Positions 1 through 64,000 of a stretch of 64,000 nt of DNA are shown here, in pieces. A program made the translations under genes and the position numbers. Each line of letters begins with the position of its first letter. Within the stretch, counting starts at the first letter, position 1. Origin of the DNA: Bosea sp. AS-1 (GTDB taxonomy: Bacteria; Pseudomonadota; Alphaproteobacteria; Rhizobiales; Beijerinckiaceae); contig NZ_CP022372.1 of assembly GCF_002220095.1 (NCBI RefSeq), positions 654,501-718,500 on the forward strand, written 5' to 3'. The notes beneath the pieces are model-generated. The model searched no databases, was not told the origin of the DNA, and worked only from the letters and a program-made list of their open reading frames with translations.

Positions 1-1
1 G

Positions 2-772
2 TTGATCCGATATCTCCACGCCTTCATCCGCGAGGTCGAGCCAACGCAGGCGGAGTGGGAGTTCGGCATCGATTTCCTGACGCGTGTCGGCCAGATGTGC
101 AGCGACGTTCGCCAGGAGTTCATCCTGCTTTCGGATACGCTGGGCGTCTCGATGCTGGTCGATGCGATCAACCATCGCAAACCCGAGGGCGCGACCGAGA
201 CCACCGTCTTCGGGCCGTTCTTCGTGGAGAACCGACCGGCCCTGCCGCTCGGTGCGAACATGGCGCCCGGAGCACCTGGCACACCGCTCTTCGTCTCCGG
301 CTCCGTCCGTGACGTCAAAGGCATGCCGATCGCCGGAGCGACGATCGATGCCTGGCATTCGGACGAGGAAGGCTTCTACGACGTCCAGCGCGGCGAGGAA
401 TTGCAGATGCGCGGGCGCTTCCAGGCCGATGACGACGGTCGGTTCTGGTTCTGGTCGGTGCGACCGAAATATTATCCGATTCCGCATGACGGGCCGGTCG
501 GGCAGATGCTGCAGGCCCAGGGGCGGCATCCGTTCCGCCCGGAGCATGTGCATTTCATGATCGCGGCCGAGGGCTGCGAGACGCTCGTCACCCATCTCTT
601 CATCGACAAGGACCCCTATCTCGACAGCGATGTGGTCTTCGGCGTGAAGAACTCCCTGGTTACGGACTACGCCGAGCGGTCGCCGGGTGTGGCTCCGGAC
701 GGGTCGCAGATCGAAGTCCCTTATCTCGTCCTCGACTATGATTTCGTGCTGAGCCGGAAGGCGAAGCGATGA
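2..772 (+). CDS. Intradiol dioxygenase, probable hydroxyquinol 1,2-dioxygenase (5' partial)
   Basis: Ring-cleaving non-heme Fe(III) dioxygenase that would open hydroxyquinol (1,2,4-trihydroxybenzene) to maleylacetate. About 256 residues are visible. The frame is open at the window edge and the family is usually near 290 residues, so the true start lies outside; the in-frame TTG at position 2 is not taken as the start. Expected iron ligands are visible: Tyr126 in GFYDVQ, a Tyr at 157/158 in KYYPIPHDGP, and His182/His184 in RPEHVHF. The N-terminal helical part before the catalytic beta domain matches the dimerisation region of this subfamily rather than protocatechuate dioxygenase. The stop overlaps the maleylacetate reductase start (ATGA), which supports hydroxyquinol over catechol as substrate, though a chlorocatechol-type substrate cannot be excluded. 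Confidence 0.88.
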   Translation: MIRYLHAFIREVEPTQAEWEFGIDFLTRVGQMCSDVRQEFILLSDTLGVSMLVDAINHRKPEGATETTVFGPFFVENRPALPLGANMAPGAPGTPLFVSGSVRDVKGMPIAGATIDAWHSDEEGFYDVQRGEELQMRGRFQADDDGRFWFWSVRPKYYPIPHDGPVGQMLQAQGRHPFRPEHVHFMIAAEGCETLVTHLFIDKDPYLDSDVVFGVKNSLVTDYAERSPGVAPDGSQIEVPYLVLDYDFVLSRKAKR

Positions 773-1836
773 GTCCCGCGGCGTTCGTCTTCCAGGCGCA
801 GCCCAATCGCGTCGTCTTTGGCGCCGGGACCCTGTCGAAGTTGCCTGAGGAGCTAGGCGCGCTCGGTGTCGCACGGGCTCTGGTGCTGGCCACACCGCAA
901 CAGGCCGAGCTGGCGCAGAGCGTTGCCGGTCTGCTCGGTGAGATGAGCGCCGGGGTCTGCGCCCGGGCCGCCATGCACACGCCTGTCGAAACGACCGAGC
1001 TCGCCATGGACGATCTGCGGGCACGAGGCGCTGACGGCGTGGTCTCCGTCGGGGGTGGATCGACCATCGGTCTCGGCAAGGCGCTCGCCGTCCGGACCGG
1101 ATTGCCGCATCTGGCGGTGCCGACCACCTATGCCGGCTCGGAGATGACGCCGATCCTTGGTGAGACCGAGAACAGGCTCAAGACGACAAGGCGCGCGCCC
1201 GGGATCCTGCCCAGGACAACGATCTACGATGTCGATCTGTCGCTGGGTTTGCCAATCGCTTTGAGCGTGACGAGCGGCATGAATGCCATCGCCCACGCTG
1301 TCGAGGCTCTTTACGCGCCGGACGGGAATCCGGTGATCTCGCTGATGGCGGAAGAGGCGATCCGCAGTCTCGGCCAGGCCCTGCCGCAGATCAGGCGCGC
1401 TCCCGAGGATCGGGCTGCCCGGTATCAGGCCTTTCTCGGCGCCTGGCTGGCGGGTTCCTGCCTCGGCTCGGTCAGCATGTCGGTGCACCACAAGCTCTGC
1501 CACACGCTCGGCGGCTCCTTCGCCCTGCCGCACGCCGAGACGCATACGGTCATGCTGCCCTATGTCATCGATTTTGTGTCCGGCGCGGTCCCGGGCGCCG
1601 TGAATGCCATCAGCCGCGCGCTCGGGCGCGGTGGGGATGCGGCAAGCGCGCTGCGCGATCTTGCCCGCGAGCTGGAGGCGCCGCTCTCGCTGGCGGCGAT
1701 CGGGATGCACCAGAAGGATCTGGACCGGGCTGCGGAGCTCGCCGCGGCCAATCCCTACTGGTCGCCGGTCGCGCTCGACCGGGCCTCGGCGAGAGCCCTG
1801 CTTGGTACTGCCTTCGAGGGCAAGGGTTTCAACTAG
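769..1836 (+). CDS. Maleylacetate reductase
   Basis: Iron-containing alcohol dehydrogenase family, 355 residues, the usual length for maleylacetate reductases. It would reduce maleylacetate to 3-oxoadipate with NAD(P)H, the step after hydroxyquinol ring cleavage, feeding the beta-ketoadipate pathway. The glycine-rich nucleotide site is VSVGGGSTIGLGK (about residues 92-104), followed by the PTTYAGSEMTP segment typical of the subfamily. A C-terminal His-rich segment, HHKLCHTLGGSFALPHAETH, is where family members carry metal or catalytic histidines. The ATG overlaps the dioxygenase stop by four bases, so the two are translationally coupled. Together they form the lower part of a resorcinol/hydroxyquinol-type pathway; the upper genes must lie outside the window. 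Confidence 0.9.
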   Translation: MSPAAFVFQAQPNRVVFGAGTLSKLPEELGALGVARALVLATPQQAELAQSVAGLLGEMSAGVCARAAMHTPVETTELAMDDLRARGADGVVSVGGGSTIGLGKALAVRTGLPHLAVPTTYAGSEMTPILGETENRLKTTRRAPGILPRTTIYDVDLSLGLPIALSVTSGMNAIAHAVEALYAPDGNPVISLMAEEAIRSLGQALPQIRRAPEDRAARYQAFLGAWLAGSCLGSVSMSVHHKLCHTLGGSFALPHAETHTVMLPYVIDFVSGAVPGAVNAISRALGRGGDAASALRDLARELEAPLSLAAIGMHQKDLDRAAELAAANPYWSPVALDRASARALLGTAFEGKGFN

Positions 1837-1940
1837 ACACGGCGGCGCCGGGGTTCACCGCACGTTTTCGCACGCCAGCCCGAATTTCTTTCCGGGTCCG
1901 CTTCGTCGACAGGAGCGAAATCCAGCAAGGCCGCGGTTCA

Positions 1941-3071
1941 TCAGGGGCCGGCGAGCAGCTTGCGTGGCGTGGCGGTCAGCCGCCTTCCACCCTGCGCTCC
2001 GACGACGACCGTTTCGCTGAAACCCAGCCCGGCAGCCGAGACATACATGTGAAACACCATGCCCTCCTCCAGGTGCCAGTCGGCGTTGGGCAGGAACACG
2101 TGGGAGAAGTCGCTGGTGCGCGGGGTGCGGCCGTAGAGCCCGAGCGTATACCCGGTGACGTTGTCATAAGCGGGGCGCAAACCTTCGGAGAGGACAGCCT
2201 CGCGCAAAATCGCGTCGACATCGCGGGCAAGGGCGCCGGGACGCATTGCGGCGAACTGCCGGTCCTGCAGGGCGACGAGCCGTTCTGCGGTTGCCGAAAG
2301 CTCGCGCCGATCCTCGCCGATCAGCACAGGGCGCATCAGCCGGGCGCTGTAGTTGCGCCGCTTCGGGATCAGCTCGACATGCAGGATGTCGCCCGCTGCC
2401 AGCGGCTGCGTGGTCATGACGCCATGCAGGAATTCGTGATCCCCGACGCCCGGCACGATCGGACCCGTCTCACCGGTGTCGGCGCCATTCTCCAGGAAGC
2501 AGGCGGCTGCGATGGCCGCTGCGGCACGGGGCGACAGCCCTGGACGTGCTTGGACTGCGATCGCCGCCATCGCCTTGTCTGCGATACTGGCGGCCTCGCT
2601 GATCAGGGCAATCTCCGAAGGCGATTTCACGGCTCTGAGCCGATCGCTCACCCCTGGCAGATCGATGAAACGTGCGTCCGGCAGCAGCGTCGCAAAGCGG
2701 TCCCGCGTGGCAGCGGTGAAGCCGTAGGAGGCGTGGTCCGCGCCGATGCGCGCCTTCGCGAAGCCGCGGCGGCGGATTTCCTCCGCCATCACGACACGGG
2801 GCTCGGCCGTGTCCGGAAAGCCGACGATATCGGAGAACCAACAGGCATCGCGGCAGGGGCCAGCGTCGAGTTCTCGCAGCACAAACCAGGGTTCGCCCTC
2901 GCGCGGCAGGAAGGCCGCGCGGTACATCGTCTCCGAGACCGTATAGCCGGTCAGCCAGGCCAGGAATTCGGCATGGTCGATCAGCAGCAGCTCCGCGCCG
3001 GCTTCCGCCATCGCTGCTCGGGCCTTGGCGACCCGCCCGGCGAATTCCTCGCGCGGAAAGAGTGGGCTCAC
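1941..3071 (-). CDS. M24 family (creatinase/aminopeptidase P fold) hydrolase lacking canonical metal ligands
   Basis: A 376-residue pita-bread-fold protein with a creatinase N-terminal domain (about 1-140) and an M24 catalytic domain. I place the start at the GTG at 3071, which overlaps the stop of the upstream M20 gene (GTGA); the frame runs on upstream, but that stretch lies inside the M20 gene. The segments that carry the two Asp, the His and the first Glu metal ligands in aminopeptidase P read DILHVELIPKRRNYSARLMR, TGYTLGLYG and GMVFHMYV, so most ligands are absent; only the last Glu (FSETVVV) remains. This resembles metal-free relatives such as creatinase, or ectoine-hydrolase-like enzymes that cleave C-N bonds in small molecules. 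I infer it is not a true proline peptidase. It is the last gene of the GntR-linked transport operon. Confidence 0.82.
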   Translation of the reverse strand: MSPLFPREEFAGRVAKARAAMAEAGAELLLIDHAEFLAWLTGYTVSETMYRAAFLPREGEPWFVLRELDAGPCRDACWFSDIVGFPDTAEPRVVMAEEIRRRGFAKARIGADHASYGFTAATRDRFATLLPDARFIDLPGVSDRLRAVKSPSEIALISEAASIADKAMAAIAVQARPGLSPRAAAAIAAACFLENGADTGETGPIVPGVGDHEFLHGVMTTQPLAAGDILHVELIPKRRNYSARLMRPVLIGEDRRELSATAERLVALQDRQFAAMRPGALARDVDAILREAVLSEGLRPAYDNVTGYTLGLYGRTPRTSDFSHVFLPNADWHLEEGMVFHMYVSAAGLGFSETVVVGAQGGRRLTATPRKLLAGP

Positions 3072-4288
3072 GCGACCTCGCAGATGTCGAGGATGGTCAG
3101 CATGTAGATGCGGACCATGTCGAGGAAGTCGCGGATCTCGACACGCTCGTCGGGCATGGTGTTGTAGCGCCCGCCTGGCCCACAGACGATGCCCTCCATG
3201 CCGGCCTCGGCATAGAGATGGCCGGCATCGGTGCCGAAGAAGCCTGGAGGCTTGATGGCGCCCGTCGGCTGCTTCTCGCCGCGCACGGTCTCGTAGGCGG
3301 CATTGACGGCCTTTACGATGCGGGCGTCCTTGGCGACCTCGAAGGCCGGCATCGACTGGTGCCCTTCCTTCTTCTCGATACGGATCGACGCCTTCAGCCC
3401 CGGGAAGCGCTGCTCCAGCGCGGAGAGCTCGCGCTGCATGTCGGCAAGCGCACCAGCCTCTGTCTGTCCCGGTGCATAGCGGCCGGAGCCCTTGAGCTTG
3501 CAATAGTCGGCCACCTGCGGCGCGCGCCACTCATGCAGCTCCTTGCCGAGCGCACCATGAACGACACCGACATGGACGCGGTTGATCGATTCATGCTCGG
3601 GCGAGCGGGCGCCGCTGAACGTCATCGCGTTGAGGCGCGGGATCAGGTCGCAGGCAGCCATGATCGCATCGACCGCCTGCTCGCGCTTGGAGAGGTGGCG
3701 CGTGTTGCCGACGAGCTCGATGACGAAGGAGAAGGCGCAGGCGTGCATCGTCACGGCCTGCACATCGGTCGGCTCGCTGTTGACGAAGTAGTCGGCGCGG
3801 ATGCCGTTGCGGATCGCCGCGACGGTGCCGACGCCGCCCTGCAATTCGCCGACGACATAGGTCAGGATCACGTCGCCCTTCAGCTTAACCCCAGCGTCGA
3901 GCAGCGTCCTGACCGCGCAATAGGAGGCGGCGTCGCCGGCCTTCATGTTCGAGACGCCGATACCGTAGATGAATTCGTCATCGACCAGGCCGCCCCAAGG
4001 ATCGACGGTCCAGCCCTCGGTTGCTGGATTGGTGTCGAGATGGCCGTTGAAGAGCAGGCTCTTGCCTCCACCTTTGCCCTTCCAGCGGCCGATGGCGTTG
4101 GCGCGGCGGCCCTCGTCGAAGGGCTGTGCTTCCGCCTCGATGCCCATCGCCTTCATCTGGTCGACGACATGATGGACGAGCGCCTTCTCTCCCTCGGTTT
4201 CCGAGTAGCTCTTGTGCTTCGCCCAGTCGGAGAGCAGCGAGAGACAGGCTTTCTCGTCGAGCGAATGGATCAGGTCGCGAGGGTTCAT
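3068..4288 (-). CDS. M20 family (ArgE/DapE-like) amidohydrolase homologue with altered metal site
   Basis: A 406-residue M20-fold protein, normal length for ArgE/DapE/carboxypeptidase G2 relatives. The first ligand motif GHLDTNP is intact. The bridging-Asp motif reads GVSNMKAG, with Asn in place of Asp. The paired-Glu motif reads GELQGG, so the ligand Glu is Leu. The C-terminal GPG..H..DE motif reads GPGGRYNTMPDERV without the His. Three of the five expected zinc ligand positions therefore look substituted. It may use one metal, or act on a substrate that does not need the binuclear centre. It lies between the ABC ATPase gene and the M24 gene, to which it is coupled by a 4-bp overlap. The fold is certain; catalytic activity is not. 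Confidence 0.85.
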   Translation of the reverse strand: MNPRDLIHSLDEKACLSLLSDWAKHKSYSETEGEKALVHHVVDQMKAMGIEAEAQPFDEGRRANAIGRWKGKGGGKSLLFNGHLDTNPATEGWTVDPWGGLVDDEFIYGIGVSNMKAGDAASYCAVRTLLDAGVKLKGDVILTYVVGELQGGVGTVAAIRNGIRADYFVNSEPTDVQAVTMHACAFSFVIELVGNTRHLSKREQAVDAIMAACDLIPRLNAMTFSGARSPEHESINRVHVGVVHGALGKELHEWRAPQVADYCKLKGSGRYAPGQTEAGALADMQRELSALEQRFPGLKASIRIEKKEGHQSMPAFEVAKDARIVKAVNAAYETVRGEKQPTGAIKPPGFFGTDAGHLYAEAGMEGIVCGPGGRYNTMPDERVEIRDFLDMVRIYMLTILDICEVA

Positions 4289-4305
4289 GCGTATGGCCTC
4301 TGATG

Positions 4306-5928
4306 TCAGGCGGCGGCCGTGGCCGGAGCGGGCACGGCTTCGAGCAGCGATTGGGTGTAAGGGTGGAGGGGGCCGGTCGAGAGCGCAGCGACATCGACGA
4401 GGTCGACGAGGTCGCCGCGATACATCACCGCGATCCGGTGGGCGATCTGGCGCACCAGGTTGAGATCGTGGGTGATGAAGAGATAGGCCGTGCCGAAGCG
4501 CTGCTGCAGGTCGACGAGAAGCTCCACCACCGAAGCCTGCACGGAGACGTCGAGCGCCGAGGTGATCTCGTCGCAGATCACCAATTTCGGCTTCGAAGCG
4601 AAGGCGCGGGCGATGGCGACGCGCTGCTTCTCGCCGCCTGAGAGCTGGTGCGGATAGCGCTCGGCGTAAGCGGCCGGCAGCCGTACCTGCTCCAGCAACT
4701 CACCGATCTTTGAGGTATCCCGGCGGGCGCCCGCCTCGCCATAGAGGGCGAGCGGCCGCGACAGGATTTCGCGGATGCGCTGGCGCGGATTGAGCGAGGA
4801 ATCCGGGTGCTGGAAGATGATCTGCACGTCGCGGCGATAGGCGCGATCCATATCGGAGAGGCCGGTGATGCGGCGGCCGGCGAAGCGGATCTCGCCCTCG
4901 AAGCGATTGAGGCCCGTCATCGCCTTGGCGAGCGTCGATTTGCCCGATCCGGACTCGCCGACAATGCCGAGGATTTCGCCCGGCATCACCGAGAGGCTGA
5001 CCTCGCGGTTGCCGGTGAACTGCGTATTGGCCCGGCCGAGGAGCCCGCCGAGGAAGGGCTTGCGGCCATAGAGTACGCTGACCTTCTCGACTTCCACCAA
5101 TGGCGTGCCGGCTTCCGGAGCCTCGGTCTCGACCAGCCGGTGGTCCGGTCGCGGTACGGCGGCGAGCAGCTTCTTCGTATAGGCGTCCTGCGGGCGGGCA
5201 AAGACCTCGCCGACGCGGCCCTGCTCGACGATCTTGCCGCGATGGATCACCGCGACCCTGGTCGCGATCTGCGAGACCAGTGCGAGGTCGTGCGAGATGT
5301 AGAGCGAAGCGACACCGGTCTCTTCCTGCAGGGCCTTGAACAGGTCGAGGATCTGCCGGGCGGTGATGACGTCGAGCGCGGTCGTCGGCTCGTCGAAGAT
5401 GATGCATTCCGGCTGGCAGGCGAAGGCGGTGGCGATGACGACTCGCTGCTTCTCGCCGCCGGAGGCCTCATGCGGATAGCGCCGCATCATCTGCCTCGGC
5501 ACCTTCAGCCCGACATGGGCGAGGCGCTCCTCGCCCTCGGCCCAGGCCTGTTTCCGGGTCAGGCCGCGATGGCGCACCAGCACCTCGGCCAATTGCTCGC
5601 CGAGCGGGAGCGTCGGGTTGAGCGAGGTGCTCGGGTCCTGGAAGACCATGCCGATGCGCTTGCCGCGGGTCGCCTCGATCTCGGTCTCGGAAGCTTTCAG
5701 CAGCTCCTGCCCGGTCAGTCGGATCGCGCCCGCCTCGCGGGCCGTCGCTGGCAGGTAGCGCATGATCGCCCAGGCGAGCGAGGTCTTGCCCGAGCCGGAT
5801 TCGCCGACAAGGCCGAGCACCTCGCCCTTGGCGATCTGGAGGCTCACATCGTCGAGGGCACGGGTGAAGCCGGCCGGCGTCGCGTAGTCGAGGCCGTAGC
5901 CGGCGATGTCGAGGATCGGTCCGCTCAT
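4306..5928 (-). CDS. Dipeptide/oligopeptide-type ABC transporter, fused double ATPase
   Basis: A 540-residue protein with two complete ABC ATPase domains in tandem, equivalent to DppD and DppF joined in one chain, as in GsiA. Domain 1 has Walker A GESGSGKT and signature SGGEKQR. Domain 2 has Walker A GESGSGKS and signature LSGGEKQR. Both carry the oligopeptide-transporter C-terminal extension (LHPYTQSLL near the end). It powers import by the two permeases encoded just upstream; the stop of the inner permease gene is three bases before this start. The transported substrate is unknown; the associated hydrolases suggest a small amide, opine or modified amino acid rather than ordinary peptides. 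Confidence 0.93.
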   Translation of the reverse strand: MSGPILDIAGYGLDYATPAGFTRALDDVSLQIAKGEVLGLVGESGSGKTSLAWAIMRYLPATAREAGAIRLTGQELLKASETEIEATRGKRIGMVFQDPSTSLNPTLPLGEQLAEVLVRHRGLTRKQAWAEGEERLAHVGLKVPRQMMRRYPHEASGGEKQRVVIATAFACQPECIIFDEPTTALDVITARQILDLFKALQEETGVASLYISHDLALVSQIATRVAVIHRGKIVEQGRVGEVFARPQDAYTKKLLAAVPRPDHRLVETEAPEAGTPLVEVEKVSVLYGRKPFLGGLLGRANTQFTGNREVSLSVMPGEILGIVGESGSGKSTLAKAMTGLNRFEGEIRFAGRRITGLSDMDRAYRRDVQIIFQHPDSSLNPRQRIREILSRPLALYGEAGARRDTSKIGELLEQVRLPAAYAERYPHQLSGGEKQRVAIARAFASKPKLVICDEITSALDVSVQASVVELLVDLQQRFGTAYLFITHDLNLVRQIAHRIAVMYRGDLVDLVDVAALSTGPLHPYTQSLLEAVPAPATAAA

Positions 5929-5931
5929 CGC

Positions 5932-6756
5932 TCAGGTCCTCGGGTTGAGCGCATCGCGCAAGCCATCGCCGAGCAGGTTGAAGCCGATTGCGACCAGCGC
6001 GACGGCGAGGCTCGGCCACAGGATCATCCAGGCGCTCAGATGCATGAAGCGGCGCGCCTCCGAGACCATCAGCCCCCATTCAGAGGCCGGCGGTTGCGCC
6101 CCCAGGCCGAGGAAGGAGAGCGTCGCGAACAGCATCACCGCGAAGGCGACGCGGATCGTCATCTCGACGATGATCGGCGCCACCACATTCGGCAGCATCT
6201 CGCGCCCGACGATGAAGCCGGCGCTCTCGCCGCGCGCGATGGCGGCATTGACATAGTCCTGCTTGCGCACGGCCAGTGCGACGGAGCGCGTCACCCGCGC
6301 CATGCCGGGCGCGAAGGCGAGCGCGATGGCAAGCAGGGCGTTGAGGCTGCTCTTGCCGAGCAGGTTCACGATCAGCAGTGCCAGCAGTAGGCTCGGGATC
6401 GACATGATCGCATCGACGGTGCGCATGATCGCCTCGTCGCTGCGCCCGCCGAGGAAGGCCGAGACCGTGCCGATCACGGCGCCGACCAGCGTGCCGAGCG
6501 CGGTGGCCAGCACCGCCAGCAGGACGGTGGCGCGGGCACCATGCAGCAGGCGGCTGAGGATATCGCGGCCATACTGGTCGGTGCCGAGCCAGAACTGCGC
6601 GCTCGGCGGCTTGTAGCGCATCAGCGGCGCCATCTTCTCGGGATCGTAAGGCGCAAACCAGGGGCCGACGATCACGACGAACAGGATGAGGCCGACGATG
6701 ACGAGGCCCAGCGCGCCTTGCGGGGAGCGCAGCATGCGCTTGAGGATCTCAATCAT
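5932..6756 (-). CDS. ABC transporter permease, DppC-like
   Basis: Integral inner-membrane subunit, 274 residues, with an N-terminal membrane segment (GALGLVIVGLILFVVIVGPW) followed by the OppC-type periplasmic loop containing FWLGTDQYGRDILSRL. The usual permease core follows, with an EAA-type loop around REMLPNVVAPIIVEM. The ATG at 6756 begins MIEILKRMLRS; a longer open frame upstream is Arg/Ser-rich noise overlapping the other permease. The start overlaps the end of the DppB-like gene by eight bases. It pairs with the upstream permease as the heterodimeric channel of a peptide/opine-type importer. Confidence 0.92.
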   Translation of the reverse strand: MIEILKRMLRSPQGALGLVIVGLILFVVIVGPWFAPYDPEKMAPLMRYKPPSAQFWLGTDQYGRDILSRLLHGARATVLLAVLATALGTLVGAVIGTVSAFLGGRSDEAIMRTVDAIMSIPSLLLALLIVNLLGKSSLNALLAIALAFAPGMARVTRSVALAVRKQDYVNAAIARGESAGFIVGREMLPNVVAPIIVEMTIRVAFAVMLFATLSFLGLGAQPPASEWGLMVSEARRFMHLSAWMILWPSLAVALVAIGFNLLGDGLRDALNPRT

Positions 6757-7696
6757 ACTGGATCCTCCGGTCGAGCCACGCATAGCAGATGTCGGCGAGG
6801 AAATTGGCGACGGCATAGGTCGTCGCCATGATGAGCGCGCCCGCCTGGATCGAGGGCAGGTCGCGGGCCTGGATCGCGACGATGAGCTGGCGGCCGATGC
6901 CCGGCAGGGCGAAGATCTCCTCGACCACGATGACGCCACCGAGCAGGTAGCCGACATCGAGCGCCACGATGGTGATGGTCGGGAGCAGCGCGTTGCGCAG
7001 CGCGTGCTTGAACAGTACCTGTCGCTTCGACAGCCCCTTCAGCCGCGCCGCGCGGATGTAGTCGGAATGCAGTACGTCGACGAGCTCGGAGCGCACCATG
7101 CGCGAGACATGGGCGATCAGGATCATCGAGACCGTCAGCACCGGCAGGACAAGATGTTTCAGCCCGCGCAGAGGGTCCTCGGTGAGCGGCACATAGCCCG
7201 TGGCCGGCAGCCATTGCAGCCAGTCGGCCAGTACCAGCACCACCAGCGTCGCCGTGACGAATTCCGGCAGCGAGACGCCGATATAGGAGAGGAAGCTGAC
7301 ACCGAGGTCGGCCGCTCTGCCCCGCCTGACGGCCGCGACGATGCCGAGTGGGATCGCGACCGCCAGCATCAGCAGGATCGAGAACAAAGCGAGCAGCAGG
7401 GAGCGGCCGAGCGCTTCGATCATCGCCGGTGCGACCGGCTGGCCCGTGCGCATCGAGATGCCGAAATCGCCGCGCACGACCCCGCCGAGCCAATGCAGAT
7501 ACTGCATCCAGATGGGGTCGTTCAGCCCCATCTTCAGGCGCAGCGCCGCCAGCGCGTCCGGTGTCGCGTTCTCGCCCAGCATCATGACGGCGGCATCTGC
7601 CGGCAGGATCTGGGTGATCGCGAAGACGACCAGCGACACGACGAGGAGCGTGTAGCCGATCAGCAGGATGCGCTTGAGGATATAGGCTGGCGACAC
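6749..7696 (-). CDS. ABC transporter permease, DppB-like
   Basis: Inner-membrane permease of 315 residues, typical for DppB/OppB. It starts with a GTG codon (MSPAYILKRILLIGYTLLVVS) and carries the family N-terminal helix, the large periplasmic loop with DPIWMQYLHWLGGVVRGDFG, and the conserved SRMVRSELVDVLHSDYIRAA cytoplasmic loop that contacts the ATPase. It is encoded directly after the solute-binding protein with a 20-bp gap, and overlaps the DppC-like gene. Confidence 0.92.
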   Translation of the reverse strand: MSPAYILKRILLIGYTLLVVSLVVFAITQILPADAAVMMLGENATPDALAALRLKMGLNDPIWMQYLHWLGGVVRGDFGISMRTGQPVAPAMIEALGRSLLLALFSILLMLAVAIPLGIVAAVRRGRAADLGVSFLSYIGVSLPEFVTATLVVLVLADWLQWLPATGYVPLTEDPLRGLKHLVLPVLTVSMILIAHVSRMVRSELVDVLHSDYIRAARLKGLSKRQVLFKHALRNALLPTITIVALDVGYLLGGVIVVEEIFALPGIGRQLIVAIQARDLPSIQAGALIMATTYAVANFLADICYAWLDRRIQYD

Positions 7697-7716
7697 GCCG
7701 CTGCCCTCGCCTGCGT

Positions 7717-9270
7717 TCAGCCGCGCTTCGGCGCGTTGGCGCCGAGCGAGACGTAATCCAGGCGGAAGACCGCGCCACGCGGATGGAGCTGGTAGCCCTC
7801 GACCCAGTCGCGTTGCCCGCCGAGCAGGTCGAAGAACGCCGGGATGATCGAGGGCACCTCGTCATACATCAGCTTCTGCGCCTGCGCGTAGAGCTCACGG
7901 CGCTTGGCCTCGTCGACCGTGGCCCGGGCCTCGAACACCAGCTTGTCGAAGGCGGCGTTGTTCCACCGCGTCTCGTTCCAGGCGGCGTTGGAGGTGTAGA
8001 GCAGCGAGAAGATGGCGTCGGCCGTCGCCTGCATGTTGTAGAAGCCGACATAGAACGAGCCCTTCTTCCAGACCTGGTCGAGATAGGTCGCATGCGGCAT
8101 GGTCTCGACCTTGATGTCGAAGCCAGCGGGCTTGGCCATTTCGCGGAGGGCGACGGCAAGCTGGGTGCGCTGGCCCGGCCGGTCGGAGGCGATCAGCGTG
8201 GCTTCCAGCCCCTTCGGATAACCGGCTTCGGCGAGCAAGGCCTTGGCTTTGGCGATGTCGGCCTTCTTGGCCGGCAGATCGGCATAGAACCGATAGGCCG
8301 GGTTGAGCGGCGTATCGTTGCCGGGCGAGCCAAAGCCCTCGGTGACGAAATCGACCATGGCGGTGCGGTCGACCGTCAGCGCGAGGGCCTGACGCACGCG
8401 CACGTCGTTGAAGGGCTTCTGATCGCAGCCGAAATTGACGTTGCAGAACTGGCCCGAAGGCACACGCAGCGCCTTGACGCCATTCGCATTCTGCAAGCGG
8501 CCGAACTCGGTCGGCGGGGTCGTGCTGATCAGATCCGTATCGCCCGCGATCAGCGCAGAGGCCTCGGCACTGACATCCGGGAAGACGACGACCTCGATCT
8601 TGTCGAGATAGGGCCGCGCCTTGTCGAAATAGGCGTCATTGCGGGTGACGACGATCTGCCGCTCGGGCTCGAAGGAGACGAGCTTGAACGGGCCCGTGCC
8701 GATCGCCTGGCGGTCGAGCTTCTCCAGCCCGCCCTTGATCACGGCGGCAGGGACGATCTTGGCGTTGGTGTAGGCGAGCGTCACCGGCAGATCGGCGAAA
8801 GGCGCCGAGAGGGTGAAGACCACGGTCGTATCGTCCTTTGCGGCGACCTTGGCGATCGGGCCGACATTCTGTCTCGCCGGGGAGGCGGTCTTGGCGTCGA
8901 GGATGGCCTCGAAGGTCGCGACCACATCGGCGGCCGTGCAAGGCGAGCCGTCATGGAAGGTCAGGCCCTTGCGCAGCGCGAAGGTCCATTCGGTGAGATC
9001 GGCCGAGTTCGTCCAGGATTCGGCGAGGTCGGGCTCGGCGCTCATGTCGACCTTGAGCCGCGTCAGGCCGGAATAGAGCAGTTCGGCGACGAGATATTCC
9101 GGGTTTACGCGGGTGACGAGCGGGTTGAGCTTAGACACCGCCTGGTCGACGCTGACCCGCAGCGTGCCACCGCGGCGCGGCGCCTGCGCGAAGGCCGGCA
9201 CGCCGGAGAGGGCAAGGCCGCTCAGAGCGGCGGAGGCGGCGAGGAAATCGCGACGATGGATGCTCGGCAT
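7717..9270 (-). CDS. ABC transporter substrate-binding protein, SBP_bac_5 family
   Basis: Periplasmic solute receptor of 517 residues, the usual size for DppA/OppA-type proteins. The N-terminus MPSIHRRDFLAASAALSG has an RRDFL twin-arginine-like motif and then a hydrophobic stretch ending GVPAFAQA, so export by Tat or Sec is expected. The family core includes the conserved LAESWTNSADLTEWTFALRK region and GTGPFKLVSFEPERQIV. The start has a GGAG ribosome site. The family binds peptides, opines, nickel or glutathione; no residue visible here identifies the ligand. It is the second gene of the operon, after the second M20 hydrolase. Confidence 0.93.
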   Translation of the reverse strand: MPSIHRRDFLAASAALSGLALSGVPAFAQAPRRGGTLRVSVDQAVSKLNPLVTRVNPEYLVAELLYSGLTRLKVDMSAEPDLAESWTNSADLTEWTFALRKGLTFHDGSPCTAADVVATFEAILDAKTASPARQNVGPIAKVAAKDDTTVVFTLSAPFADLPVTLAYTNAKIVPAAVIKGGLEKLDRQAIGTGPFKLVSFEPERQIVVTRNDAYFDKARPYLDKIEVVVFPDVSAEASALIAGDTDLISTTPPTEFGRLQNANGVKALRVPSGQFCNVNFGCDQKPFNDVRVRQALALTVDRTAMVDFVTEGFGSPGNDTPLNPAYRFYADLPAKKADIAKAKALLAEAGYPKGLEATLIASDRPGQRTQLAVALREMAKPAGFDIKVETMPHATYLDQVWKKGSFYVGFYNMQATADAIFSLLYTSNAAWNETRWNNAAFDKLVFEARATVDEAKRRELYAQAQKLMYDEVPSIIPAFFDLLGGQRDWVEGYQLHPRGAVFRLDYVSLGANAPKRG

Positions 9271-9281
9271 GGGACGCTCCT

Positions 9282-10607
9282 TCAGCTCTGGGACGGGGGC
9301 AGGTCGGGGTTGATGTCAGGCCTGAAATCGGCGGCGAGATAGGACAACACTGCCTTCGCCAGTGAGACGATGTCGGGCACCGTGGTGTATTCGCCAGGCG
9401 AATGGATGTTGCGGTCGGGCCGGCCGAGCCCGCCGAGCAGCACTTCTTGTTGGCCGGTCGCACGTTGGACCCAGCCGAAATCGGAGCAGCTTGCCGCGCC
9501 CCATTTGCGGAATTGCTCCGGCGCGTAGCCGAAGCCTTCGCCCATGGCTGCCTGCCAGCGCGGCCAATGCGGTCCGGTTGGATCCGCTGTCGGCATGAGG
9601 TGGCCGACCAGCGTTGTCTCGACCGTGAGGCCTGGCACGGCGGCGATGCTGCGGCGGACCACCTCCTCGATCTCGGCCAGCGCATCCTCGAAACGCTCTT
9701 CGGGAGCGTAACGCCGGTTGAGCGTCAGCTCGACGAGAGCAGGCACCTGCCCGCCGGCGGTGCCGCCCTGGATTGCAGCAAGATTGAGCTGGGCCGAGAG
9801 CGGTGGTTTGCCCGGCGGTGGGGGCAGGGCAGAGACGCGCGTCGCGACCTTTGCCTTCAGCTCCGTCAATGCATTGAGCAGTGGCAGTGCCCCCTCGATC
9901 GCATTGAGACCGGAGCCCTTGCGATTGCCCTCGCCGGCATGGACGGCCTGGCCATGGATGCGTACGAGCAGATTGAACAGGCCGAAGCACCCGGCCCAGA
10001 TTCGCGCCTCGGCGCTACCATTGAAGTTGAGGACGTGGCCCTCGAGTCGTCCTTGCTCGGCGAGATGGCGGATGCCGGGGTATAGGCCCCCTTCCTCGTC
10101 CGTGCAGAACAACAGCATCGGATCATAGGCGAGTTCGACCGCGCAGGCCTGCGCCGCGCGCAGCGCCAGGAGTATCGCGGCGATGGAGCCTTTCATGTCG
10201 GCGGCGCCCAAGCCGATCAGGCGGTCACCTTCGCGTTTCATCTGCAGCGGGTCGGTTTCCCAACCAGCCGCGGCGGGAACGGTGTCGACGTGGAAATAGA
10301 GACCGCAGACCGGGCGACCGCTTGCGCGGCTGGCGACGAGATTGGTTCGCGAGCCTGCAGCGGGACCGTTCGGCGCCTGCCATAGCGCCGCCGGCACCAC
10401 GACACGTTCGGACGAAAAGCCGAGCGGCGCGACGAGCTCCTCCATCAAACCAGCGAAGTCGTCATAGCCCAGGCCGGGTGGGAAGGAGGTATCGACCGCG
10501 ATCATCCGGTCGAGTTCGGCGACCGCATCCTCGACATTGGCCTCGATCCAGCCATTGGCGTGCGTGAGCGCAAACATGTCGTGCCGCAAGGGTTTGGCTC
10601 CGGACAT
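9282..10607 (-). CDS. M20 family metallo-amidohydrolase (ArgE/DapE/ACY1 type)
   Basis: A 441-residue M20 enzyme whose metal site looks intact, unlike its paralogue ending at 3068. The motifs are HVDTVP for the first His/Asp, GLGAADMKGS for the bridging Asp, CTDEEGG for the catalytic and ligand Glu pair, and NIHSPGEY for the last His. A dimerisation insert with a GQAVHAGEGN segment lies in the middle. It should remove an acyl or amide group from an imported compound. It is the first gene of the seven-gene minus-strand unit and faces the divergent GntR gene; the substrate-binding protein gene follows 11 bp later. No signal peptide is seen, so it acts in the cytoplasm. Confidence 0.9.
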   Translation of the reverse strand: MSGAKPLRHDMFALTHANGWIEANVEDAVAELDRMIAVDTSFPPGLGYDDFAGLMEELVAPLGFSSERVVVPAALWQAPNGPAAGSRTNLVASRASGRPVCGLYFHVDTVPAAAGWETDPLQMKREGDRLIGLGAADMKGSIAAILLALRAAQACAVELAYDPMLLFCTDEEGGLYPGIRHLAEQGRLEGHVLNFNGSAEARIWAGCFGLFNLLVRIHGQAVHAGEGNRKGSGLNAIEGALPLLNALTELKAKVATRVSALPPPPGKPPLSAQLNLAAIQGGTAGGQVPALVELTLNRRYAPEERFEDALAEIEEVVRRSIAAVPGLTVETTLVGHLMPTADPTGPHWPRWQAAMGEGFGYAPEQFRKWGAASCSDFGWVQRATGQQEVLLGGLGRPDRNIHSPGEYTTVPDIVSLAKAVLSYLAADFRPDINPDLPPSQS

Positions 10608-10710
10608 CGCTCAGCCCAGCGTGGTCGCGCTTGTCCAGCGCTGGCACGATCTGCGATGGAGACCCCGAACCGCCGCAGTTGGCAAAGCCATTTGCGGACC
10701 TCCCTCTTTC

Positions 10711-10723
10711 ATATAAACTATAT
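10711..10723. promoter_or_regulatory. AT-rich inverted repeat, candidate GntR operator
   Basis: In the 135-bp divergent gap between the M20 gene (start 10607) and the GntR gene (start 10743), ATATA at 10711-10715 and TATAT at 10719-10723 form a perfect 5-3-5 dyad. The sequence is strikingly AT-rich for this genome. HutC/UTRA-type GntR proteins bind similar short AT-rich dyads, so this is a plausible autoregulatory and operon operator. It could also simply be part of a -10 region. Confidence 0.45.
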
Positions 10724-10742
10724 AGAAATAGGATCCGACGGC

Positions 10743-11555
10743 ATGCCCCCTGTCAATGCCAAAAAAACGACGCGTGCTGCCGCCGGAACAGGCAACAGCA
10801 CCGGGGCATCCGTGCCGATCCTGCCGAATTTCAGCGCCGGCGAGGCCGCACCGCTCTATGAGCGCGTGAAACGGCACATGTCGGAAGCCATTCTTGTCGG
10901 CGACTGGCCGCCCGGTATGGTCCTGCCGAATGAGACTGTGCTGGCGCAAGGGTTTGGTGTCGCGGTCGGTACCGTCCGCCGCGCCATGAGCGACCTGGTC
11001 GCCGAAGGCCTGCTGACACGACGCCGCAAGACCGGCACGGTCGTGACGGGGCGCACCCCCCATCACAGCCTGCGTTTCTTCTTCCAGTATTTCCGGCTGC
11101 ACCGCGCCGACGGCAGTCTCGTGCGCTCGACCAGTCAGTTCCTGAACGTCGGGTGCTCACCTGCGACACCGGCGCAGGCCGCAGCGCTGCAGATCCGCAC
11201 CGGCGGGGTCGTCAAAATCCACCGCATCCGCCATGCCGACGGTCGACCCGTGATGCACGACAAGCTGGTGCTGGCGGAGGAGAGGCTTCCGGGCTGGCCG
11301 CGCGACACTGCCGAGTTGCCACCCTTGCTCTATCTCCACTTGCTCGAACGCTATGGCATCCGGATTTCCGCGGTTCGCGAGCAGATTACGGCCGACCTCG
11401 CCGATGATGAGGACATCGCGCTGCTCCAGTTGGAGGGACGCGAAGCCGTGCTCACGATCGACGAAGTCGCATATGATCAGGCCGGGATACCCACGATCCT
11501 CGGCTGGCACCGCGCGACGACTGGCGCCCACGCCTATGTCAATGAAGTCAGGTAG
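10743..11555 (+). CDS. GntR family (HutC/UTRA) transcriptional regulator
   Basis: A 270-residue regulator. A winged-helix DNA-binding domain spans roughly residues 36-105 (APLYERVKRHMSEAILVGDW, then NETVLAQGFGVAVGTVRRAM and EGLLTRRRKTGTVVTG). A UTRA ligand domain follows, with the typical features RIRHADGRPVMHDKLVLAEE and a closing EVAYDQAGIPTILGWHRATT. The ATG at 10743 begins MPPVNAKK; the open frame extends upstream but has no family homology there. It diverges from the M20/ABC/M20/M24 operon and probably represses it, released by the imported compound or a product. Confidence 0.92.
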   Translation: MPPVNAKKTTRAAAGTGNSTGASVPILPNFSAGEAAPLYERVKRHMSEAILVGDWPPGMVLPNETVLAQGFGVAVGTVRRAMSDLVAEGLLTRRRKTGTVVTGRTPHHSLRFFFQYFRLHRADGSLVRSTSQFLNVGCSPATPAQAAALQIRTGGVVKIHRIRHADGRPVMHDKLVLAEERLPGWPRDTAELPPLLYLHLLERYGIRISAVREQITADLADDEDIALLQLEGREAVLTIDEVAYDQAGIPTILGWHRATTGAHAYVNEVR

Positions 11556-11615
11556 GTCCGCACCCGCCGCGTCCTTGCTGGGCGCCTCTGACAGATCGGC
11601 CGCCCTGATCAAATC

Positions 11616-12341
11616 TCAACGGTAGATCGGCGGCGATATCGCGCGTCCGAACCATTCGACGAACCCGATGATGTCGAAGACCGGGCGCCCGGTGGCGGCG
11701 GCGATCGCTGCCGAATGAGGCGGAAGATTCGTGCATTCGCACAGGATCGCTCCGACGTTCGGATGGCGGTCGACCAAGGCGCGGGCCGCGCTCACGACTT
11801 CTTCTTCGAGCTGGGCGACGTCGGATGCGCCGCCGCGATTGCCATAGACTTGGCGAAACAGGCTCTCCGGAGGCAGCCCTTCGATGGGAGTATCGGGGCG
11901 CACGCCGACGGCTTCCAGATGACGCGCTGTCAGGGCCTCCGCTGCGAAGGTGAGGATGCCGACCTGCTGGCCGGCGGGCAGCATCGCCTCGATCAACGGC
12001 GCCTGCAGAAGGCTGCTCGTCGCGACAGGAACCGGCAGTGCGGCGGAAAGCTCCTTCTGAAGGAGAGCCAGAAAGCCGCAACTGGTGGTGATGCCCCGCA
12101 CCCCGCAGGCGACGAGATCGAGAGCCGCGGCGATGAAGGGCTCGAGGAACTCCTCCGGGCGGCCATGGACGATGGCTGCGGGGTCGGCGCCGCGCACGAC
12201 CCGGAATTGCACCGGAAACGGCCAGGTCCGGCCATTGCCGATGTCGCCGGGCAGGCGGCGGAAATGGGTGTCGAGCATCAGCACGCCGATGCCCAGATCG
12301 TTCACGACGCCTCCCATCGACTTGAAGTCGGTGCCGGTCAT
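11616..12341 (-). CDS. Asp/Glu/hydantoin racemase family protein
   Basis: A 241-residue protein of the Asp/Glu racemase fold. Two cysteines are in the expected catalytic positions: one in GITTSCGFLALLQ, the other in GAILCECTNLPPH. A two-cysteine racemase or isomerase mechanism is therefore possible. The closest families include hydantoin racemase, maleate isomerase and uncharacterised racemase-like proteins, so the substrate cannot be assigned. It is the last gene of the ten-gene minus-strand unit, and its ATG overlaps the stop of the saccharopine-dehydrogenase-like gene (ATGA). In a D-imino-acid catabolic operon it could supply the epimerisation step. Confidence 0.82.
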   Translation of the reverse strand: MTGTDFKSMGGVVNDLGIGVLMLDTHFRRLPGDIGNGRTWPFPVQFRVVRGADPAAIVHGRPEEFLEPFIAAALDLVACGVRGITTSCGFLALLQKELSAALPVPVATSSLLQAPLIEAMLPAGQQVGILTFAAEALTARHLEAVGVRPDTPIEGLPPESLFRQVYGNRGGASDVAQLEEEVVSAARALVDRHPNVGAILCECTNLPPHSAAIAAATGRPVFDIIGFVEWFGRAISPPIYR

Positions 12342-13486
12342 CTTGGCGCTCCCACCGCGATCGGCCGTGCGGCCTCAGCGGCGGCCCCAAAGAACCAGGC
12401 GAGGAAACGATTGTCCCGCAGCAGCGCCAGCGGAATGTCCTCCTGGGCCAGCAGGCCCGGTTTGCCGATGAGTCCGAGGCGCAGCAGATCGAGCACGGCC
12501 GCAACGTGCGAGGCCGCCGTGCGCCGCATCGCTCCGATGCTGACGCCGTCGATCGTCAGGGGTTCGACCTCCCGCAGGAAATCCGCGCCGTCGCCGCTTG
12601 CCGCGCCGCGCGGGGTGGCTGTGATCGAGATCAGCAGCCGGTCATCCGCGATCTCGGGCAAGGCATTGAGGAAGAGGTTGCGCAGCAGATAGACGCGTTC
12701 GCGCAGCTTCAGCTCGTCCAGCAGGAACGCCATCTGGTCGGCATGCCCGGGATAGCGGATCGTGTGCGAGGTCAGGTTTCCGATCGTTCCGGCCAGGCGC
12801 CGGCGCAGCGTCGCCGGAATGGTGCCGGAGACGAAGACCTCGTAGTCGCGCCCTTCGAGGCTCAGGGGGCTGACCTGCGACAGTGGTGCGAGCTCGGCCT
12901 CCCGGCCGTCGATCAAGGCGAGAGAGGCGCGGGTATATTCGCGCAGTGTCGCGTCGACATCCCAGATCAGCCCGTAGCCGAGCCGTCCCGACGGCGCCTG
13001 CGGCAGCCCGCCGATGCGCACCTCGATATCCGGCTTGCCCTCGCAACGCGCGGCGAGGTCGAGCACCAGCCCGGAGACCAGCCCCGGCGAGATGCCGCAT
13101 TGCGCCACGAAGCAGCCGGAGGCTGCATGGGCTTCGTTTCGGACCGCTTCCAGCGCTGCGCCGTCGTCGCCGAGATCGAGATAGTGGCAGCCCCGGCGTC
13201 GTGCGGCCGCCGCGACCATCGGCGTCGCCGGGGAGGGGAGGGCCGCGATGACGGCATCCGCTTCCGCCAGAACCCGGTCGAGATCGGCGGCATGAGCCGG
13301 GTCGGCCTCGGCGAAGGGCAGGGCGAGTGGCCTGGCCCTCCGGCGCCCGGGTTCCGTGGGATCGGCGAGGAGGAGCTCGAATTCCGGCGCCTCGCGCAGT
13401 TGCAGCGCGAGCGCGATGCCGATCCGCCCGGCGCCGACGATGACGACCTTGAACGGCCGGGGCTCGTTTGCGGTTCGCTCAGCCAT
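12338..13486 (-). CDS. Saccharopine dehydrogenase-like NAD(P)-binding oxidoreductase
   Basis: A 382-residue protein with an N-terminal Rossmann fold ([17 protein letters not shown]) followed by the saccharopine dehydrogenase / lysine 6-dehydrogenase type catalytic domain ([40 protein letters not shown]). The family forms or breaks secondary amines between amino acids and keto acids, or oxidises lysine at the epsilon carbon; the exact substrate is not visible. The chosen start [13 protein letters not shown] overlaps the end of the upstream ABC ATPase gene by eight bases, and the end overlaps the racemase gene. Its place in an amino-acid uptake operon suggests a role in amino-acid or opine breakdown. 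Confidence 0.84.
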
Positions 13487-14258
13487 GGAAGCGCGCGAGG
13501 AAGGTCTTGAGACGTTCGTTGTCGGGGTTGTGCAGGATGCGCTCCGGGCTGCCCTGCTCGGCGATGCGGCCGGCTTCCATGAAGACGACGCGGTCCGAGA
13601 CATCGGCAGCGAAGGAGATCTCATGCGTGACGAGCACCATCGTCATGCCCTGTTCGGCGAGGCCACGCACCACGCCGAGCACCTCCCCGACGAGTTCCGG
13701 GTCAAGCGCACTGGTGATCTCGTCGAGCAGCAGCGCATCCGGCTGCATGGCCAGCGCCCGGGCGATGGCGACGCGCTGCTTCTGCCCGCCCGAGAGCTGG
13801 TCCGGCCGGGCGTCGCGCTTTTCGGCCAGACCGACCTTGGCGATGTAGTCCATCGCGATGTCGACGGCCTCGGCGCGCGGTTTGCGCTGCACGGTCACCG
13901 GCCCCTCGATCACATTCTCCAAGACGCTCATATGCGGAAACAGGTTGAAATGCTGGAACACCATGCCGACATGGCGCCGCAATTCGCCGAGCCCGAGCAT
14001 GTCGCCCGCGCCGCGGAACTTCGGACCGACACGGCGGCCGCGGAAGCTGACCTCCCCCGCATCCGGCATCTCCAGCATGTTCATGCAGCGGATGAAGGTC
14101 GATTTGCCGGAGCCCGAGGGGCCGATGATCGCGACGACTTCGCCGCTCGTCAGCGAGAGGTCGATGCCGTGCAGCACGGTCAGGGCGCCGAATCGCTTGA
14201 CGATGCCGCGGGCCTCGAGAACGGTTTCGCGCGTGGCCTGTGTGGGGACGGAAGTCAT
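13479..14258 (-). CDS. Amino-acid ABC transporter ATP-binding protein (GlnQ/HisP-like)
   Basis: A 259-residue polar-amino-acid ABC ATPase with Walker [10 protein letters not shown]-loop [16 protein letters not shown], signature LSGGQKQR and Walker [14 protein letters not shown]. The start [11 protein letters not shown] lies 14 bp after the permease stop. The visible longer frame upstream is antisense-like noise across the permease gene. It energises import with the neighbouring permease and periplasmic receptor. Only one permease gene is present, so the channel is probably a homodimer, as in several amino-acid systems. Confidence 0.93.
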
Positions 14259-14272
14259 GGAATGGTCCTCGC

Positions 14273-14935
14273 TCAATGGCTGTTGCGAGTCCGGCTCTCG
14301 ACGATGTCGGCGAACTTCGTGATCGGGAACAGGATGGCGAAGTAGAGCACCGCGAGCACGGTGTAGGATTCCAGCGGACGGTAGGTCTGTCCGTTGACGA
14401 TGCTCGCCATGTAGGTGAGTTCCGCCACCGAGATCACCGAGATCAGCGAGGTGTTCTTGAACTGCGTCACCGACTGGTTGATGAAGGCCGGCATCATCCG
14501 GCGGATCGCCTGCGGCAGCACGATGCGGCGCATCACCTGCCAATTCGACATGCCGATCGCCGAGCCTGCCTCCGACTGTCCCTTGTCGATCGAGACGATG
14601 CCGCCGCGGAAGACCTCGGCATAGAAGGCCGCCGCGTAGAGAGAGAGCGTGATCAGCGCCGCCGCCCAGTTGGCGAGGTCGAAGCCGAGCAGCAAAGGCA
14701 GGGCGTAGTAGATCCACAGGAGCTGCACCAGCAGTGGCGTGCAGCGGAACAGCTCCTGGAAGCCCTGCGCCAGCCAGCTCAGCGGCCCGATCCCGGAAAG
14801 CCGTGCGAAGCACAGGAGCAGCCCGAGGACCAGCCCGATGGCGATGGAGGCCACCGTGTAGACGATGGTGATCCAGGCGCCCCAGAGGAAAAGATCGCTC
14901 GCCTGGAGGATCGGCGCGAAGCTCCACGTGTACAT
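14273..14935 (-). CDS. Amino-acid ABC transporter permease (HisM/GlnP family)
   Basis: A 220-residue inner-membrane permease, the usual size. It has about five membrane segments, starting [20 protein letters not shown], and the EAA loop [20 protein letters not shown] that couples to the ATPase. The ATG at 14935 follows an intergenic hairpin after the receptor gene. It belongs to the polar amino-acid uptake family and should work with the adjacent ATPase and receptor. Confidence 0.92.
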
Positions 14936-14954
14936 ATCATGCCAGCCTTTCGTG

Positions 14955-14979
14955 AAAGCGGCCCTTGCGGGCCGCCTTT
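14955..14979 (-). promoter_or_regulatory. Intergenic hairpin between receptor and permease genes
   Basis: A perfect 7-bp GC stem (GCGGCCC / GGGCCGC, arms 14958-14964 and 14969-14975) with a 4-nt loop, followed on the minus strand by TTTC. It lies in the 47-bp gap just after the receptor stop. Hairpins here commonly protect the receptor mRNA or act as a partial terminator, so that the receptor is made in excess over the membrane subunits. The role is inferred from position. Confidence 0.6.
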
Positions 14980-14982
14980 GCT

Positions 14983-15810
14983 TTAACCGCCGAAGCCGAA
15001 GCCTTCGGGCATGTCGTCGAGCGTGATGCCGAAGGGCGCCAGGCTCTTCACGATCCAGGTCTGGTTGTTGCCGATGCGGCGGTTGTATTCCGCCCAGGCC
15101 GAGATGAAGGCGCGCGACTTTTCGTCGGCCTTCCAGTTCATGGCGACGACGGAAGGCGTCGACAGCACCGGCGAGGGGACCATCACCTTGCCGATGCCGC
15201 TCGCCTTCTTGCTCATGACGAGGCCGTTCAGCATGGTGTTGACGAGGCCGTCGGCCTTGCCGCTGACCACGGCCACGATGGCTTCGTCGCGCGATTTGAA
15301 GCGCAGCATCTTGGCTTTGGGCAGGTATTGCTGGGCGATCAGGTCCTGCGAGGAGCCGAGATCGACCGCGAAGGTGTATTTCGGGTCGTTCAGCTCGGCC
15401 CAGCTCAGCTTCGAGAGCTCCGCCTTGGGCGAGACGATGATGAAGCTGTTGAAATAGGTCGGAGCCGAGAAGGCGACCGAGAGCGAGCGTTGCGGCGTCG
15501 CGGTGACGCCCAGCGCCAGGTCGGCCTTGCCGCTCTGCACGTCGAGAATGGAGTTGGGCCAGCTCGATTCGACGACTTCCAGCTTGACGCCGAGGGTGTT
15601 GGCGATGTCGCGGGCCATCTCGATGGCGAAGCCGCGCCACTCGCCGGAGCGCGGATCCTTGTTGAAATAGGGGTCCTCGTTGATGATCCCCGGAATGCGC
15701 AGCACGCCGCGCGAGCGAATGGCCTCGATGGTGTCCTCCGCCCGGGCCGAGGCTTGAAGCGCCAGTAATCCCAAGCTGGCGGCGCAGATGGCGCGAATGA
15801 TCGATTTCAT
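14983..15810 (-). CDS. Amino-acid ABC transporter substrate-binding protein
   Basis: A 275-residue periplasmic receptor of the SBP_bac_3 family. A Sec signal peptide ends near LLALQASARAED. The mature part begins TIEAIRSRGVLRIPGII, with the conserved GFAIEMARDIANTLGVKLE and GKADLALGVTATPQRSLSVAFS blocks. The start carries a GGA-type ribosome site (GGAAAGCTC before ATG). A 124-bp gap separates it from the DapA-family gene upstream, the largest gap in the unit, so an internal promoter is possible. Confidence 0.93.
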   Translation of the reverse strand: MKSIIRAICAASLGLLALQASARAEDTIEAIRSRGVLRIPGIINEDPYFNKDPRSGEWRGFAIEMARDIANTLGVKLEVVESSWPNSILDVQSGKADLALGVTATPQRSLSVAFSAPTYFNSFIIVSPKAELSKLSWAELNDPKYTFAVDLGSSQDLIAQQYLPKAKMLRFKSRDEAIVAVVSGKADGLVNTMLNGLVMSKKASGIGKVMVPSPVLSTPSVVAMNWKADEKSRAFISAWAEYNRRIGNNQTWIVKSLAPFGITLDDMPEGFGFGG

Positions 15811-15934
15811 GAGCTTTCCACTCCGTTCCCTTGCCGATGTTGTTCGGTCTTGCGCTGGTGGTCAGGACGCCAAGAGCCTAGGCGACGCACTTGCGCGGAC
15901 AATGCGAGAGTAGGGCGTCCTCCTACCGGTTTTC

Positions 15935-16843
15935 TTATATGTTCGCCCGGCTCTCGAAGGATCGCAGGCTTGCTTCCAGCGCCTGCAGATTTTCGGGGCG
16001 CAGGGCCGCGAGCGGCGCGCGAAGCTCCGCGCCGATCAGGCCGGTCCGTGCGAGCGCGGTCTTCACCGGCACCGGGTTGCTCTCGATGAAGAGATGGCCG
16101 ACGACGTCGAAAAGGGCCTCGTGGATGCGACGGGCCTCGCGCGGATCGCCGGCGAACCAGGCCCGGCACAGCGCGACCACCTCAGCCGGCAGCAGGTTCG
16201 AGGCGACGCTCGTCACGCCATCGGCGCCGAGGGCAAGGAAAGGCAAAGTCAGGCCGTCATCGCCCGAATGGATCACGAAATCCCGACCGAGCGCCTGCCG
16301 CAGCTCCGTGACGCGTTCAGTCTTGCCACCGGCCTCCTTGATGCCGACGATACTGGAGTGAGCCGCGGCCAGCCGCGCGGCCGTCGCCGGCGCGATCTCG
16401 ACGGCGGTGCGCCCCGGCACGCTGTAGAGCATGATCGGCAGGCTGACGGCCTTGGCGATGGCTGAGAAGTGGTCGAACAGACCGTCCTGCGAGGGCTTGT
16501 TGTAATAGGGCGTCACGAGCAGGAGGCCGTCGGCACCGGCAGCCTGGGCGCGTTCGGCCTTGGCGACGGCCAGCCGCGTCGCATTCGAGCCGGCGCCGGC
16601 CATGACGAAGGCGCGCCCGGCCGCGGCCTTGACCGTGGTGCGAATGACGTCCTCGGCCTCGTCGTCGCTGAGCGTCGCGGCCTCGCCGGTCGTGCCGACC
16701 GGCACGAGCCCGGCGACACCGGCCGCGAGCTGTGCCGCGATCAGCCTTTCGAGCGCCGGCTTGTCCACTGCTCCGCTGCGGAACGGCGTGACCAGAGCGG
16801 TGAAGACGCCGGTCAAACGCTGGCGCAGTTTGGGATCGATCAT
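15935..16843 (-). CDS. DapA-family lyase/deaminase (dihydrodipicolinate synthase-like)
   Basis: A TIM-barrel class I aldolase of 302 residues. All canonical motifs are present: GTTGE with Thr51/Thr52, TPYYNKP with Tyr113/Tyr114, Tyr140 and Arg145 in YSVPGRT, and the Schiff-base Lys169 in GIKEAGG. On motifs alone it could be a true 4-hydroxy-tetrahydrodipicolinate synthase. Its place directly after an aldehyde dehydrogenase gene and an HcnABC-like dehydrogenase suggests instead a catabolic relative such as pyrroline-4-hydroxy-2-carboxylate deaminase. I use the ATG at 16843 because a GGAG site lies eight bases upstream; an ATG at 16861 (MQGANPM) also exists but has no such site. Confidence 0.88.
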   Translation of the reverse strand: MIDPKLRQRLTGVFTALVTPFRSGAVDKPALERLIAAQLAAGVAGLVPVGTTGEAATLSDDEAEDVIRTTVKAAAGRAFVMAGAGSNATRLAVAKAERAQAAGADGLLLVTPYYNKPSQDGLFDHFSAIAKAVSLPIMLYSVPGRTAVEIAPATAARLAAAHSSIVGIKEAGGKTERVTELRQALGRDFVIHSGDDGLTLPFLALGADGVTSVASNLLPAEVVALCRAWFAGDPREARRIHEALFDVVGHLFIESNPVPVKTALARTGLIGAELRAPLAALRPENLQALEASLRSFESRANI

Positions 16844-16863
16844 CGGATTGGCTCCTTGCATCG

Positions 16864-18288
16864 TCAGTCGATGACGACTTTGGTTTCGCTCATTTCGCGC
16901 AGGGTCATGTGGATGCCCTCGCGGCCGAGGCCGCTCGACTTGATGCCGCCGAAGGGCACGTTCTCGGCCCGGAAATCCGGACCCTCGTTGATCATCACGC
17001 CACCGACGCGCAGCCGGCGCCCGACGCGCTTCACCAGCGCGTGGTCGTTGGTGAAGAGTCCGGCCTGCAGCCCGTAGCTTCCGGCGTTGATCTCGGCGAT
17101 CACCGCGCCGGGATCGTTGAAACGGCGTATCGCGAGCACCGGCCCGAAGGTCTCGGAGCGGACGAGTTCGGCCTGTGCCGGGACGGCGTCGAGCAGCGTC
17201 GGGGCGAATTGCGTACCGTGGCGGCCTCCGCCGATGATGATCCTGGCGCCGTCCGCGACGGCGAGTTTCACACGCCGCTCGACCTCCGCGGCCGCCGGTT
17301 CGTCGATGACGGTGCCCATGACCGTTCCGGCATCGGCCGGGTCGCCGGTCGTGACCTTCGCGACCCGCGCAGCGATGCGTTCGATCATCGTCTCGCGGAT
17401 GGCGTCGTGCAGATAGAGCCGCTTCACCGCGGCACAGCTCTGGCCGGCAATCTCGAAGCGGTGCGTGATCGCGACCTCCGCTGCCCGGTCGAGATCGGCA
17501 TCCGGCATGACGATGAGCGGGTCGTTGCCGCCGAGCTCCATCAGGCAGCGGACGAGGCCAGACGCATTCTTCAGTGCCAAGCCCGCAGCGGGGCCGCCGG
17601 TGAAACTGAGCAGGTCGATATCGCCGCTCGCGATCATCGCCGCGACCTCGGCTCCGCCATGGACAATGCCGAACAGATCTGCCGGGAAGCCCGCCTCTTC
17701 GGCAAGTTCCGCCAGGCGCTGCGCGGCGAGAGGCGCCTTCGGCGAGGGTTTCGCGACGACGGCATTGCCGGCGGCGATCGCGGGGCCGAGCTTGTGGCAG
17801 AGCAGGTTGAGCGGATAGTTGAACGGCGTGATCGCGCCGACGACCCCGGCCGGCTCATGGGTGATCACCGCCTGCTTGTCCGGCGCGCCCGGCACGATGG
17901 CGGTCGGTAGCACCTCGCCGTGCAGCACCGTGACGGCATCGCCGCTCAGCCGCAGCGTGTTACGTGCGCGGCGGACCTCGTTGCGGGCCTCGGTGATCGT
18001 CTTGCCGACCTCGGCGCAGATCGTCCGGGCCATCGCTTCAGCCTCGTCCCCGAGGCGGTCGGCGAGGCGATGCAGCAACGCCTTGCGCTCGGACGGCGTG
18101 CTGAAACGGAAAGCCGACCATGCCTTGCGGGCCCGACGCAAAGCCTCGGCGACGGCGACTTCGTCGGCCTGTCGGATCTTGCCGACGACGGACCCGTCGA
18201 ACGGATTGACGACCTCGACCAAAGGGGTGGCAGTCGCCCGGGCGGGCTTGGCGAGAGACATGGTCACGGTGACGTCACTCCGTTTCAT
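16864..18288 (-). CDS. NAD(P)-dependent aldehyde dehydrogenase
   Basis: A 474-residue ALDH superfamily enzyme. Catalytic residues are visible: Asn157 in ITPFNYPLNLL, Glu251 in MELGGNDPLIV and the nucleophile Cys285 in AGQSCAAVKR. The Lys180 segment VVAKPSPKAPL is the cofactor-binding region. In a D-hydroxyproline-type operon this position is filled by 2-oxoglutarate semialdehyde dehydrogenase, which gives 2-oxoglutarate. The start overlaps the end of the NAD(P)/FAD oxidoreductase gene by 14 bp. An in-frame ATG at 18261 (MSLAKPAR) would avoid the overlap and is an alternative start. Confidence 0.92.
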   Translation of the reverse strand: MKRSDVTVTMSLAKPARATATPLVEVVNPFDGSVVGKIRQADEVAVAEALRRARKAWSAFRFSTPSERKALLHRLADRLGDEAEAMARTICAEVGKTITEARNEVRRARNTLRLSGDAVTVLHGEVLPTAIVPGAPDKQAVITHEPAGVVGAITPFNYPLNLLCHKLGPAIAAGNAVVAKPSPKAPLAAQRLAELAEEAGFPADLFGIVHGGAEVAAMIASGDIDLLSFTGGPAAGLALKNASGLVRCLMELGGNDPLIVMPDADLDRAAEVAITHRFEIAGQSCAAVKRLYLHDAIRETMIERIAARVAKVTTGDPADAGTVMGTVIDEPAAAEVERRVKLAVADGARIIIGGGRHGTQFAPTLLDAVPAQAELVRSETFGPVLAIRRFNDPGAVIAEINAGSYGLQAGLFTNDHALVKRVGRRLRVGGVMINEGPDFRAENVPFGGIKSSGLGREGIHMTLREMSETKVVID

Positions 18289-19561
18289 CGGCGGTGAGGC
18301 GGGCGAGCGCCGCGACCGAAACCGGTCGCAGGGGCCAGCGCGGGGAAGAGGGGGCCGGCAGCGGCCGGCCCCTGAGGGCCGCGATCATCGGGCCGCAGAA
18401 GCGCCCCTGGCAGGCGCCGAGACCGAAGCGGCCCATCAGCCGGATCTCGCGGACAGAAGCGTCCTCGGCCAAGGCCTGCAGATCCGCATAGCTGCGCCCT
18501 TCGCAGCGGCAGATCAGAGTCTCGGGCGTTGGCCCAGCAGGTTCGCCATGCAAGGCTGTCGCGATCGCCGTCTGGAAGTCGCGTGCCCGCTGCAGGCCAC
18601 CTTCCTCTGCCGACAGGTTCGTGCCGGCCCGGCCAAGGCGAGCCAGTACCTGCAGCGCGGCGCGTCGGCCGTCGAGCAGCGCGGCGTCGGCACCCAGTGC
18701 CTCGCGCCCGTCGCCCGCCAGCAGGATCGGTACGCGCGCGTCCGGAGCAGGCAGCGGAATTCCGGCCCGGTTCGGCTCGATGCCGTCATGGATCAAGAGA
18801 TGCCGGACGCGCAGGGTTTGCTCGCCCGGGCCGGCGCTGATGCTGACCTTGAAACCGTCGCCATCCGACTCGGCTCGCGTGACGACGGCGCCGCAGCGAT
18901 AGGGGATGCGATGGACTGCGAGCGTCGCCGCATAGACCGCGGCCTCGCCGATCGGGCCAGCGGAGAAGGCGAGACGAGCCAATGCCCTCGATGCGCGCAA
19001 GGGCCGGCCGCGCTCCAGTACCGCGACCGGTGGATTGCCGGCGCGGGCGAGCTGGGCTGCGAGTGCAGGGAGCAAGGGGCCACTGCCGGCAATCAGGATC
19101 GGTCCTTCCGGTGGACGGCCGGTCTCCTTCAGCAAGACCTGCGCGCCGCCGACCGTCATGACACCGGGCAATTCCCAGCCGGGAAAGGGGCGGATCGTCT
19201 CGACAGCACCGACTGCGATGATCGCTGCCCGTGGACGGTGCGCGAAGACGCGATCGGCGCGGCGATCGTCGAACAGGAACCTGCCTTCGCCATCGACCCC
19301 GAGAAAGATGGTCTCGGTCTTCATCTCGATCCGGTCGGCCGAGGCGCGGAGCCGTGCCATCAACGTGACCCAGCTGCGGCGATGCCTTGCGGGTCGCCAG
19401 ATCGGGTTTTCGGAGCCGGCGGCCGGCTGGCGATGAATGGCGCCGCCGAGCTGGTCGCGCTGTTCGATCAGGCGGACGGGCAGTCCGGACTCCGCAAGCG
19501 TCGCTGCTGCGCTTGCGCCCGCCGGGCCGCCGCCGATGACGAGGATGGGCGCCTCAGCCAT
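18275..19561 (-). CDS. NAD(P)/FAD-dependent oxidoreductase with C-terminal BFD-like [2Fe-2S] region (HcnB/LhpF-like)
   Basis: A 428-residue flavoprotein. The N-terminal dinucleotide site is ILVIGGGPAGASAAATLAES. A second glycine motif, LIAGSGPLLPALAAQLARAG, lies in the middle. The C-terminal domain carries four Cys in LICRCEGRSY and GACQGRFCG, the BFD-type cluster site seen in HcnB, opine oxidase A and D-hydroxyproline dehydrogenase. Its gene sits between the small [2Fe-2S] protein gene and the ALDH gene. With the DAO-type flavoprotein and the small ferredoxin-like subunit it should form a heteromeric amino/imino-acid dehydrogenase. Confidence 0.9.
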   Translation of the reverse strand: MAEAPILVIGGGPAGASAAATLAESGLPVRLIEQRDQLGGAIHRQPAAGSENPIWRPARHRRSWVTLMARLRASADRIEMKTETIFLGVDGEGRFLFDDRRADRVFAHRPRAAIIAVGAVETIRPFPGWELPGVMTVGGAQVLLKETGRPPEGPILIAGSGPLLPALAAQLARAGNPPVAVLERGRPLRASRALARLAFSAGPIGEAAVYAATLAVHRIPYRCGAVVTRAESDGDGFKVSISAGPGEQTLRVRHLLIHDGIEPNRAGIPLPAPDARVPILLAGDGREALGADAALLDGRRAALQVLARLGRAGTNLSAEEGGLQRARDFQTAIATALHGEPAGPTPETLICRCEGRSYADLQALAEDASVREIRLMGRFGLGACQGRFCGPMIAALRGRPLPAPSSPRWPLRPVSVAALARLTADETE

Positions 19562-19820
19562 GGTCGGCTCCGATCGCGGGCAGAGGGCCGAGCCGGAGGC
19601 CGTCGCGTGCAGGTGTCAGGCAGGCTTCGACCGGCGCCGCATCCGCGACGGCGACGATGCAACCCTGGCAGGCGCCGATGCCGCAGAAGATGCGTCCACC
19701 CGGCGGACCGTCGTCGTGTCGGCCGAGATTGACGATCCCCGCCTTGAGCATCGCCGCGGCGATCGTCTCGCCCGGCTGAAAAGCCACCGGCGTGCCGTTC
19801 CAGAAGAAGTGGCCCGTCAT
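19554..19820 (-). CDS. (2Fe-2S)-binding subunit (HcnA/LhpE-like)
   Basis: An 88-residue protein with the plant-type ferredoxin pattern seen in the small subunit of HcnABC, octopine/nopaline oxidases and D-hydroxyproline dehydrogenase. The cluster ligands are in RIFCGIGACQGCIV plus a later Cys in VEACLTPAR. It overlaps both neighbours by short stretches (ATGA with the upstream DAO-type gene, eight bases with the downstream flavoprotein gene). This tight coupling supports a stoichiometric complex. It carries electrons between the two flavoproteins. Confidence 0.9.
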   Translation of the reverse strand: MTGHFFWNGTPVAFQPGETIAAAMLKAGIVNLGRHDDGPPGGRIFCGIGACQGCIVAVADAAPVEACLTPARDGLRLGPLPAIGADHG

Positions 19821-20974
19821 GCGTGCGCCTCGGAATGGACGAAGCGTTGCGGCGACAAGGCGGAGAGATCGACCTCGGGTTTCTCGCCGAGCAGAAGGCG
19901 AGCGGCGCTGGCGCCCATATAGGGGCCGAGGCAGATGCCGTCGCCTTCGAAGCCGGTGGCGATCACCATTCCCGCGCGCTGCGGATGCGGGCCGACGATC
20001 GGCAGCCCGTCGCGAGATGCGGTCCGCACCCCGGCGAAGCTGCGCAGTACGCGGCGATGAGCAAGCGGGGGATAGAGGTCGAGCGCCTCGCGCAGGATCG
20101 CCGCAATAGTCACGGCATCGGTCGAGTGGTCGCTGCGGTGATCCTCGCGGCTGCCGCCGATCAGGAACTGGCCCGTCATCAGAGGGTCGATCACCAACCC
20201 GATATGACCGTTGCCGCGGACGATGCCGCGCTTGGCCGCGAGGTATGAGGCCGCCATCAGATGGCCGTCTATCGCCGGGCCGGCGCCGCTGGCGCGGTCG
20301 GTCACGGCCATCTGCCCCTTGCGTGGGATCAGGATGTCGCCGAGGCCGAGCAGTGGCGCCGAGCCGATGCCGGCTGCGACGAGCACTGCGTCGGCCGAGA
20401 GCAAATCGTCCCGAACCGCGACGCCTGCGACGCGCCCGGCCTGCATGACGATCTCGGACGCCGGTGAGCCTCTGCGGATATCGATCCGGCTTCGGCGCAG
20501 GAGGCGTTCGGTGATCTCATAGCCCAGTGCGTGCCCGTCATCGGGGATTTCGAGCGCGGCGCGGACACTGGCACCCAGACCCGGGATGCGGGCCAGAAGC
20601 GTCGCACGGTCGATCTCGACGACCCGCTCGCCCGCCCTGGCGAGGTCGGCACCGTGCTGGGTGACGAGTTCGGCCTCGACCGGCGTTCGGGCGACGAGGA
20701 AGGTCGAGCGCCGATGGAACAGGCCGCGGAACAGTCCATCCTGCTCGCAGCGAGCGTAGAAGGCGCGGGCATGGCGGGCGAGGTCCATCATCGGGCCCGG
20801 CCGCTTGCTGGCGACCGAGACAGCCCCATCGGAGGCGCCGGTTGCACCCGCCGCCGGCCCGGAAGCATCGAGTAGCGTCACGCGGGCGCCGGCCGCCGCC
20901 AGGAAATGCGCGGCGGCGGCGCCTACGATCCCGGCGCCGATCACGGCGACATGTATGGAGGCAGAGGAAGCCAT
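19817..20974 (-). CDS. FAD-dependent D-amino/imino acid oxidoreductase (DAO family, HcnC/LhpB-like)
   Basis: A 385-residue DAO-fold flavoprotein. The FAD site is HVAVIGAGIVGAAAAHFLAA near the N-terminus; the C-terminal block GMVIATGFEGDGICLGPYMG is the second FAD contact. It is the probable dehydrogenase subunit that oxidises the C-N bond, with electrons passing to the [2Fe-2S] and FAD/NAD subunits rather than to oxygen. The ATG at 20974 (MASSASIHVAVIG) is chosen because the Rossmann motif begins seven residues later. The frame is open for 30 more codons into the divergent promoter region. It is the first gene of the ten-gene unit. Confidence 0.9.
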   Translation of the reverse strand: MASSASIHVAVIGAGIVGAAAAHFLAAAGARVTLLDASGPAAGATGASDGAVSVASKRPGPMMDLARHARAFYARCEQDGLFRGLFHRRSTFLVARTPVEAELVTQHGADLARAGERVVEIDRATLLARIPGLGASVRAALEIPDDGHALGYEITERLLRRSRIDIRRGSPASEIVMQAGRVAGVAVRDDLLSADAVLVAAGIGSAPLLGLGDILIPRKGQMAVTDRASGAGPAIDGHLMAASYLAAKRGIVRGNGHIGLVIDPLMTGQFLIGGSREDHRSDHSTDAVTIAAILREALDLYPPLAHRRVLRSFAGVRTASRDGLPIVGPHPQRAGMVIATGFEGDGICLGPYMGASAARLLLGEKPEVDLSALSPQRFVHSEAHA

Positions 20975-21056
20975 GCCGAAGCGGTTCGTCCCAGCGAGCG
21001 ATGGCCCGAACTTCGTCGGCTTCACCTGTCGGGTCGATGCAAATGATCCGTCTCGA

Positions 21057-21076
21057 CTTGCCACATTGTTTGCAAG
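21057..21076. promoter_or_regulatory. Inverted repeat, candidate LysR binding site
   Basis: In the gap between the divergent DAO-type gene (start 20974) and the LysR gene (start 21106 or 21133), CTTGC at 21057-21061 and GCAAG at 21072-21076 form a perfect dyad with a 10-bp spacer. A second, overlapping dyad CCAC/GTGG spans 21061-21079. LysR proteins recognise dyads of this size in divergent promoters. The assignment rests on position and symmetry only. Confidence 0.5.
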
Positions 21077-21132
21077 TGGCGAAAGCCGAGCTGTTGTAGG
21101 TAGGAATGACAGGCCGGCCCACGGTAGGGATC

Positions 21133-22017
21133 ATGCGCGAAGCCAATCTGACGCTCATCCAGACGTTCTTCATCGTCGCGCGCGACGGGTCCTACTCGGC
21201 TGCGGCGCGCAAGCTCGGCATGAGCTACCAGTCGGCCGCCAACCATGTGCGGCGCCTCGAGCAATTGCTGGCTGAGCGGCTGGTCGTCTCGGAGCAGGGC
21301 GCCAAGACGGTGACGCTGACGCCGCGCGGCCGCAGCCTCTACAAGCTGTTACTGCCGGAGCTTGATACCGTGCTGACCCGGCTCGATCGCACGCTCCAGA
21401 AGGAGCGGCCGGTGCTGCGCATAGGCCTGCCTCAGGCGATCTTCTTCTATTTGATGCCGCCGATCCTGGCCCGGTTCCGCGAGCTCTTCCCGCAGGTCGA
21501 GATCATCGCCTATGAGCGGGACACCGCACTCTCCGAGATGATCAAGGATGGCAGCCTCGACCTGTGCATTACCGAGCGCTATTTCGGCGACCCCAATGTG
21601 CCGCAGCATCTGATCTGCACCTATCGGCCGGCGCTGGTGGTACCGCGCGAATGGGGGCGTCCGCCGGCTGGGGCTCTCAGGGAATGGGTACGGGAGAGGC
21701 CCTTCATCACCTATGAACCCGGCCAGCTCCTGCGCAATCTCGCCATCGACTATCTCAGCCCCGAAGGTGCCGAGATGGAGATCGCCATCTCGACATCGGG
21801 CAGTTCCAGCGTGAAGCGCTGTGTCGAGGCCGGCCTCGGCTATGCGATCATTCCAGCCTGGTGCATGGACGGTACCGAGACCACGATCACCGCGATCGAT
21901 CTGCCGGAACTGCCCGAAATTCCGATCTATTTTGGCGAAGCCAGCTTTCTGGCGCGCAACCCTTACGTTGTTGCGCTTCGGCAGCTTTGCGTGGGCTTCA
22001 CGTCCGCGGTGGGATGA
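21133..22017 (+). CDS. LysR family transcriptional regulator
   Basis: A LysR protein of 294 residues from the ATG at 21133 (303 from the ATG at 21106). I prefer 21133 because LysR helix-turn-helix domains normally begin within a few residues of the start: MREANLTLIQTFFIVARDGS, then AAARKLGMSYQSAANHVRRL. The effector domain follows (LRIGLPQAIFFYLMPPILAR and later SSSVKRCVEAGLGYAIIPAW). It diverges from the dehydrogenase/ALDH/DapA operon and is its likely activator, responding to the imino or amino acid substrate. Confidence 0.93.
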   Translation: MREANLTLIQTFFIVARDGSYSAAARKLGMSYQSAANHVRRLEQLLAERLVVSEQGAKTVTLTPRGRSLYKLLLPELDTVLTRLDRTLQKERPVLRIGLPQAIFFYLMPPILARFRELFPQVEIIAYERDTALSEMIKDGSLDLCITERYFGDPNVPQHLICTYRPALVVPREWGRPPAGALREWVRERPFITYEPGQLLRNLAIDYLSPEGAEMEIAISTSGSSSVKRCVEAGLGYAIIPAWCMDGTETTITAIDLPELPEIPIYFGEASFLARNPYVVALRQLCVGFTSAVG

Positions 22018-22203
22018 AAATTCGCATCGGCACGAGGCGGGACGATCCGATCCGTCTCGCCGAACCGATATTCCGAGTTTTCGACTGTCGGCACGACCGA
22101 CATCTTCCTTCGGAAGTGGCAGCATGCCCTCGGGATTGTAGTGCACCCGCCGACGGAACGGCGGCCATTCGGCTCGCGAAATCGATCTGAATACGCGCGG
22201 TCG

Positions 22204-23925
22204 TCAGGGCTCGCGCGCCGCGCGGAAGCCGTTGGTGTAGAAGCGCACGTCGGCCTCGTATTTGAAGCGGGCGGCTGAGCGCAGATAGCGTGGATCGTTG
22301 TTGAAGGAGCCGCCGCGCAGCACGCGCTCGCGGCAACCGGGCACCACATAGGCACTGCCGTCGCGCGGTGCGGATCGGTATGTCTCGCTCCAGCAATCCG
22401 TGACCCATTCGGCCGCGTTGCCGGCCATGTCGTAAAGGCCGAAGGCGTTGGGCGGGTACTGGCCCGACGCAACGGCGCTGCGGCGCGGCGGGTCGTTGCA
22501 GCCTATGCAATTCGCGCGGTCCTTCTCCATGGTCTGCCCCCAAGGATAGACCGTCGTCGTGCCGGCGCGCGCGGCATATTCCCATTCGCTCTCGCTGGGG
22601 AGTCGGTAGCGCTTTCCCGTCTTGGCCGAGAGCCAGGCGAGGTAGGCGTTGGCGTCGTTCCAGTGAACATCCGTGACGGGGCGCTTTCCGCGTCCGAGCC
22701 CGCGGTCGTCGGGCCGGTAGTTGCAGCCGCCCTCGCTTACACAGCGGTCCCATTCCTCGAAGCTCACCTCCCGCGTGCCGAGATAGAAACCGCGTATGGC
22801 AACAGGGTGAACGGGCTTCTCGAACTCGTAAAGATCGTTCGAACCCATCTGGAAGGAGCCGGGCGGAATCGCAATCAGCTCGGGGCAGTCGCTGCAATCG
22901 CGGACGGGGCCCGTTTTTGACGGCGATACGGCGGCAGGAGGCGGAGCAACCGAAGCAACGGTTGCGGCCGTCCCGGGCTTGCCGCGGTAGAGCTGTTCGC
23001 GGGCACGCGCGAGCGCTGAGAAACGACCATTCGGATAGGCATCGAGATAGGCGCGATATTCGCTGGCATTCTCGCTGTTGCGAATCGATTCCCAAAAGGC
23101 GAGCTCGAAGGCTTCCGGCGTGGCCTTGGAGCTGCTCGGGGGCAGGATGACGGCGCGGTTCGCCGCGGCGATTGCGACGGGGCGGCCGACCGGCGTCACC
23201 ACGAGCCCCTTTGGCGGTTCGGATGAGAGCCAGATTTGCTGACTGCGCCGGCTCGTCCGCGCGACGGCCTCACGTAGGCGGGCGAGGGCGGTCACCATGT
23301 CGAGGCCGGGCGTACGGATCACCTTCAGCCATTCGTCGATGGCTTGATTGCCGCGAGAGCCGGAGTCCGCGACGGTTTTTCCCGGCGCGGCGGTGAACAT
23401 CACCGCAACGGTCTCGAGCGGCTCGGTCGCGCGCAGGCCTTTCCCGCGTGCCTGCCAGGGATTGTCGCGGCTTGCGTCGATCAGCACGAGGGCGCTCGAC
23501 GGCTTGGCGATGATCAGCGGGTCGATGATCTCGTCGAGGTCGACTGCGTCCTGCACCGGGTGCGACGACGTCGGCACGAGAAAATTGCGGTCGCGTTGCT
23601 GCACGGCATGGCCGGAATAGAAGACGATGGCCTGCGCGCCGAGGCGCAATTTGCCGGCAAACTCCGCGATGGCCCGTCGCATTTCTGCGCGACCGCCGTT
23701 TTCGAGCGCGATTACCTCGAAGCCGCCTTCGCGCAGAGCCTCCGCGACGGCGCGTCCCTGTGCCGGTGAGCGGACAATGGCCGCATCGGGATAGCTGCCA
23801 TTGGCGATCACCAGCGCAATGCGGGGGCTCGGCGCAGCCTCTTGCGGCAGGGCAGGCGTTGCAGCAAGCGCGACGAGCGCGACTGCGAGGAAGAAGGAGC
23901 GCAACCAGTCCATGCTAGCGACCAT
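22204..23925 (-). CDS. Exported caspase-fold (C14) protein fused to a SUMF1 domain; both modules lack catalytic Cys
   Basis: A 573-residue protein. A signal peptide spans about 1-28 (MDWLRSFFLAVALVALAATP, cleavage after ALPQEA). A caspase p20-like domain spans 34-235, a helical linker 270-312 contains EYRAYLDAYPNGRFSALARA, and an FGE-sulfatase (SUMF1) domain spans about 348-570. The caspase His is kept (His106, FYSGHAVQ), but the catalytic Cys motif DACRNNP reads DASRDNP, so Ser152 (AGC at 23470-23472) replaces Cys. The SUMF1 domain has the structural motifs (IPPGSFQMG, LPSESEWEYAARAG, GLYDMAGNAAEW, RVLRGGSFNN) but not the paired Cys of formylglycine-generating enzymes. It is probably a binding or scaffold protein. 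It is the last gene of a three-gene unit with the DUF4399 genes. Confidence 0.88.
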   Translation of the reverse strand: MVASMDWLRSFFLAVALVALAATPALPQEAAPSPRIALVIANGSYPDAAIVRSPAQGRAVAEALREGGFEVIALENGGRAEMRRAIAEFAGKLRLGAQAIVFYSGHAVQQRDRNFLVPTSSHPVQDAVDLDEIIDPLIIAKPSSALVLIDASRDNPWQARGKGLRATEPLETVAVMFTAAPGKTVADSGSRGNQAIDEWLKVIRTPGLDMVTALARLREAVARTSRRSQQIWLSSEPPKGLVVTPVGRPVAIAAANRAVILPPSSSKATPEAFELAFWESIRNSENASEYRAYLDAYPNGRFSALARAREQLYRGKPGTAATVASVAPPPAAVSPSKTGPVRDCSDCPELIAIPPGSFQMGSNDLYEFEKPVHPVAIRGFYLGTREVSFEEWDRCVSEGGCNYRPDDRGLGRGKRPVTDVHWNDANAYLAWLSAKTGKRYRLPSESEWEYAARAGTTTVYPWGQTMEKDRANCIGCNDPPRRSAVASGQYPPNAFGLYDMAGNAAEWVTDCWSETYRSAPRDGSAYVVPGCRERVLRGGSFNNDPRYLRSAARFKYEADVRFYTNGFRAAREP

Positions 23926-23965
23926 TCGTCATCTGCGGCGTCTCGGGGCGCGGCCCGCTGCCGTC

Positions 23966-24421
23966 TCAGCGCACATAGATCGTGATCTTCTTCGACATCA
24001 CGGGCGGATCATGCGGCGTATGAGTATGATCTCCGACCAATAACTGCAGGGTATGTGTCCCCTTCGGCAAGGTGACGACAACCTCCGTTTGACCGTTGCC
24101 AAGATGGATATTGTTGTAATCGGACGGGATCGGCTGGTCGGGCGGCCCTGGATCGGTGTCGATCAGCAGATGGTGATGACCGGTCGCCGCATGTTCCACG
24201 CCTGCCGGTGCGACGCCCATATTCCGCAGGCCGACCCGAACGGTGAAGCGCTCCGGCACGTGCAGCCCGTCGAGGGGATAATGGAAATAGACCTGCGCGC
24301 CGGGCGGTGCCTTCTGTCGCCTCGAAGCCTGCGCCAGCACCTCGGTCGGCCAGAGCAGGGGCAGGGCGGCGAGCGAACATGCCACCAGGAGGGCGACTAC
24401 GATGCGGCGCGAGGTTCTCAT
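23966..24421 (-). CDS. DUF4399 protein, single domain, exported
   Basis: A 151-residue protein with a signal peptide (RRIVVALLVACSLAALPLLW, cleavage near VLAQA) and one DUF4399 domain. Histidine-rich signatures are GHHHLLIDTD, then PSDYNNIHLGNGQTE and LLVGDHTHTPHDPPV. The function of DUF4399 is not established; the conserved His clusters suggest metal or ligand binding in the periplasm. The start overlaps the stop of the triple-DUF4399 gene (ATGA), and a 40-bp gap precedes the caspase/SUMF1 gene. The sequence is closest to the repeats of its upstream neighbour, so a local duplication is likely. Confidence 0.87.
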   Translation of the reverse strand: MRTSRRIVVALLVACSLAALPLLWPTEVLAQASRRQKAPPGAQVYFHYPLDGLHVPERFTVRVGLRNMGVAPAGVEHAATGHHHLLIDTDPGPPDQPIPSDYNNIHLGNGQTEVVVTLPKGTHTLQLLVGDHTHTPHDPPVMSKKITIYVR

Positions 24422-25698
24422 CGACGCCTCGTCGGTTTGCCACCACCCGGCATCACCATGACGGTGATACGCTCCGACATGACGGGCGGATCGTGCGGCA
24501 CATGGTTCTCGTCGGCGAGCAGCAGCTGCAGCGTATGCTTGCCGGGCGAGAGGGTGATGCGCCGTTCTGTCTGGCCGCCGCCGAGATGGATGTGGTTGAG
24601 ATCCGACGGGATCGGCTCGTCGAGCGCCGGGGTCGGCACATCGACCAGCAGGTGGTGGTGGCCCGTGTTCGGCTTGGCGACGCCCGCCGGCGCGACGCCC
24701 ATGTTGCGCAAGCCGAAACGGATCGTCGAGCTCGGGAAGATCGTCTCCCCATCCTTCGGATAGATGAAGTAGACGGCGGCATCGTTGGGCGAAGCTGTCC
24801 GCGGGCGCCCTGCCCCTGCCACCGGAGCTGCGGGCGCCGCGGGACCGGCCCGCTCCGTGTCGACGACACGCACCCGGATCCGCTCGGACATCACCGGAGG
24901 ATCATGCGGAACATGTTCGTGGTCGCCCAGGAGGAGCTGCAGCGTATGCTCGCCCGGCGGGAGCGAGAGTTCGACCTCGGTCTGGCCGCGTCCGAAATGC
25001 AGATGGTTGAAATCGCTTGGGATCTCGCGGTCGAGCGCGGGCACTTCGGTGTCGACCAGCAGATGATGGTGACCGCCATTTGGGTTCGCCGTGCCGGCGG
25101 GCGTGATGGCAATACCCTCGCTGCCGAAGCGAATCTTCGCACGGGTCGGGATCGTCGCTCCGTCCTTGAGATCGATGAAGAAGACGCGGGCACCCGGAGC
25201 GGCGGCGGAGCGCGGCTTCTCGGTAGGATCGGCCGCGACTTCGACAGTGATCCGTTCGGACACCAGCGGAGGGTCATGTGGCACGTGGTTATGGTCGGCG
25301 AAGAGAAGCTGGAGCGTATGTCGCCCGGGCGTCAGTGCGATCTCGGCCTCGGTCTGCCCACCACCGAAATGGATGTGGTTGAAATCGCTCGGGATAGGCT
25401 GGTCGAGCGGCGGCAGATCGGTGTCGATCAGCAGATGATGGTGGCCGGAATTGCGTCTGGTCTGCCCGGCGGGAGCGACCTCCATGCCGCTGATTGCGAA
25501 GCGAACGATGAACTTGCCGGGGACGCGGTCATTATTGGCGAGGCCGATGAAGCTGAGCTTGGCGGTTGCCGGGGCCGGGCTGCGCTGCATCGCGCGCGCC
25601 TGGGCCGCTGCCTCGCCGGCCGGAAGAGCCATGGCAAAGGCACAAGCCAGGGCCGCCGGTACCAGGACGGGGACGAGGCAAGGCATCCTCAACGGCAT
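24418..25698 (-). CDS. Exported protein with three tandem DUF4399 domains
   Basis: A 426-residue protein with an N-terminal signal peptide (PAALACAFAMALPAGEAAAQ) and three DUF4399 domains, at about 45-150, 170-280 and 300-420. They are joined by Pro/Ala-rich linkers. Each repeats the same order of motifs: APAG, then GHHHLL.DT or GHHHLLVD, IPSD.NH.HFG or HLG, GQTE, LQLL, and a DH or DE.HVPHDPP-type ending. DUF4399 proteins usually have one domain; three in one chain plus a fourth in the next gene is unusual. It is the first gene of the minus-strand arm, facing the active caspase gene across a 149-bp gap. Confidence 0.87.
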   Translation of the reverse strand: MPLRMPCLVPVLVPAALACAFAMALPAGEAAAQARAMQRSPAPATAKLSFIGLANNDRVPGKFIVRFAISGMEVAPAGQTRRNSGHHHLLIDTDLPPLDQPIPSDFNHIHFGGGQTEAEIALTPGRHTLQLLFADHNHVPHDPPLVSERITVEVAADPTEKPRSAAAPGARVFFIDLKDGATIPTRAKIRFGSEGIAITPAGTANPNGGHHHLLVDTEVPALDREIPSDFNHLHFGRGQTEVELSLPPGEHTLQLLLGDHEHVPHDPPVMSERIRVRVVDTERAGPAAPAAPVAGAGRPRTASPNDAAVYFIYPKDGETIFPSSTIRFGLRNMGVAPAGVAKPNTGHHHLLVDVPTPALDEPIPSDLNHIHLGGGQTERRITLSPGKHTLQLLLADENHVPHDPPVMSERITVMVMPGGGKPTRRR

Positions 25699-25847
25699 CG
25701 ACGTCTCCCATCCACGAGACGAATACAGAGAGGCTACCAGCGTGTCCTCGCTCCTTCAAGCGGAACACTTGGCATTGACGTAGCTGGAGTGGCTTTGTTC
25801 TGGAGTTCGGCCAAGTCATGCGCTAGCCTGATGCGAGGAAGGGGATC

Positions 25848-27302
25848 ATGATCCTCATCGCCAGACTCTGCGGGCTGATCATGCTGATGCTGACGGGTCT
25901 GGCCCTGGCCGCGCCGGCTCCGGAGCGTCGTGTCGCGCTCGTCATCGGCAATTCCAGCTACCGCAATGCGCCCGTTTTACCGAATACGGTCAACGATGCC
26001 GGCGATATGGCCGCGGCGCTCCGCAAAGTCGGCTTCGAGGTGATCGACGGGATCGATCTCGACAAGCGTGGCATGGACGCGCTGCTGACGCGCTTCGCCC
26101 GTCTGGCGCAGGATGCCGATTCCGCGATGTTCTACTTCGCCGGGCACGGCTTCCAGTTCAACGGCGAAAACTACTTGGTGCCGATCGAAGCCAAGATCGA
26201 GGACGAGGTCGGCGTCCAGTACGAGACCATGCGCCTGAACGACGTCGTCACGGCCCTGAACTATGCCAAGGGCGTCAAGATCATGGTGCTGGACGCCTGC
26301 CGCAACAATCCTTTCGTCAACCAGCTCGCCAGGCGGCAGGCGACGCGGGGCTTCTCGGTGAGCTCCGGCCTCGCCCCGGTGGCGCGGGCACAGGGAATGG
26401 TCATCGCCTATGCGACGCAGGCCAACGACGTCGCTGCCGATGGAGCCGGCCGCAACAGCCCGTTCACGGCGGCTCTGGTGCGCGAGATCGACCAGCCGGG
26501 GCTGGAGGTGGCGACCCTGTTCCGCCGTGTCCAGAAGAGCGTCTATGATGCGACTTCCGGCCGCCAGACTCCCGAGCTCTCGCTTTCGCTGCTCGGCGAT
26601 TTCTACCTCAACCGCGAAGAGACCGATGCCGATGTCTGGCAGCGTATCCGCGCCAGCGACGAGCCAGGGGCGCTGCGCGACTTCATCCAGCGCTATCCGG
26701 CGAGCTTCTTCGCCGTCGATGCGCGCACGCGTCTCGACTTGATCGAGCGCCGCTCGCTCGCCACGAGCGAACGTGACAGGCTGGTGCGCGAGTTCGCGGA
26801 GCGTGAACACGCACTGCTCGAACGTCTCGAACGGGCCGAACAGGGGCGCCAGCAGGCGGCGACCGATCTCGCACGGCAGGAACGCAACCAGGCGAGCGCC
26901 CTGCCGCCCGCGGCCGGAGATATCCCGCGGGTGAAGCCGGCTCCGAGTCCGCCCAAGCCACCGGCCGAGGACACGGCCGAGCGCTCCCGTCTCGCCGACG
27001 AACTGGCGCGGCGTGAGAAGGAGCTGGCCGGGCTCGAAGCCGAGAAGCAGCGCTTGGCCGAGGAGCGCCGCAATGTCGAGCAGGCACTGGCGGCACGGCT
27101 CGGTACGCTGGTGCCCTCTTCGCCGGATCGCTCGGCTCAGCCCCAAGCCATGCCGGCGAGCGCGCCGCGCCCGATCGAGCGCCGCGCCGACACTCCGGCC
27201 GCCGGGGCGCCAGGCAAGGCGAATTGCAGCGAGCTTCTGCTACGCGCCCAACTCGGCGACCTGACGCCCCTGGCGCGCGAGCAGCTTCAGCAATGCCGCT
27301 GA
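25848..27302 (+). CDS. Exported caspase-like protease (peptidase C14) with coiled-coil tail
   Basis: A 484-residue protein. The signal peptide is MILIARLCGLIMLMLTGLAL with cleavage near AAPA. The caspase p20 domain (about 27-245) has an intact dyad: His100 in YFAGHGFQ and Cys151 in LDACRNNPF. A helical segment around 262-290 (VWQRIRASDEPGALRDFIQR) follows. Then come two charged coiled-coil stretches (about 297-345 and 380-420) separated by Pro, and a short C-terminal motif with two Cys (NCSELLLRAQLGD...LQQCR). It should cleave after basic residues, as bacterial C14 enzymes generally do, but in the envelope. An AAGGGG ribosome site lies before the ATG. It precedes the OmpA-domain gene by 49 bp, so the two are probably co-transcribed. 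Confidence 0.9.
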   Translation: MILIARLCGLIMLMLTGLALAAPAPERRVALVIGNSSYRNAPVLPNTVNDAGDMAAALRKVGFEVIDGIDLDKRGMDALLTRFARLAQDADSAMFYFAGHGFQFNGENYLVPIEAKIEDEVGVQYETMRLNDVVTALNYAKGVKIMVLDACRNNPFVNQLARRQATRGFSVSSGLAPVARAQGMVIAYATQANDVAADGAGRNSPFTAALVREIDQPGLEVATLFRRVQKSVYDATSGRQTPELSLSLLGDFYLNREETDADVWQRIRASDEPGALRDFIQRYPASFFAVDARTRLDLIERRSLATSERDRLVREFAEREHALLERLERAEQGRQQAATDLARQERNQASALPPAAGDIPRVKPAPSPPKPPAEDTAERSRLADELARREKELAGLEAEKQRLAEERRNVEQALAARLGTLVPSSPDRSAQPQAMPASAPRPIERRADTPAAGAPGKANCSELLLRAQLGDLTPLAREQLQQCR

Positions 27303-27351
27303 GTGATGTCGAATGGGGTGAAGTGAAAGTCCGGCATGGGGAGGAATGAAG

Positions 27352-28527
27352 ATGTCGACCGTCACGCGCCTCGCCTGGATTCTGCCCTTGCCGGCGTTTC
27401 TGGCAAGTGCCGCCCCTGCCTGGGCGCAATCGCCGCCGCCCACGCCGGTGCCTTTCCAGCAGGCGCTGCAGAAGGCGGCCGACGATCTCTTCGGCAAGGC
27501 CTCGCTCACCGACCGGCAAATCGACCTCGTCATCGATCCGCTGATCGACGCAGCCTCCGGCTCGCAGTCGACAGCCACCCGCTCGATGCAGCAGACCCTG
27601 ATCGAGATCGCCCGCAAATCCTATCCGCGCTTCGCCATCCGTGCCTTCGACAGCGAGACGCTCGCGCGCAAGCCGGTCGTGCTGGTCGGAACCTTCACGG
27701 CGGTGAACAACAGCGGCGTGGCCGATGGCCCGAAGGATGCCTACCGGATTTGCCTGACGCTGGCCGATCTGAAGTCGAACAGCGTCGTCTCGAAGGGCGT
27801 GGCGCGCGCTCAGATCGAGGGCGTCGACGTGACGCCGACCCCATTCTATCGCGAGTCGCCGCTCTGGGCGCAGGACCCCGCCACCAGCGCCTATGTCAAA
27901 ACCTGTCAGGGCACGAAGCTCGGCGAGGCGATCGATCCGGCCTATGTCGAACGGTTGACGGCCAATGCCTTGGTCAATGACGGCATCCTTGCCTATGAGT
28001 CACAGCATTTCCGCGAGGCTCTGGCCTATTATCGCGCCGCGCGCAAACTGCCGGGCGGTGAGCAGCATCGGGTCAGGATCGGGACCTATCTCGCCGCCAG
28101 CAAGCTAGCCCGGCGCGACGACATGGTCGATGCCTTCGGCGATCTCGTCGATTACGGCCTCGGCACCAACCAGTTGATGGTGAAGCTGCTGTTCAAGCCG
28201 GGCACCACCCAGTTCATCGACGATCCACGGATCACCGAGCCCTATCCGATGTGGCTGAGCCAGATCGCCACGCACGCCCGCCAGAAGGGCGCCTGCCTGG
28301 AGGTTGTCGGCCACACATCGCACACCGGGCTGCCGCAGGTGAACGAGCGTCTGTCGACACTGCGCGCCCAGTTCGTCATGGACCTGTTACTGACCGGTGC
28401 CCCCGAGAATCGCAGCCGCATCATCGCGACCGGGCGCGGCTTCAAGGAAAATCTCATCGGAACCGGCAAGGACGACAGCAGCGACGCGCTCGATCGGCGA
28501 GTGGAGTTCAAAGTAATCGGCTGCTGA
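27352..28527 (+). CDS. Exported OmpA-family C-terminal domain protein
   Basis: A 391-residue protein with a signal peptide ending near AAPAWAQS. A central region of unknown fold follows; residues about 205-260 look like a TPR-type helical pair (NDGILAYESQHFREALAYYR). The C-terminal domain (about 275-391) is OmpA-like, with a start of LLFKPGTTQFID and the peptidoglycan-contact segment GHTSHTGLPQVNERLSTLRA and ATGRGFKENLIGT. It should bind peptidoglycan. The ATG at 27352 is six bases after AGGA; an ATG at 27346 is too close to that site. It lies downstream of the caspase gene and may anchor or receive its activity. Confidence 0.85.
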   Translation: MSTVTRLAWILPLPAFLASAAPAWAQSPPPTPVPFQQALQKAADDLFGKASLTDRQIDLVIDPLIDAASGSQSTATRSMQQTLIEIARKSYPRFAIRAFDSETLARKPVVLVGTFTAVNNSGVADGPKDAYRICLTLADLKSNSVVSKGVARAQIEGVDVTPTPFYRESPLWAQDPATSAYVKTCQGTKLGEAIDPAYVERLTANALVNDGILAYESQHFREALAYYRAARKLPGGEQHRVRIGTYLAASKLARRDDMVDAFGDLVDYGLGTNQLMVKLLFKPGTTQFIDDPRITEPYPMWLSQIATHARQKGACLEVVGHTSHTGLPQVNERLSTLRAQFVMDLLLTGAPENRSRIIATGRGFKENLIGTGKDDSSDALDRRVEFKVIGC

Positions 28528-28620
28528 CGATGCCAAGCATTCGCGCTGCGGGGCAGGACGGTCAAAGGTCGAAGACCGCTTGCCGTTCAGGCATCTGAAG
28601 GGGATTTGGCAGGAAGAAAA

Positions 28621-28697
28621 TGGCGCGCCCGAAAGGATTCGAACCTCTGACCCTCAGATTCGTAGTCTGATGCTCTATCCAGCTGAGCTACGGGCGC
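28621..28697 (-). tRNA. tRNA-Arg (ACG)
   Basis: A 77-nt tRNA on the minus strand with encoded CCA. The acceptor stem GCGCCCG pairs with CGGGCGC, discriminator G. The D-arm reads AGCTCAGCTGGATAGAGC. The anticodon stem-loop has GACTACGAATC with anticodon ACG (decoded as ICG after deamination), and the T-arm contains GGTTCGAATCC. Confidence 0.97.
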
Positions 28698-28818
28698 GTC
28701 TCAGAGCGTCAAGACGCATGTGCGTCTGGCCTGATGTGGGGGGAATAGCCGCTCGCTTTCGTCTTGGCAACCGGAAAATGACGAGCCCGTGCAAACGGCC
28801 TTCGCTGTGGATAGCGGT

Positions 28819-28887
28819 GGCATGGCGACCACGCGTTCTTCGGCATGGCGACCACGCGTTCTTCGGCATGGCGACCACGCGTTCTTC
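28819..28887. repeat. Perfect triple tandem repeat, 23-bp unit
   Basis: Three identical, directly adjacent 23-bp copies at 28819-28841, 28842-28864 and 28865-28887, beginning ggcatggcg and containing the palindrome ACGCGT. They lie in the 193-bp gap between tRNA-Arg(ACG) and the 3' end of hisE. No gene covers them. They may be a slippage-type minisatellite; the unit length is not a multiple of three. Confidence 0.95.
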
Positions 28888-28891
28888 GGAG

Positions 28892-29269
28892 TCAGCGGGC
28901 CGATGTGCCGACGGTCAGTTTTCCCGGCTGCCGGACTTTGGGGCGAGTAGGGACGGGGGCTTTCGGGATTTTCTCGGCGATTCCGTAGAGCTGCTCGCGG
29001 CGGTCGAGCTCGTTCCAGACGTCTTCCGGCTCGATGCCCATCGCGCTCCAGAGGGCGACGAGATTGTAGATCAGATCGGCGCTTTCCAGGATCGTCTCAT
29101 GCCTCTGGCCTTGCAGGGCTGCGATGCCGGTCTCGACGGCCTCCTCCGCCACCTTCTTCGCCATTTTGGGCAGGCCGCCGCCGAAGAGCTTGGCGGTGCG
29201 CGACCGGGACGGGTCGTTCCCGCGGGCCTGCGCGATGGCGGCGTGAAGTCTCTGGACCGAATCAGTCAT
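28892..29269 (-). CDS. hisE: Phosphoribosyl-ATP diphosphatase
   Basis: A 125-residue MazG-like all-alpha enzyme that hydrolyses phosphoribosyl-ATP to phosphoribosyl-AMP, step two of histidine synthesis, in the cytoplasm. The metal-binding motif KKVAEEAVETGIAAL and the following ESADLIYNLVALW are those of HisE. It has a Pro/Lys-rich C-terminal tail of about 25 residues not needed for the fold. The rest of the his operon is not in this window; in many alphaproteobacteria hisE lies apart or beside hisF. Confidence 0.95.
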   Translation of the reverse strand: MTDSVQRLHAAIAQARGNDPSRSRTAKLFGGGLPKMAKKVAEEAVETGIAALQGQRHETILESADLIYNLVALWSAMGIEPEDVWNELDRREQLYGIAEKIPKAPVPTRPKVRQPGKLTVGTSAR

Positions 29270-29475
29270 GGTCCGAGCGTCGAGCGCGCAAATGAGAGTT
29301 TAATGACAGTGCCGTCACGGGGCGAGGTACGACTATCCGGCACGGCTCGACGTGCCGCGGGCCAACTCTCCGGAAGATCATAGCCGGAAAGTCATGTCCC
29401 GCCGCCAGAGAGCGGCGCGGCCAGCCGGTCGATAGCAAGCCGCGCTGTTCTGGCGGAAGGAGATCGGAGCTTCGG

Positions 29476-29685
29476 TCAGCGCGTGGCGCGGCGCGTGGCG
29501 CGCACGACGCTCGGACCACTGACGGCACCGGCCGCTCCGCCGACGACGGCGCCGACCGGTCCGGCTACGACGGCACCCGTGCCGGCGCCGACAGCGGCAC
29601 CGCCGATGCGCTGCTCGACGGTGTTGCCGCAGGCCGCGAGCATCAGTGTGGCGGCCAAGGCCGAGGCGAGAAGGGGCAGGCGCAT
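29476..29685 (-). CDS. Small glycine-zipper lipoprotein
   Basis: A 69-residue protein. Its signal peptide MRLPLLASALAATLMLAAC ends in a lipobox (LAAC), so Cys19 should be lipidated. The mature part is almost wholly a glycine/alanine zipper (IGGAAVGAGTGAVVAGPVGA and VVGGAAGAVSG) ending in a basic RATRRATR tail. This is the glycine-zipper 2TM or osmotically inducible lipoprotein type. Function is unknown; such proteins insert into or tether envelope membranes. Confidence 0.8.
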   Translation of the reverse strand: MRLPLLASALAATLMLAACGNTVEQRIGGAAVGAGTGAVVAGPVGAVVGGAAGAVSGPSVVRATRRATR

Positions 29686-29783
29686 GTGAGGTTCTCCGTG
29701 TGAGCGAGGATCGAAACGCGGTGACGTCGTCCCGGTTCCCCGACAGGAAAGCGGATTTCCTGCGGGTTGGGCAGCGATCCCAC

Positions 29784-29811
29784 TTGCGATCCACGGAAAA
29801 ATCCGTATACA
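29784..29811 (+). promoter_or_regulatory. Candidate sigma-70 promoter of rpmJ
   Basis: TTGCGA at 29784-29789 and TATACA at 29806-29811 are separated by 16 bp, about 118 bp upstream of the rpmJ start. The boxes are good matches to the housekeeping consensus and stand out in this GC-rich region. A short dyad, ACGG/CCGT, lies in the spacer. Confidence 0.5.
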
Positions 29812-29928
29812 GCCGGCATCGCAACAGTCGCACCATTGTCATGGGCGATGAGGGCCGCGAGGCTCGCTTCGCAGACTGTCCGTTTTCGACCGGCGCGTCC
29901 GCAAGGATGAGCCGATGGAGTTGGTACG

Positions 29929-30054
29929 ATGAAGATCCGCAATTCGCTGAAGTCGCTGCGCGCGCGCCATCGCGACAACCAGCTGGTGCGCCGCAAGGGC
30001 CGCATCTACATCATCAACAAGGTCCAGAAGCGCTTCAAGGCGCGCCAGGGCTGA
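29929..30054 (+). CDS. rpmJ: 50S ribosomal protein L36 (zinc-free type)
   Basis: A 41-residue basic protein, too short for routine gene calling but unmistakable: it begins [18 protein letters not shown], continues [12 protein letters not shown] and ends FKARQG. It lacks the CXXC and Cys/His ligands of zinc-binding L36, so it is the C-minus form usual in alphaproteobacteria. GGAG lies nine bases before the ATG, and a strong terminator follows at 30099. Confidence 0.96.
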
Positions 30055-30098
30055 GCTTTCTCGCGGCCGTGAGGCCGCGCGACGAGCCGGGACTTTGC

Positions 30099-30131
30099 AA
30101 AGCGGGACGCCGTATGGCGTGCCCGCTTTTT
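30099..30131 (+). terminator. Rho-independent terminator after rpmJ
   Basis: A stem of AAGCGGGACGCC with GGCGTGCCCGCTT (one bulged G) around a GTAT loop, followed by a T run. It lies 45 bp after the rpmJ stop. Confidence 0.85.
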
Positions 30132-30189
30132 GCGTTGCCTCGCCGGGGCGTGATTTGACGTCCGGGGCAGGCGGACTACATTCCATTCC

Positions 30190-30828
30190 ATGAGCGCATT
30201 CCGCATCGGCTCCGTTTTCCTGGCTCTGGCGCTGACGTCCGCGGGGGCGATGGCGCAGGCCACGCCGCCGCAGCGGCCGGGCGCGCTCGCGCCCTCGGAC
30301 AAGATGGAGAATCCGTCGGAGCCGCCAGCGCCTGCCGCACGCACGCCTGCCGCGACGCTCGATCGGCTGTTCCAGCGGCTGCATGATGCGAAGTCGCCGG
30401 AGGAAGCGAAGGGCGTCGCCAGCCTGATCCAACGGCGCTGGGCACGCTCGGGCTCCGATACGGCCGATCTGCTGATGACGCGGGCGCAAGAGGCGCTCAA
30501 GGCCAAGCAGACGGAGCTGGCGATCGAGCTGCTCGATCGCGTCGTCAGCCTGCAGCCCGACTGGGCCGAGGCCTGGAACCAGCGGGCCAACGCGCTCTAC
30601 ATCGCCGGCGATCCGATCCGCTCGATGGTCGATATCGGCGAGGCGCTGAAGCGCGAGCCCCGCCATTACGGTGCGATGATGGGCCTGGGGATCATCCTGC
30701 GCCAGCAGGGCGACGACAAGGCGGCGATGGTCGCCTTCCGCAAGGCGCTCGAGGTCTACCCCGAGTTCGAGGCGGTGAAGAAGGCCGTCGATTCCCTGCG
30801 ATACGAAGTCGACGGGCGCGATACCTGA
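30190..30828 (+). CDS. Exported tetratricopeptide repeat protein
   Basis: A 212-residue protein with a signal peptide (MSAFRIGSVFLALALTSAGA, cleavage near AMAQA), a Pro/Ala-rich segment and then at least three TPR-like helical pairs between about residues 95 and 205. Examples are ALKAKQTELAIELLDRVVSL, QRANALYIAGDPIRSMVDIG and GDDKAAMVAFRKALEVYPEF. It is probably a periplasmic adaptor of unknown partner. It is monocistronic, between the rpmJ terminator and the convergent pyk. Confidence 0.85.
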   Translation: MSAFRIGSVFLALALTSAGAMAQATPPQRPGALAPSDKMENPSEPPAPAARTPAATLDRLFQRLHDAKSPEEAKGVASLIQRRWARSGSDTADLLMTRAQEALKAKQTELAIELLDRVVSLQPDWAEAWNQRANALYIAGDPIRSMVDIGEALKREPRHYGAMMGLGIILRQQGDDKAAMVAFRKALEVYPEFEAVKKAVDSLRYEVDGRDT

Positions 30829-30902
30829 GGCGTGCCGGCGTCGTCTGCCGGCAGCGCCTGGACGCCTCTGTAAGCCAGCAACCCGTCGCCGGGTGAAAGC
30901 CC

Positions 30903-32342
30903 TCAGGCTTTCGCGACGTGCTCCTGCGCGACGAAGGCGATGCGGACCATATTGGTCGCGCCCGGCGTGCCGAAGGGGACACCGGCGACGACGATGACGC
31001 GATCGCCGAGCTTGGCATAGTGCTCGCGCACCGCGAACTTGCAGGCCCGGAACGCCATGTCGTCGGCGTCGCTCGCATCCTTGGTGACGATGGCGTGGAC
31101 GCCCCAGACCAGCGTGAGCCGGCGCGCCGTGGCGCGGTTCGGGGTGAGCGCGATCACCGTCGAATTCGGCCGCTCGCGGGCGATGCGGAAGGCGGTCGAG
31201 CCAGACGAGGTCCAGGCGCAGATCGCCTTGACGTTGAGCGCCTCGGAGATCTCGTGGGCCGCCTTGGCGATGGCGTCGGCGCCTGTGGCTTCCGGCTCCG
31301 CCTGCTGCGCTTCGAGGATCGAGCGATAGACGGTGTCGCCCTCCACCTCCTCGGCGATGCGGTTCATCATCGCCACCGCCTCGACGGGATATTGGCCGGC
31401 TGCGCTTTCGGCCGAGAGCATCACGGCATCGGCGCCCTCGAAAACCGCAGTGGCGACATCGGAAACCTCGGCCCGGGTCGGCACCGGGCTCGTGATCATG
31501 CTTTCGAGCATCTGCGTCGCGACCACGACGGGCTTGCCCTTGAGCCGGGCCAGGCGGGTGATGCGCTTCTGCGTCCCAGGCACCTTCTCGATCGGCATCT
31601 CGACGCCGAGATCGCCGCGCGCGACCATCAGGGCATCGGAAGCGTCGATGATTTCCTCCAGTCGGGCGACTGCCTGCGGCTTCTCAATCTTGGCCAGCAC
31701 CAGCGCCCGGCCACGCACGATCTTGCGCAGCTCCGCCATGTCCTCGGGCCGCTGCACGAAGGAGAGCGCAATCCAGTCGACGCCGACCTCGGCCGCGACC
31801 TCGGCATCGGCGCGGTCCTTCTCCGTCATGGCCGAGACGGCGATGGTGGTGTCGGGCAGGCTCACGCCCTTGCGCGAGGACAGCCGGCCGCCGACCAGCA
31901 CCTTGGTCACGGCCTGCTTCGGCGTCGCCGTCTCGACGACAAGGCGCAGCTTGCCGTCATCGAGAATGAGATGGTGGCCAGGCTCGAGCGCACTCAGGAT
32001 CTCGGGGTGGGGCAGGTGGACGCGCTTGGCGTCGCCCGGAGCCGGGTCTGAATCGAGGATGAAGCGCGCGCCCTTCTCCAGCAGCGCGCCGCCGTCACCA
32101 CCGAACTGGCCGACGCGCAGCTTCGGTCCCTGGAGGTCGGCGAGGATGCCGACCGGCCGGCGGAACTTCGTTTCCAGCCCGCGCAGCATCGCGATCTTCT
32201 CACTGAGCGTTTCGCGCTGGGTATGGCTCATATTGATGCGGAAGACGTCGACGCCGGCCTCGAACAGCTTGGCGCACATCTCCTCGGTCGCGGAGGCGGG
32301 CCCCAGCGTGGCAATGATCTTGATCCGGCGTTCGCGCTTCAT
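30903..32342 (-). CDS. pyk: Pyruvate kinase
   Basis: Glycolytic enzyme, 479 residues, making pyruvate and ATP from phosphoenolpyruvate and ADP. It begins MKRERRIKIIATLGPASATE with the family N-terminal strand. The active-site block is VMVARGDLGVEMPIEKVPGT-like (DALMVARGDLGVEMPIEKVP) with MILESM-type helix ATQMLESM, and the substrate Lys is in VLAKIEKPQA. The C-terminal domain is complete, ending in MVRIAFVAQEHVAKA. The ATG at 32342 follows AGGGGA; an earlier ATG adds only 12 non-conserved residues. Confidence 0.96.
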   Translation of the reverse strand: MKRERRIKIIATLGPASATEEMCAKLFEAGVDVFRINMSHTQRETLSEKIAMLRGLETKFRRPVGILADLQGPKLRVGQFGGDGGALLEKGARFILDSDPAPGDAKRVHLPHPEILSALEPGHHLILDDGKLRLVVETATPKQAVTKVLVGGRLSSRKGVSLPDTTIAVSAMTEKDRADAEVAAEVGVDWIALSFVQRPEDMAELRKIVRGRALVLAKIEKPQAVARLEEIIDASDALMVARGDLGVEMPIEKVPGTQKRITRLARLKGKPVVVATQMLESMITSPVPTRAEVSDVATAVFEGADAVMLSAESAAGQYPVEAVAMMNRIAEEVEGDTVYRSILEAQQAEPEATGADAIAKAAHEISEALNVKAICAWTSSGSTAFRIARERPNSTVIALTPNRATARRLTLVWGVHAIVTKDASDADDMAFRACKFAVREHYAKLGDRVIVVAGVPFGTPGATNMVRIAFVAQEHVAKA

Positions 32343-32408
32343 CGTTTTCCCCTGCGGCGGGCTCGTGCCTGCCGCCATTCTCTCGTTCTTGTCCGCTTCA
32401 GCCTGGCC

Positions 32409-32867
32409 TCAGGGCCGGGGCGGAGGCGGAGGTCCGCCAGTGGTATCGGTGAGCTGGATGGTCCAGCTCTTCTGTTCGCCGGTGTCGACCTCGAAGAAGC
32501 CGGCGCGGTCATAGCCGCGCGCCAGGCAATCCTCGATGCCGCGAATCGTGAATTCCTTGTTGCGCACGCACATGACGGATTTTCCCGTCCATTCGCCACC
32601 TTTGTCATAGTCGACGGCATGCACATAGTAATACCGCGCTGCGAGCGTGCCGCGTAGCAGCGTCTCACAGCCGCGCGGGCTGATGTTCCACCAGCCCTCG
32701 GTCGTCCAGCCCTGCGCGTCGCGATAGCCGATGGCGACCCCGACACGGCTGGAGGTGGTGTTGCACATGCGCAGATCCGCCTTCGCCGGCAGCGCCCCCA
32801 GAAGCAGGAAGGCGCCACAGGCGGCGATCAGACAGGCGGCCGTTCGAGGATATCCCGGCATTCTCAC
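32409..32867 (-). CDS. DUF1036 protein, exported
   Basis: A 152-residue protein with a signal peptide ending GALPAKADL. The single DUF1036 domain (about 30-140) contains LRMCNTTSSRVGVAIGYRD and GWWNISPRGCETLLRGTL, and has four Cys that could form two disulfides. The tail is Pro-rich (GGPPPPPRP). DUF1036 proteins are common in alphaproteobacteria and of unknown function. It lies between the glycerate kinase gene, which it overlaps by four bases, and pyk. Confidence 0.87.
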   Translation of the reverse strand: MRMPGYPRTAACLIAACGAFLLLGALPAKADLRMCNTTSSRVGVAIGYRDAQGWTTEGWWNISPRGCETLLRGTLAARYYYVHAVDYDKGGEWTGKSVMCVRNKEFTIRGIEDCLARGYDRAGFFEVDTGEQKSWTIQLTDTTGGPPPPPRP

Positions 32868-34168
32868 GGTTCGATCAGGATGACACGGCAGTCGTTGACA
32901 TTGGTCAGGGTCGGTCCCGGCTGCAGCAAATCGCCGAGCGCCTCGAAGAAGCCGGTCGAATCGTTGTCGGCGAGGGATCGGGCAGGATCAAGGCCGATCG
33001 CGGCGGCTCGCGTCAAGCTCTGGGGATCGACGATGGCGCCGGCAGGGTCGGTCGCCTCGCCGCCGCCGCCATCTGTCCCGTCGGTGTCGCCGGCGAGCGC
33101 AACGATGCCGGGCTCGCCGGCGAGCGCGATGGCGAGGGCCAGAGCATATTCCTGGCTGGGGCCACCGCGGCCGGAGCCGCGCAAGGTCACGGTGAGTTCG
33201 CCGCCGGACAAGATGGCGGCGCGGCGGCCTTCCGCCTTCAGGCGCTTCGCCATCTGCGCATGGGCTGCGGCGACCTCGCGCGCCTCGCCTTCGAGATCGG
33301 GGCCGAGGTCAATCACCTCGTAGCCGGCCTTCTGCGCCGTGGCGCGGGCGGTGGCGAGCGCATCGGCCGGGCGGGCGATGATGCGGTATTCGCTGTTGGC
33401 GAAGGCCGGGTGGCCAGGTTTCGGCGTCTCGCTGGCGTCGTCGTCGAGCAGGGCGCGAGCGGCCGGCGGCAGGTCGAGCTTGTAACGGGCGACGATGGCG
33501 CGGGCATCGGCCATCGTGCTCGGATCGGGAATGGTCGGGCCAGAAGCGATCGCGGCCGGGTCGTCGCCGGGCACGTCCGAGATGGCGAGCGTGAGCAGCC
33601 TCGCCGGTGACGCGGCCAGCGCGAGCCGGCCGCCCTTGATGCGCGAGAGCCGCTTGCGGACGATGTTCATCTCGCCGATCGGCGCGCCGGAGCGCAGCAG
33701 CGCCTTGGTCACGGCCTGCTTCTCGGCGAGCGTGAGCTCTCCGGCGGGCGCGACCCAGTTGGCCGAGCCGCCGCCGGAAAGCAGGACGAGAACGAGGTCG
33801 TCGACGGTGGCGGAGGCGGCGAGCTCGAGCGCACGGCGAGCGCTGTCGACGCTGCCCTGATCCGGAACAGGGTGGCCGGCTGCGATCATCGGGATCTGCC
33901 GGGTCGGAGCGGTGTATCCGTGGCGGGCGACGGCGTGGCCGACGAGCCGGTCGGGCGGCAGGCTGCCGTCGAGATAATGCGCTTCGGCCAGGGCGGTCAT
34001 GCTGCCCGCGGCCTTGCCGGCGGCCAGCAGAATGAGGCGGCCACGCGTGGGGGCGGGCGGCAAATGCGGCACCAGGCAGCCGGCGGGATGAGCCCGCGCC
34101 ACGGCGGCGTCATAGATCGCCCGCGCGGTGGCGCGCAGCCCGGAAATGTCGCTGGATGATTGCCGCAC
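32864..34168 (-). CDS. Glycerate 2-kinase (MOFRL family)
   Basis: A 434-residue type II glycerate kinase of the GckA/TtuD family. It phosphorylates D-glycerate to 2-phosphoglycerate, linking serine-cycle, tartrate or glyoxylate metabolism to glycolysis. The N-terminal domain contains LLAAGKAAGSMTALAEAHYL and VDDLVLVLLSGGGSANWVAP. The C-terminal MOFRL domain contains LSGGELTVTLRGSGRGGPSQ and LAGDTDGTDGGGGEATDPAG. It overlaps the DUF1036 gene and stands just upstream of pyk on the same strand, so its product feeds the same end of glycolysis. Confidence 0.93.
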   Translation of the reverse strand: MRQSSSDISGLRATARAIYDAAVARAHPAGCLVPHLPPAPTRGRLILLAAGKAAGSMTALAEAHYLDGSLPPDRLVGHAVARHGYTAPTRQIPMIAAGHPVPDQGSVDSARRALELAASATVDDLVLVLLSGGGSANWVAPAGELTLAEKQAVTKALLRSGAPIGEMNIVRKRLSRIKGGRLALAASPARLLTLAISDVPGDDPAAIASGPTIPDPSTMADARAIVARYKLDLPPAARALLDDDASETPKPGHPAFANSEYRIIARPADALATARATAQKAGYEVIDLGPDLEGEAREVAAAHAQMAKRLKAEGRRAAILSGGELTVTLRGSGRGGPSQEYALALAIALAGEPGIVALAGDTDGTDGGGGEATDPAGAIVDPQSLTRAAAIGLDPARSLADNDSTGFFEALGDLLQPGPTLTNVNDCRVILIEP

Positions 34169-34402
34169 GCCGCGCTTCGCCCCTTGCCACCGGTAAAGGC
34201 TCGCCGCCGATGAAGCGGCTGTTTCAGCCGAGTCTTAGGCCGGGTGTCGGCCGGCGTCATCTGCCTTTTGGCGATTTAGTCATACTTTTCGAGAGAGCTG
34301 CGGCATCGCAACTGTTGAGGACGCGCGCGTTGCGGCTTGACGCGCAGGCCTCATCCGCGCGAACGCTGCCGGCCGAATTTTCAGTTCCCGGAAGGATATG
34401 AG

Positions 34403-34645
34403 ATGGACGATCCGGTTCAGGGCGATCAGCTCAAGAGCATCGTCGAGCGCATCGAGCGGCTCGAGGAAGAGAAGAAGACGATCGCCGACGACATCAAGGA
34501 AGTCTATGCCGAGGCCAAGGGCAACGGCTACGACGTCAAGGTGCTGCGCAAGGTCGTGGCACTGCGCAAGCGCGACCTCGACGAGCGCAAGGAGGAGGAG
34601 GCGATCCTCGACCTCTACCTGCAGGCGGTCGGCGAGACGGCCTGA
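34403..34645 (+). CDS. gapR: GapR/DUF2312 nucleoid-associated protein
   Basis: An 80-residue all-helical protein, the normal length. The coiled coil [20 protein letters not shown] followed by [20 protein letters not shown] and [19 protein letters not shown] is diagnostic. GapR binds AT-rich, overtwisted DNA ahead of replication and transcription forks and supports the action of type II topoisomerases in Caulobacter. The ATG at 34403 follows GGAAGG with good spacing; further open frame upstream is not conserved. Confidence 0.94.
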
Positions 34646-34665
34646 GCGCGTCGGATCAGACGAAC

Positions 34666-34703
34666 AAAAAAGCCCTGCACCAGTGAGCGGTGCAGGGCTT
34701 TTT
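34666..34703. terminator. Bidirectional rho-independent terminator between gapR and azoR
   Basis: A perfect stem AGCCCTGCACC / GGTGCAGGGCT flanked by an A run on the left and a T run on the right, between two convergent genes, so it should work in both directions. Confidence 0.92.
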
Positions 34704-34722
34704 CTTTGTCCGAAGGTTTGCG

Positions 34723-35328
34723 TCAGGCGACGGCGGCGAGTTCCGCATTGGCGTTGCGGATCGCTTCCTCGCGAGCCTCGGGGCCGAAAGCGAGCTTCTC
34801 GGCACGAACGAAGGTGACGTCGGTGATGCCGACGAAGCCGAGCATCGTCCGCAGATGCGGCTCCTGCGAGTCCATGACCTGCGCCGGCCCGCTGCTGTAG
34901 AGGCCGCCGCGGCTCTCGACCACGATGGCGCGCTTGCCCTTGAGCAGGCCCTCGGGGCCGGCTTCGCTGTAGCTGAAGGTGACGCCAGCGCGCAGCACGT
35001 AGTCGAACCAGCTCTTCAGCGTCGAGGGAATGCCGAAATTGTACATCGGCGCGCCGATGACGATGGTGTCGGCCGCCTTCAGCTCCTCGACCAGAGCGTT
35101 GGAGAGGGCGAGGGCCTCGCGCTGGGCGGGAGTCTCATTGATGCCGGCACGCACGGCAGCCGTGGTCTCCGCGTTCAGATGCGGGACGGGGGTGGCGTCG
35201 AGGTCGCGCTCGACGACATGGAGGCCCGGATTCTGGCGGCGCAGGTGGTCGACAGTGCTCTGGACCAGCTGCCTGGACACCGAAGAGGAACCGGAGGCGC
35301 TGCTGTTGAGGACGAGGACAGTGGCCAT
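34723..35328 (-). CDS. azoR: FMN-dependent NADH-azoreductase
   Basis: A 201-residue flavodoxin-like quinone/azo reductase. It begins MATVLVLNSSASGSSSVSRQ with the FMN-phosphate loop, and has IVIGAPMYNFGIPSTLKSWF and VVESRGGLYSSGPAQVMDSQ, both diagnostic for AzoR. It reduces quinones and azo compounds by two electrons using NADH and probably protects against quinone stress. It diverges from the LysR gene at 35442, which is its likely regulator. Confidence 0.94.
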   Translation of the reverse strand: MATVLVLNSSASGSSSVSRQLVQSTVDHLRRQNPGLHVVERDLDATPVPHLNAETTAAVRAGINETPAQREALALSNALVEELKAADTIVIGAPMYNFGIPSTLKSWFDYVLRAGVTFSYSEAGPEGLLKGKRAIVVESRGGLYSSGPAQVMDSQEPHLRTMLGFVGITDVTFVRAEKLAFGPEAREEAIRNANAELAAVA

Positions 35329-35441
35329 TGATGATGTTTCCCGAAAAGGAGTGATCTCGATGGCGGGCAACATAGTGGTTCACGAATTGAGCCAGAACCC
35401 TCATAATGGGCACCAGACTGTTGCATCCAAAGGAACGCTTC

Positions 35442-36443
35442 ATGGCTGAGCTGGACGATATCCGCAGCTTCATCGCCGTGACCGAGACGGGTGGTTTCGG
35501 CCGCGCGGCCCAGATCCTCGGCTTGTCGAAATCCATCGTCAGCCGCCGGGTCAGCAAGCTGGAGGAGGAGCTAGGAGCCCGGCTGCTCAGCCGGACGACG
35601 CGTGGAGTGAGTCCGACCGAGGCCGGCATCGAGTTCAAGGCGCGCAGCGAGCGCATCCTGGCGGAGCTGGAGGAAGCGCGCGAGGCGGTTGCGCAGCAGG
35701 CGGGCGGCGTCGCCGGTCGTCTGCGGATCGCGATGCCGCTGACCTTCGGCAACCGCCATGTCGCGCCGCTGCTGCGGGAGCTGGCGCTCCGCTACCCGCG
35801 GCTCGAGCTCGACGTGCATGCCAGCGACCAGTACGTGGATTTGATCGGCGAGCGCTTTGATGTGGCGATCCGGATCGGGACGTTGAAGGATTCGAGCCTG
35901 ATCGCCCGGCGCATCGCCCCGGTCCATGCCACCGTCCTCGGCAGCCCCGCCTATTTCGCCCGCAAGGGGCGCCCCGAGACGCCGCAGGACCTCGTCCAGC
36001 ATGATTGCCTGCTCCATACGGGGGCATCCGAGCAGGAATGGACGTTTCGCAGCGGCAAACGCTGGGTCCCGGTTCGCCCGCCGGGCCGATTGCGTTCGGA
36101 CAGCGGAGAGACCTTGCTCGAATGGGCCGTGGCGGGCCTTGGTCTGGTTGTCTTGCCCAATTTCCTGGCCTCGGATGCGATCCGCGCCGAGCAGCTTCAG
36201 CACGTGCTGCTGGATTACCCGATGCCGACACGTGGCCTCTATGTCGTGCGCCCGCCCGGTGCCTTCGTCCCGGGGAAGGTCCGCGTGCTGACCGACCTCC
36301 TGGTCGAGCGCTTCGGCGGCACGCCCTATTGGGATCCGTGCCAGATCGCGATGCAGGAACGAGGGCTCTCTCTGGAGGCGCCCTGGGACAAGCCGGGCGA
36401 AACCAGCGCAGCCGAGGAACTTCCGGAGCATCAGCCGGCGTGA
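35442..36443 (+). CDS. LysR family transcriptional regulator
   Basis: A 333-residue LysR regulator. The winged helix is at the N-terminus (MAELDDIRSFIAVTETGGFG, then RAAQILGLSKSIVSRRVSKL) and the effector domain runs from about residue 90 (GRLRIAMPLTFGNRHVAPLL). The C-terminus is about 30 residues longer than usual, ending in a low-complexity acidic tail. AAAGGA precedes the ATG at 35442. It is divergent from azoR across 113 bp, the typical layout for a quinone- or electrophile-sensing LysR with its target. Confidence 0.92.
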   Translation: MAELDDIRSFIAVTETGGFGRAAQILGLSKSIVSRRVSKLEEELGARLLSRTTRGVSPTEAGIEFKARSERILAELEEAREAVAQQAGGVAGRLRIAMPLTFGNRHVAPLLRELALRYPRLELDVHASDQYVDLIGERFDVAIRIGTLKDSSLIARRIAPVHATVLGSPAYFARKGRPETPQDLVQHDCLLHTGASEQEWTFRSGKRWVPVRPPGRLRSDSGETLLEWAVAGLGLVVLPNFLASDAIRAEQLQHVLLDYPMPTRGLYVVRPPGAFVPGKVRVLTDLLVERFGGTPYWDPCQIAMQERGLSLEAPWDKPGETSAAEELPEHQPA

Positions 36444-36522
36444 TCCGCGACATCACGCGATTTCGCGTGGCTTTCCTGGCTGTATCCGGCAGGCTCTCGT
36501 CATCTCACGGGAGGATCATCGG

Positions 36523-37131
36523 ATGCTGCTGGTCGGAATGCTCGACAGCCCCTATGTGCGCCGCGCCGCCATCACAGGGACGCTGCTGGACGTCGCCTTC
36601 GAGCACCGCTCGGTTTCGGTGTTCAGGCACATGGATGCCTTCCGGGCGATCAACCCGCTGATCAAGGCGCCGAGCCTCGTCACTGACGACGGCATCGTCA
36701 TCAGCGAATCCCTGCTGATCATCCAGCATTTCGAGGATCTTGCCGGCCGTTCACTCCGGCCGGTCGAGCGAGTCTCGCGCGAGCGCGATCTGTCGCTGAC
36801 CGGCATCGGCATCGTCGCTGCCGACAAGGCGGTGGCGGTCGAATACGAGCGCAAGCGCCCGGAGGCGCAGCGCTACGCCCCCTGGCAGGAGCGCATCGTC
36901 GCCCAGCTCCACACGGCGCTCGATCTGCTCGACGCCGCGGCTGCCGAAGGTGCGTTGACGGCCGGGCCGGAACTGCTGCCGAGCGACATCGCGGCCGCGA
37001 TCGCCTGGGGCTTCTGCCGCTTCGTGATCCCGGAATTCGCACCGGAGGAGCGTTGGCCGTCGCTGGCGGCGCAGGCGCGGGCCTGCGAGGCGCTCGACGC
37101 CTTCAAGGCCTGGCCGATCGACAAGGAGTAG
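36523..37131 (+). CDS. Glutathione S-transferase
   Basis: A 202-residue GST with an N-terminal thioredoxin-like domain (MLLVGMLDSPYVRRAAITGT) and an all-helical C-terminal domain. The glutathione site is INPLIKAPSLVTDDGIVISE, ending in the conserved ESLLI segment. A Ser/Tyr pair near residue 9-11 (DSPYVRR) is the likely catalytic position. It lies 79 bp after the LysR gene on the same strand, and may belong to the same quinone/electrophile detoxification module as azoR. Confidence 0.9.
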   Translation: MLLVGMLDSPYVRRAAITGTLLDVAFEHRSVSVFRHMDAFRAINPLIKAPSLVTDDGIVISESLLIIQHFEDLAGRSLRPVERVSRERDLSLTGIGIVAADKAVAVEYERKRPEAQRYAPWQERIVAQLHTALDLLDAAAAEGALTAGPELLPSDIAAAIAWGFCRFVIPEFAPEERWPSLAAQARACEALDAFKAWPIDKE

Positions 37132-37150
37132 AGCGCGCCGGGAGGCGCTC
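37131..37150. terminator. Short hairpin between GST and DUF882 genes
   Basis: GAGCGC / GCGCTC arms with an 8-nt loop lie in the 17-bp gap of two convergent genes, overlapping the GST stop. There is no T run, so termination is only suggested. Confidence 0.35.
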
Positions 37151-38945
37151 AGTTCTGGACGTAGTTCGTCGGGAGCGGGCGCACGGCGGGGCCGGTGAAG
37201 GCGCCGGGCTTGGCGTCGACGGGCTCGGCGTGGCTGAACCCGAGGGCCGCGGCCGGGCTCGGGCCGGCGATCGGCGCGGCCGAGGGCGTGGCCGTCCGGG
37301 CGCGGGCCGTGGCCACGGTGACCGGCTTGCCCGGGCTGCGCACTGGCCGGGCGGCCGTCGCGAACAACGCCTCGAGGCCGTTGCGGTCCATGCCGACGGG
37401 CTCGGCTACCTCATCCGGTTCCGTCGCAGCAACCGGGATCGAACGCTGCGTCGCGGTGGTGAAGCTGGCGCCGGCCTCGCGCGGCCGGATCGGCGGCAGG
37501 CTCGCCGTGACGAGGGTGCCTTCGGTCGGCTGGGAGGCGATGCCGGTCCCGTCGGTCGGCCTGAGGGCGGCGAGCGCCGCATCGGCCAGGGCAGTCGGTC
37601 GGATGGGGGGCAGTGGCGCGCTCGTCGGCGTTCCGGCGACGACGAGGCTTTCCGGGGCTTCCATCGCGTCGGGCCGGCGCGGCGGCAACGAAGCGAGGAC
37701 GAGCCTCTGGTCGGTGCCGGCTCCGGTCTGGGCAAAGGCGAGCGGCCCGGCGGCGCCGGGCAGCGCGGCGACCTGCACCGCGCCGTCTTCGCCCGGCAGG
37801 CTCAGGCCGCGCGGGCGGGCGAGCGGCAAGGGCGCGTCAATCAATTGCGGGCGGCTTTCGGCCGGGTTCGGCTGCGGTGGTGGCGCGGCGGCCGCGGCGA
37901 CGGGGGGCGGTGCGGCAGCCGGCTGCGGCTGCGGAGCGACCGGTTGCGCGGCGAGGCGCTCCGAGCGCTCGCGGGCAATGGCCTGCACGGTCGGGTTCGG
38001 CGCGACGGCAACGGCGAAGCGACCGCCGTCGCTGGCGTTGCCGTCGAGATAGCCGGAATTGGCATAGGCCATAACGGTTGGCTGCTGGCGCGGAGCACCG
38101 CGGCGGCCGCGGGCCGGCCGGGCATCGACCTCTTCATCGTCGCCGCCGAAGAGTGAGGCCCACAGGCTCTTGCCGCCGGTCGCCTGGACAGCGCCCTCAT
38201 CGGCATCGGCGACCGCATAGCCGGCGACTGCGCCGCCACCGGACAAAATCTCGGCCTTGGCGAGTTCATAGCCCGCCAGCGGATGGCCGTCGGCAGGGAT
38301 GTGCACGGTCTTCTGGTCCGGGAACAGCCGCACCAGCTGGTCGCGGGTCATGCGCGGCCAGGAGCGAACCGAGCCGACATCGAGATGCACGAAGGGGGTG
38401 TGGGCGTTCGGGTAGAAGCCGACGCCGCCGCGCTGCAGCCGCATGCCGATCTCGCGGATGCGGGCAGTCGGCACGTCGGGGAGATAGAAATCCATCGCCT
38501 TGCCCAGCATGTGCTGGCTGTGCTTGGCGACCGCGCGGGACCGGCGGCGCAGCATGGCGTTGGTGTTGGGAGAACGATAGGCGGAAACGACGTGGAAGGG
38601 CTGCTCGGAGCCGAGCTGGCGCTGCACCTCCCAGACGACGTCGAACAGGCGCGGGTCCATGCGGATCGGCTCGTCGCTGCGCCAGTCACGCAGCGCCCAG
38701 TTCAGCTTCTCCAGCGCCGAGGAGACATAGCGACCATCCTGCTTGAAGGTGACGGTCGTCTCCTCCTTGGTATGCATATGCATGATGGTGATGGTGCGGG
38801 TGTCGCCATTGGCGACGGCATTCTGCGTGCCGCGGATGCCGAGCAGGAAGGCGGCCACCGCGAGGCCGAGCGTCGCGACGCGATGGCGGGCTGGCTTCGA
38901 GCCGAGACGCAACCAACCCGGAATCGTGGCGTTTATCCTGCCCAA
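37149..38945 (-). CDS. DUF882 / M15-like (YcbK) peptidase domain protein with long disordered tail
   Basis: A 598-residue protein. A single membrane or signal segment is at about 22-42 (HRVATLGLAVAAFLLGIRGT). The DUF882 zinc-peptidase domain at about 50-225 has the ligands in KHSQHMLGKAMDFYL (His, Asp) and HTPFVHLDVG (His). The remaining 370 residues are Ala/Pro-rich and low in complexity, with repeated SLPP(I/R)RP-like segments. The family acts on or near peptidoglycan. It is transcribed in the same direction as the L,D-transpeptidase gene upstream but separated by a 276-bp gap, so it likely has its own promoter. Confidence 0.86.
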   Translation of the reverse strand: MGRINATIPGWLRLGSKPARHRVATLGLAVAAFLLGIRGTQNAVANGDTRTITIMHMHTKEETTVTFKQDGRYVSSALEKLNWALRDWRSDEPIRMDPRLFDVVWEVQRQLGSEQPFHVVSAYRSPNTNAMLRRRSRAVAKHSQHMLGKAMDFYLPDVPTARIREIGMRLQRGGVGFYPNAHTPFVHLDVGSVRSWPRMTRDQLVRLFPDQKTVHIPADGHPLAGYELAKAEILSGGGAVAGYAVADADEGAVQATGGKSLWASLFGGDDEEVDARPARGRRGAPRQQPTVMAYANSGYLDGNASDGGRFAVAVAPNPTVQAIARERSERLAAQPVAPQPQPAAAPPPVAAAAAPPPQPNPAESRPQLIDAPLPLARPRGLSLPGEDGAVQVAALPGAAGPLAFAQTGAGTDQRLVLASLPPRRPDAMEAPESLVVAGTPTSAPLPPIRPTALADAALAALRPTDGTGIASQPTEGTLVTASLPPIRPREAGASFTTATQRSIPVAATEPDEVAEPVGMDRNGLEALFATAARPVRSPGKPVTVATARARTATPSAAPIAGPSPAAALGFSHAEPVDAKPGAFTGPAVRPLPTNYVQN

Positions 38946-39221
38946 TCTGCCTGACCCGTCTCGGTGCCCCCGCCGAAGCGGCGCGTTAACGTGAACGAAC
39001 AGTTGCGGAGAAGCGTTAACGACTCGTTAGCAAGCCGCAAATCGCCGCGCCAGGAAACTCTGGAATGCGTTGGCTAAGGAGGAATCGTGGCAAAAAGGTG
39101 CCCGAACCCATGCTGGTGCCTTATTTCAACAGCCCGTTTCCGCATTCGGCGACCTCGACCCGTCGTTCCGGCGGCCGAATTGGCCTTGAAGGATCAAGGT
39201 TCCGACGGTCGAGCAGGGCCT

Positions 39222-41222
39222 TCAGCCCTGCTGTTCCAGCGCCTGCCGCACGAGGCGGTGGAAGCCGTAGACGTCGTCGAAGCGGGTGATGTGACCGTCG
39301 GCGCCGACGACGATGGTGTTGTAGACAAGATGGATCGGCAGCGGCTGCGGCAGGTTGATGCGACGCTCGCCCTTGCCGATCAGCTTCTTCAGCCGCTCGC
39401 TCGTCCAGTCCGGTCCGAGAACCTGGTCCGCCAGCGCGAAGGGGTTCTCGACGCGCACGCAGCCATGGCTGAAGGCACGCTTGTCGGCCGCGAAGAGCCG
39501 GCGGCTCGGCGTGTCGTGCAGGTAGACCGCATGCTCGTTCGGGAACATGAACTTGATCCAGCCGAGCGCGTTGCGCTCCCCCGGCGGCTGGCGCACCGAG
39601 ATGCCGCCGCCCTTGGTGCGGGTGACGATGTAGCCGCGCTTGGCCGCATAGTCCGGATCGGCGGCGAGGCCGGGCAGGAATTCCTTCTTCAGGATCGAGG
39701 GCGGCACGTACCAGGACGGGTTGACGATGACGTGGTCCATCTTGTGCGAGAAGATGGGGGTCGCCGAGTCTGGCTTGCCGATGACCGCACGGGCTTCATG
39801 GATCACCTGGCCGTTGCGGATCACGCGCACGCGCATCTCCGGCACGTTGACCATGATGTGCTTGGCGCCGAGGTCCGGCGGCAGCCAGCGCCAGCGCTCC
39901 ATCTGGGCGATGATGTCTTCTTCGCCGCGGGCCGTCGCCGGCTTCCCGAGCGCGGCAATGGTGCGCTCGCTGAGGATACCGTTGGCGGGCAGGCCCGCCT
40001 TCTTCTGGAAATCGGCCAGGGCGAGCGAGGTCGAGCGGTCGAAGACCGAATCGTCGCTGGGGCCGAGGCCGAGGCGGGCCCGCACCAGCGGCACGCGCTC
40101 GTCGCGCATGCCGAGCTTGAGCGTCGGCCCGGCCGGGATGCGCACCAGCGGCGTGTCGTCGAGATGCTCGCGCAATTCGGCGAGCTTGGCCTTGAGGCGT
40201 CGGTATTGTTCGTGCGGCGGGTTGTAGGCGGCGAGTACCTTGCCTGCGTCGGTGGCGCCGGCGAGCTCGGAGAGCACTTCCGTGGCCGAGGGCAGATAGA
40301 GCGTCGGCGTGATCAGCTTGGAAAGCCGGCGCGGATCGAGCCGGCCGCCGCGTGCGTCGCGGGCATAGAGCACGGCGAGCGCCGAGAGCCGGACGTCGGC
40401 TGCCGCGAGCTTGGCCTTGTCGCTCAGCTCGAAGACGGGAAGGGTGTAGTCGCCGGGGCGCAGCCCGTCATCGGCGGCGCGCTCGAGCTGCGCGACGATG
40501 TGCTTGCCGGCGGCGGTCCAGCCCTTGGCGTCGATCCAGAAGGGGCGGTTCTCATTGGCCTGATAGGCGGCAATGATCTCGTTGCGCTCGCGCTCGCCGA
40601 GGCGACGGACGGCGACGGCCTCGCCTGCCTGCGCGGCGATGTCGGCAGCGAATTCGAGGCCGGGCGGAACCGTGATCACCACCTTCGGCATCTCAGGCGG
40701 CGGCACCAGCGATTCGATCGCCTGCAGCGGGCCGGGCGCGGCCTCGGCCGGGGGCGTCGTCACCGAGGCCGGCACGACCGTTTCCGGGGCCGGCTGGGCC
40801 GGAGCAGCCTGGACGGGGGCCGTTTCGGCAGGGGTGGGCGCCGGTTCCGAGGATTTCGAGGCAGGGACCAGTGCGGGATCCAGCGCCGGCATGTCCACCG
40901 GCGGGATGTCGAGCGCGACTGGCTCTTCTTCCTTCTCGATGGGGGCGGTGGCGTCGATTTCGGCGGTGCCGCGAAGCTTAGCGCTGCTTGCGACGGTGCC
41001 GGTCACGATCTCGCGTTCGGGGGCCGGGTCGGCGGTCGCTGTCGGCTGGCCGGTCGGGGCCGGCTTCTCGCTGTCAAGCAGCTTGAGCTGCGGCGTCTCG
41101 GGCAGCGGCACGCCGGTCGTCGGATCGGTAGCGAGAGGGCCTTCGGCAAGCACCGGAGCGCAGCTCAGCATGATGGCCAGGGCAGATGCCGAGGTCAGGT
41201 TCGCCCAGTGGCGACGAGGCAT
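39222..41222 (-). CDS. L,D-transpeptidase (YcbB/LdtD type)
   Basis: A 666-residue exported protein. The signal peptide is MPRRHWANLTSASALAIMLS with cleavage near PVLAEG. A Pro/Ala-rich region reaches about residue 190, followed by a YcbB scaffold domain, a peptidoglycan-binding domain (LGLGPSDDSVFDRSTSLALA, about 400-450) and a YkuD catalytic domain (about 480-640). The catalytic motif is SHGCVRVENP with His and Cys. It forms 3-3 cross-links or attaches proteins to peptidoglycan. The ATG at 41222 is chosen because the signal peptide starts there; the preceding 26 codons are not signal-like. Confidence 0.92.
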   Translation of the reverse strand: MPRRHWANLTSASALAIMLSCAPVLAEGPLATDPTTGVPLPETPQLKLLDSEKPAPTGQPTATADPAPEREIVTGTVASSAKLRGTAEIDATAPIEKEEEPVALDIPPVDMPALDPALVPASKSSEPAPTPAETAPVQAAPAQPAPETVVPASVTTPPAEAAPGPLQAIESLVPPPEMPKVVITVPPGLEFAADIAAQAGEAVAVRRLGERERNEIIAAYQANENRPFWIDAKGWTAAGKHIVAQLERAADDGLRPGDYTLPVFELSDKAKLAAADVRLSALAVLYARDARGGRLDPRRLSKLITPTLYLPSATEVLSELAGATDAGKVLAAYNPPHEQYRRLKAKLAELREHLDDTPLVRIPAGPTLKLGMRDERVPLVRARLGLGPSDDSVFDRSTSLALADFQKKAGLPANGILSERTIAALGKPATARGEEDIIAQMERWRWLPPDLGAKHIMVNVPEMRVRVIRNGQVIHEARAVIGKPDSATPIFSHKMDHVIVNPSWYVPPSILKKEFLPGLAADPDYAAKRGYIVTRTKGGGISVRQPPGERNALGWIKFMFPNEHAVYLHDTPSRRLFAADKRAFSHGCVRVENPFALADQVLGPDWTSERLKKLIGKGERRINLPQPLPIHLVYNTIVVGADGHITRFDDVYGFHRLVRQALEQQG

Positions 41223-41328
41223 AGTCGCGTTCCCGATAAATGCCGGATCACGCCCATTCCTGCGTGACTCGGTTGGCTTCGACAAGATGCGGCGGCGCAA
41301 CAGGCCGCCGCTTTCGATTGGTCGCGGC

Positions 41329-42825
<1,497 letters not shown>

Positions 42826-43041
42826 GACACCTCGAAAGACGGCGCAATAGGAAAGAAAGGCTTGGCTCCAGAGGAATCGCCTGTTCCGTTCTGGGGCATC
42901 GTCGGCCAGAAGGGTTAAGCGGGGTTTAAACCCGTCGCGCGGGGGCGGCCATCGGGCGGTGCGACCGAATGCCCGAGATTGATCCCCGGACCGCCGCCGG
43001 CCTAAGTGATAGCAAACCCGATGCGGCGAGACGGAGAGAGC

Positions 43042-44898
43042 ATGCTGTTCCAGATGATGCGAGTCCAGACGATTCACGGCCAGGCTGCGGCGCAGAGCGG
43101 TGGTGCGGCCACCGATAAGGCGCTTGGCGATCTGCCGGAATGGAATCTGGACGATCTCTACCCAGGCATCGAATCCGCCGCCTTCCGAGGCGATCTCGAG
43201 CGAGCCTTCACCGAGGCGCAGGCACTGGCCGGGCGCTATCGCGGCAAGCTCGCGGAATTGGCGGGGCAGCCCGATGGCAGCGCCCGGCTCGCCGAGGCGG
43301 TGAAGGCCTATGAGAGCCTGAGCGACCTGCTCGGGCGGATCGGCGCCTATGCCGGGCTGGTCTATTCGGGAGATACCACCGATCCGCAGCGCGCCAAGTT
43401 CTACGGCGACACGCAGGACAAGCTCAACGCCGCCATCACCGAACTGCTGTTCTTCGAGCTCGAGTTGAACCGGATCGAGCCCGAGCTCATGGCGAAGGTC
43501 GCGGCCGAGGCGCCGCTCTCGCATTGGAAGCCCTGGCTCGACGATCTCTCCAAGGACAAGCCGCACCAGCTCGACGACCGGCTGGAAGCGCTCTTCCACG
43601 AGAAGTCGATGACGGGCGCGGCCGCCTGGAACCGCCTGTTCGACGAAACCATCGCCGCGCTGCGCTTCGATATGGACGGCGAGGAGCTGACGCTGGAGCT
43701 GACGCTCAACAAATTGCAGGACGCCGATGGCGAGGTGCGCCGCAAGGCAGCCGAGGCGCTGAGCAAGGTCTTCCGCAAGGAGCTGCGTACCTTCGCGCTG
43801 ATCACCAATACGCTTGCCAAGGACAAGGAGATCTCGGATCGCTGGCGCAAATTCGAGGATGTCGCGGATTCGCGCCATCTGGCGAACAGGGTCGAGCGCG
43901 AGGTCGTGGATGCCCTTGTTTCCGCGGTGCGCGAGGCCTATCCGCGCCTGTCACATCGCTATTATCGCCTGAAGGCCAAGTGGTTCGGCCGCGACGCGCT
44001 CGACTTCTGGGATCGCAATGCGCCGTTGCCGGAGGTCGCGCAGCGCACCATTCCCTGGAACGAGGCGCGCGACACCGTGCTCTCGGCCTATGGCGCCTTC
44101 TCGCCGAAGATGGCGGAGATCGCCAAGCGCTTCTTCGACGATCGCTGGATCGACGCGCCGCCGCGTCCGGGCAAGGCACCGGGCGCCTTCGCGCATCCCA
44201 CCGTGCCGTCGGCACATCCCTATGTGCTGCTGAACTACCAGGGCAAGCCGCGCGACGTAATGACCTTGGCGCATGAGCTCGGCCATGGCGTGCATCAGGT
44301 CCTGGCCGCACCGAACGGGGCGCTGATGGCGCCGACGCCGCTGACGCTGGCCGAGACGGCGAGCGTCTTCGGCGAGATGCTGACCTTCCGCCGCCTGCTC
44401 GACGGCACGACCGACCCGAAGCAGCGTAAGGCGATGCTGGCGGCCAAGGTCGAGGACATGATCAATACGGTCGTGCGCCAGATCGCCTTCTACTCCTTCG
44501 AGCGCAAGGTGCATGAGGCGCGCCGGCAGGGCGAGCTGACGGCCGAGGCGCTGTGCGATCTCTGGATGGGCGTGCAGGCGGAAAGCCTCGGGCCGGCGAT
44601 CCGGCTGTCGAGCGGGTACGAGCCGTTCTGGTGCTACATCCCGCACTTCATCCACTCGCCCTTCTATGTCTACGCCTACGCCTTCGGCGATTGCCTGGTG
44701 AACTCGCTCTATGGCGTCTATCAGAGCGCGGCCGAGGGCTTCCAGGACCGCTATTTCGCCTTGCTCTCGGCCGGGGGCAGCAAGCCCTATTCGGAGCTGC
44801 TGAAGCCGTTCGGGCTCGATGCGAAGGATCCCGGCTTCTGGCAGATCGGCCTGAAGATGATCGAGGGGATGATCATCGAGCTGGAAGGGATGGAGTGA
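43042..44898 (+). CDS. pepF: Oligoendopeptidase F (M3 family)
   Basis: A 618-residue cytoplasmic zinc peptidase that cleaves short peptides. The active-site motif is TLAHELGHGVHQVLA, HExxH type, with the third ligand Glu in TLAETASVFGEM. The N-terminal M3 lobe begins near EWNLDDLYPGIES. The ATG at 43042 is preceded by GGAG six bases away. It has no signal peptide and is monocistronic, facing the outer-membrane protein gene across a strong hairpin. Confidence 0.94.
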   Translation: MLFQMMRVQTIHGQAAAQSGGAATDKALGDLPEWNLDDLYPGIESAAFRGDLERAFTEAQALAGRYRGKLAELAGQPDGSARLAEAVKAYESLSDLLGRIGAYAGLVYSGDTTDPQRAKFYGDTQDKLNAAITELLFFELELNRIEPELMAKVAAEAPLSHWKPWLDDLSKDKPHQLDDRLEALFHEKSMTGAAAWNRLFDETIAALRFDMDGEELTLELTLNKLQDADGEVRRKAAEALSKVFRKELRTFALITNTLAKDKEISDRWRKFEDVADSRHLANRVEREVVDALVSAVREAYPRLSHRYYRLKAKWFGRDALDFWDRNAPLPEVAQRTIPWNEARDTVLSAYGAFSPKMAEIAKRFFDDRWIDAPPRPGKAPGAFAHPTVPSAHPYVLLNYQGKPRDVMTLAHELGHGVHQVLAAPNGALMAPTPLTLAETASVFGEMLTFRRLLDGTTDPKQRKAMLAAKVEDMINTVVRQIAFYSFERKVHEARRQGELTAEALCDLWMGVQAESLGPAIRLSSGYEPFWCYIPHFIHSPFYVYAYAFGDCLVNSLYGVYQSAAEGFQDRYFALLSAGGSKPYSELLKPFGLDAKDPGFWQIGLKMIEGMIIELEGME

Positions 44899-44904
44899 GG
44901 CGCG

Positions 44905-44935
44905 AGGAGCCCTCTCCTGGACGGAGAGGGCTCCT
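44905..44935. terminator. Strong hairpin between convergent pepF and outer-membrane protein genes
   Basis: A perfect 12-bp stem AGGAGCCCTCTC / GAGAGGGCTCCT with a 7-nt loop in the 49-bp convergent gap. No T run follows, but stem strength and position suggest a bidirectional end point. Confidence 0.65.
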
Positions 44936-44947
44936 GCCTGGATCGCC

Positions 44948-46552
44948 TCAGAACTGCACCCTCAAGCCCACCTGCGAAACATTCGCGGTGTAGTCCGAGC
45001 CTGGCGCCGTCGAATTCAGCCGCTCATGGGTGAAGCTCGCGCGGATCGCGAAGGTGCGGGTCAGCTTGTATTCGAGCCGTGCGCCGACATTCATGAAGTC
45101 CTCGCGCAGGCCCTGGCCCTCATATTCCGTGCGGCTGAAATTGGTGAAGCCGGTGACGGTGAGGTTGCGGCGCAGCGCATGCGCGACCTCGAGCGTGGCG
45201 CGGCGAACCGTGGTTCCGGACGAGCCGGCGATGGTGGTGTCGCCGAGCTCGGCGGTGCCGCGCAGCGTCACCGTGGTCAGCGGCGTCGGTGACCACAGGA
45301 TCGAGGCGTCGCCGACGAAGCCGCGCAGATCCTTCAGCCGTGTATCCTCGTAGCGGCGGTTCTGGTAGCCGCCGGAAAGTTCGCCCGTGAGCTGCCGGCT
45401 GATCTCGAAGGTCGAGCCGAGCTTGGCGGTGATGCCGTCCGATGAGCGCATATAGCCGCTCGCATCGGTCTTCTCGTCAAAATCGCGCCGGTCGATCTCG
45501 GCCTGGACGAAAGGCCGGATGCCGGGCGTGATCTCATAGGCCGCGCGCAGGCGCAGGCCGTAATCGGTCATATTCCTGTCCTTCTGGGACAGGATCGCGC
45601 CGTTGCTGAGCCTGGCGTCTTCGTAATCGCTACGGTCGACCGAGCCGCGCAAGGTGAGCTGCAGCCGGTTGAAATCATGGGTGACGCCGGCCGAGCCGCC
45701 ATATTGCCAGACCTGCGGGCGACCCCGGACATTCGCGTTGAGATCGGGCGAGCCGGGACGCTGCGTGTCGAGATTGAGCCGCGATTCGAGCAGGATGCGG
45801 GTGTCGCGCGTCGCATCGAGCCTGAGGTCGAGATTGCCCTGGGCATCGGGGCGGGAAGCCTCGGGATTGCGGAAGAAGTCGCTGTAGCCACCGCGAAGCC
45901 GGCCGGTGAGCTCGTGCACGTTCCAGTCGGACTGGACCTCGAGCTCGCCCTCGTAGCGGCCGAAGGCCGAGCCCTTGGCGCCGGCCGCCGCGCTGCGCTG
46001 CGGATTGGTGTCGAAGCCGATGGAGCTGGTGATGGACGGTTTCAGCGTGATCGAGCCGACCCGGACGCCGAGTGCGGCCCAGGGATCTTCCTCGGCGGCC
46101 GAGCGGCGGCGCGGCGGGGGAGTCGCGGGCGGGGTCGGCGGCGGCAGGGTCGCGACAGTCGGTGGCGGCGGTCGGAACTGGCGCTGCGTGACGCCGCGCA
46201 GCGCTGGCGCCTGCACCGGCCCGCTGGCGCGCGGCGGCTGGCGCGACGAGACGGCGGAGCTCTGGCCCTGGATGAGCGAGGCCGGGTCGCGGATCGCCTG
46301 CGGATCGGCCGAGGCCGGGGCGAGCGCGGGATCGGGCGCCGCCGGTGTCTGGGCGATGTAGCTCGGCGTTCCGGTCCTGAGGCCGTTGCGTGGCGCCTGC
46401 TGCGCGTTTGCCGGCAGGCAGCCGAGCGCCAGCCCCGCCAGCGCGGAGCCGGACATCAGCAGGATCTTCGCGCGGCCGGACACGGGCTTCGCAGGGCTCC
46501 AGGATCGCAAACGGGCGTCAATGACGGGGCATGCGCCCGCGGAAGGGCGCAT
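44948..46552 (-). CDS. Outer-membrane beta-barrel protein (BBP2-like)
   Basis: A 534-residue protein. The signal peptide (ILLMSGSALAGLALGCLPAN, cleavage near AQQAP) is followed by a Pro-rich linker (about 60-150). A C-terminal barrel shows alternating amphipathic strands such as ITLKPSITSSIGFDTNP and LRLDATRDTRILLESRLNLD. It ends in VSQVGLRVQF, with the terminal Phe expected for BAM assembly. Related proteins sit beside polysaccharide-export genes, but none is nearby. It is divergent from the KpsF-type isomerase gene across 104 bp. Confidence 0.83.
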   Translation of the reverse strand: MRPSAGACPVIDARLRSWSPAKPVSGRAKILLMSGSALAGLALGCLPANAQQAPRNGLRTGTPSYIAQTPAAPDPALAPASADPQAIRDPASLIQGQSSAVSSRQPPRASGPVQAPALRGVTQRQFRPPPPTVATLPPPTPPATPPPRRRSAAEEDPWAALGVRVGSITLKPSITSSIGFDTNPQRSAAAGAKGSAFGRYEGELEVQSDWNVHELTGRLRGGYSDFFRNPEASRPDAQGNLDLRLDATRDTRILLESRLNLDTQRPGSPDLNANVRGRPQVWQYGGSAGVTHDFNRLQLTLRGSVDRSDYEDARLSNGAILSQKDRNMTDYGLRLRAAYEITPGIRPFVQAEIDRRDFDEKTDASGYMRSSDGITAKLGSTFEISRQLTGELSGGYQNRRYEDTRLKDLRGFVGDASILWSPTPLTTVTLRGTAELGDTTIAGSSGTTVRRATLEVAHALRRNLTVTGFTNFSRTEYEGQGLREDFMNVGARLEYKLTRTFAIRASFTHERLNSTAPGSDYTANVSQVGLRVQF

Positions 46553-46656
46553 GGTTAATGGAGTTAGAACGAACAGGGTTAAGGAGCCGTCAACGCGTAG
46601 CTCACAACAGTTGCGATGGTGGAAATCCCGCGAGGCTCCGTGCTAAAGCGCGCGCC

Positions 46657-47631
46657 ATGACCGACGATATCCGCGCCTCGGCGCTTCGCACCATCGCCAC
46701 GGAACGAGCCGGGCTCGACGTGCTCCACAGCGCACTCGACGATGCGCTCGGCCGGCCCTTCGCCGAGGCGGTGGCGATGATCCGGGGCGCGAGCGGGCGC
46801 GTGATCGTTTCCGGCATGGGCAAGTCCGGCCATGTCGGGCGCAAGCTCGCTGCGACGCTGGCCTCGACGGGCACACCCGCTCATTTCGTCCATCCGGCCG
46901 AGGCGAGCCATGGCGACCTCGGCATGGTGCAGCCCGAGGATGTGGTGATCGCATTGTCCTGGTCGGGCGAGGCGGCGGAACTTGCCGCGCTCGTCGGTTA
47001 TACGCGCCGCTTTCGCGTCGGGCTGATCGCCATCACCGCCAATGCCGAGAGTACGCTGGGCAAGGAGGCGGATATCGCATTGGTGCTGCCCAAGGCGGCG
47101 GAGGCTTGCCCGAATGGGCTCGCGCCCACCACCTCGACGACGATGCAGATCGCGCTCGGCGATGCGCTGGCCGTGGCATTGCTGGAAGCGCGCGGCTTCT
47201 CGCGGCAGGATTTCTTCGTCTACCACCCAGGCGGCAAGCTTGGCGCGCAGCTCAAGACCGTCGAGAGCATCATGCATCGTGGCGCCGAATTGCCGCTGAT
47301 CGGGCTCGATACGGCGCTGCCGGACGTGATCGCGATGATCTCGCAGAAGAGCTTCGGTTGCGCGATCGTGATGGATATCGACGGCAGGCTCGCCGGGGTT
47401 GTCACCGATGGCGACCTGCGCCGCAAGGCGACGATGGCGGGCGGTGCCGCGCTCAGGGCGCGCGACATCATGACCGCCGATCCACGCCGCGTGCGCCCCG
47501 ACGCGCTTGCCGTCGAGGCGCTCGAACTGGTCAATCGCAGCCGGATCACGGCCTTGATCGTTGCCGATTCGGATGAGCGCCCGGTTGGACTCGTCCATGT
47601 CCACGACCTGCTGGCGATGGGCGTCGCCTGA
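46657..47631 (+). CDS. KpsF/GutQ-type arabinose-5-phosphate isomerase
   Basis: A 324-residue enzyme with an SIS sugar-isomerase domain (about 35-180: SGMGKSGHVGRKLAATLAST and ALSWSGEAAELAALVGYTRR) and two CBS domains (about 205-260 and 270-324). It converts ribulose-5-phosphate to arabinose-5-phosphate, the first precursor of KDO for lipopolysaccharide. The PTTSTTMQIALGDALAVAL segment is diagnostic. The ATG at 46657 is chosen because the family begins there. Confidence 0.94.
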   Translation: MTDDIRASALRTIATERAGLDVLHSALDDALGRPFAEAVAMIRGASGRVIVSGMGKSGHVGRKLAATLASTGTPAHFVHPAEASHGDLGMVQPEDVVIALSWSGEAAELAALVGYTRRFRVGLIAITANAESTLGKEADIALVLPKAAEACPNGLAPTTSTTMQIALGDALAVALLEARGFSRQDFFVYHPGGKLGAQLKTVESIMHRGAELPLIGLDTALPDVIAMISQKSFGCAIVMDIDGRLAGVVTDGDLRRKATMAGGAALRARDIMTADPRRVRPDALAVEALELVNRSRITALIVADSDERPVGLVHVHDLLAMGVA

Positions 47632-47668
47632 CCGGGCTTGCGCCCAGAACAGCCGCAACTATCTAAAG

Positions 47669-47691
47669 CTCCAGAAGCTATAGCTTTGGAG
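47669..47691. promoter_or_regulatory. MerR-type operator candidate overlapping the ribosome site
   Basis: CTCCA at 47669-47673 and TGGAG at 47687-47691 form outer arms, and a perfect 12-bp palindrome (AAGCTATAGCTT, 47675-47686) lies between them. It resembles operators of heavy-metal MerR regulators. It lies just before the regulator start and overlaps its GGAGG ribosome site (47688-47692), so binding could also hinder translation. Confidence 0.55.
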
Positions 47692-47697
47692 GTTGCG

Positions 47698-48144
47698 ATG
47701 GCCGTGGCGGAGAGACTGGAACGCGTGATGCCGATTGGCGCGCTGGCGGAGCGGACCGGCGTCAAGATCGAGACCATCCGCTATTACGAGCAGGTCGGGC
47801 TTTTGCCGCCGCCGGAGCGTTCCGAAGGCAACCAGCGTCGCTATGGCCGGCGCCATGCCGAGCGGCTCGCCTTCATCAAGCACGCGCGCGATCTCGGCTT
47901 CGCCGTCGACAATATCCGCACGCTGCTCAAGCTCTCGGACACGCCTGGCATGGCCTGTGACGAGGCGCATGCGATCTCTGCCACTCATCTCGAAGAGGTG
48001 CGGGACAAGATCGCCAAGCTGCGGTCGCTCGAGAAGGAGCTGGAGCGCATCGCCACCACCTGTTCGGGCGGTGTCGCCGCTTGCGACTGCGCCATCATCG
48101 AGGCGCTGGCCGATCACGGCCAATGCAACCATGCCCATCATTGA
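47698..48144 (+). CDS. MerR family metal-responsive regulator
   Basis: A 148-residue MerR protein. The helix-turn-helix is at about 11-80: MPIGALAERTGVKIETIRYY followed by EQVGLLPPPERSEGNQRRYG. A long dimerisation helix leads to a C-terminal metal loop. Cys in GMACDEAHAIS matches the Cys79 position of divalent-metal sensors such as ZntR/CadR/PbrR. More ligands occur in TCSGGVAACDC and the His-rich end GQCNHAHH. A monovalent CueR-type sensor is less likely. No efflux pump or metal-handling gene lies next to it, so the target is elsewhere. Confidence 0.9.
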   Translation: MAVAERLERVMPIGALAERTGVKIETIRYYEQVGLLPPPERSEGNQRRYGRRHAERLAFIKHARDLGFAVDNIRTLLKLSDTPGMACDEAHAISATHLEEVRDKIAKLRSLEKELERIATTCSGGVAACDCAIIEALADHGQCNHAHH

Positions 48145-48211
48145 GACGGGACAAGGCCAGAAAATCTGGGCGGCCTCTCGTTTCCGCGTCGAAAAGCCTT
48201 AAATAGGGGAG

Positions 48212-48242
48212 CACCGGACGGCTTCGCTCCGTGCGGTTTTCG
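48212..48242 (+). terminator. Possible terminator after the merR gene
   Basis: A hairpin around GCACCGGACGG / CTCCGTGC with a CTTCG loop is followed by GGTTTTC. The stem has a bulge and the T run is short, so confidence is moderate. Confidence 0.5.
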
Positions 48243-48469
48243 GATTGGCAAGAGGGCGGGCGATGCCGGTATTGCGTGTGTCGACGGGCTTCCGGTCCGG
48301 CGAGGGGAACAAACCCCGATTCTGCCTGAGTCAGCGATTCGGCCTCGCTTCGTTCCAGACTCGTTCTCGCCGCGCCCGTTCCTGATTCCTGTTCACGCTC
48401 CCGCCCGGTCAGCCGAGGCTCCAGCGGAGTCCCTGGCGGCCGGACGGGCGAGATGATCGGCTTTCTGCT
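48243..48469 (+). other. Leader region upstream of the helicase gene, no gene seen
   Basis: The interval between merR and the helicase (325 bp from 48145) holds the hairpin at 48212 and then a pyrimidine-rich stretch with repeated TTCCTG and CTCGTTC-like words. No protein frame with a good ribosome site is seen. It probably contains the helicase promoter and a structured leader. Confidence 0.5.
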
Positions 48470-51400
48470 TTGCAGCTCTTTCGTTCGTTGCCTCCCGCCG
48501 CTCGCGCCAATGGCGTCACCGCGGTGCTCGGCCCCACCAATACAGGCAAGACCCATCTCGCCATCGAACGCATGGTCGCCCATCCGACGGGCATGATCGG
48601 CCTGCCGCTGCGCCTGCTCGCACGTGAGGTCTATCAGCGCGTCGTCGACAAGGTCGGGCCGGAGGCTGTCGCCCTCGTCACCGGCGAGGAGAAGATCAAG
48701 CCGGAGCGGCCGCGCTTCTGGGTCTGCACGGTCGAGGCGATGCCGCGCGATCTCGCGGTTGATTTCGTCGCCATCGACGAGATCCAGCTGGCGGCCGATC
48801 TCGACCGCGGCCACGTCTTCACCGATCGCCTGCTGAACCGGCGCGGCCGGGCCGAGACCATGCTGATAGGCGCAGGGACGATGAAGCCGCTGATCGAACA
48901 GCTCATGCCCGGCGTCAACATCGTCACGCGCCCGCGCCTGTCGCAGCTCACCTTTGCCGGCGACCGCAAGATCACCCGGCTCTCGCCGCGCTCGGCCATC
49001 GTCGCCTTCTCGGTCGAGGAGGTCTATGCCATCGCCGAATTGATCCGCCGCCAGAAGGGCGGGGCTGCGGTGGTGCTTGGGGCGCTCTCGCCGCGGACTC
49101 GCAACGCCCAGGTCGAGATCTACCAGTCCGGCGATGTCGACTATCTCGTCGCCACCGATGCCATCGGCATGGGGCTCAATCTCGACGTCAACCACATCGC
49201 CTTCGCCGCGGACAAGAAGTTCGACGGGCACCATTACCGCAAGCTCAACCCGGGCGAATTCGGCCAGATCGCCGGGCGGGCCGGGCGGCATCTGCGCGAC
49301 GGCACCTTCGGCACCAGCGGCCGCTGCCCGCCCTTCGATGCGGAGCTAGTCGAGGCGATCGAGAATCACCGCTTCGAGCCGATCCGCCAGATGCAGTGGC
49401 GCAATTCCGATCTCGACCTGCGCTCGATCTCAGGCCTGCTCGATACGCTGAACCTGCAGCCTTCCGAACAGGGATTGACGCGGGCGTTGATCGCCGAGGA
49501 CATGACCACGCTGGAGGTGCTGGCACGGGATCCGGACGTCGCCGCGCTGGCTAAAGGGCGGCCGGCGGTGGAGCGGCTCTGGGAGGTCTGCGGCCTGCCC
49601 GACTACCGCAAGATCTCGCCGATGCAGCATGCCGATCTGGCGACCACGCTCTATCTCAGACTGATGCGCCACGGTCGGCTCGATGCCGACTGGTATGCGG
49701 CGCAACTGGCCTCGCTCGACCGCACCGATGGCGAGATCGACACGCTCTCCGCCCGGATCGCACAGGTGAGGACCTGGACCTACGTCGCCAACAGACCTGA
49801 CTGGTTGCCTGATCCTGAGCATTGGCAGGGCATGGCTCGTCTTGTAGAGGACAAGCTGTCGGACGCTCTGCACGAGCGGCTGACCCACCGATTTGTCGAT
49901 CGGCGCACCAGTGTGTTGATGCGCCGCTTGCGGGAGAATGCGATGTTGGAGGCTGAGGTCACCGCGACGGGCGACGTGCTCGTCGAGGGCCAGCATGTGG
50001 GAATGCTGCAGGGCTTCCGCTTCACAGCGGACCCGAAGGCGGGCGGCTCTGAGGTCAAGGCCCTCAACCTGGCGGCAATGAAGGCGCTCGGCTCCGAGAT
50101 CGAAGCGCGGGCTGCGCGCGTCGTGCTGGCGGGTGACGATGCCTTCGTGCTCTCGCATGACGGGCTGGTGCGCTGGACCGGCGAGCCGGTTGCGCGCCTG
50201 ACGGCCGGAGAGAAGGTGCTGGAGCCGCGGCTGCGCCTTCTGGTGGAAGAGCATCTCACCGGTGCCGCGCGCGAGCAGGTCGAGGCCCGGCTCAATCTCT
50301 GGCTGAAGAATCACATTACCCGTCTGCTGGGCGCGATCCAGATCCTGGAAGCGGCCGAGAGCGTCACCGGCATCGCCCGTGGCATCGCCTATCAGGCGGC
50401 CGAGGCGCTCGGCGTGCTGGAGCGCGCCAAGGTCGGCGAGGAGATGAAGGCGCTCGACCAGGAGGGACGCGCGGCGTTGCGCCAGCTCGGCATCCGCTTC
50501 GGCGCCTTCCACATCTATATGCCGGCGCTGCTGAAGCCGGCGCCACGCGCGCTCGCCGCCCAGCTCTGGGCGCTGAAGCATGGTGGGCCGGAGACGGCCG
50601 GGCTCGACGACATCGCGCATCTGGCGGCTTCGGGCCGCACCTCCTTCCCGGTCGACAAGGCCGTGCCGAAGGGGCTCTACCGTGCTGCCGGCTATCGCGT
50701 CTGCGGCGAACGGGCAGTGCGTGTCGACATCCTCGAGCGTCTGGCCGACCTGATTCGTCCGGCTATCGCCTATCGCCCGGGCGTCACGCAGGGAACGCCG
50801 CCCGCCGGCGCCGCCGATCAGGATGGCTTCGTCGCCACTGGCGCGATGACCTCGCTCGTCGGCTGCGCGGGCGAGGATTTCGCCTCGATCCTGCGTTCGC
50901 TCGGCTATGTTTCCGTCAAGCGTCCAGGCCCGGCGATCACCGTGCCGCTGGCGCCGCCGCCGGCCGCGACCGAGCCGGCCAAGCCGGTTGAGACGGAACC
51001 GGCAAGCGCCGACGCTGCGACCTCCGAAGCGACTGGCGAGGCTGCCGCCGACGAGGCGATTCAGGCAGATGCGGCGGTCGAAGCTGCTGCGGAAGCCCCT
51101 GCGGTCGTGGAACCGGCCGAAGCCTTGAACGAGGCGGCATTGCCGGAAGGCGAGACGCCGGTCGTCGAGGCTCCCGCCGTCGAGACGGCGGATACTCCGG
51201 TTCTCACCGAAGCCGAGCTCGACCAGGCGCGCGAGCCCGTGCCGGCCGATGCCCTGTCGGCCCTGCCGGCTGCGGCGGCTACTGAAGCTGCGGACGCGGT
51301 TGCCGCGGATGCTGCAGCCGCTCCCGCGGAGCCGGAGCTCATCGAGGTCTGGCGACCGCATCGCCATCAGGGCGGACGCCGGCCCGAGCATGGCCAGCGC

Positions 51401-51790
51401 GGCCGGCATGACGGCAACCGTCGCGAAGGAGAGCGTCGCGAGGGCGAGCGCCGTGGCGGGGACCGTCCGCAGCGCGATGGCCGCCCCGGCGGTCCGCGCC
51501 GCGACAACCGCCCGGCTGCTGCGGCCGGGGAGGGGGCTGCTGTGCAGCGCCAGGAGCGTCCGCGCCGCGAGGATCAGCCCCGTCAGGGCCGGCCCGAAGG
51601 TGGGCGGAACCAGCGCCCGGACTTCAAGCGCGATGGCCGCCCGGGCGGACCGCGTCGCGAGGACCGCGGTGGGGCGGAGCGCTTCCAGCAGCCGCAGCGT
51701 CCGCGCCCGGCCAATCGCGAGCCGGACCCGGATTCGCCCTTCGCCAAGCTTGCGGCGCTCAAGGCGCAACTCGAGGGCAGCAAGAACTGA
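48470..51790 (+). CDS. SUV3-type DExH RNA helicase with long disordered C-terminus
   Basis: A 1106-residue protein. The helicase core has Walker A GPTNTGKTH (about 21-29), the DExH-type motif VAIDEIQ, and in the second RecA domain ATDAIGMGLNLDV and QIAGRAGR. This is the SUV3 family, which unwinds RNA for 3' exonucleases in mitochondria; in alphaproteobacteria the role is inferred. After about residue 830 there are roughly 130 Ala/Glu/Pro-rich acidic residues and then an Arg/Gly-rich basic tail (HRHQGGRRPEHGQRGRHDGN). There is no in-frame ATG or GTG back to the stop at 48383, so the TTG at 48470 is the likely start. The S4 protein gene follows after 22 bp. Confidence 0.9.
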   Translation: MQLFRSLPPAARANGVTAVLGPTNTGKTHLAIERMVAHPTGMIGLPLRLLAREVYQRVVDKVGPEAVALVTGEEKIKPERPRFWVCTVEAMPRDLAVDFVAIDEIQLAADLDRGHVFTDRLLNRRGRAETMLIGAGTMKPLIEQLMPGVNIVTRPRLSQLTFAGDRKITRLSPRSAIVAFSVEEVYAIAELIRRQKGGAAVVLGALSPRTRNAQVEIYQSGDVDYLVATDAIGMGLNLDVNHIAFAADKKFDGHHYRKLNPGEFGQIAGRAGRHLRDGTFGTSGRCPPFDAELVEAIENHRFEPIRQMQWRNSDLDLRSISGLLDTLNLQPSEQGLTRALIAEDMTTLEVLARDPDVAALAKGRPAVERLWEVCGLPDYRKISPMQHADLATTLYLRLMRHGRLDADWYAAQLASLDRTDGEIDTLSARIAQVRTWTYVANRPDWLPDPEHWQGMARLVEDKLSDALHERLTHRFVDRRTSVLMRRLRENAMLEAEVTATGDVLVEGQHVGMLQGFRFTADPKAGGSEVKALNLAAMKALGSEIEARAARVVLAGDDAFVLSHDGLVRWTGEPVARLTAGEKVLEPRLRLLVEEHLTGAAREQVEARLNLWLKNHITRLLGAIQILEAAESVTGIARGIAYQAAEALGVLERAKVGEEMKALDQEGRAALRQLGIRFGAFHIYMPALLKPAPRALAAQLWALKHGGPETAGLDDIAHLAASGRTSFPVDKAVPKGLYRAAGYRVCGERAVRVDILERLADLIRPAIAYRPGVTQGTPPAGAADQDGFVATGAMTSLVGCAGEDFASILRSLGYVSVKRPGPAITVPLAPPPAATEPAKPVETEPASADAATSEATGEAAADEAIQADAAVEAAAEAPAVVEPAEALNEAALPEGETPVVEAPAVETADTPVLTEAELDQAREPVPADALSALPAAAATEAADAVAADAAAAPAEPELIEVWRPHRHQGGRRPEHGQRGRHDGNRREGERREGERRGGDRPQRDGRPGGPRRDNRPAAAAGEGAAVQRQERPRREDQPRQGRPEGGRNQRPDFKRDGRPGGPRREDRGGAERFQQPQRPRPANREPDPDSPFAKLAALKAQLEGSKN

Positions 51791-51812
51791 CGCCTGAAGG
51801 AGGCGCGGGCCG

Positions 51813-52121
51813 TTGCAGGAGCATCGTCAACGCCTCGATAAATGGCTCTGGTTCGCGCGTTTCGCCCGCACGCGACCATTGGCCGTGCGTCTGGTGGAGG
51901 ACGGTCATGTCCGCATCGCAGGGCGGCGCGCCGAGAATCCGGCCCAGGGGTTGAAGCTCGGCGACGTGCTGACGCTCGCGTTGCCGCACGCCACTGTCGT
52001 GGTGCGAATCCTGGCTTTCGCCGAGCGTCGGGGGCCTTTCGCGACGGCGCGATTGCTCTATGAGCGGCTGGACGAGGGGGGCGACGATCCGTCGCTTGCC
52101 GAGGATGAGGGGGGGCACTAA
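51813..52121 (+). CDS. S4-domain RNA-binding protein (HslR-like)
   Basis: A 102-residue protein dominated by one S4 domain: QRLDKWLWFARFARTRPLAV, then VEDGHVRIAGRRAENPAQGL and LKLGDVLTLALPHATVVVRI. HslR binds 50S subunits carrying stalled nascent chains in E. coli; this is its likely counterpart. It starts with TTG, nine bases after a strong GAAGGAGG site. It follows the helicase closely and is probably co-transcribed, placing two RNA-acting proteins together. Confidence 0.9.
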   Translation: MQEHRQRLDKWLWFARFARTRPLAVRLVEDGHVRIAGRRAENPAQGLKLGDVLTLALPHATVVVRILAFAERRGPFATARLLYERLDEGGDDPSLAEDEGGH

Positions 52122-52291
52122 ACCCGGCCGTCGTCGCCCTCGAAGCCGGTATGCGGCCGTGCGGCGAAGAATTTTCCCTCATCGGATGCCGGAAGGGCAA
52201 AGTCTTCTGCCGTGCCCGGCGAAAACGGCCTTGAAACCTGCGCGCGTCGGGGGTTTATGAGGTCGTTTAGAAGCATTGGAAGGGCCGGCCC

Positions 52292-52627
52292 ATGACCTAT
52301 GTGGTCACCGAGAACTGCATCAAGTGCAAGTACATGGACTGCGTCGAGGTTTGCCCGGTCGACTGCTTCTATGAAGGCGAGAACATGCTCGTCATCCATC
52401 CCGACGAGTGTATCGACTGCGGCGTCTGCGAACCGGAATGCCCGGCCGAGGCGATCAAGCCCGACACCGAGCCGGGGCTGGAAAGCTGGCTGCAGCTCAA
52501 CACCAAATATGCTGCGAGCTGGCCGAACATCACGCAGAAGAAGGAGCCGCCGGCCGACGCGAAGGAGTTCGACGGCGTCCCTGGCAAGCTCGCCATGCTG
52601 TCGCCGGAGCCCGGTGAAGGCGACTGA
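52292..52627 (+). CDS. fdxA: Seven-iron ferredoxin
   Basis: A 111-residue ferredoxin with a [3Fe-4S] and a [4Fe-4S] centre. Cysteines lie in [20 protein letters not shown] and [17 protein letters not shown]. The C-terminal extension [20 protein letters not shown] is typical of the alphaproteobacterial FdxA. It shuttles electrons in the cytoplasm. GGAAGG precedes the ATG. The order helicase, S4 protein, fdxA, carD is familiar to me from related genomes. Confidence 0.95.
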
Positions 52628-53000
52628 ATTTCGCCGCCATTCAGGTCCAAGCCCTGCGTTAACCACGACCGTGCCCCGCGCGCGGCAGCGGACGGCTGCC
52701 CGCGCCAACCTTTGATTCGGCGTGTTTTTTGTGCTATACACAAGCTCAGTCGAATTCGTTCCGCATGCCCCCTGCGAGGTTCCCACAAACGGGGCGTCCC
52801 CAAAGATGACGAACAACACGAGACCCGGCGGCCATTTCGTCGGGGGGCGTTGTTCGCGTTCGTGGGCGAGATGAACCAATCGACTGAGGGAGCGTGAAGC
52901 GCCGCGTCAATGCGTCGCGTCAGGCAGTGTCTCCGGCCATCCGGACGGGGACGGATCATCGCGCGCCCGCTACGGCGGGCCGGTCAGGAGTCGTAACGGC
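52628..53000 (+). other. Long carD leader and promoter region, no gene seen
   Basis: A 373-bp gap between fdxA and carD. It contains a strong promoter at 52712-52740 and about 260 nt of leader before the carD start. I see inverted words but no convincing protein frame; a possible short frame beginning at the ATG at 52871 lacks a good ribosome site. Confidence 0.55.
52712..52740 (+). promoter_or_regulatory. Sigma-70 promoter upstream of carD
   Basis: TTGATT at 52712-52717 and TATACA at 52735-52740 are separated by exactly 17 bp, with an extended -10 TGC just before the second box. It is the best consensus-like promoter in the window and lies about 260 bp upstream of carD. Confidence 0.72.
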
Positions 53001-53600
53001 ATGTCCACTGTGAAGAAAGCTGCTGTGCGCCAGGGTTTCAAGACGGGCGAGTACGTCGTCTATCCGTCCCATGGCGTCGGACAGATCACGGCGATCGAGG
53101 AGCAGGAAGTCGCGGGCTTCAAACTCGAACTGTTCGTGGTCTCTTTCTCCAAGGACAAGATGACGCTTCGCGTCCCCACCGCCAAGGCCGCCAGCGTCGG
53201 GCTGCGCAAGCTCGCCGATGCCGAGGCCGTCACCAAGGCGCTGACCACGCTCACCGGCCGCGCCCGCATCAAGCGCACCATGTGGTCGCGCCGCGCGCAG
53301 GAATACGAAGCCAAGATCAATTCGGGCGATCTCGTCGCCATCGCCGAGGTGGTGCGCGATCTCTACCGCTCCGAGGCCCAGCCCGAGCAGTCCTATTCCG
53401 AGCGCCAGCTCTATGAGGCGGCTCTCGACCGCATGGTCCGCGAGATTGCCGTCGTCGACGACGAGACCGAGATCGAGGCGCTCAAGAAGATCGAAGGGCA
53501 GCTCGCCAAGTCGCCGCGCCGCGCCGGCAAGGCCGAAGCGGCCGATGCCGATGCTGATCTCGAAAGCGACAACGACGATCTGCAGGAAGAGGCGGCCTGA
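53001..53600 (+). CDS. carD: CarD family transcriptional regulator
   Basis: A 199-residue RNA-polymerase-binding factor. The N-terminal CarD/TRCF-RID Tudor-like domain (about 9-70) contains GFKTGEYVVYPSHGVGQITA and LELFVVSFSKDKMTLRVPTA. The helical C-terminal DNA-contact domain contains MWSRRAQEYEAKINSGDLVA. A 30-residue acidic tail rich in Ala and Asp ends the protein. CarD stabilises open complexes at rRNA and other promoters and affects the stringent response. A strong terminator follows. Confidence 0.96.
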   Translation: MSTVKKAAVRQGFKTGEYVVYPSHGVGQITAIEEQEVAGFKLELFVVSFSKDKMTLRVPTAKAASVGLRKLADAEAVTKALTTLTGRARIKRTMWSRRAQEYEAKINSGDLVAIAEVVRDLYRSEAQPEQSYSERQLYEAALDRMVREIAVVDDETEIEALKKIEGQLAKSPRRAGKAEAADADADLESDNDDLQEEAA

Positions 53601-53628
53601 GGCCTCCCTCCTTCCACGAGGAATCAAG

Positions 53629-53656
53629 AACCCGGCGGGCGACCGCCGGGTTTTTT
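53629..53656 (+). terminator. Rho-independent terminator after carD
   Basis: A perfect stem AACCCGGCGG / CCGCCGGGTT with a GCGA loop, followed by six Ts. Confidence 0.95.
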
Positions 53657-53708
53657 GTTGGTTTGGAAGCTGGCCAGTTGCTGGCGGTGACGGTCTTGTC
53701 GGCCAGGG

Positions 53709-55190
53709 CTACTCGCCGACGACCTTGTAGCGCTGGCCGGGCGCGAGGGCGGCGCCGCGGTCCAGTCCGTTCAGGAGCTGGAAGAGTTCGGCCGGCCGGT
53801 CCTGTTCGGGCATCCGCTCGGCCATGCTGGTCACGGTGTCGCCGGCCGCTGCGCTGACGATGCGGATGCGCAGGGGCTTGGCCGCCTGCGCCTCGGCCGG
53901 CGTCAGCACCCTGAAGCTGTCGACGATGCTGCGCATCTGCCGCTCGGGGTCGTTGGCGCCGCGCGCGGCCAGGATGAAGCGATAGACCCGGTCGCCGAAC
54001 TGCACGGCCGCCAGCCGGAAGATCCAGTCCGAACCCTTGCCATGGGCGGTGACTGAAGGCTGCCCACCGATTTCGGCCTTCTCGATGCCGGTCGTCTCGA
54101 TGCCCTCGATCCAGCCGGCCGCGACATAGGATTCGAGCGTCTGGTCGGCTTTCAGCTTCACCGAGTCGAAGCGCAGAGCCTGCGCACCATTGGCGCTGAC
54201 GCCGATGACCATGTCCTGCGCCGCTTCGAGGCTGAAGCCATCGGGCGCTGTGAAGGCGATGCGCAACGAGGTGTTCACATAGCGCCGTCCGCGCACGACG
54301 CCGTCGCGCGGGTCGTCGCCATAGGCGAGGCCGTCGATGGCGCCGAGCCAGCGCCCGGCATCGTGCTCGCCGAGGCCTGGTGCTGCGATCTGGCGGGCAG
54401 CGGCTGTGACGGCGGCGATGCGCTCCGGCGTCTGCGGGTGGGTGGCGAGCATGTCGAGGCGCTTGTCCTCGGCGCTTTGCTGCCCGCTGCTGCGGAACGC
54501 GGTGTTGCGGCCGAGTGTCGCCAGGAAGCGGCTGGCGCCATAGGGGTCGTAACCGGCCCGCGCCAGGCTGGTGACGCTGATGCGGTCGGCCTCGAGCTCC
54601 TGCTGGCGCGAGAAGCGGGCGAGCGAGAGCTTCGAGCCGGCCATCACGGCGGCGCCCTGGGTCGGGTCCTTCAGCACCTGGGACGCAACCTGGCTGACCA
54701 GGGCCGATTCAGCCTCCTTCTCGGCGCGCTGCACCGCATGCTGGGCGGTGACGTGGCCGATTTCATGGGCGAGGACGGAGGCGATCTCGGAGGTGTCGTT
54801 AGCCAGCGCCAGCAGCCCGCGCGTAACGTAGAGCCGGCCGTTCGGCAGGGCGAAGGCGTTGACCGCCGGCGAGTTCAGGATGGTGATCTCGTAGCTGCCG
54901 ATCTGGCCTTCGCTCGCTTTGGCCAGGCGCTGCACGATGTCGTCGAGCGCGGCGCGGGTCTGGGGCGCACGATACTCGCCCCCGAAGGCCGCGAGCAGCC
55001 GCTGATGCTCCTGGTCGGAGGCACGCTGCACGGTACTGATGCGCGGGGCGATCTCGCCGCTCCTGGCGGCCTCGCCCGGCAGCACCGCCGTCTGGTCGCC
55101 CAGGCAGCCGGCAAGCAGCAGCGCCGGCAGAGCCAACGCGGCCAGCCGCCTCCCTTGTCGCGCGATCCGTGTAGGCCTGGCTTCCCGCAT
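53709..55190 (-). CDS. M48 family zinc metalloprotease, lipoprotein
   Basis: A 493-residue protein. The signal peptide ends in a lipobox (ALLLAGC), so it should be an envelope lipoprotein. The M48 domain (about 60-270) has ALPNGRLYVTRGLLAL and the active site VLAHEIGHVTAQHA, with the third ligand Glu in RQQELEADRISV. A second half of unknown fold follows, ending in a LysM-like segment (IRIVSAAAGDTVTSMAERMP, AALAPGQRYKVV). It resembles BepA/LoiP-type proteases that clear misassembled outer-membrane proteins, with an added C-terminal module. Confidence 0.92.
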   Translation of the reverse strand: MREARPTRIARQGRRLAALALPALLLAGCLGDQTAVLPGEAARSGEIAPRISTVQRASDQEHQRLLAAFGGEYRAPQTRAALDDIVQRLAKASEGQIGSYEITILNSPAVNAFALPNGRLYVTRGLLALANDTSEIASVLAHEIGHVTAQHAVQRAEKEAESALVSQVASQVLKDPTQGAAVMAGSKLSLARFSRQQELEADRISVTSLARAGYDPYGASRFLATLGRNTAFRSSGQQSAEDKRLDMLATHPQTPERIAAVTAAARQIAAPGLGEHDAGRWLGAIDGLAYGDDPRDGVVRGRRYVNTSLRIAFTAPDGFSLEAAQDMVIGVSANGAQALRFDSVKLKADQTLESYVAAGWIEGIETTGIEKAEIGGQPSVTAHGKGSDWIFRLAAVQFGDRVYRFILAARGANDPERQMRSIVDSFRVLTPAEAQAAKPLRIRIVSAAAGDTVTSMAERMPEQDRPAELFQLLNGLDRGAALAPGQRYKVVGE

Positions 55191-55193
55191 CCG

Positions 55194-55958
55194 TCAGTCG
55201 ATCAGTTCCAGAGCGGCGCGTGAGGTGACCTCGAGCAGCAGGCCGTTGCGGCCCCCGAGCACGCCGTAGGCGCGCAAGCGTTTACCGCTCAGCCCGGCTG
55301 CGGTCCAGCCCGCATCCTTCAGTTCTCGCCAGAGCTTGCTCGACACGACGATGGAAGCCGCCTCCGCCGGCCGGCGCGAAAAGTTCAGATAGGTCCGCTG
55401 CGAGCGCTCGCCGACGGATGCGATCCGGCCTTCCAGCATGACGTATCGCCCCTCCTGCCCCTTCACGGCGGCGAGATCATGGCCGTCAACCGCCGAGGTG
55501 GGCAAAAGTTGCGGGGTCAAGGTGAACTTTGCCTGAACGGCGGGCGCATCGGAGCCGCATGCCGTCGCCTCGGGCATGGGCAGGGCGGCTCCGCTCGCCT
55601 GCAGCAACGCTGCGACATCCTGGTCGGCGCCGGCTGGCGCGGCCGCGTCGAAGAGACGGGCGGGCCAGCGCCCCCAGCGGTCCTTCTCGCCGGCAGGGGC
55701 GATCAGGAGATCGCGGCCCACGAAGGTCGTGAGGCCCGCCCGGAAGCGCGCTTCCTCGGCTGCATCCTGCCGGGGTGCCAGACCGACCAGCCGCAGAACG
55801 CGACCGTCGGTCAGAAGCGGATCTCCCGCGGCATCGAAGCCGGAGAGCCGGACGGCAATCGGCTCTGGCGCCTCGTCGCGGCACGGCTCCGCCGCGCGTG
55901 CCGCCGGCAACGGCATGACCAGAACCGACAGGGCGAGAAGAAGAGGCTTCACCGTCAT
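55194..55958 (-). CDS. Exported thermonuclease-like (SNase-fold) protein
   Basis: A 254-residue protein with a signal peptide (LLLALSVLVMPLPAARAAEP). The N-terminal half has SNase-like strands (RVLRLVGLAPRQD, then FVGRDLLIAPAGEKDRWGRW). The C-terminal half looks like an OB-fold domain (GRYVMLEGRIASVGERSQRT). Not all nuclease catalytic residues can be seen, so enzymatic activity is unsure. It lies three bases upstream of the M48 protease gene on the same strand, so the two are probably one unit. Confidence 0.72.
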   Translation of the reverse strand: MTVKPLLLALSVLVMPLPAARAAEPCRDEAPEPIAVRLSGFDAAGDPLLTDGRVLRLVGLAPRQDAAEEARFRAGLTTFVGRDLLIAPAGEKDRWGRWPARLFDAAAPAGADQDVAALLQASGAALPMPEATACGSDAPAVQAKFTLTPQLLPTSAVDGHDLAAVKGQEGRYVMLEGRIASVGERSQRTYLNFSRRPAEAASIVVSSKLWRELKDAGWTAAGLSGKRLRAYGVLGGRNGLLLEVTSRAALELID

Positions 55959-55986
55959 CGCGATTATGCTACAGGAAGTGCCGCGC

Positions 55987-56063
<77 letters not shown>

Positions 56064-56148
56064 TTCTCCCAGTTTCAGTCCCGCGAGCCTCCGTGGAAAC
56101 GTGACGGCCCATGCTAGGCGTCGCGCAACCGGCAAGCTATGCAGGGAC

Positions 56149-56742
56149 ATGGATATCGGAACGCCTCAAGAGCTTTTCGGCCATGTCCGCATCGTCATGG
56201 GCATGGTGGTCGGCCTCGGGATCACGCGCACCCTTACGGGCGTGGCGAGTTTCATCCAGCATCCCGGCCGGTATCGCGTCTCGCTGCTGCACATGCTCTG
56301 GGTCAGTTCGATCCTGCTTGAGCTGGTGCTGTTCTGGTGGTGGGAATTCGCACTGTCGCGGATGCCGGTCTGGAGCTTCGAGGTCTTTCTCTTCCTGATC
56401 GGCTACGCGGTCGTGCTCTATCTGCTCGCGGCGCTGCTGTTCCCGGACAACATCTCGGAATATGCCGGCTACGAGGATTTTTTCATCAAGCGGCGGCGCT
56501 GGTTCTTCGGCCTGCTCGCCATCGCCTTCGTACTCGACGTCGTCGATACGTTGATCAAAGGCGCGGAGCACTGGGACCGGCTCAGCGGCGACTACCTCCT
56601 GCAGGTGCCGCTCGGGCTCGCCTTCTGCCTGATCGGCAGCATCTGGGCGGATCGCCGGCTGCAGATCGGGATCGCGCTCGGTCACATCGCCTATCAGTTC
56701 TACTGGGTGGCGCGCATCCTCGCGGCGATGCATGGCGGATAG
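56149..56742 (+). CDS. Hypothetical inner-membrane protein, about five helices
   Basis: A 197-residue protein not assigned to a family. Hydrophobic segments lie at about 12-30 (VRIVMGMVVGLGITRTLTGV), 46-66 (LHMLWVSSILLELVLFWWWE), 74-95 (FEVFLFLIGYAVVLYLLAAL), 114-133 (WFFGLLAIAFVLDVVDTLIK) and 150-185. The ATG at 56149 is preceded by CAGGG; the frame is open from 56101, but the extra residues are not conserved-looking. No functional residues stand out. Confidence 0.75.
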   Translation: MDIGTPQELFGHVRIVMGMVVGLGITRTLTGVASFIQHPGRYRVSLLHMLWVSSILLELVLFWWWEFALSRMPVWSFEVFLFLIGYAVVLYLLAALLFPDNISEYAGYEDFFIKRRRWFFGLLAIAFVLDVVDTLIKGAEHWDRLSGDYLLQVPLGLAFCLIGSIWADRRLQIGIALGHIAYQFYWVARILAAMHGG

Positions 56743-56756
56743 GAGCGGGGCGGCTT

Positions 56757-57425
56757 TCAGTTCCCGGTCTCGTCCAGTGCCATCTGCCAGAAGGCGGCTT
56801 CCAGCCGGGAAGCCTTGGCGAAGAGGGCGGTAAGCTCGGTGAAGCGGCGTTCAGTCATCGCGCGGGCGGCGAGGTCGTCGAGATGGCGACGGGCATCGGC
56901 GGCGACCTGCTGATAGGCCTCGCCGGCATATTCGCCGATCCAGTCGCGATAGGGATGGGCGGTCAGCGCATCGACGCCGTTCGGCGCCAGATTGCGGCCG
57001 ATCTCGGCATAGCCGATAACGCACGGTGCGAGGGCGACATGCAGGTCGAGCAGGTCGCCCGCCATCCCGCAGTCCAGGACGAAACGGGTATAGGCGACCG
57101 TCGCCTGATGCTCCGGCGCGCTTTCGATCGCTTGGGGCGGCAGGCCCCAGCGGCCGCAGAGGCGGACGTGCAGGTCCATTTCGAGGTCGAGAATGGCGGA
57201 AAGCCCGGCCTTGGCCGCGCGCATGTCTGCGAGGCTGCGACCCTTGTAGATCGCCAGAGCATAGGCGCGGGCGAACTGGATCAGGAAGAGGTAGTCCTGC
57301 ACGAGGTAATAGCGGAAGGCGTCCTGCGGCAGGGTGCCGGTGCCCATGCGGCGGACGAAATCGTGGTCGACGTAGGATTGCCAGTCGCTGCTGGCAGCCG
57401 CCTTCAACCGTGCGAAGAGATCCAT
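56757..57425 (-). CDS. tenA: TenA family thiaminase II (Cys type)
   Basis: A 222-residue all-helical TenA protein. Expected active-site features are YLVQDYLFLIQFARAYALAI with the Asp, Cys in LAPCVIGYAEIG, and the C-terminal Glu in EAAFWQMA. Cys-type TenA hydrolyses aminopyrimidine thiamine breakdown products so that the pyrimidine can be salvaged. The ATG at 57425 is preceded by GAGGAC six bases away; an ATG at 57437 lacks a ribosome site. It is coupled to the paralogue upstream. No other thiamine gene is near. Confidence 0.9.
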   Translation of the reverse strand: MDLFARLKAAASSDWQSYVDHDFVRRMGTGTLPQDAFRYYLVQDYLFLIQFARAYALAIYKGRSLADMRAAKAGLSAILDLEMDLHVRLCGRWGLPPQAIESAPEHQATVAYTRFVLDCGMAGDLLDLHVALAPCVIGYAEIGRNLAPNGVDALTAHPYRDWIGEYAGEAYQQVAADARRHLDDLAARAMTERRFTELTALFAKASRLEAAFWQMALDETGN

Positions 57426-57426
57426 C

Positions 57427-58071
57427 TCAGTCCTCATAGGCGGAATCGAAGAAGGCGCGCTCCAGCGTGACGGCGCGCAGGAAGAAATCGCGGCTCAAGG
57501 CCTCTTCCGCCGGACCGACGCGGTCGAGTTCGGCGCGTAGGAAGGCGACGAAGTCACGGAAATCCGGATTGTCGTGCAAGGTGATCCATTCGGCGTGGAC
57601 GAAGCTCCGTGGCAGCGGCGCCGCAGCCTTCATCGCCCAGTCGAGGTAAAGCCATTCCGCTACGTTGAGGACGGCGAGCGTCGCAGCATAGGAACGGGTC
57701 GCAGCGGCCTCCCGCATGATCGCCTTGAAGCCGGCGGTGGCCTGCGTGTCCGGGCGCTGCTCGCGCTCGGCCGGCGTCACGCCGAGCGCCTCGAAGGCGC
57801 GCAGGAAATAGGTGTTCTCCTCGCCTGAGACCATGCCGATGAAGCGGCCGAGGCGCAGGCGGGCCTCAAAGCTGTCGGCCGTGGCGACGGCCGCGCCGAG
57901 CAGGGTCAGGAAGGCATCGAGGAAGCGGTGGTCCTGAATCAGGTAACGCGCCATCGCGGCGTCCGGAACCGTACCGGCGAGAAGCTCCCGGACGAAGCGA
58001 TGGCCTGTCGCCTGCGACCAGACAGGCTCGCTCGCCTGCCGCAGAAGCTCGGTGAAACGCTCGCTCATCAT
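57427..58071 (-). CDS. TenA family protein (Cys-less type)
   Basis: A 214-residue TenA-fold paralogue of its neighbour. It keeps the Asp region (YLIQDHRFLDAFLTLLGAAV) and the terminal Glu (LERAFFDSAYED), but the catalytic Cys position reads LNVAEWLYLDWA, as in the TenA_E branch. Cys-less TenA proteins can still act on thiamine-related amidopyrimidines in other organisms, so a different step in the same salvage pathway is plausible. GGAG precedes the ATG pair at 58071/58068. The stop is one base before the start of the Cys-type gene. Confidence 0.86.
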   Translation of the reverse strand: MMSERFTELLRQASEPVWSQATGHRFVRELLAGTVPDAAMARYLIQDHRFLDAFLTLLGAAVATADSFEARLRLGRFIGMVSGEENTYFLRAFEALGVTPAEREQRPDTQATAGFKAIMREAAATRSYAATLAVLNVAEWLYLDWAMKAAAPLPRSFVHAEWITLHDNPDFRDFVAFLRAELDRVGPAEEALSRDFFLRAVTLERAFFDSAYED

Positions 58072-58223
58072 CTCGTCTCCGGAAGGGGCGCGATGCCGAG
58101 GCACGCCCGAATCCGCGGCAATCTAGGCTTGCCGGCGATCACGCTCAACCCTTTGCCCTGTCTAGGAAATTGGAACAATTCGAGGGTTGCGGCATGGCGC
58201 GAGCCTGTGCCCGCCTTTGCCGA

Positions 58224-58733
58224 TCAGGCCTTCGCGAAGGGGGCGAAACGGCGGGCGACCTCGTAGTAGACGCCCTGCTTGAACGGGATGATCAGTTTGG
58301 GCGTCTCGGCGAGCGGCGCCCAGCGCCAGGCGTCGAACTCGGCCTTGTGGCCGCCGGCGGGGGTGAGGATGTCGATCTCCGCCTCCGTGCCGGTGAAGCG
58401 GAAGGCGAACCAGCGCTGCGCCTGTCCGCGCCAGCGACCCTTCCAGGCTTCCTGGCCGATGTCGCGTGGCAGATCGTAGGTCAGCCAGCCCGGCGCCTCG
58501 GCCAACAGCTCGATGGAAGTGATGTTGGTCTCTTCCTGCAATTCGCGCCGGGCGGCTTCGAGCGGCGTTTCGCCCTTGTCGATACCGCCCTGCGGCATCT
58601 GCCAGGCGTGTCCGGGAGCGACGTGCTCGCGCTTGGTCTTGTCGGCGCGGCGGCCGACGAAGACCAGACCTTCGGCATTGAACAGGGCAAGCCCCACGCA
58701 GGGGCGATAGCCTTCCGGGGCAGTGTCGGTCAT
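58224..58733 (-). CDS. rppH: RNA pyrophosphohydrolase (Nudix)
   Basis: A 169-residue Nudix enzyme. The Nudix box spans [20 protein letters not shown], and the RppH pattern [21 protein letters not shown] and WFAFRFTG is present. It removes pyrophosphate from the 5' end of mRNA and starts decay. The ATG at 58733 overlaps the stop of the deacetylase gene (ATGA). The preceding open frame is inside the upstream gene and is discarded. Confidence 0.94.
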
Positions 58734-59944
58734 CGCAAGGATCCGGTGGAGAGCGATCCGGTCGTTTTCGGATTGCGGAAGCCGCGTGCGGCGCTGACGG
58801 GCACGATCGCGATCTTCTTGGCTTCCAGCGACTGCGCCCATTTGGAAATCCGCTCGATCGAGACCGGCAGGGCGGTCGCCGCGGCGACGACGATGCCCTG
58901 GTCGCGCGCCATCGCCTCGAGCCCGGCGAGTTCCTTATCGATCGCGTCCGGGCGAGTCACCGTATCGATGGTCCGGTCGACCTTGAGTGCCGGAATCTGG
59001 GCGCGGTTGGCCGCTGTCGCGAGCTGGCTGCGGGCGGAGGAGCCATCGTCGACGACCATCAGCCCGCGGCCGGCGAGATCGCGCAGGATCGGTGACAGCG
59101 CGCCTTCATCCGCAGTCAGGCGGCCGCCGAGAAAGTTGACGATGCCGACATACCCAGTGAAGCGGCCGAGCGACCAATGCAGTCGGTCGATGTTGTCGGA
59201 TCCCTTGGGACCGGTCAGCAGCGTGTGCGGGCCGGGGTCGTTGTCGGGATAGTCGAAGGGCTCCATCGGGAGCTGCAGGAAAACTTCGTGACCCTCGCCG
59301 CGGGCGCGCTGGACCGTGCGTTCCAGCTCGGTGCCATAGGGTGCGAAGGCGAGGGAAACCTGGGGCGGCAGCTTGGCGATCGCGTCGGAGGTGCCGCTCT
59401 GGCTGATGCCGAGGCCCCCGACGATCAGGGCGATGCGCCCCGCCGGCTTGGTCGTGGGCTCAGGACCGAGGGGGCGGGCGTAGATCCGGGCCGGGGTGGC
59501 GCCGTCAGGCCCGGTCTTCGGCAGCAGCCCGTAACGGGTGCGTTCGACGAGGCGGTTGTCGGGCGCGGATGCGAGCTTGATCGCGCCGGCCTCGTCGGGA
59601 ACGGTGATGACGATGGCGCCCGGCGCGTCCGAATCCGGCCGATAGACGACGACGCCCGCATCGCTCTCGAGCTGCGCGGCGCTGGCGGGGCCGTGCGGCT
59701 TCGCCTCAGGGCCGCTGGAGACGGCGACGGGCGGGGCAGCGCGTTTCTCGATCGTAGCCACGGCCATGGGTTCGCCGCCGTCGGGAGCACGATGCAGGGC
59801 CGCAATGAGTCCGAGACCGAGGATGACGAGGCCGACGCCGCCGGCGGTGGCGGTCGCGAGCCAGCGGCCCCACGGCTTGTCCGCAGGCGCAGGCTTGTCC
59901 CGACCGAGCGGTCGGTCGAGATCCGTGAGCGGCGTTCCGGCCAA
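58730..59944 (-). CDS. Divergent polysaccharide deacetylase (YibQ/DUF610 family)
   Basis: A 404-residue protein. It has a cytoplasmic N-terminus, one membrane anchor at about 27-49 ([20 protein letters not shown]), a Pro/Ala-rich linker and a polysaccharide-deacetylase-2 domain from about 165 to 395. Domain features are [56 protein letters not shown] and [17 protein letters not shown]. It probably acts in the periplasm on peptidoglycan or a related glycan. It is coupled to rppH downstream; the ctpA gene upstream is separated by 112 bp. Confidence 0.9.
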
Positions 59945-60056
59945 AGGTCAGCCGTCCTCGAAGGTTGCGACGCGGGCCCGAATCAGCGGCCCGCGCGCTA
60001 GTCTTGTCGTGTAAGCCGCCCGCCGTCGAGCCCCGAGGCTGGCTCGGGGCTGCCGA

Positions 60057-61445
60057 TCAGGGCTTGGGTGCCTCGGGCGCGGCCGGCGTCGCGGGGGCGA
60101 CCGGAGCCGGAGCGGGCGCTTCGGCCGGCTTTTCCGCCGGCTTCGCAGCGGCGGCATCCTTCTTCACGCCGTGGAGCAGGTCGATCGCGGCAATGAGCTG
60201 CGTGTCCTTCTTCGGGTCGTTCGGGACATAGGAGCTCGAGCCGGACTGCTCCTCGCCTTCACCGGCCTTGAGATGGCCCTTCAGCGCGGCTTCGCCCTTG
60301 TTGTCGACGATCTTGTCCTTGAGCTCCTGCGGGATGTCCTGCACGACCTCGATGTCCGGCGTGATGCCCTTGGCCTGGATCGAGTTGCCCGACGGGGTGT
60401 AGTAGCGCGCCGTGGTCAGCCGCAGGCCGCCGTTGGAGCCCAGCGGGATCACGGTCTGCACCGAGCCCTTGCCGAAGGAGCGCGTGCCGATGATGGTCGC
60501 GCGCTTGTGGTCCTGCAGGGCGCCGGAGACGATCTCGGCGGCCGATGCGGTGGAGCCGTTGATCAGCACGACGACCGGCTTGCCCTTGGTGAGGTCACCC
60601 GACTTGGCGTTGAAGACCTGCGTCTCCTCGGCGTTGCGGCCGCGGGTCGAGACAATCTTGCCGCGCTCCAGGAAGGCGTCGGAGACCAGCACCGACTGGT
60701 CGAGGCGTCCGCCGCGGTTATTGCGCAGGTCGATGATGTAGCCCTTGAGCTTGTCGGCGCCGATCTCGCTCGTGGTCTTCTCGATCGCCTTGCGCAGGCC
60801 GTCATAGGTCTGCTCGGAGAAGGTGCCGATACGGATATAACCGATATCGCCCTCGACGCGATCCTCGACCGCCGGCACGACGATGGTCTGGCGAGTCAGG
60901 GTGAAGTCCAGCGGCTCCGGCTTGCCGGGGCGCTCGACCTTCAGCGTCACCTGGGTATTGATCAGGCCGCGCATCTTGTCGACCGCCTGGGTGAGGGAGA
61001 GGCCCTTGACCTCCTGCCCGTCGATCTGGCGGATGATGTCGTTGGCGAGGATGCCGGCCTTGGAGGCGGGCGTGTCCTTGATCGGCTTGGCGACCTTGAG
61101 GACGCCGTCCTCCATCGTCACCTCGATGCCGAGCCCGCCGAACTGGCCGCGCATGTCGGTGTCCATCTCGCGGAAGGACTTCGCGTCGAGATAGGAGGAG
61201 TGCGGGTCGAGCGAGGAGACCATGCCGTTGATGGCGGCCTCGATCAGCTTCTGCTCGTCCGGCTTGTCGACGTAATCGGTGCGGATCTTCTCGAAGATGT
61301 CACCGAACAGGTTCAGGCTGCGATACACCTCGGCCGAGGCGGCGACGGCGCTGGTCGAGCTCAGGAGCTGTGTCTGGGTAGCCAGTCCGGTCAGGCCTGC
61401 GCCCATGATGGCGCCGGCGAGAACGAGAGAAACCTTGCGCATCAT
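60057..61445 (-). CDS. ctpA: Carboxy-terminal processing protease (S41 family)
   Basis: A 462-residue protease. The signal or anchor is [24 protein letters not shown] domain (about 90-175: FGGLGIEVTMEDGVLKVAKP) precedes the S41 core. The catalytic Ser is in NGSTASAAEIVSGALQDH and the Lys in TRSFGKGSVQTVIPLG. A Pro/Ala-rich tail ends the protein. It trims periplasmic and cell-wall-hydrolase substrates. The ATG at 61445 overlaps the stop of the EnvC-like gene, so the two are translationally coupled, which suggests that EnvC activity and CtpA proteolysis are linked. Confidence 0.95.
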   Translation of the reverse strand: MMRKVSLVLAGAIMGAGLTGLATQTQLLSSTSAVAASAEVYRSLNLFGDIFEKIRTDYVDKPDEQKLIEAAINGMVSSLDPHSSYLDAKSFREMDTDMRGQFGGLGIEVTMEDGVLKVAKPIKDTPASKAGILANDIIRQIDGQEVKGLSLTQAVDKMRGLINTQVTLKVERPGKPEPLDFTLTRQTIVVPAVEDRVEGDIGYIRIGTFSEQTYDGLRKAIEKTTSEIGADKLKGYIIDLRNNRGGRLDQSVLVSDAFLERGKIVSTRGRNAEETQVFNAKSGDLTKGKPVVVLINGSTASAAEIVSGALQDHKRATIIGTRSFGKGSVQTVIPLGSNGGLRLTTARYYTPSGNSIQAKGITPDIEVVQDIPQELKDKIVDNKGEAALKGHLKAGEGEEQSGSSSYVPNDPKKDTQLIAAIDLLHGVKKDAAAAKPAEKPAEAPAPAPVAPATPAAPEAPKP

Positions 61446-62803
61446 CCGCGAACCTTTTCGCCTTGCGATTTCGTCCACCACGGTGTCGGGTCGACCGAGG
61501 TGCCGTCTTTCCTGAATTCTATATACAGAACCGGCTGCCCGGTTCCCACTCCTACTGTCGTCGCGGCAGCTTCCGATGTTTCGCCCATCACCGCAACCGG
61601 CTCGCCGGCAAGGACGAACTGGTTGAGGGCGACATCGATCCGCTGCATTCCGGCCAGCAACATGTAGTATCCGCCGCCGGCATTCAGGATCAAGAGTTGC
61701 CCGAAGGAGCGGAACGGACCCGCATACACCACCCAACCGTCAGAAGGCGCCGAAACTAGGGCGCCAGGGCGGGTTTCCAGTGAAATTCCGCGGGTGGTGC
61801 CGCCGGCGCCGTCAGGATCGCCGAAACCACGCAATCGTGAACCGGCGACAGGCAGCGAGAGCAGCCCCTTGGCGTCGGCGAAGGCGATCTTGGGAGCGAG
61901 CCGCGCCGGGTCCTTGAAGGCCAGCGCCGTCATGCGATCGCGCTGCTCGCGCGTCTCCTGCTCGATCGCCTTGCGGGCGGCATCCGCCGCCTTGTTGGCG
62001 ACCGAGATCTCCTTCTCGATCTTTTCGACGAAGTCGCGCATCGAGCGGGCCTGGCCGGCAAGCTGGTCGCCGAGCGTCTTCTGCGCCTCGACGTCCTTGG
62101 CGGCGGCGGCTTCGCGCTCCCGCCTTGCCTCGACCAGCGAGGCGAGGCGCTGGCGCTCGGCCGCGAGCTGCTCCATCTCGGCGCCGATATTGGTCTGTTC
62201 GGTCGCGATCCCGTTCCGCAGCCGGACCAGCTCGGCAAGGTCGGTGCCGAGAATCTCGACCTCCTGCCGCAGATCCGGCACGACCGCGCCGAGCAGCATC
62301 GAGGCACGGATGGCTTCGAGAATATCCTCCGGCCTGACCAGTACGGCGGGCGGCGGGCGCCGGCCGATGCGCTGCAGCGCCGCCAGCACTTCCGCGATCA
62401 GGCCGCGCCGGCTGTCGAGCGAACGACGGATCGCCGCTTCGCTCGATTGCAGCAGCGAGAGGCGTTTTTCGAGGTCGCCGAGCTTCTGCTCGCCGGCCTG
62501 GGTGCGGGCGGTCGTCTCCAGCAGCGCCTTGTTGAGGGCCGCACGGTCGGCGCGGATCGCGGCGATCTCGCCCTCGAGTTTCTCACGCACATCCTTGTTG
62601 CCGGCCAGCCGCTGCTCGATCGCCTTCAGCTCGGCCTCGCGCGCCTGCTTCTCGACCAGCTTCTGCATCGCCTCCCGCTGGAGGGCCTCGGGATCCGGCG
62701 GATTCGTCTGGGCGAGCGAAGGCTGCACCGTGCCGAGAAGCAAGGCGGCAGCGAGGCCCAGACCAGAGAGCGCGGTGCGAATCATCGGCAGAGCGCGATT
62801 CAT
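61442..62803 (-). CDS. EnvC-like murein hydrolase activator (degenerate LytM/M23)
   Basis: A 453-residue exported protein: a signal peptide ending QPSLAQT, long coiled coils from about 40 to 280, and a C-terminal LytM fold (about 330-445). The zinc ligands of active M23 enzymes (HxxxD and HxH) are missing; those places read [12 protein letters not shown] and [11 protein letters not shown]. This is the EnvC pattern, where the domain activates an amidase instead of cutting peptidoglycan. It overlaps rlmH by four bases upstream and ctpA downstream. Confidence 0.9.
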
Positions 62804-63279
62804 ACCCGATGATAGGGGTGGCCGGCGACGATCGTCATCGCCCGGTAGATCTGCTCCAGCACGAGCGCGCGCACAATCTGGTGCGGCAATGTCAGCGCAC
62901 CGAAAGCGAGCGTGATATCGGCACGATCGCGCACCGCTTCGCTCAGGCCATCCGCCCCACCGATCAAGAAATTCGCATGGGCGGTGCCGGCGTCACGCGC
63001 TGCGGCGAGGCGTTGGGCGAAGGCCTCGCTGCCGAGATTCCTGCCGCGCTCGTCGAGCGCGACGATCAGCCCGGGTTGGACCTTGCCGAGGATCGCTTCG
63101 GCCTCGTCACGCTTGCGCTCCTCAGGGCGACGGCCCCGGCTCTCCGGCAATTCGGCGATCTCGGGGCCGCTGAAGCCGATCGCGCGGCCGAGCGCGAGGG
63201 CGCGCTCGCGATAGCGCTCGCAGAGCTCGCGTTCCGGCCCGTCCTTGAGCCGGCCGACAGCGATGACCGCGAGCCGCAC
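62800..63279 (-). CDS. rlmH: 23S rRNA (pseudouridine1915-N3)-methyltransferase
   Basis: A 159-residue SPOUT-class methyltransferase, the usual length. It begins with GTG ([20 protein letters not shown]) and has the SAM-binding knot segments [39 protein letters not shown] and the C-terminal VAGHPYHRV. It methylates pseudouridine 1915 in helix 69 of 70S ribosomes. The start lies six bases after the rsfS stop. Confidence 0.96.
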
Positions 63280-63285
63280 GCCTCG

Positions 63286-63696
63286 TCAGCCGACGAGGCG
63301 CTCGTTCGGCCGGTCGGCGCCCCACATCTTCTCGAGATTGTAGAAGTCGCGCACTTCCGGCCGGAAGATATGGACGATGATGTCGCCCGTATCGATCAGC
63401 ACCCAGTCGCAAGCCGGCATCCCCTCGACCTTTGGCGTGGGCTGCCCGGCGTCCTTCAGGGCTTCGATCAGGGTTTCGGCAATCGAGGCGACGTGGCGGT
63501 TGACGCGACCCGAGGCGATGATCATCGCATCGGCCAGCGAGGTCTTGCCCACGAGGTCGATCACCGTGACATCCTCGGCCTTCATGTCGTCCAGGACACG
63601 CAGCGCGAGGGCGATGCTATCGGCAGAGGGATTGTCCGCGATAGCAGCCTGGGGAAGCGGCTTCGGCTCGGCTTCACCAAGGATTTGACGGTTCAG
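63286..63696 (-). CDS. rsfS: Ribosomal silencing factor RsfS
   Basis: The conserved core MKAEDVTVIDLVGKTSLADA, SGRVNRHVASIAETLIEAL and DTGDIIVHIFRPEVRDFYNL identifies RsfS, which blocks subunit joining by binding L14 under nutrient stress. The first standard start codon, ATG at 63585, lies inside the conserved LDDMKAED motif, with no ribosome site. The frame stays open and looks family-like upstream (SADSIALALRVLDD) to a stop near 63740, without ATG, GTG or TTG. A GAGAGG site eight bases before a CTG at 63696 makes that CTG the best start, giving 136 residues. The conservative alternative is 63286-63585. Confidence 0.78.
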   Translation of the reverse strand: MNRQILGEAEPKPLPQAAIADNPSADSIALALRVLDDMKAEDVTVIDLVGKTSLADAMIIASGRVNRHVASIAETLIEALKDAGQPTPKVEGMPACDWVLIDTGDIIVHIFRPEVRDFYNLEKMWGADRPNERLVG

Positions 63697-63765
63697 TGAC
63701 GTATCCTCTCGATGCGACGCGCTTTCAGCGCGACGCAGTTAAAATAAGCCGGAAAGGCCCGGAAT

Positions 63766-64000
63766 TCAATCGCGCCCAGCCTGCTCGCGCAGCATTGTCG
63801 AGGATAAGGCCGAGCGCCGGCCATGCAGGAAAACCCAGGCGGGCGGCTCGGTCCGGGCGAGCGTCGCGGCCTGGCTTTCGGGAATACGCCAGCGCGAAAG
63901 CCAGTTGGCGGCGGGGGAGGCCATGGCGCTGTGGGTCGAGCCCGGCCGGTCGATGATCGCGATCGGCATCATCCGGGCGATGGCGCGCCATTCGTTCCAG
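63766..64000 (-). CDS. nadD: Nicotinate-nucleotide adenylyltransferase, C-terminal part
   Basis: The end of a gene cut by the window edge. The frame reads WNEWRAIARMMPIAIIDRPG at the border, continues with a segment containing LARTEPPAWVFLHG and ends SALSSTMLREQAGRD. The IDRPG and LSST..R motifs are those of NadD. It makes nicotinate adenine dinucleotide for NAD synthesis. About 77 residues are visible; the N-terminal nucleotide site lies outside. The order nadD-rsfS-rlmH is conserved. Confidence 0.82.
   Translation of the reverse strand, partial: WNEWRAIARMMPIAIIDRPGSTHSAMASPAANWLSRWRIPESQAATLARTEPPAWVFLHGRRSALSSTMLREQAGRD

Follow-up and report, generated by a model that had tools for sequence, protein, structure and literature searches.

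Five adjacent genes of Bosea sp. AS-1 lie within the window (the whole stretch of 64,000 nucleotides that was analyzed) and face away from a common 149-bp gap, as the original prediction had described. Their features, in window positions, are as follows.

22204..23925, minus strand: fusion of a pseudo-caspase and a SUMF1 domain, 573 amino acids (aa), predicted to be exported (open reading frame [ORF] with PF00656 and PF03781, altered dyad, N-terminal hydrophobic segment)
22213..22887, minus strand: SUMF1 domain of the fusion (PF03781), PvdO-like by sequence and without the FGE catalytic cysteines
23215..23823, minus strand: p20-like caspase domain of the fusion, with a His/Ser dyad (PF00656; dN/dS)
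23470..23472, minus strand: Ser codon at the catalytic Cys position, DASR for DACR (dyad alignment)
23966..24421, minus strand: single DUF4399 protein, 151 aa (ORF with one PF14347 domain)
24418..25698, minus strand: triple DUF4399 protein, 426 aa (ORF with three PF14347 domains)
25699..25847, no strand: divergent gap of 149 bp, presumed site of both promoters
25848..27302, plus strand: caspase-like protease with an intact dyad, 484 aa, predicted to be exported (ORF with PF00656)
26145..26147 and 26298..26300, plus strand: His100 and Cys151, the dyad of the separate caspase
27346..28527, plus strand: OmpA-domain protein, 393 aa (ORF with PF00691)
27448..27816, plus strand: N-terminal domain of the OmpA-domain protein (residues 35 to 157), weakly LpoB/PelC/TolB-N-like by structure

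Every domain of the five genes scored above the Pfam curated cutoffs in a scan of these genes and two neighbors, and the domain content first proposed (triple DUF4399, single DUF4399, caspase/SUMF1, caspase, and OmpA) was thus upheld. The stop of the triple DUF4399 gene overlaps the start of the single DUF4399 gene by 4 bp. No match to a sigma-70-type promoter was found in the 149-bp gap, and the region gave 1 match against a mean of 1.1 in shuffled sequences. Signal peptides had been assigned to all five proteins; a 19-residue stretch with a Kyte-Doolittle mean of ≥1.6 was present in the N termini of four, and the OmpA-domain protein fell below this level, though its start resembles a Sec signal peptide. 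The products of both arms are predicted to be exported, as judged by the hydrophobicity of their N termini.

Of the 43 Bosea relatives that were fetched, 40 kept the divergent order of the five genes, and in the remaining 3 a contig end interrupts the locus. One gene was split over two frames in L059, L070, and L072, which are among the 40. The flanks varied, with 11 left and 13 right groups at 41 loci (these are BLAST groups, some of which may be split by divergence). The overlap between the two DUF4399 genes was ATGA (30 loci) or GTGA (12 loci), in the downstream frame, in all 42 relatives scored. The fusion was present in 44 of 67 Bosea genomes searched; orthologues of the separate caspase and the OmpA-domain protein occurred in 43 and 44 of these 44 genomes, respectively (the latter as a fragment only in G021), versus 0 of the other 23 for each, in a hand tally from match listings in which related genomes are not independent. 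The co-occurrence expected originally was therefore borne out within the genus, and these patterns support the view that the five genes form one conserved unit in Bosea.

The two caspases of the cluster differ at the catalytic dyad. Both His and Cys of the separate caspase were retained in 43/43 Bosea copies, in line with its original description as intact, and the protein qualifies as an orthocaspase (a p20 domain, PF00656, with a His-Cys dyad). Orthocaspases cleave after positively charged residues, according to the portion of the literature consulted (PMC6426788). Against the EACC1-associated caspase model NF047832 (NCBIfam), the score was 57.7 bits, below the cutoff of 140. The fused caspase had Cys in 0/43 copies, with Ser (23), Gly (11), Ala (7), or Thr (2) in its place, and kept the His in 41/43; with a p20 domain and a substituted dyad, the fusion is classed as a pseudo-orthocaspase. 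The contrast between protease and pseudoprotease drawn in the original prediction accordingly holds throughout these copies. The Ser that replaces Cys in the window had gone unmentioned there. In five pairs of genomes, dN/dS was 0.18 to 0.23 for the fused caspase domain (5/5 pairs), 0.09 to 0.12 for the SUMF1 domain, and 0.05 to 0.07 for the live caspase domain. The fused dead caspase is under purifying selection.

The best match to the fusion in the Protein Data Bank (PDB) was PvdO (E value of 5.9e-40), in an alignment that spanned the DCxxCPE start and the remainder of the SUMF1 domain. The score against the NCBIfam equivalog model for PvdO was 163.2 bits, short of its 500-bit threshold. Human FGE has two catalytic cysteines, Cys336 and Cys341. 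In the alignment with the SUMF1 domain, one of these falls on an Asn and the other in a missing stretch, and a role of the domain as a sulfatase-maturing enzyme was rejected on this ground. The domain has conserved Cys, and the motifs NND and YLR are invariant across 43 Bosea copies. As for DUF4399, we know of no role assigned to it. Seven His residues are common to all four DUF4399 domains of the cluster, and the model of the single DUF4399 protein (mean pLDDT of 84.1) is an Ig/Fn3-like beta sandwich, a common arrangement to which the fold match is limited. A cupredoxin identity was rejected: the sole sequence match was ascorbate oxidase (E value of 0.9), and the fold search gave Ig/Fn3-like domains, although DUF4399 may yet have a different fold. 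In the OmpA-domain protein, PF00691 was detected at residues 297 to 377 (29.6 bits versus a cutoff of 27.2), which places the protein among OmpA-like peptidoglycan-binding proteins and predicts that it is anchored to peptidoglycan. The fold of this domain rests on Pfam, since it was modeled at low confidence.

Outside this cluster, the SUMF1 domain and DUF4399 recur together in families f36, f249, and f203 and in Methylobacterium. The 53 SUMF1 rows from DUF4399-linked groups formed one clade with a support of 93/88, slightly below the starred level of the tool. The tree included 11 Bosea fusions (10 relatives and the window), omitted L217, carried other SUMF1 rows up to L235, and held two identical rows from one genome (L203 and L290). 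What lies N-terminal to SUMF1 varies: a dead caspase in Bosea and Methylobacterium; a caspase with an intact dyad in f249 (His/Cys in 7/7), for which 10 of 30 close relatives and one distant relative, G877, were examined, the latter without DUF4399; a cyclase with one transmembrane (TM) segment in the Bradyrhizobium-like f36 and some Bosea; an SH3 domain; or nothing. Pfam confirmed the cyclase domain in the 6 scanned of 14 cyclase-group proteins, and all 14 had one TM-like segment N-terminal to SUMF1. Among the best 80 of 529 loci with SUMF1 motifs, a DUF4399 neighbor was found in 3/3 at ≥300 bits and in 0/77 below, with a profile that was trained on linked sequences (L217 seems to be the same contig as L076).

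Seen from the DUF4399 side, the association is sparser. Beyond Bosea, SUMF1 was near DUF4399 at 11 of 95 fetched loci, all within three families, and was not nearby at the other 84, including 3 of 5 in f249; these 95 loci are a subset of those listed, and they include L096 to L104, which span only some 3 kb each, with L104 scoring under the family cutoff. The original prediction had held that independence of the DUF4399 genes in most relatives would speak against it. Because DUF4399 is mostly a lone gene outside Bosea, that objection carries half its weight: DUF4399 is part of the unit in Bosea and usually stands apart from it elsewhere.

Three genes of Methylobacterium WSM2598 (L203) lie side by side and encode a His/Cys caspase, a DUF4399 protein with two domains, and a Tyr/Ala pseudo-caspase-SUMF1 fusion. 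A separate caspase adjoined DUF4399 in 4 of 9 testable Methylobacterium loci (two are near-identical genomes, and one dyad was read), and none was found on the DUF4399 side in the other 5, where the opposite side was covered for about 1.5 kb; the survey leaves out a thirteenth relative, G1009 (E value of 2.6e-81). The dead caspase thus lacks an adjacent partner in some cases, and a rule of one active caspase per cluster was dropped on the same counts. The Bosea and Methylobacterium SUMF1 rows share one subclade (98/96), so that the Cys may have been lost only once, long ago; independent losses in the two genera are unsupported. Since the SUMF1-DUF4399 pair persists where the caspase is absent or replaced, the cluster is not centered on two caspases, as had been supposed; on this genomic evidence, its conserved core is the SUMF1 domain with DUF4399. 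Overall, the original observation is confirmed, and its interpretation is partly supported.

Several parts of this arrangement have precedents, and the original claim that no such system had been described was too strong. The following comparisons draw on the parts of the cited papers that were consulted. Rhizobiales pseudo-orthocaspases, with Tyr/Ser, Tyr/Ala, Phe/Ser, Gln/Cys, and His/Ala dyads and other C-terminal parts (PMC6426788), resemble the fusion in their bacterial order and in a p20-like domain with a substituted dyad, and the Tyr/Ala dyad listed among them is the one seen here in Methylobacterium. The Bosea proteins differ in mostly combining His with Ser, Gly, Ala, or Thr, in the SUMF1 fusion, and in the adjoining DUF4399 genes. 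Caspase-FGE-sulfatase fusions are also known (33 sequences, 4.9%; PMC3501461) and likewise join a caspase and a SUMF1 domain in one protein, but as described in these sources (PMC3501461, PMC6426788) they lack a DUF4399 partner and an exported live/dead pair. Conflict systems with FGS (SUMF1-type) domains, including the EACC1-caspase system, share the additional domains N-terminal to FGS, the exchange of caspase for a cNMP cyclase, and the inactive caspases in the effector position (PMC7159879); the Bosea genes differ in their predicted export and in their DUF4399 and OmpA partners. No NTPase partner (MoxR, STAND, or AP-GTPase) was found by Pfam in the five genes and two neighbors, and vWA and EACC1 were absent from the five genes. 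The closest solved SUMF1-fold relative by sequence, the dihydropyoverdine dehydrogenase PvdO (PDB 5hha), has the DCxxCPE start in common, but it is a 286-residue chain without a caspase domain. The predicted fold of residues 35 to 157 of the OmpA-domain protein resembles LpoB, PelC, and TolB-N-like domains in a weak structural match, and this domain differs from them in being fused to an OmpA domain. Caspase-SUMF1 fusions and pseudo-orthocaspases are therefore already known, and no description of the DUF4399-SUMF1 pairing was found in searches of open-access literature.

We propose, with a probability of roughly 40%, that SUMF1 and DUF4399 form an envelope sensor whose output in Bosea, the dead caspase, gates the protease of the same cluster close to peptidoglycan. 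The histidine-rich DUF4399 proteins would bind a metal or a metal-dependent ligand through their seven shared His residues, and SUMF1 and DUF4399 would bind one another or one ligand. The fused dead caspase would then pass the state of the sensor to the separate intact caspase, by docking on it and holding or releasing it, and the live enzyme, once exported, would be kept near peptidoglycan by its OmpA-domain partner. In the cyclase version, the single TM-like segment between the cyclase and SUMF1 would leave SUMF1 on the outer face and the cyclase on the inner face of the membrane, as in a receptor, which agrees with a sensor role. More tentatively, DUF4399 and the PvdO-like SUMF1 domain could be two halves of an unrecognized envelope receptor with plug-in outputs, present in three or more groups of Pseudomonadota. 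The output driven by this receptor would be a protease (the fused caspase that is live), a pseudo-protease gating a caspase encoded separately, or a transmembrane cyclase of the adenylate type.

An enzymatic role is less probable, though it is the likeliest of the alternatives. The SUMF1 domain would be a PvdO-like periplasmic oxidoreductase for which DUF4399 supplies or buffers metal, the caspase would process a pathway substrate, and the dead caspase would be only an N-terminal scaffold. The PvdO match over the DCxxCPE start and the remainder of the domain, the conserved Cys, and the seven common His residues suit such an enzyme; the score far under the equivalog cutoff, the five genes without a biosynthetic domain in Pfam, and a cyclase in place of the caspase, which is ill-suited to a pathway enzyme, argue against it. 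We consider it unlikely that the cluster serves cell wall homeostasis, with the OmpA-domain protein regulating peptidoglycan synthesis like LpoB and the caspase trimming an envelope protein upon wall damage. Equally improbable is envelope defense or programmed death, in which SUMF1 would sense an invader or a kin signal and the caspase would kill the cell or the invader. In its favor, FGS domains, exchanges of caspase for cyclase, and caspases that occupy the effector position and are mostly inactive are described in conflict systems (PMC7159879, in the part consulted), but those systems are NTP dependent and 0/5 proteins here have an NTPase domain in Pfam, and dN/dS is low throughout, unlike in an arms race. 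A catalogued defense system was rejected, as the PADLOC matches were weak and generic ("caspase," E values of 2.9e-9 and 0.0036; ZorB/MotB to the OmpA domain, 2.6e-7). Chance neighbors that linkage has held together without any shared function would account for the lone DUF4399 gene in most fetched non-Bosea relatives but are already disfavored and very improbable, given the constant gene order amid changing flanks, the joint presence and absence across Bosea genomes, and the recurrence of the SUMF1-DUF4399 link elsewhere.

If the proposed receptor with plug-in outputs is real, it would provide the first function for DUF4399 and perhaps, to our knowledge, the first bacterial dead caspase that regulates a live one outside the cytoplasm. 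The strict genomic partnership of DUF4399 in Bosea, which recurs in Methylobacterium, Bradyrhizobium-like genomes, and f249, makes a role for DUF4399 testable; the live/dead pair offers a compact natural case for pseudo-caspase function, and in the cyclase variant, cNMP would be an easy readout in a search for the sensor's ligand. Most discussion of bacterial caspases treats them as death effectors of the cytoplasm. The live caspase, the dead caspase, and a barrel-fused caspase all point to the envelope; the last was seen in one Bosea subgroup, where the caspase is fused to an outer-membrane barrel.

The five-gene cluster is a real, well-conserved and under-described predicted envelope system. 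Its open reading frames, called and annotated with Pfam, agreed with the original prediction, with a divergent gap of 149 bp in a host genome of 5.84 Mb.

22204-23925, minus strand, fusion of a pseudo-caspase and a SUMF1 (FGE-sulfatase-type) domain
23966-24421, minus strand, single-DUF4399 protein
24418-25698, minus strand, triple-DUF4399 protein
25848-27302, plus strand, separate caspase
27346-28527, plus strand, OmpA-domain protein

The triple- and single-DUF4399 genes have a 4-bp start-stop overlap that was kept in all 42 relatives scored. This overlap, the 40-bp spacing from the single-DUF4399 gene to the fusion gene, and the 43-bp spacing from the caspase gene to the OmpA gene make each arm operon-like, and we infer co-transcription within each arm. 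The stretch preceding the cluster (16864-22017) encodes two FAD oxidoreductases and an aldehyde dehydrogenase, together with a LysR regulator in divergent orientation, and is probably an unrelated catabolic operon. A tRNA-Arg (ACG) gene lies shortly past the OmpA gene (28621-28697); no tRNA was seen on this side in 40 relatives, and a tRNA-Gly gene was located 0.5 to 1.5 kb beyond the fusion end in six relatives (e.g., loci L056 and L071). Bosea thiooxidans is Allobosea in the present NCBI taxonomy.

The fusion, the separate caspase, the OmpA protein, and the DUF4399 family were searched for in 121 genomes, of which 67 (including the genome studied here) belong to the genus; the Bosea genomes compared are related and not independent. 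Within the genus, the five genes behaved as a unit. The fusion was present in 44 of the 67 genomes, accompanied by a caspase orthologue in 43 and by an OmpA orthologue in all 44, and neither orthologue was found in any of the 23 genus genomes lacking the fusion. In the one genome without a caspase orthologue (G059), the assembly is broken and the fusion is likewise partial; the OmpA orthologue is on another contig in G021 (where it is a 105-residue fragment only), G059, and G064. The order and orientation of all five genes were identical in 40 of 43 fetched fusion-bearing loci, and the other three stop at a contig edge. BLAST grouping of the DNA within approximately 6 kb of the cluster (41 loci) gave 11 groups for one flank and 13 for the opposite flank, some of which may be split by divergence; the cluster has thus been kept together amid changing surroundings. 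Split frames, each in a single genome, were seen for the separate caspase (L059:9570-11226 and L072:3089-4628) and for the fusion (L070:10606-12425), and reflect either sequencing error or real loss.

The two caspase domains differ in their catalytic dyads. The separate caspase has His and Cys in 43 of 43 aligned copies, whereas the fused domain keeps the His in 41 of 43 and never the Cys, which is replaced by Ser (23 copies), Gly (11), Ala (7), or Thr (2). Ser is unlikely to serve as a nucleophile, since Gly and Ala copies exist. Across five pairs, dN/dS was 0.18 to 0.23 for the fused caspase, 0.05 to 0.07 for the live caspase domain, and 0.09 to 0.12 for SUMF1. Such low values, together with the loss of the Cys, indicate that the fused caspase is maintained as a protein fold, presumably without proteolytic activity.

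The conserved core of these loci is SUMF1 plus DUF4399, to which different N-terminal domains are joined. The SUMF1 protein adjoining DUF4399 lacks a caspase domain in four Bosea genomes and is of the cyclase type in five. The pair was also found in all eight DUF4399 loci fetched from family f36, among which a named Bradyrhizobium nests. Of the 14 cyclase-group proteins, all six scanned with Pfam contain a cyclase domain and two more align end to end; all 14 have one transmembrane-like segment N-terminal to SUMF1, located after the cyclase where mapped. Residues D54, K94, D98, N158, and R162, at metal- and substrate-binding positions of cyclases, are invariant in the six aligned. In family f249, a Pseudomonadota family outside Alphaproteobacteria (by our inference probably Burkholderiaceae), two DUF4399 genes diverge from the SUMF1 gene in all 10 close relatives read, and SUMF1 is fused to a caspase in 7, each with His/Cys. 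At one f249 locus (genome G742, L153:2193-12786), reading frames judged by eye place the fusion and DUF4399 genes between FHA-like, outer-membrane efflux-like, and Ser/Thr-kinase-like genes. Close relatives of the fusion occur in 12 of 99 Methylobacterium genomes (E < 1e-84), beside a two-domain DUF4399 gene in 11 (the twelfth locus stops at a contig edge); their dyads are Tyr/Ala (9), Leu/Ala (2), or other (1), never His/Cys. One further alphaproteobacterial locus encodes an SH3-SUMF1 protein, two DUF4399 proteins, and a separate caspase.

In a tree of 96 SUMF1 domains, the 53 linked-group rows grouped into a single clade (93/88) containing two starred subclades: cyclase, f249, and SH3 forms in the first, Bosea and Methylobacterium in the second. 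DUF4399 was seen next to 52 of the 53 rows inside the clade and next to none of the 43 outside. Among the best 80 of 529 loci from a SUMF1-motif scan, it neighbored 3 of 3 scoring at least 300 bits and 0 of 77 scoring less, a weak test because linked sequences had served to train our profile and L217, among those three loci, is apparently the same contig as L076. The linked SUMF1 subfamily is therefore nearly always found with DUF4399, whereas DUF4399 is often alone: of the 95 DUF4399 loci fetched outside the genus, only 11 had SUMF1 nearby. The idea that DUF4399 genes are independent neighbors thus applies to most fetched loci outside the genus, and the pair is kept in Bosea. At loci L188 to L191, the immediate neighbor of an OmpA-protein paralogue (approximately 40%) is a different SUMF1 gene, and no DUF4399 was seen.

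The best solved-structure relative of the SUMF1 domain is PvdO, a dihydropyoverdine dehydrogenase (E = 5.9e-40). A formylglycine-generating enzyme was ruled out because both catalytic Cys residues of human FGE are absent, one being aligned with Asn and the other falling in a missing stretch. Six other Cys residues are invariant and two nearly invariant among 14 aligned members; these may form disulfides of an exported domain.

The opposite end of the protein changes but SUMF1 retains DUF4399, a pattern most readily interpreted as SUMF1-DUF4399 being an input module. Passages of PMC7159879 and PMC10907252 treat SUMF1-type folds as C-type lectins and proposed sensors in conflict systems, and those of PMC7159879 place the extra domains of cyanobacterial systems always N-terminal to the SUMF1-type domain. 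Domain exchange and this lectin-type precedent lead us to propose a sensor, in which SUMF1 and DUF4399 would recognize one envelope ligand, perhaps via a metal, and the N-terminal domain would report it. In Bosea, the dead caspase might dock on the live caspase encoded in the opposite arm and hold or free it near peptidoglycan. The sequence data establish the composition of the cluster, its conservation, the dyads, the selection on the domains, and the domain exchange; export, binding, gating, and the ligand are predictions of the model. Some points count against the proposal. The fold matches of DUF4399 and of the N-terminal part of the OmpA protein are generic. In five of nine testable Methylobacterium loci, a dead caspase had no separate caspase on the DUF4399 side, so a partner may be encoded at another site or the dead domain may have a different role.

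Parts of this architecture have precedents. Sections of PMC3501461 list (in 2012) 33 caspase homologues with an FGE-sulfatase domain, and sections of PMC6426788 describe Rhizobiales as rich in pseudo-orthocaspases. NTP-dependent conflict systems, as outlined in parts of PMC7159879, exchange caspases and cyclases and have mostly inactive effector caspases. These systems are defined by NTPase, vWA, and EACC1-type parts, none of which occurs in the five proteins. No publication on the DUF4399-SUMF1 pairing was found in the open-access literature searched, and the three papers there naming DUF4399 are, judging by their titles and opening abstract lines, not studies of its function. The cluster extends the exchangeable-effector SUMF1/caspase theme, with DUF4399 as a new partner family.

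Additional caspases were observed. The genome studied here encodes three more (L185 to L187): the first type carries Sel1 repeats, another has a peptidoglycan-binding domain, and that at L187 is a further pseudo-caspase, given its Tyr/Ala dyad. A third caspase adjoins the cluster in six Bosea loci (L060:3688-6045, L061:12623-14857, L062 to L064, and L078); its dyad is His/Cys in the three read. Pfam scans of L060, L061, and L078 assigned the C-terminal part of this caspase to an outer-membrane beta-barrel domain, with the L078 match slightly below the cutoff. A paralogue of the live caspase (64 to 65%) is divergent from another caspase at L094:3900-8036 and L095:3902-8043, the latter caspase being a caspase-beta-barrel protein by Pfam at L094.
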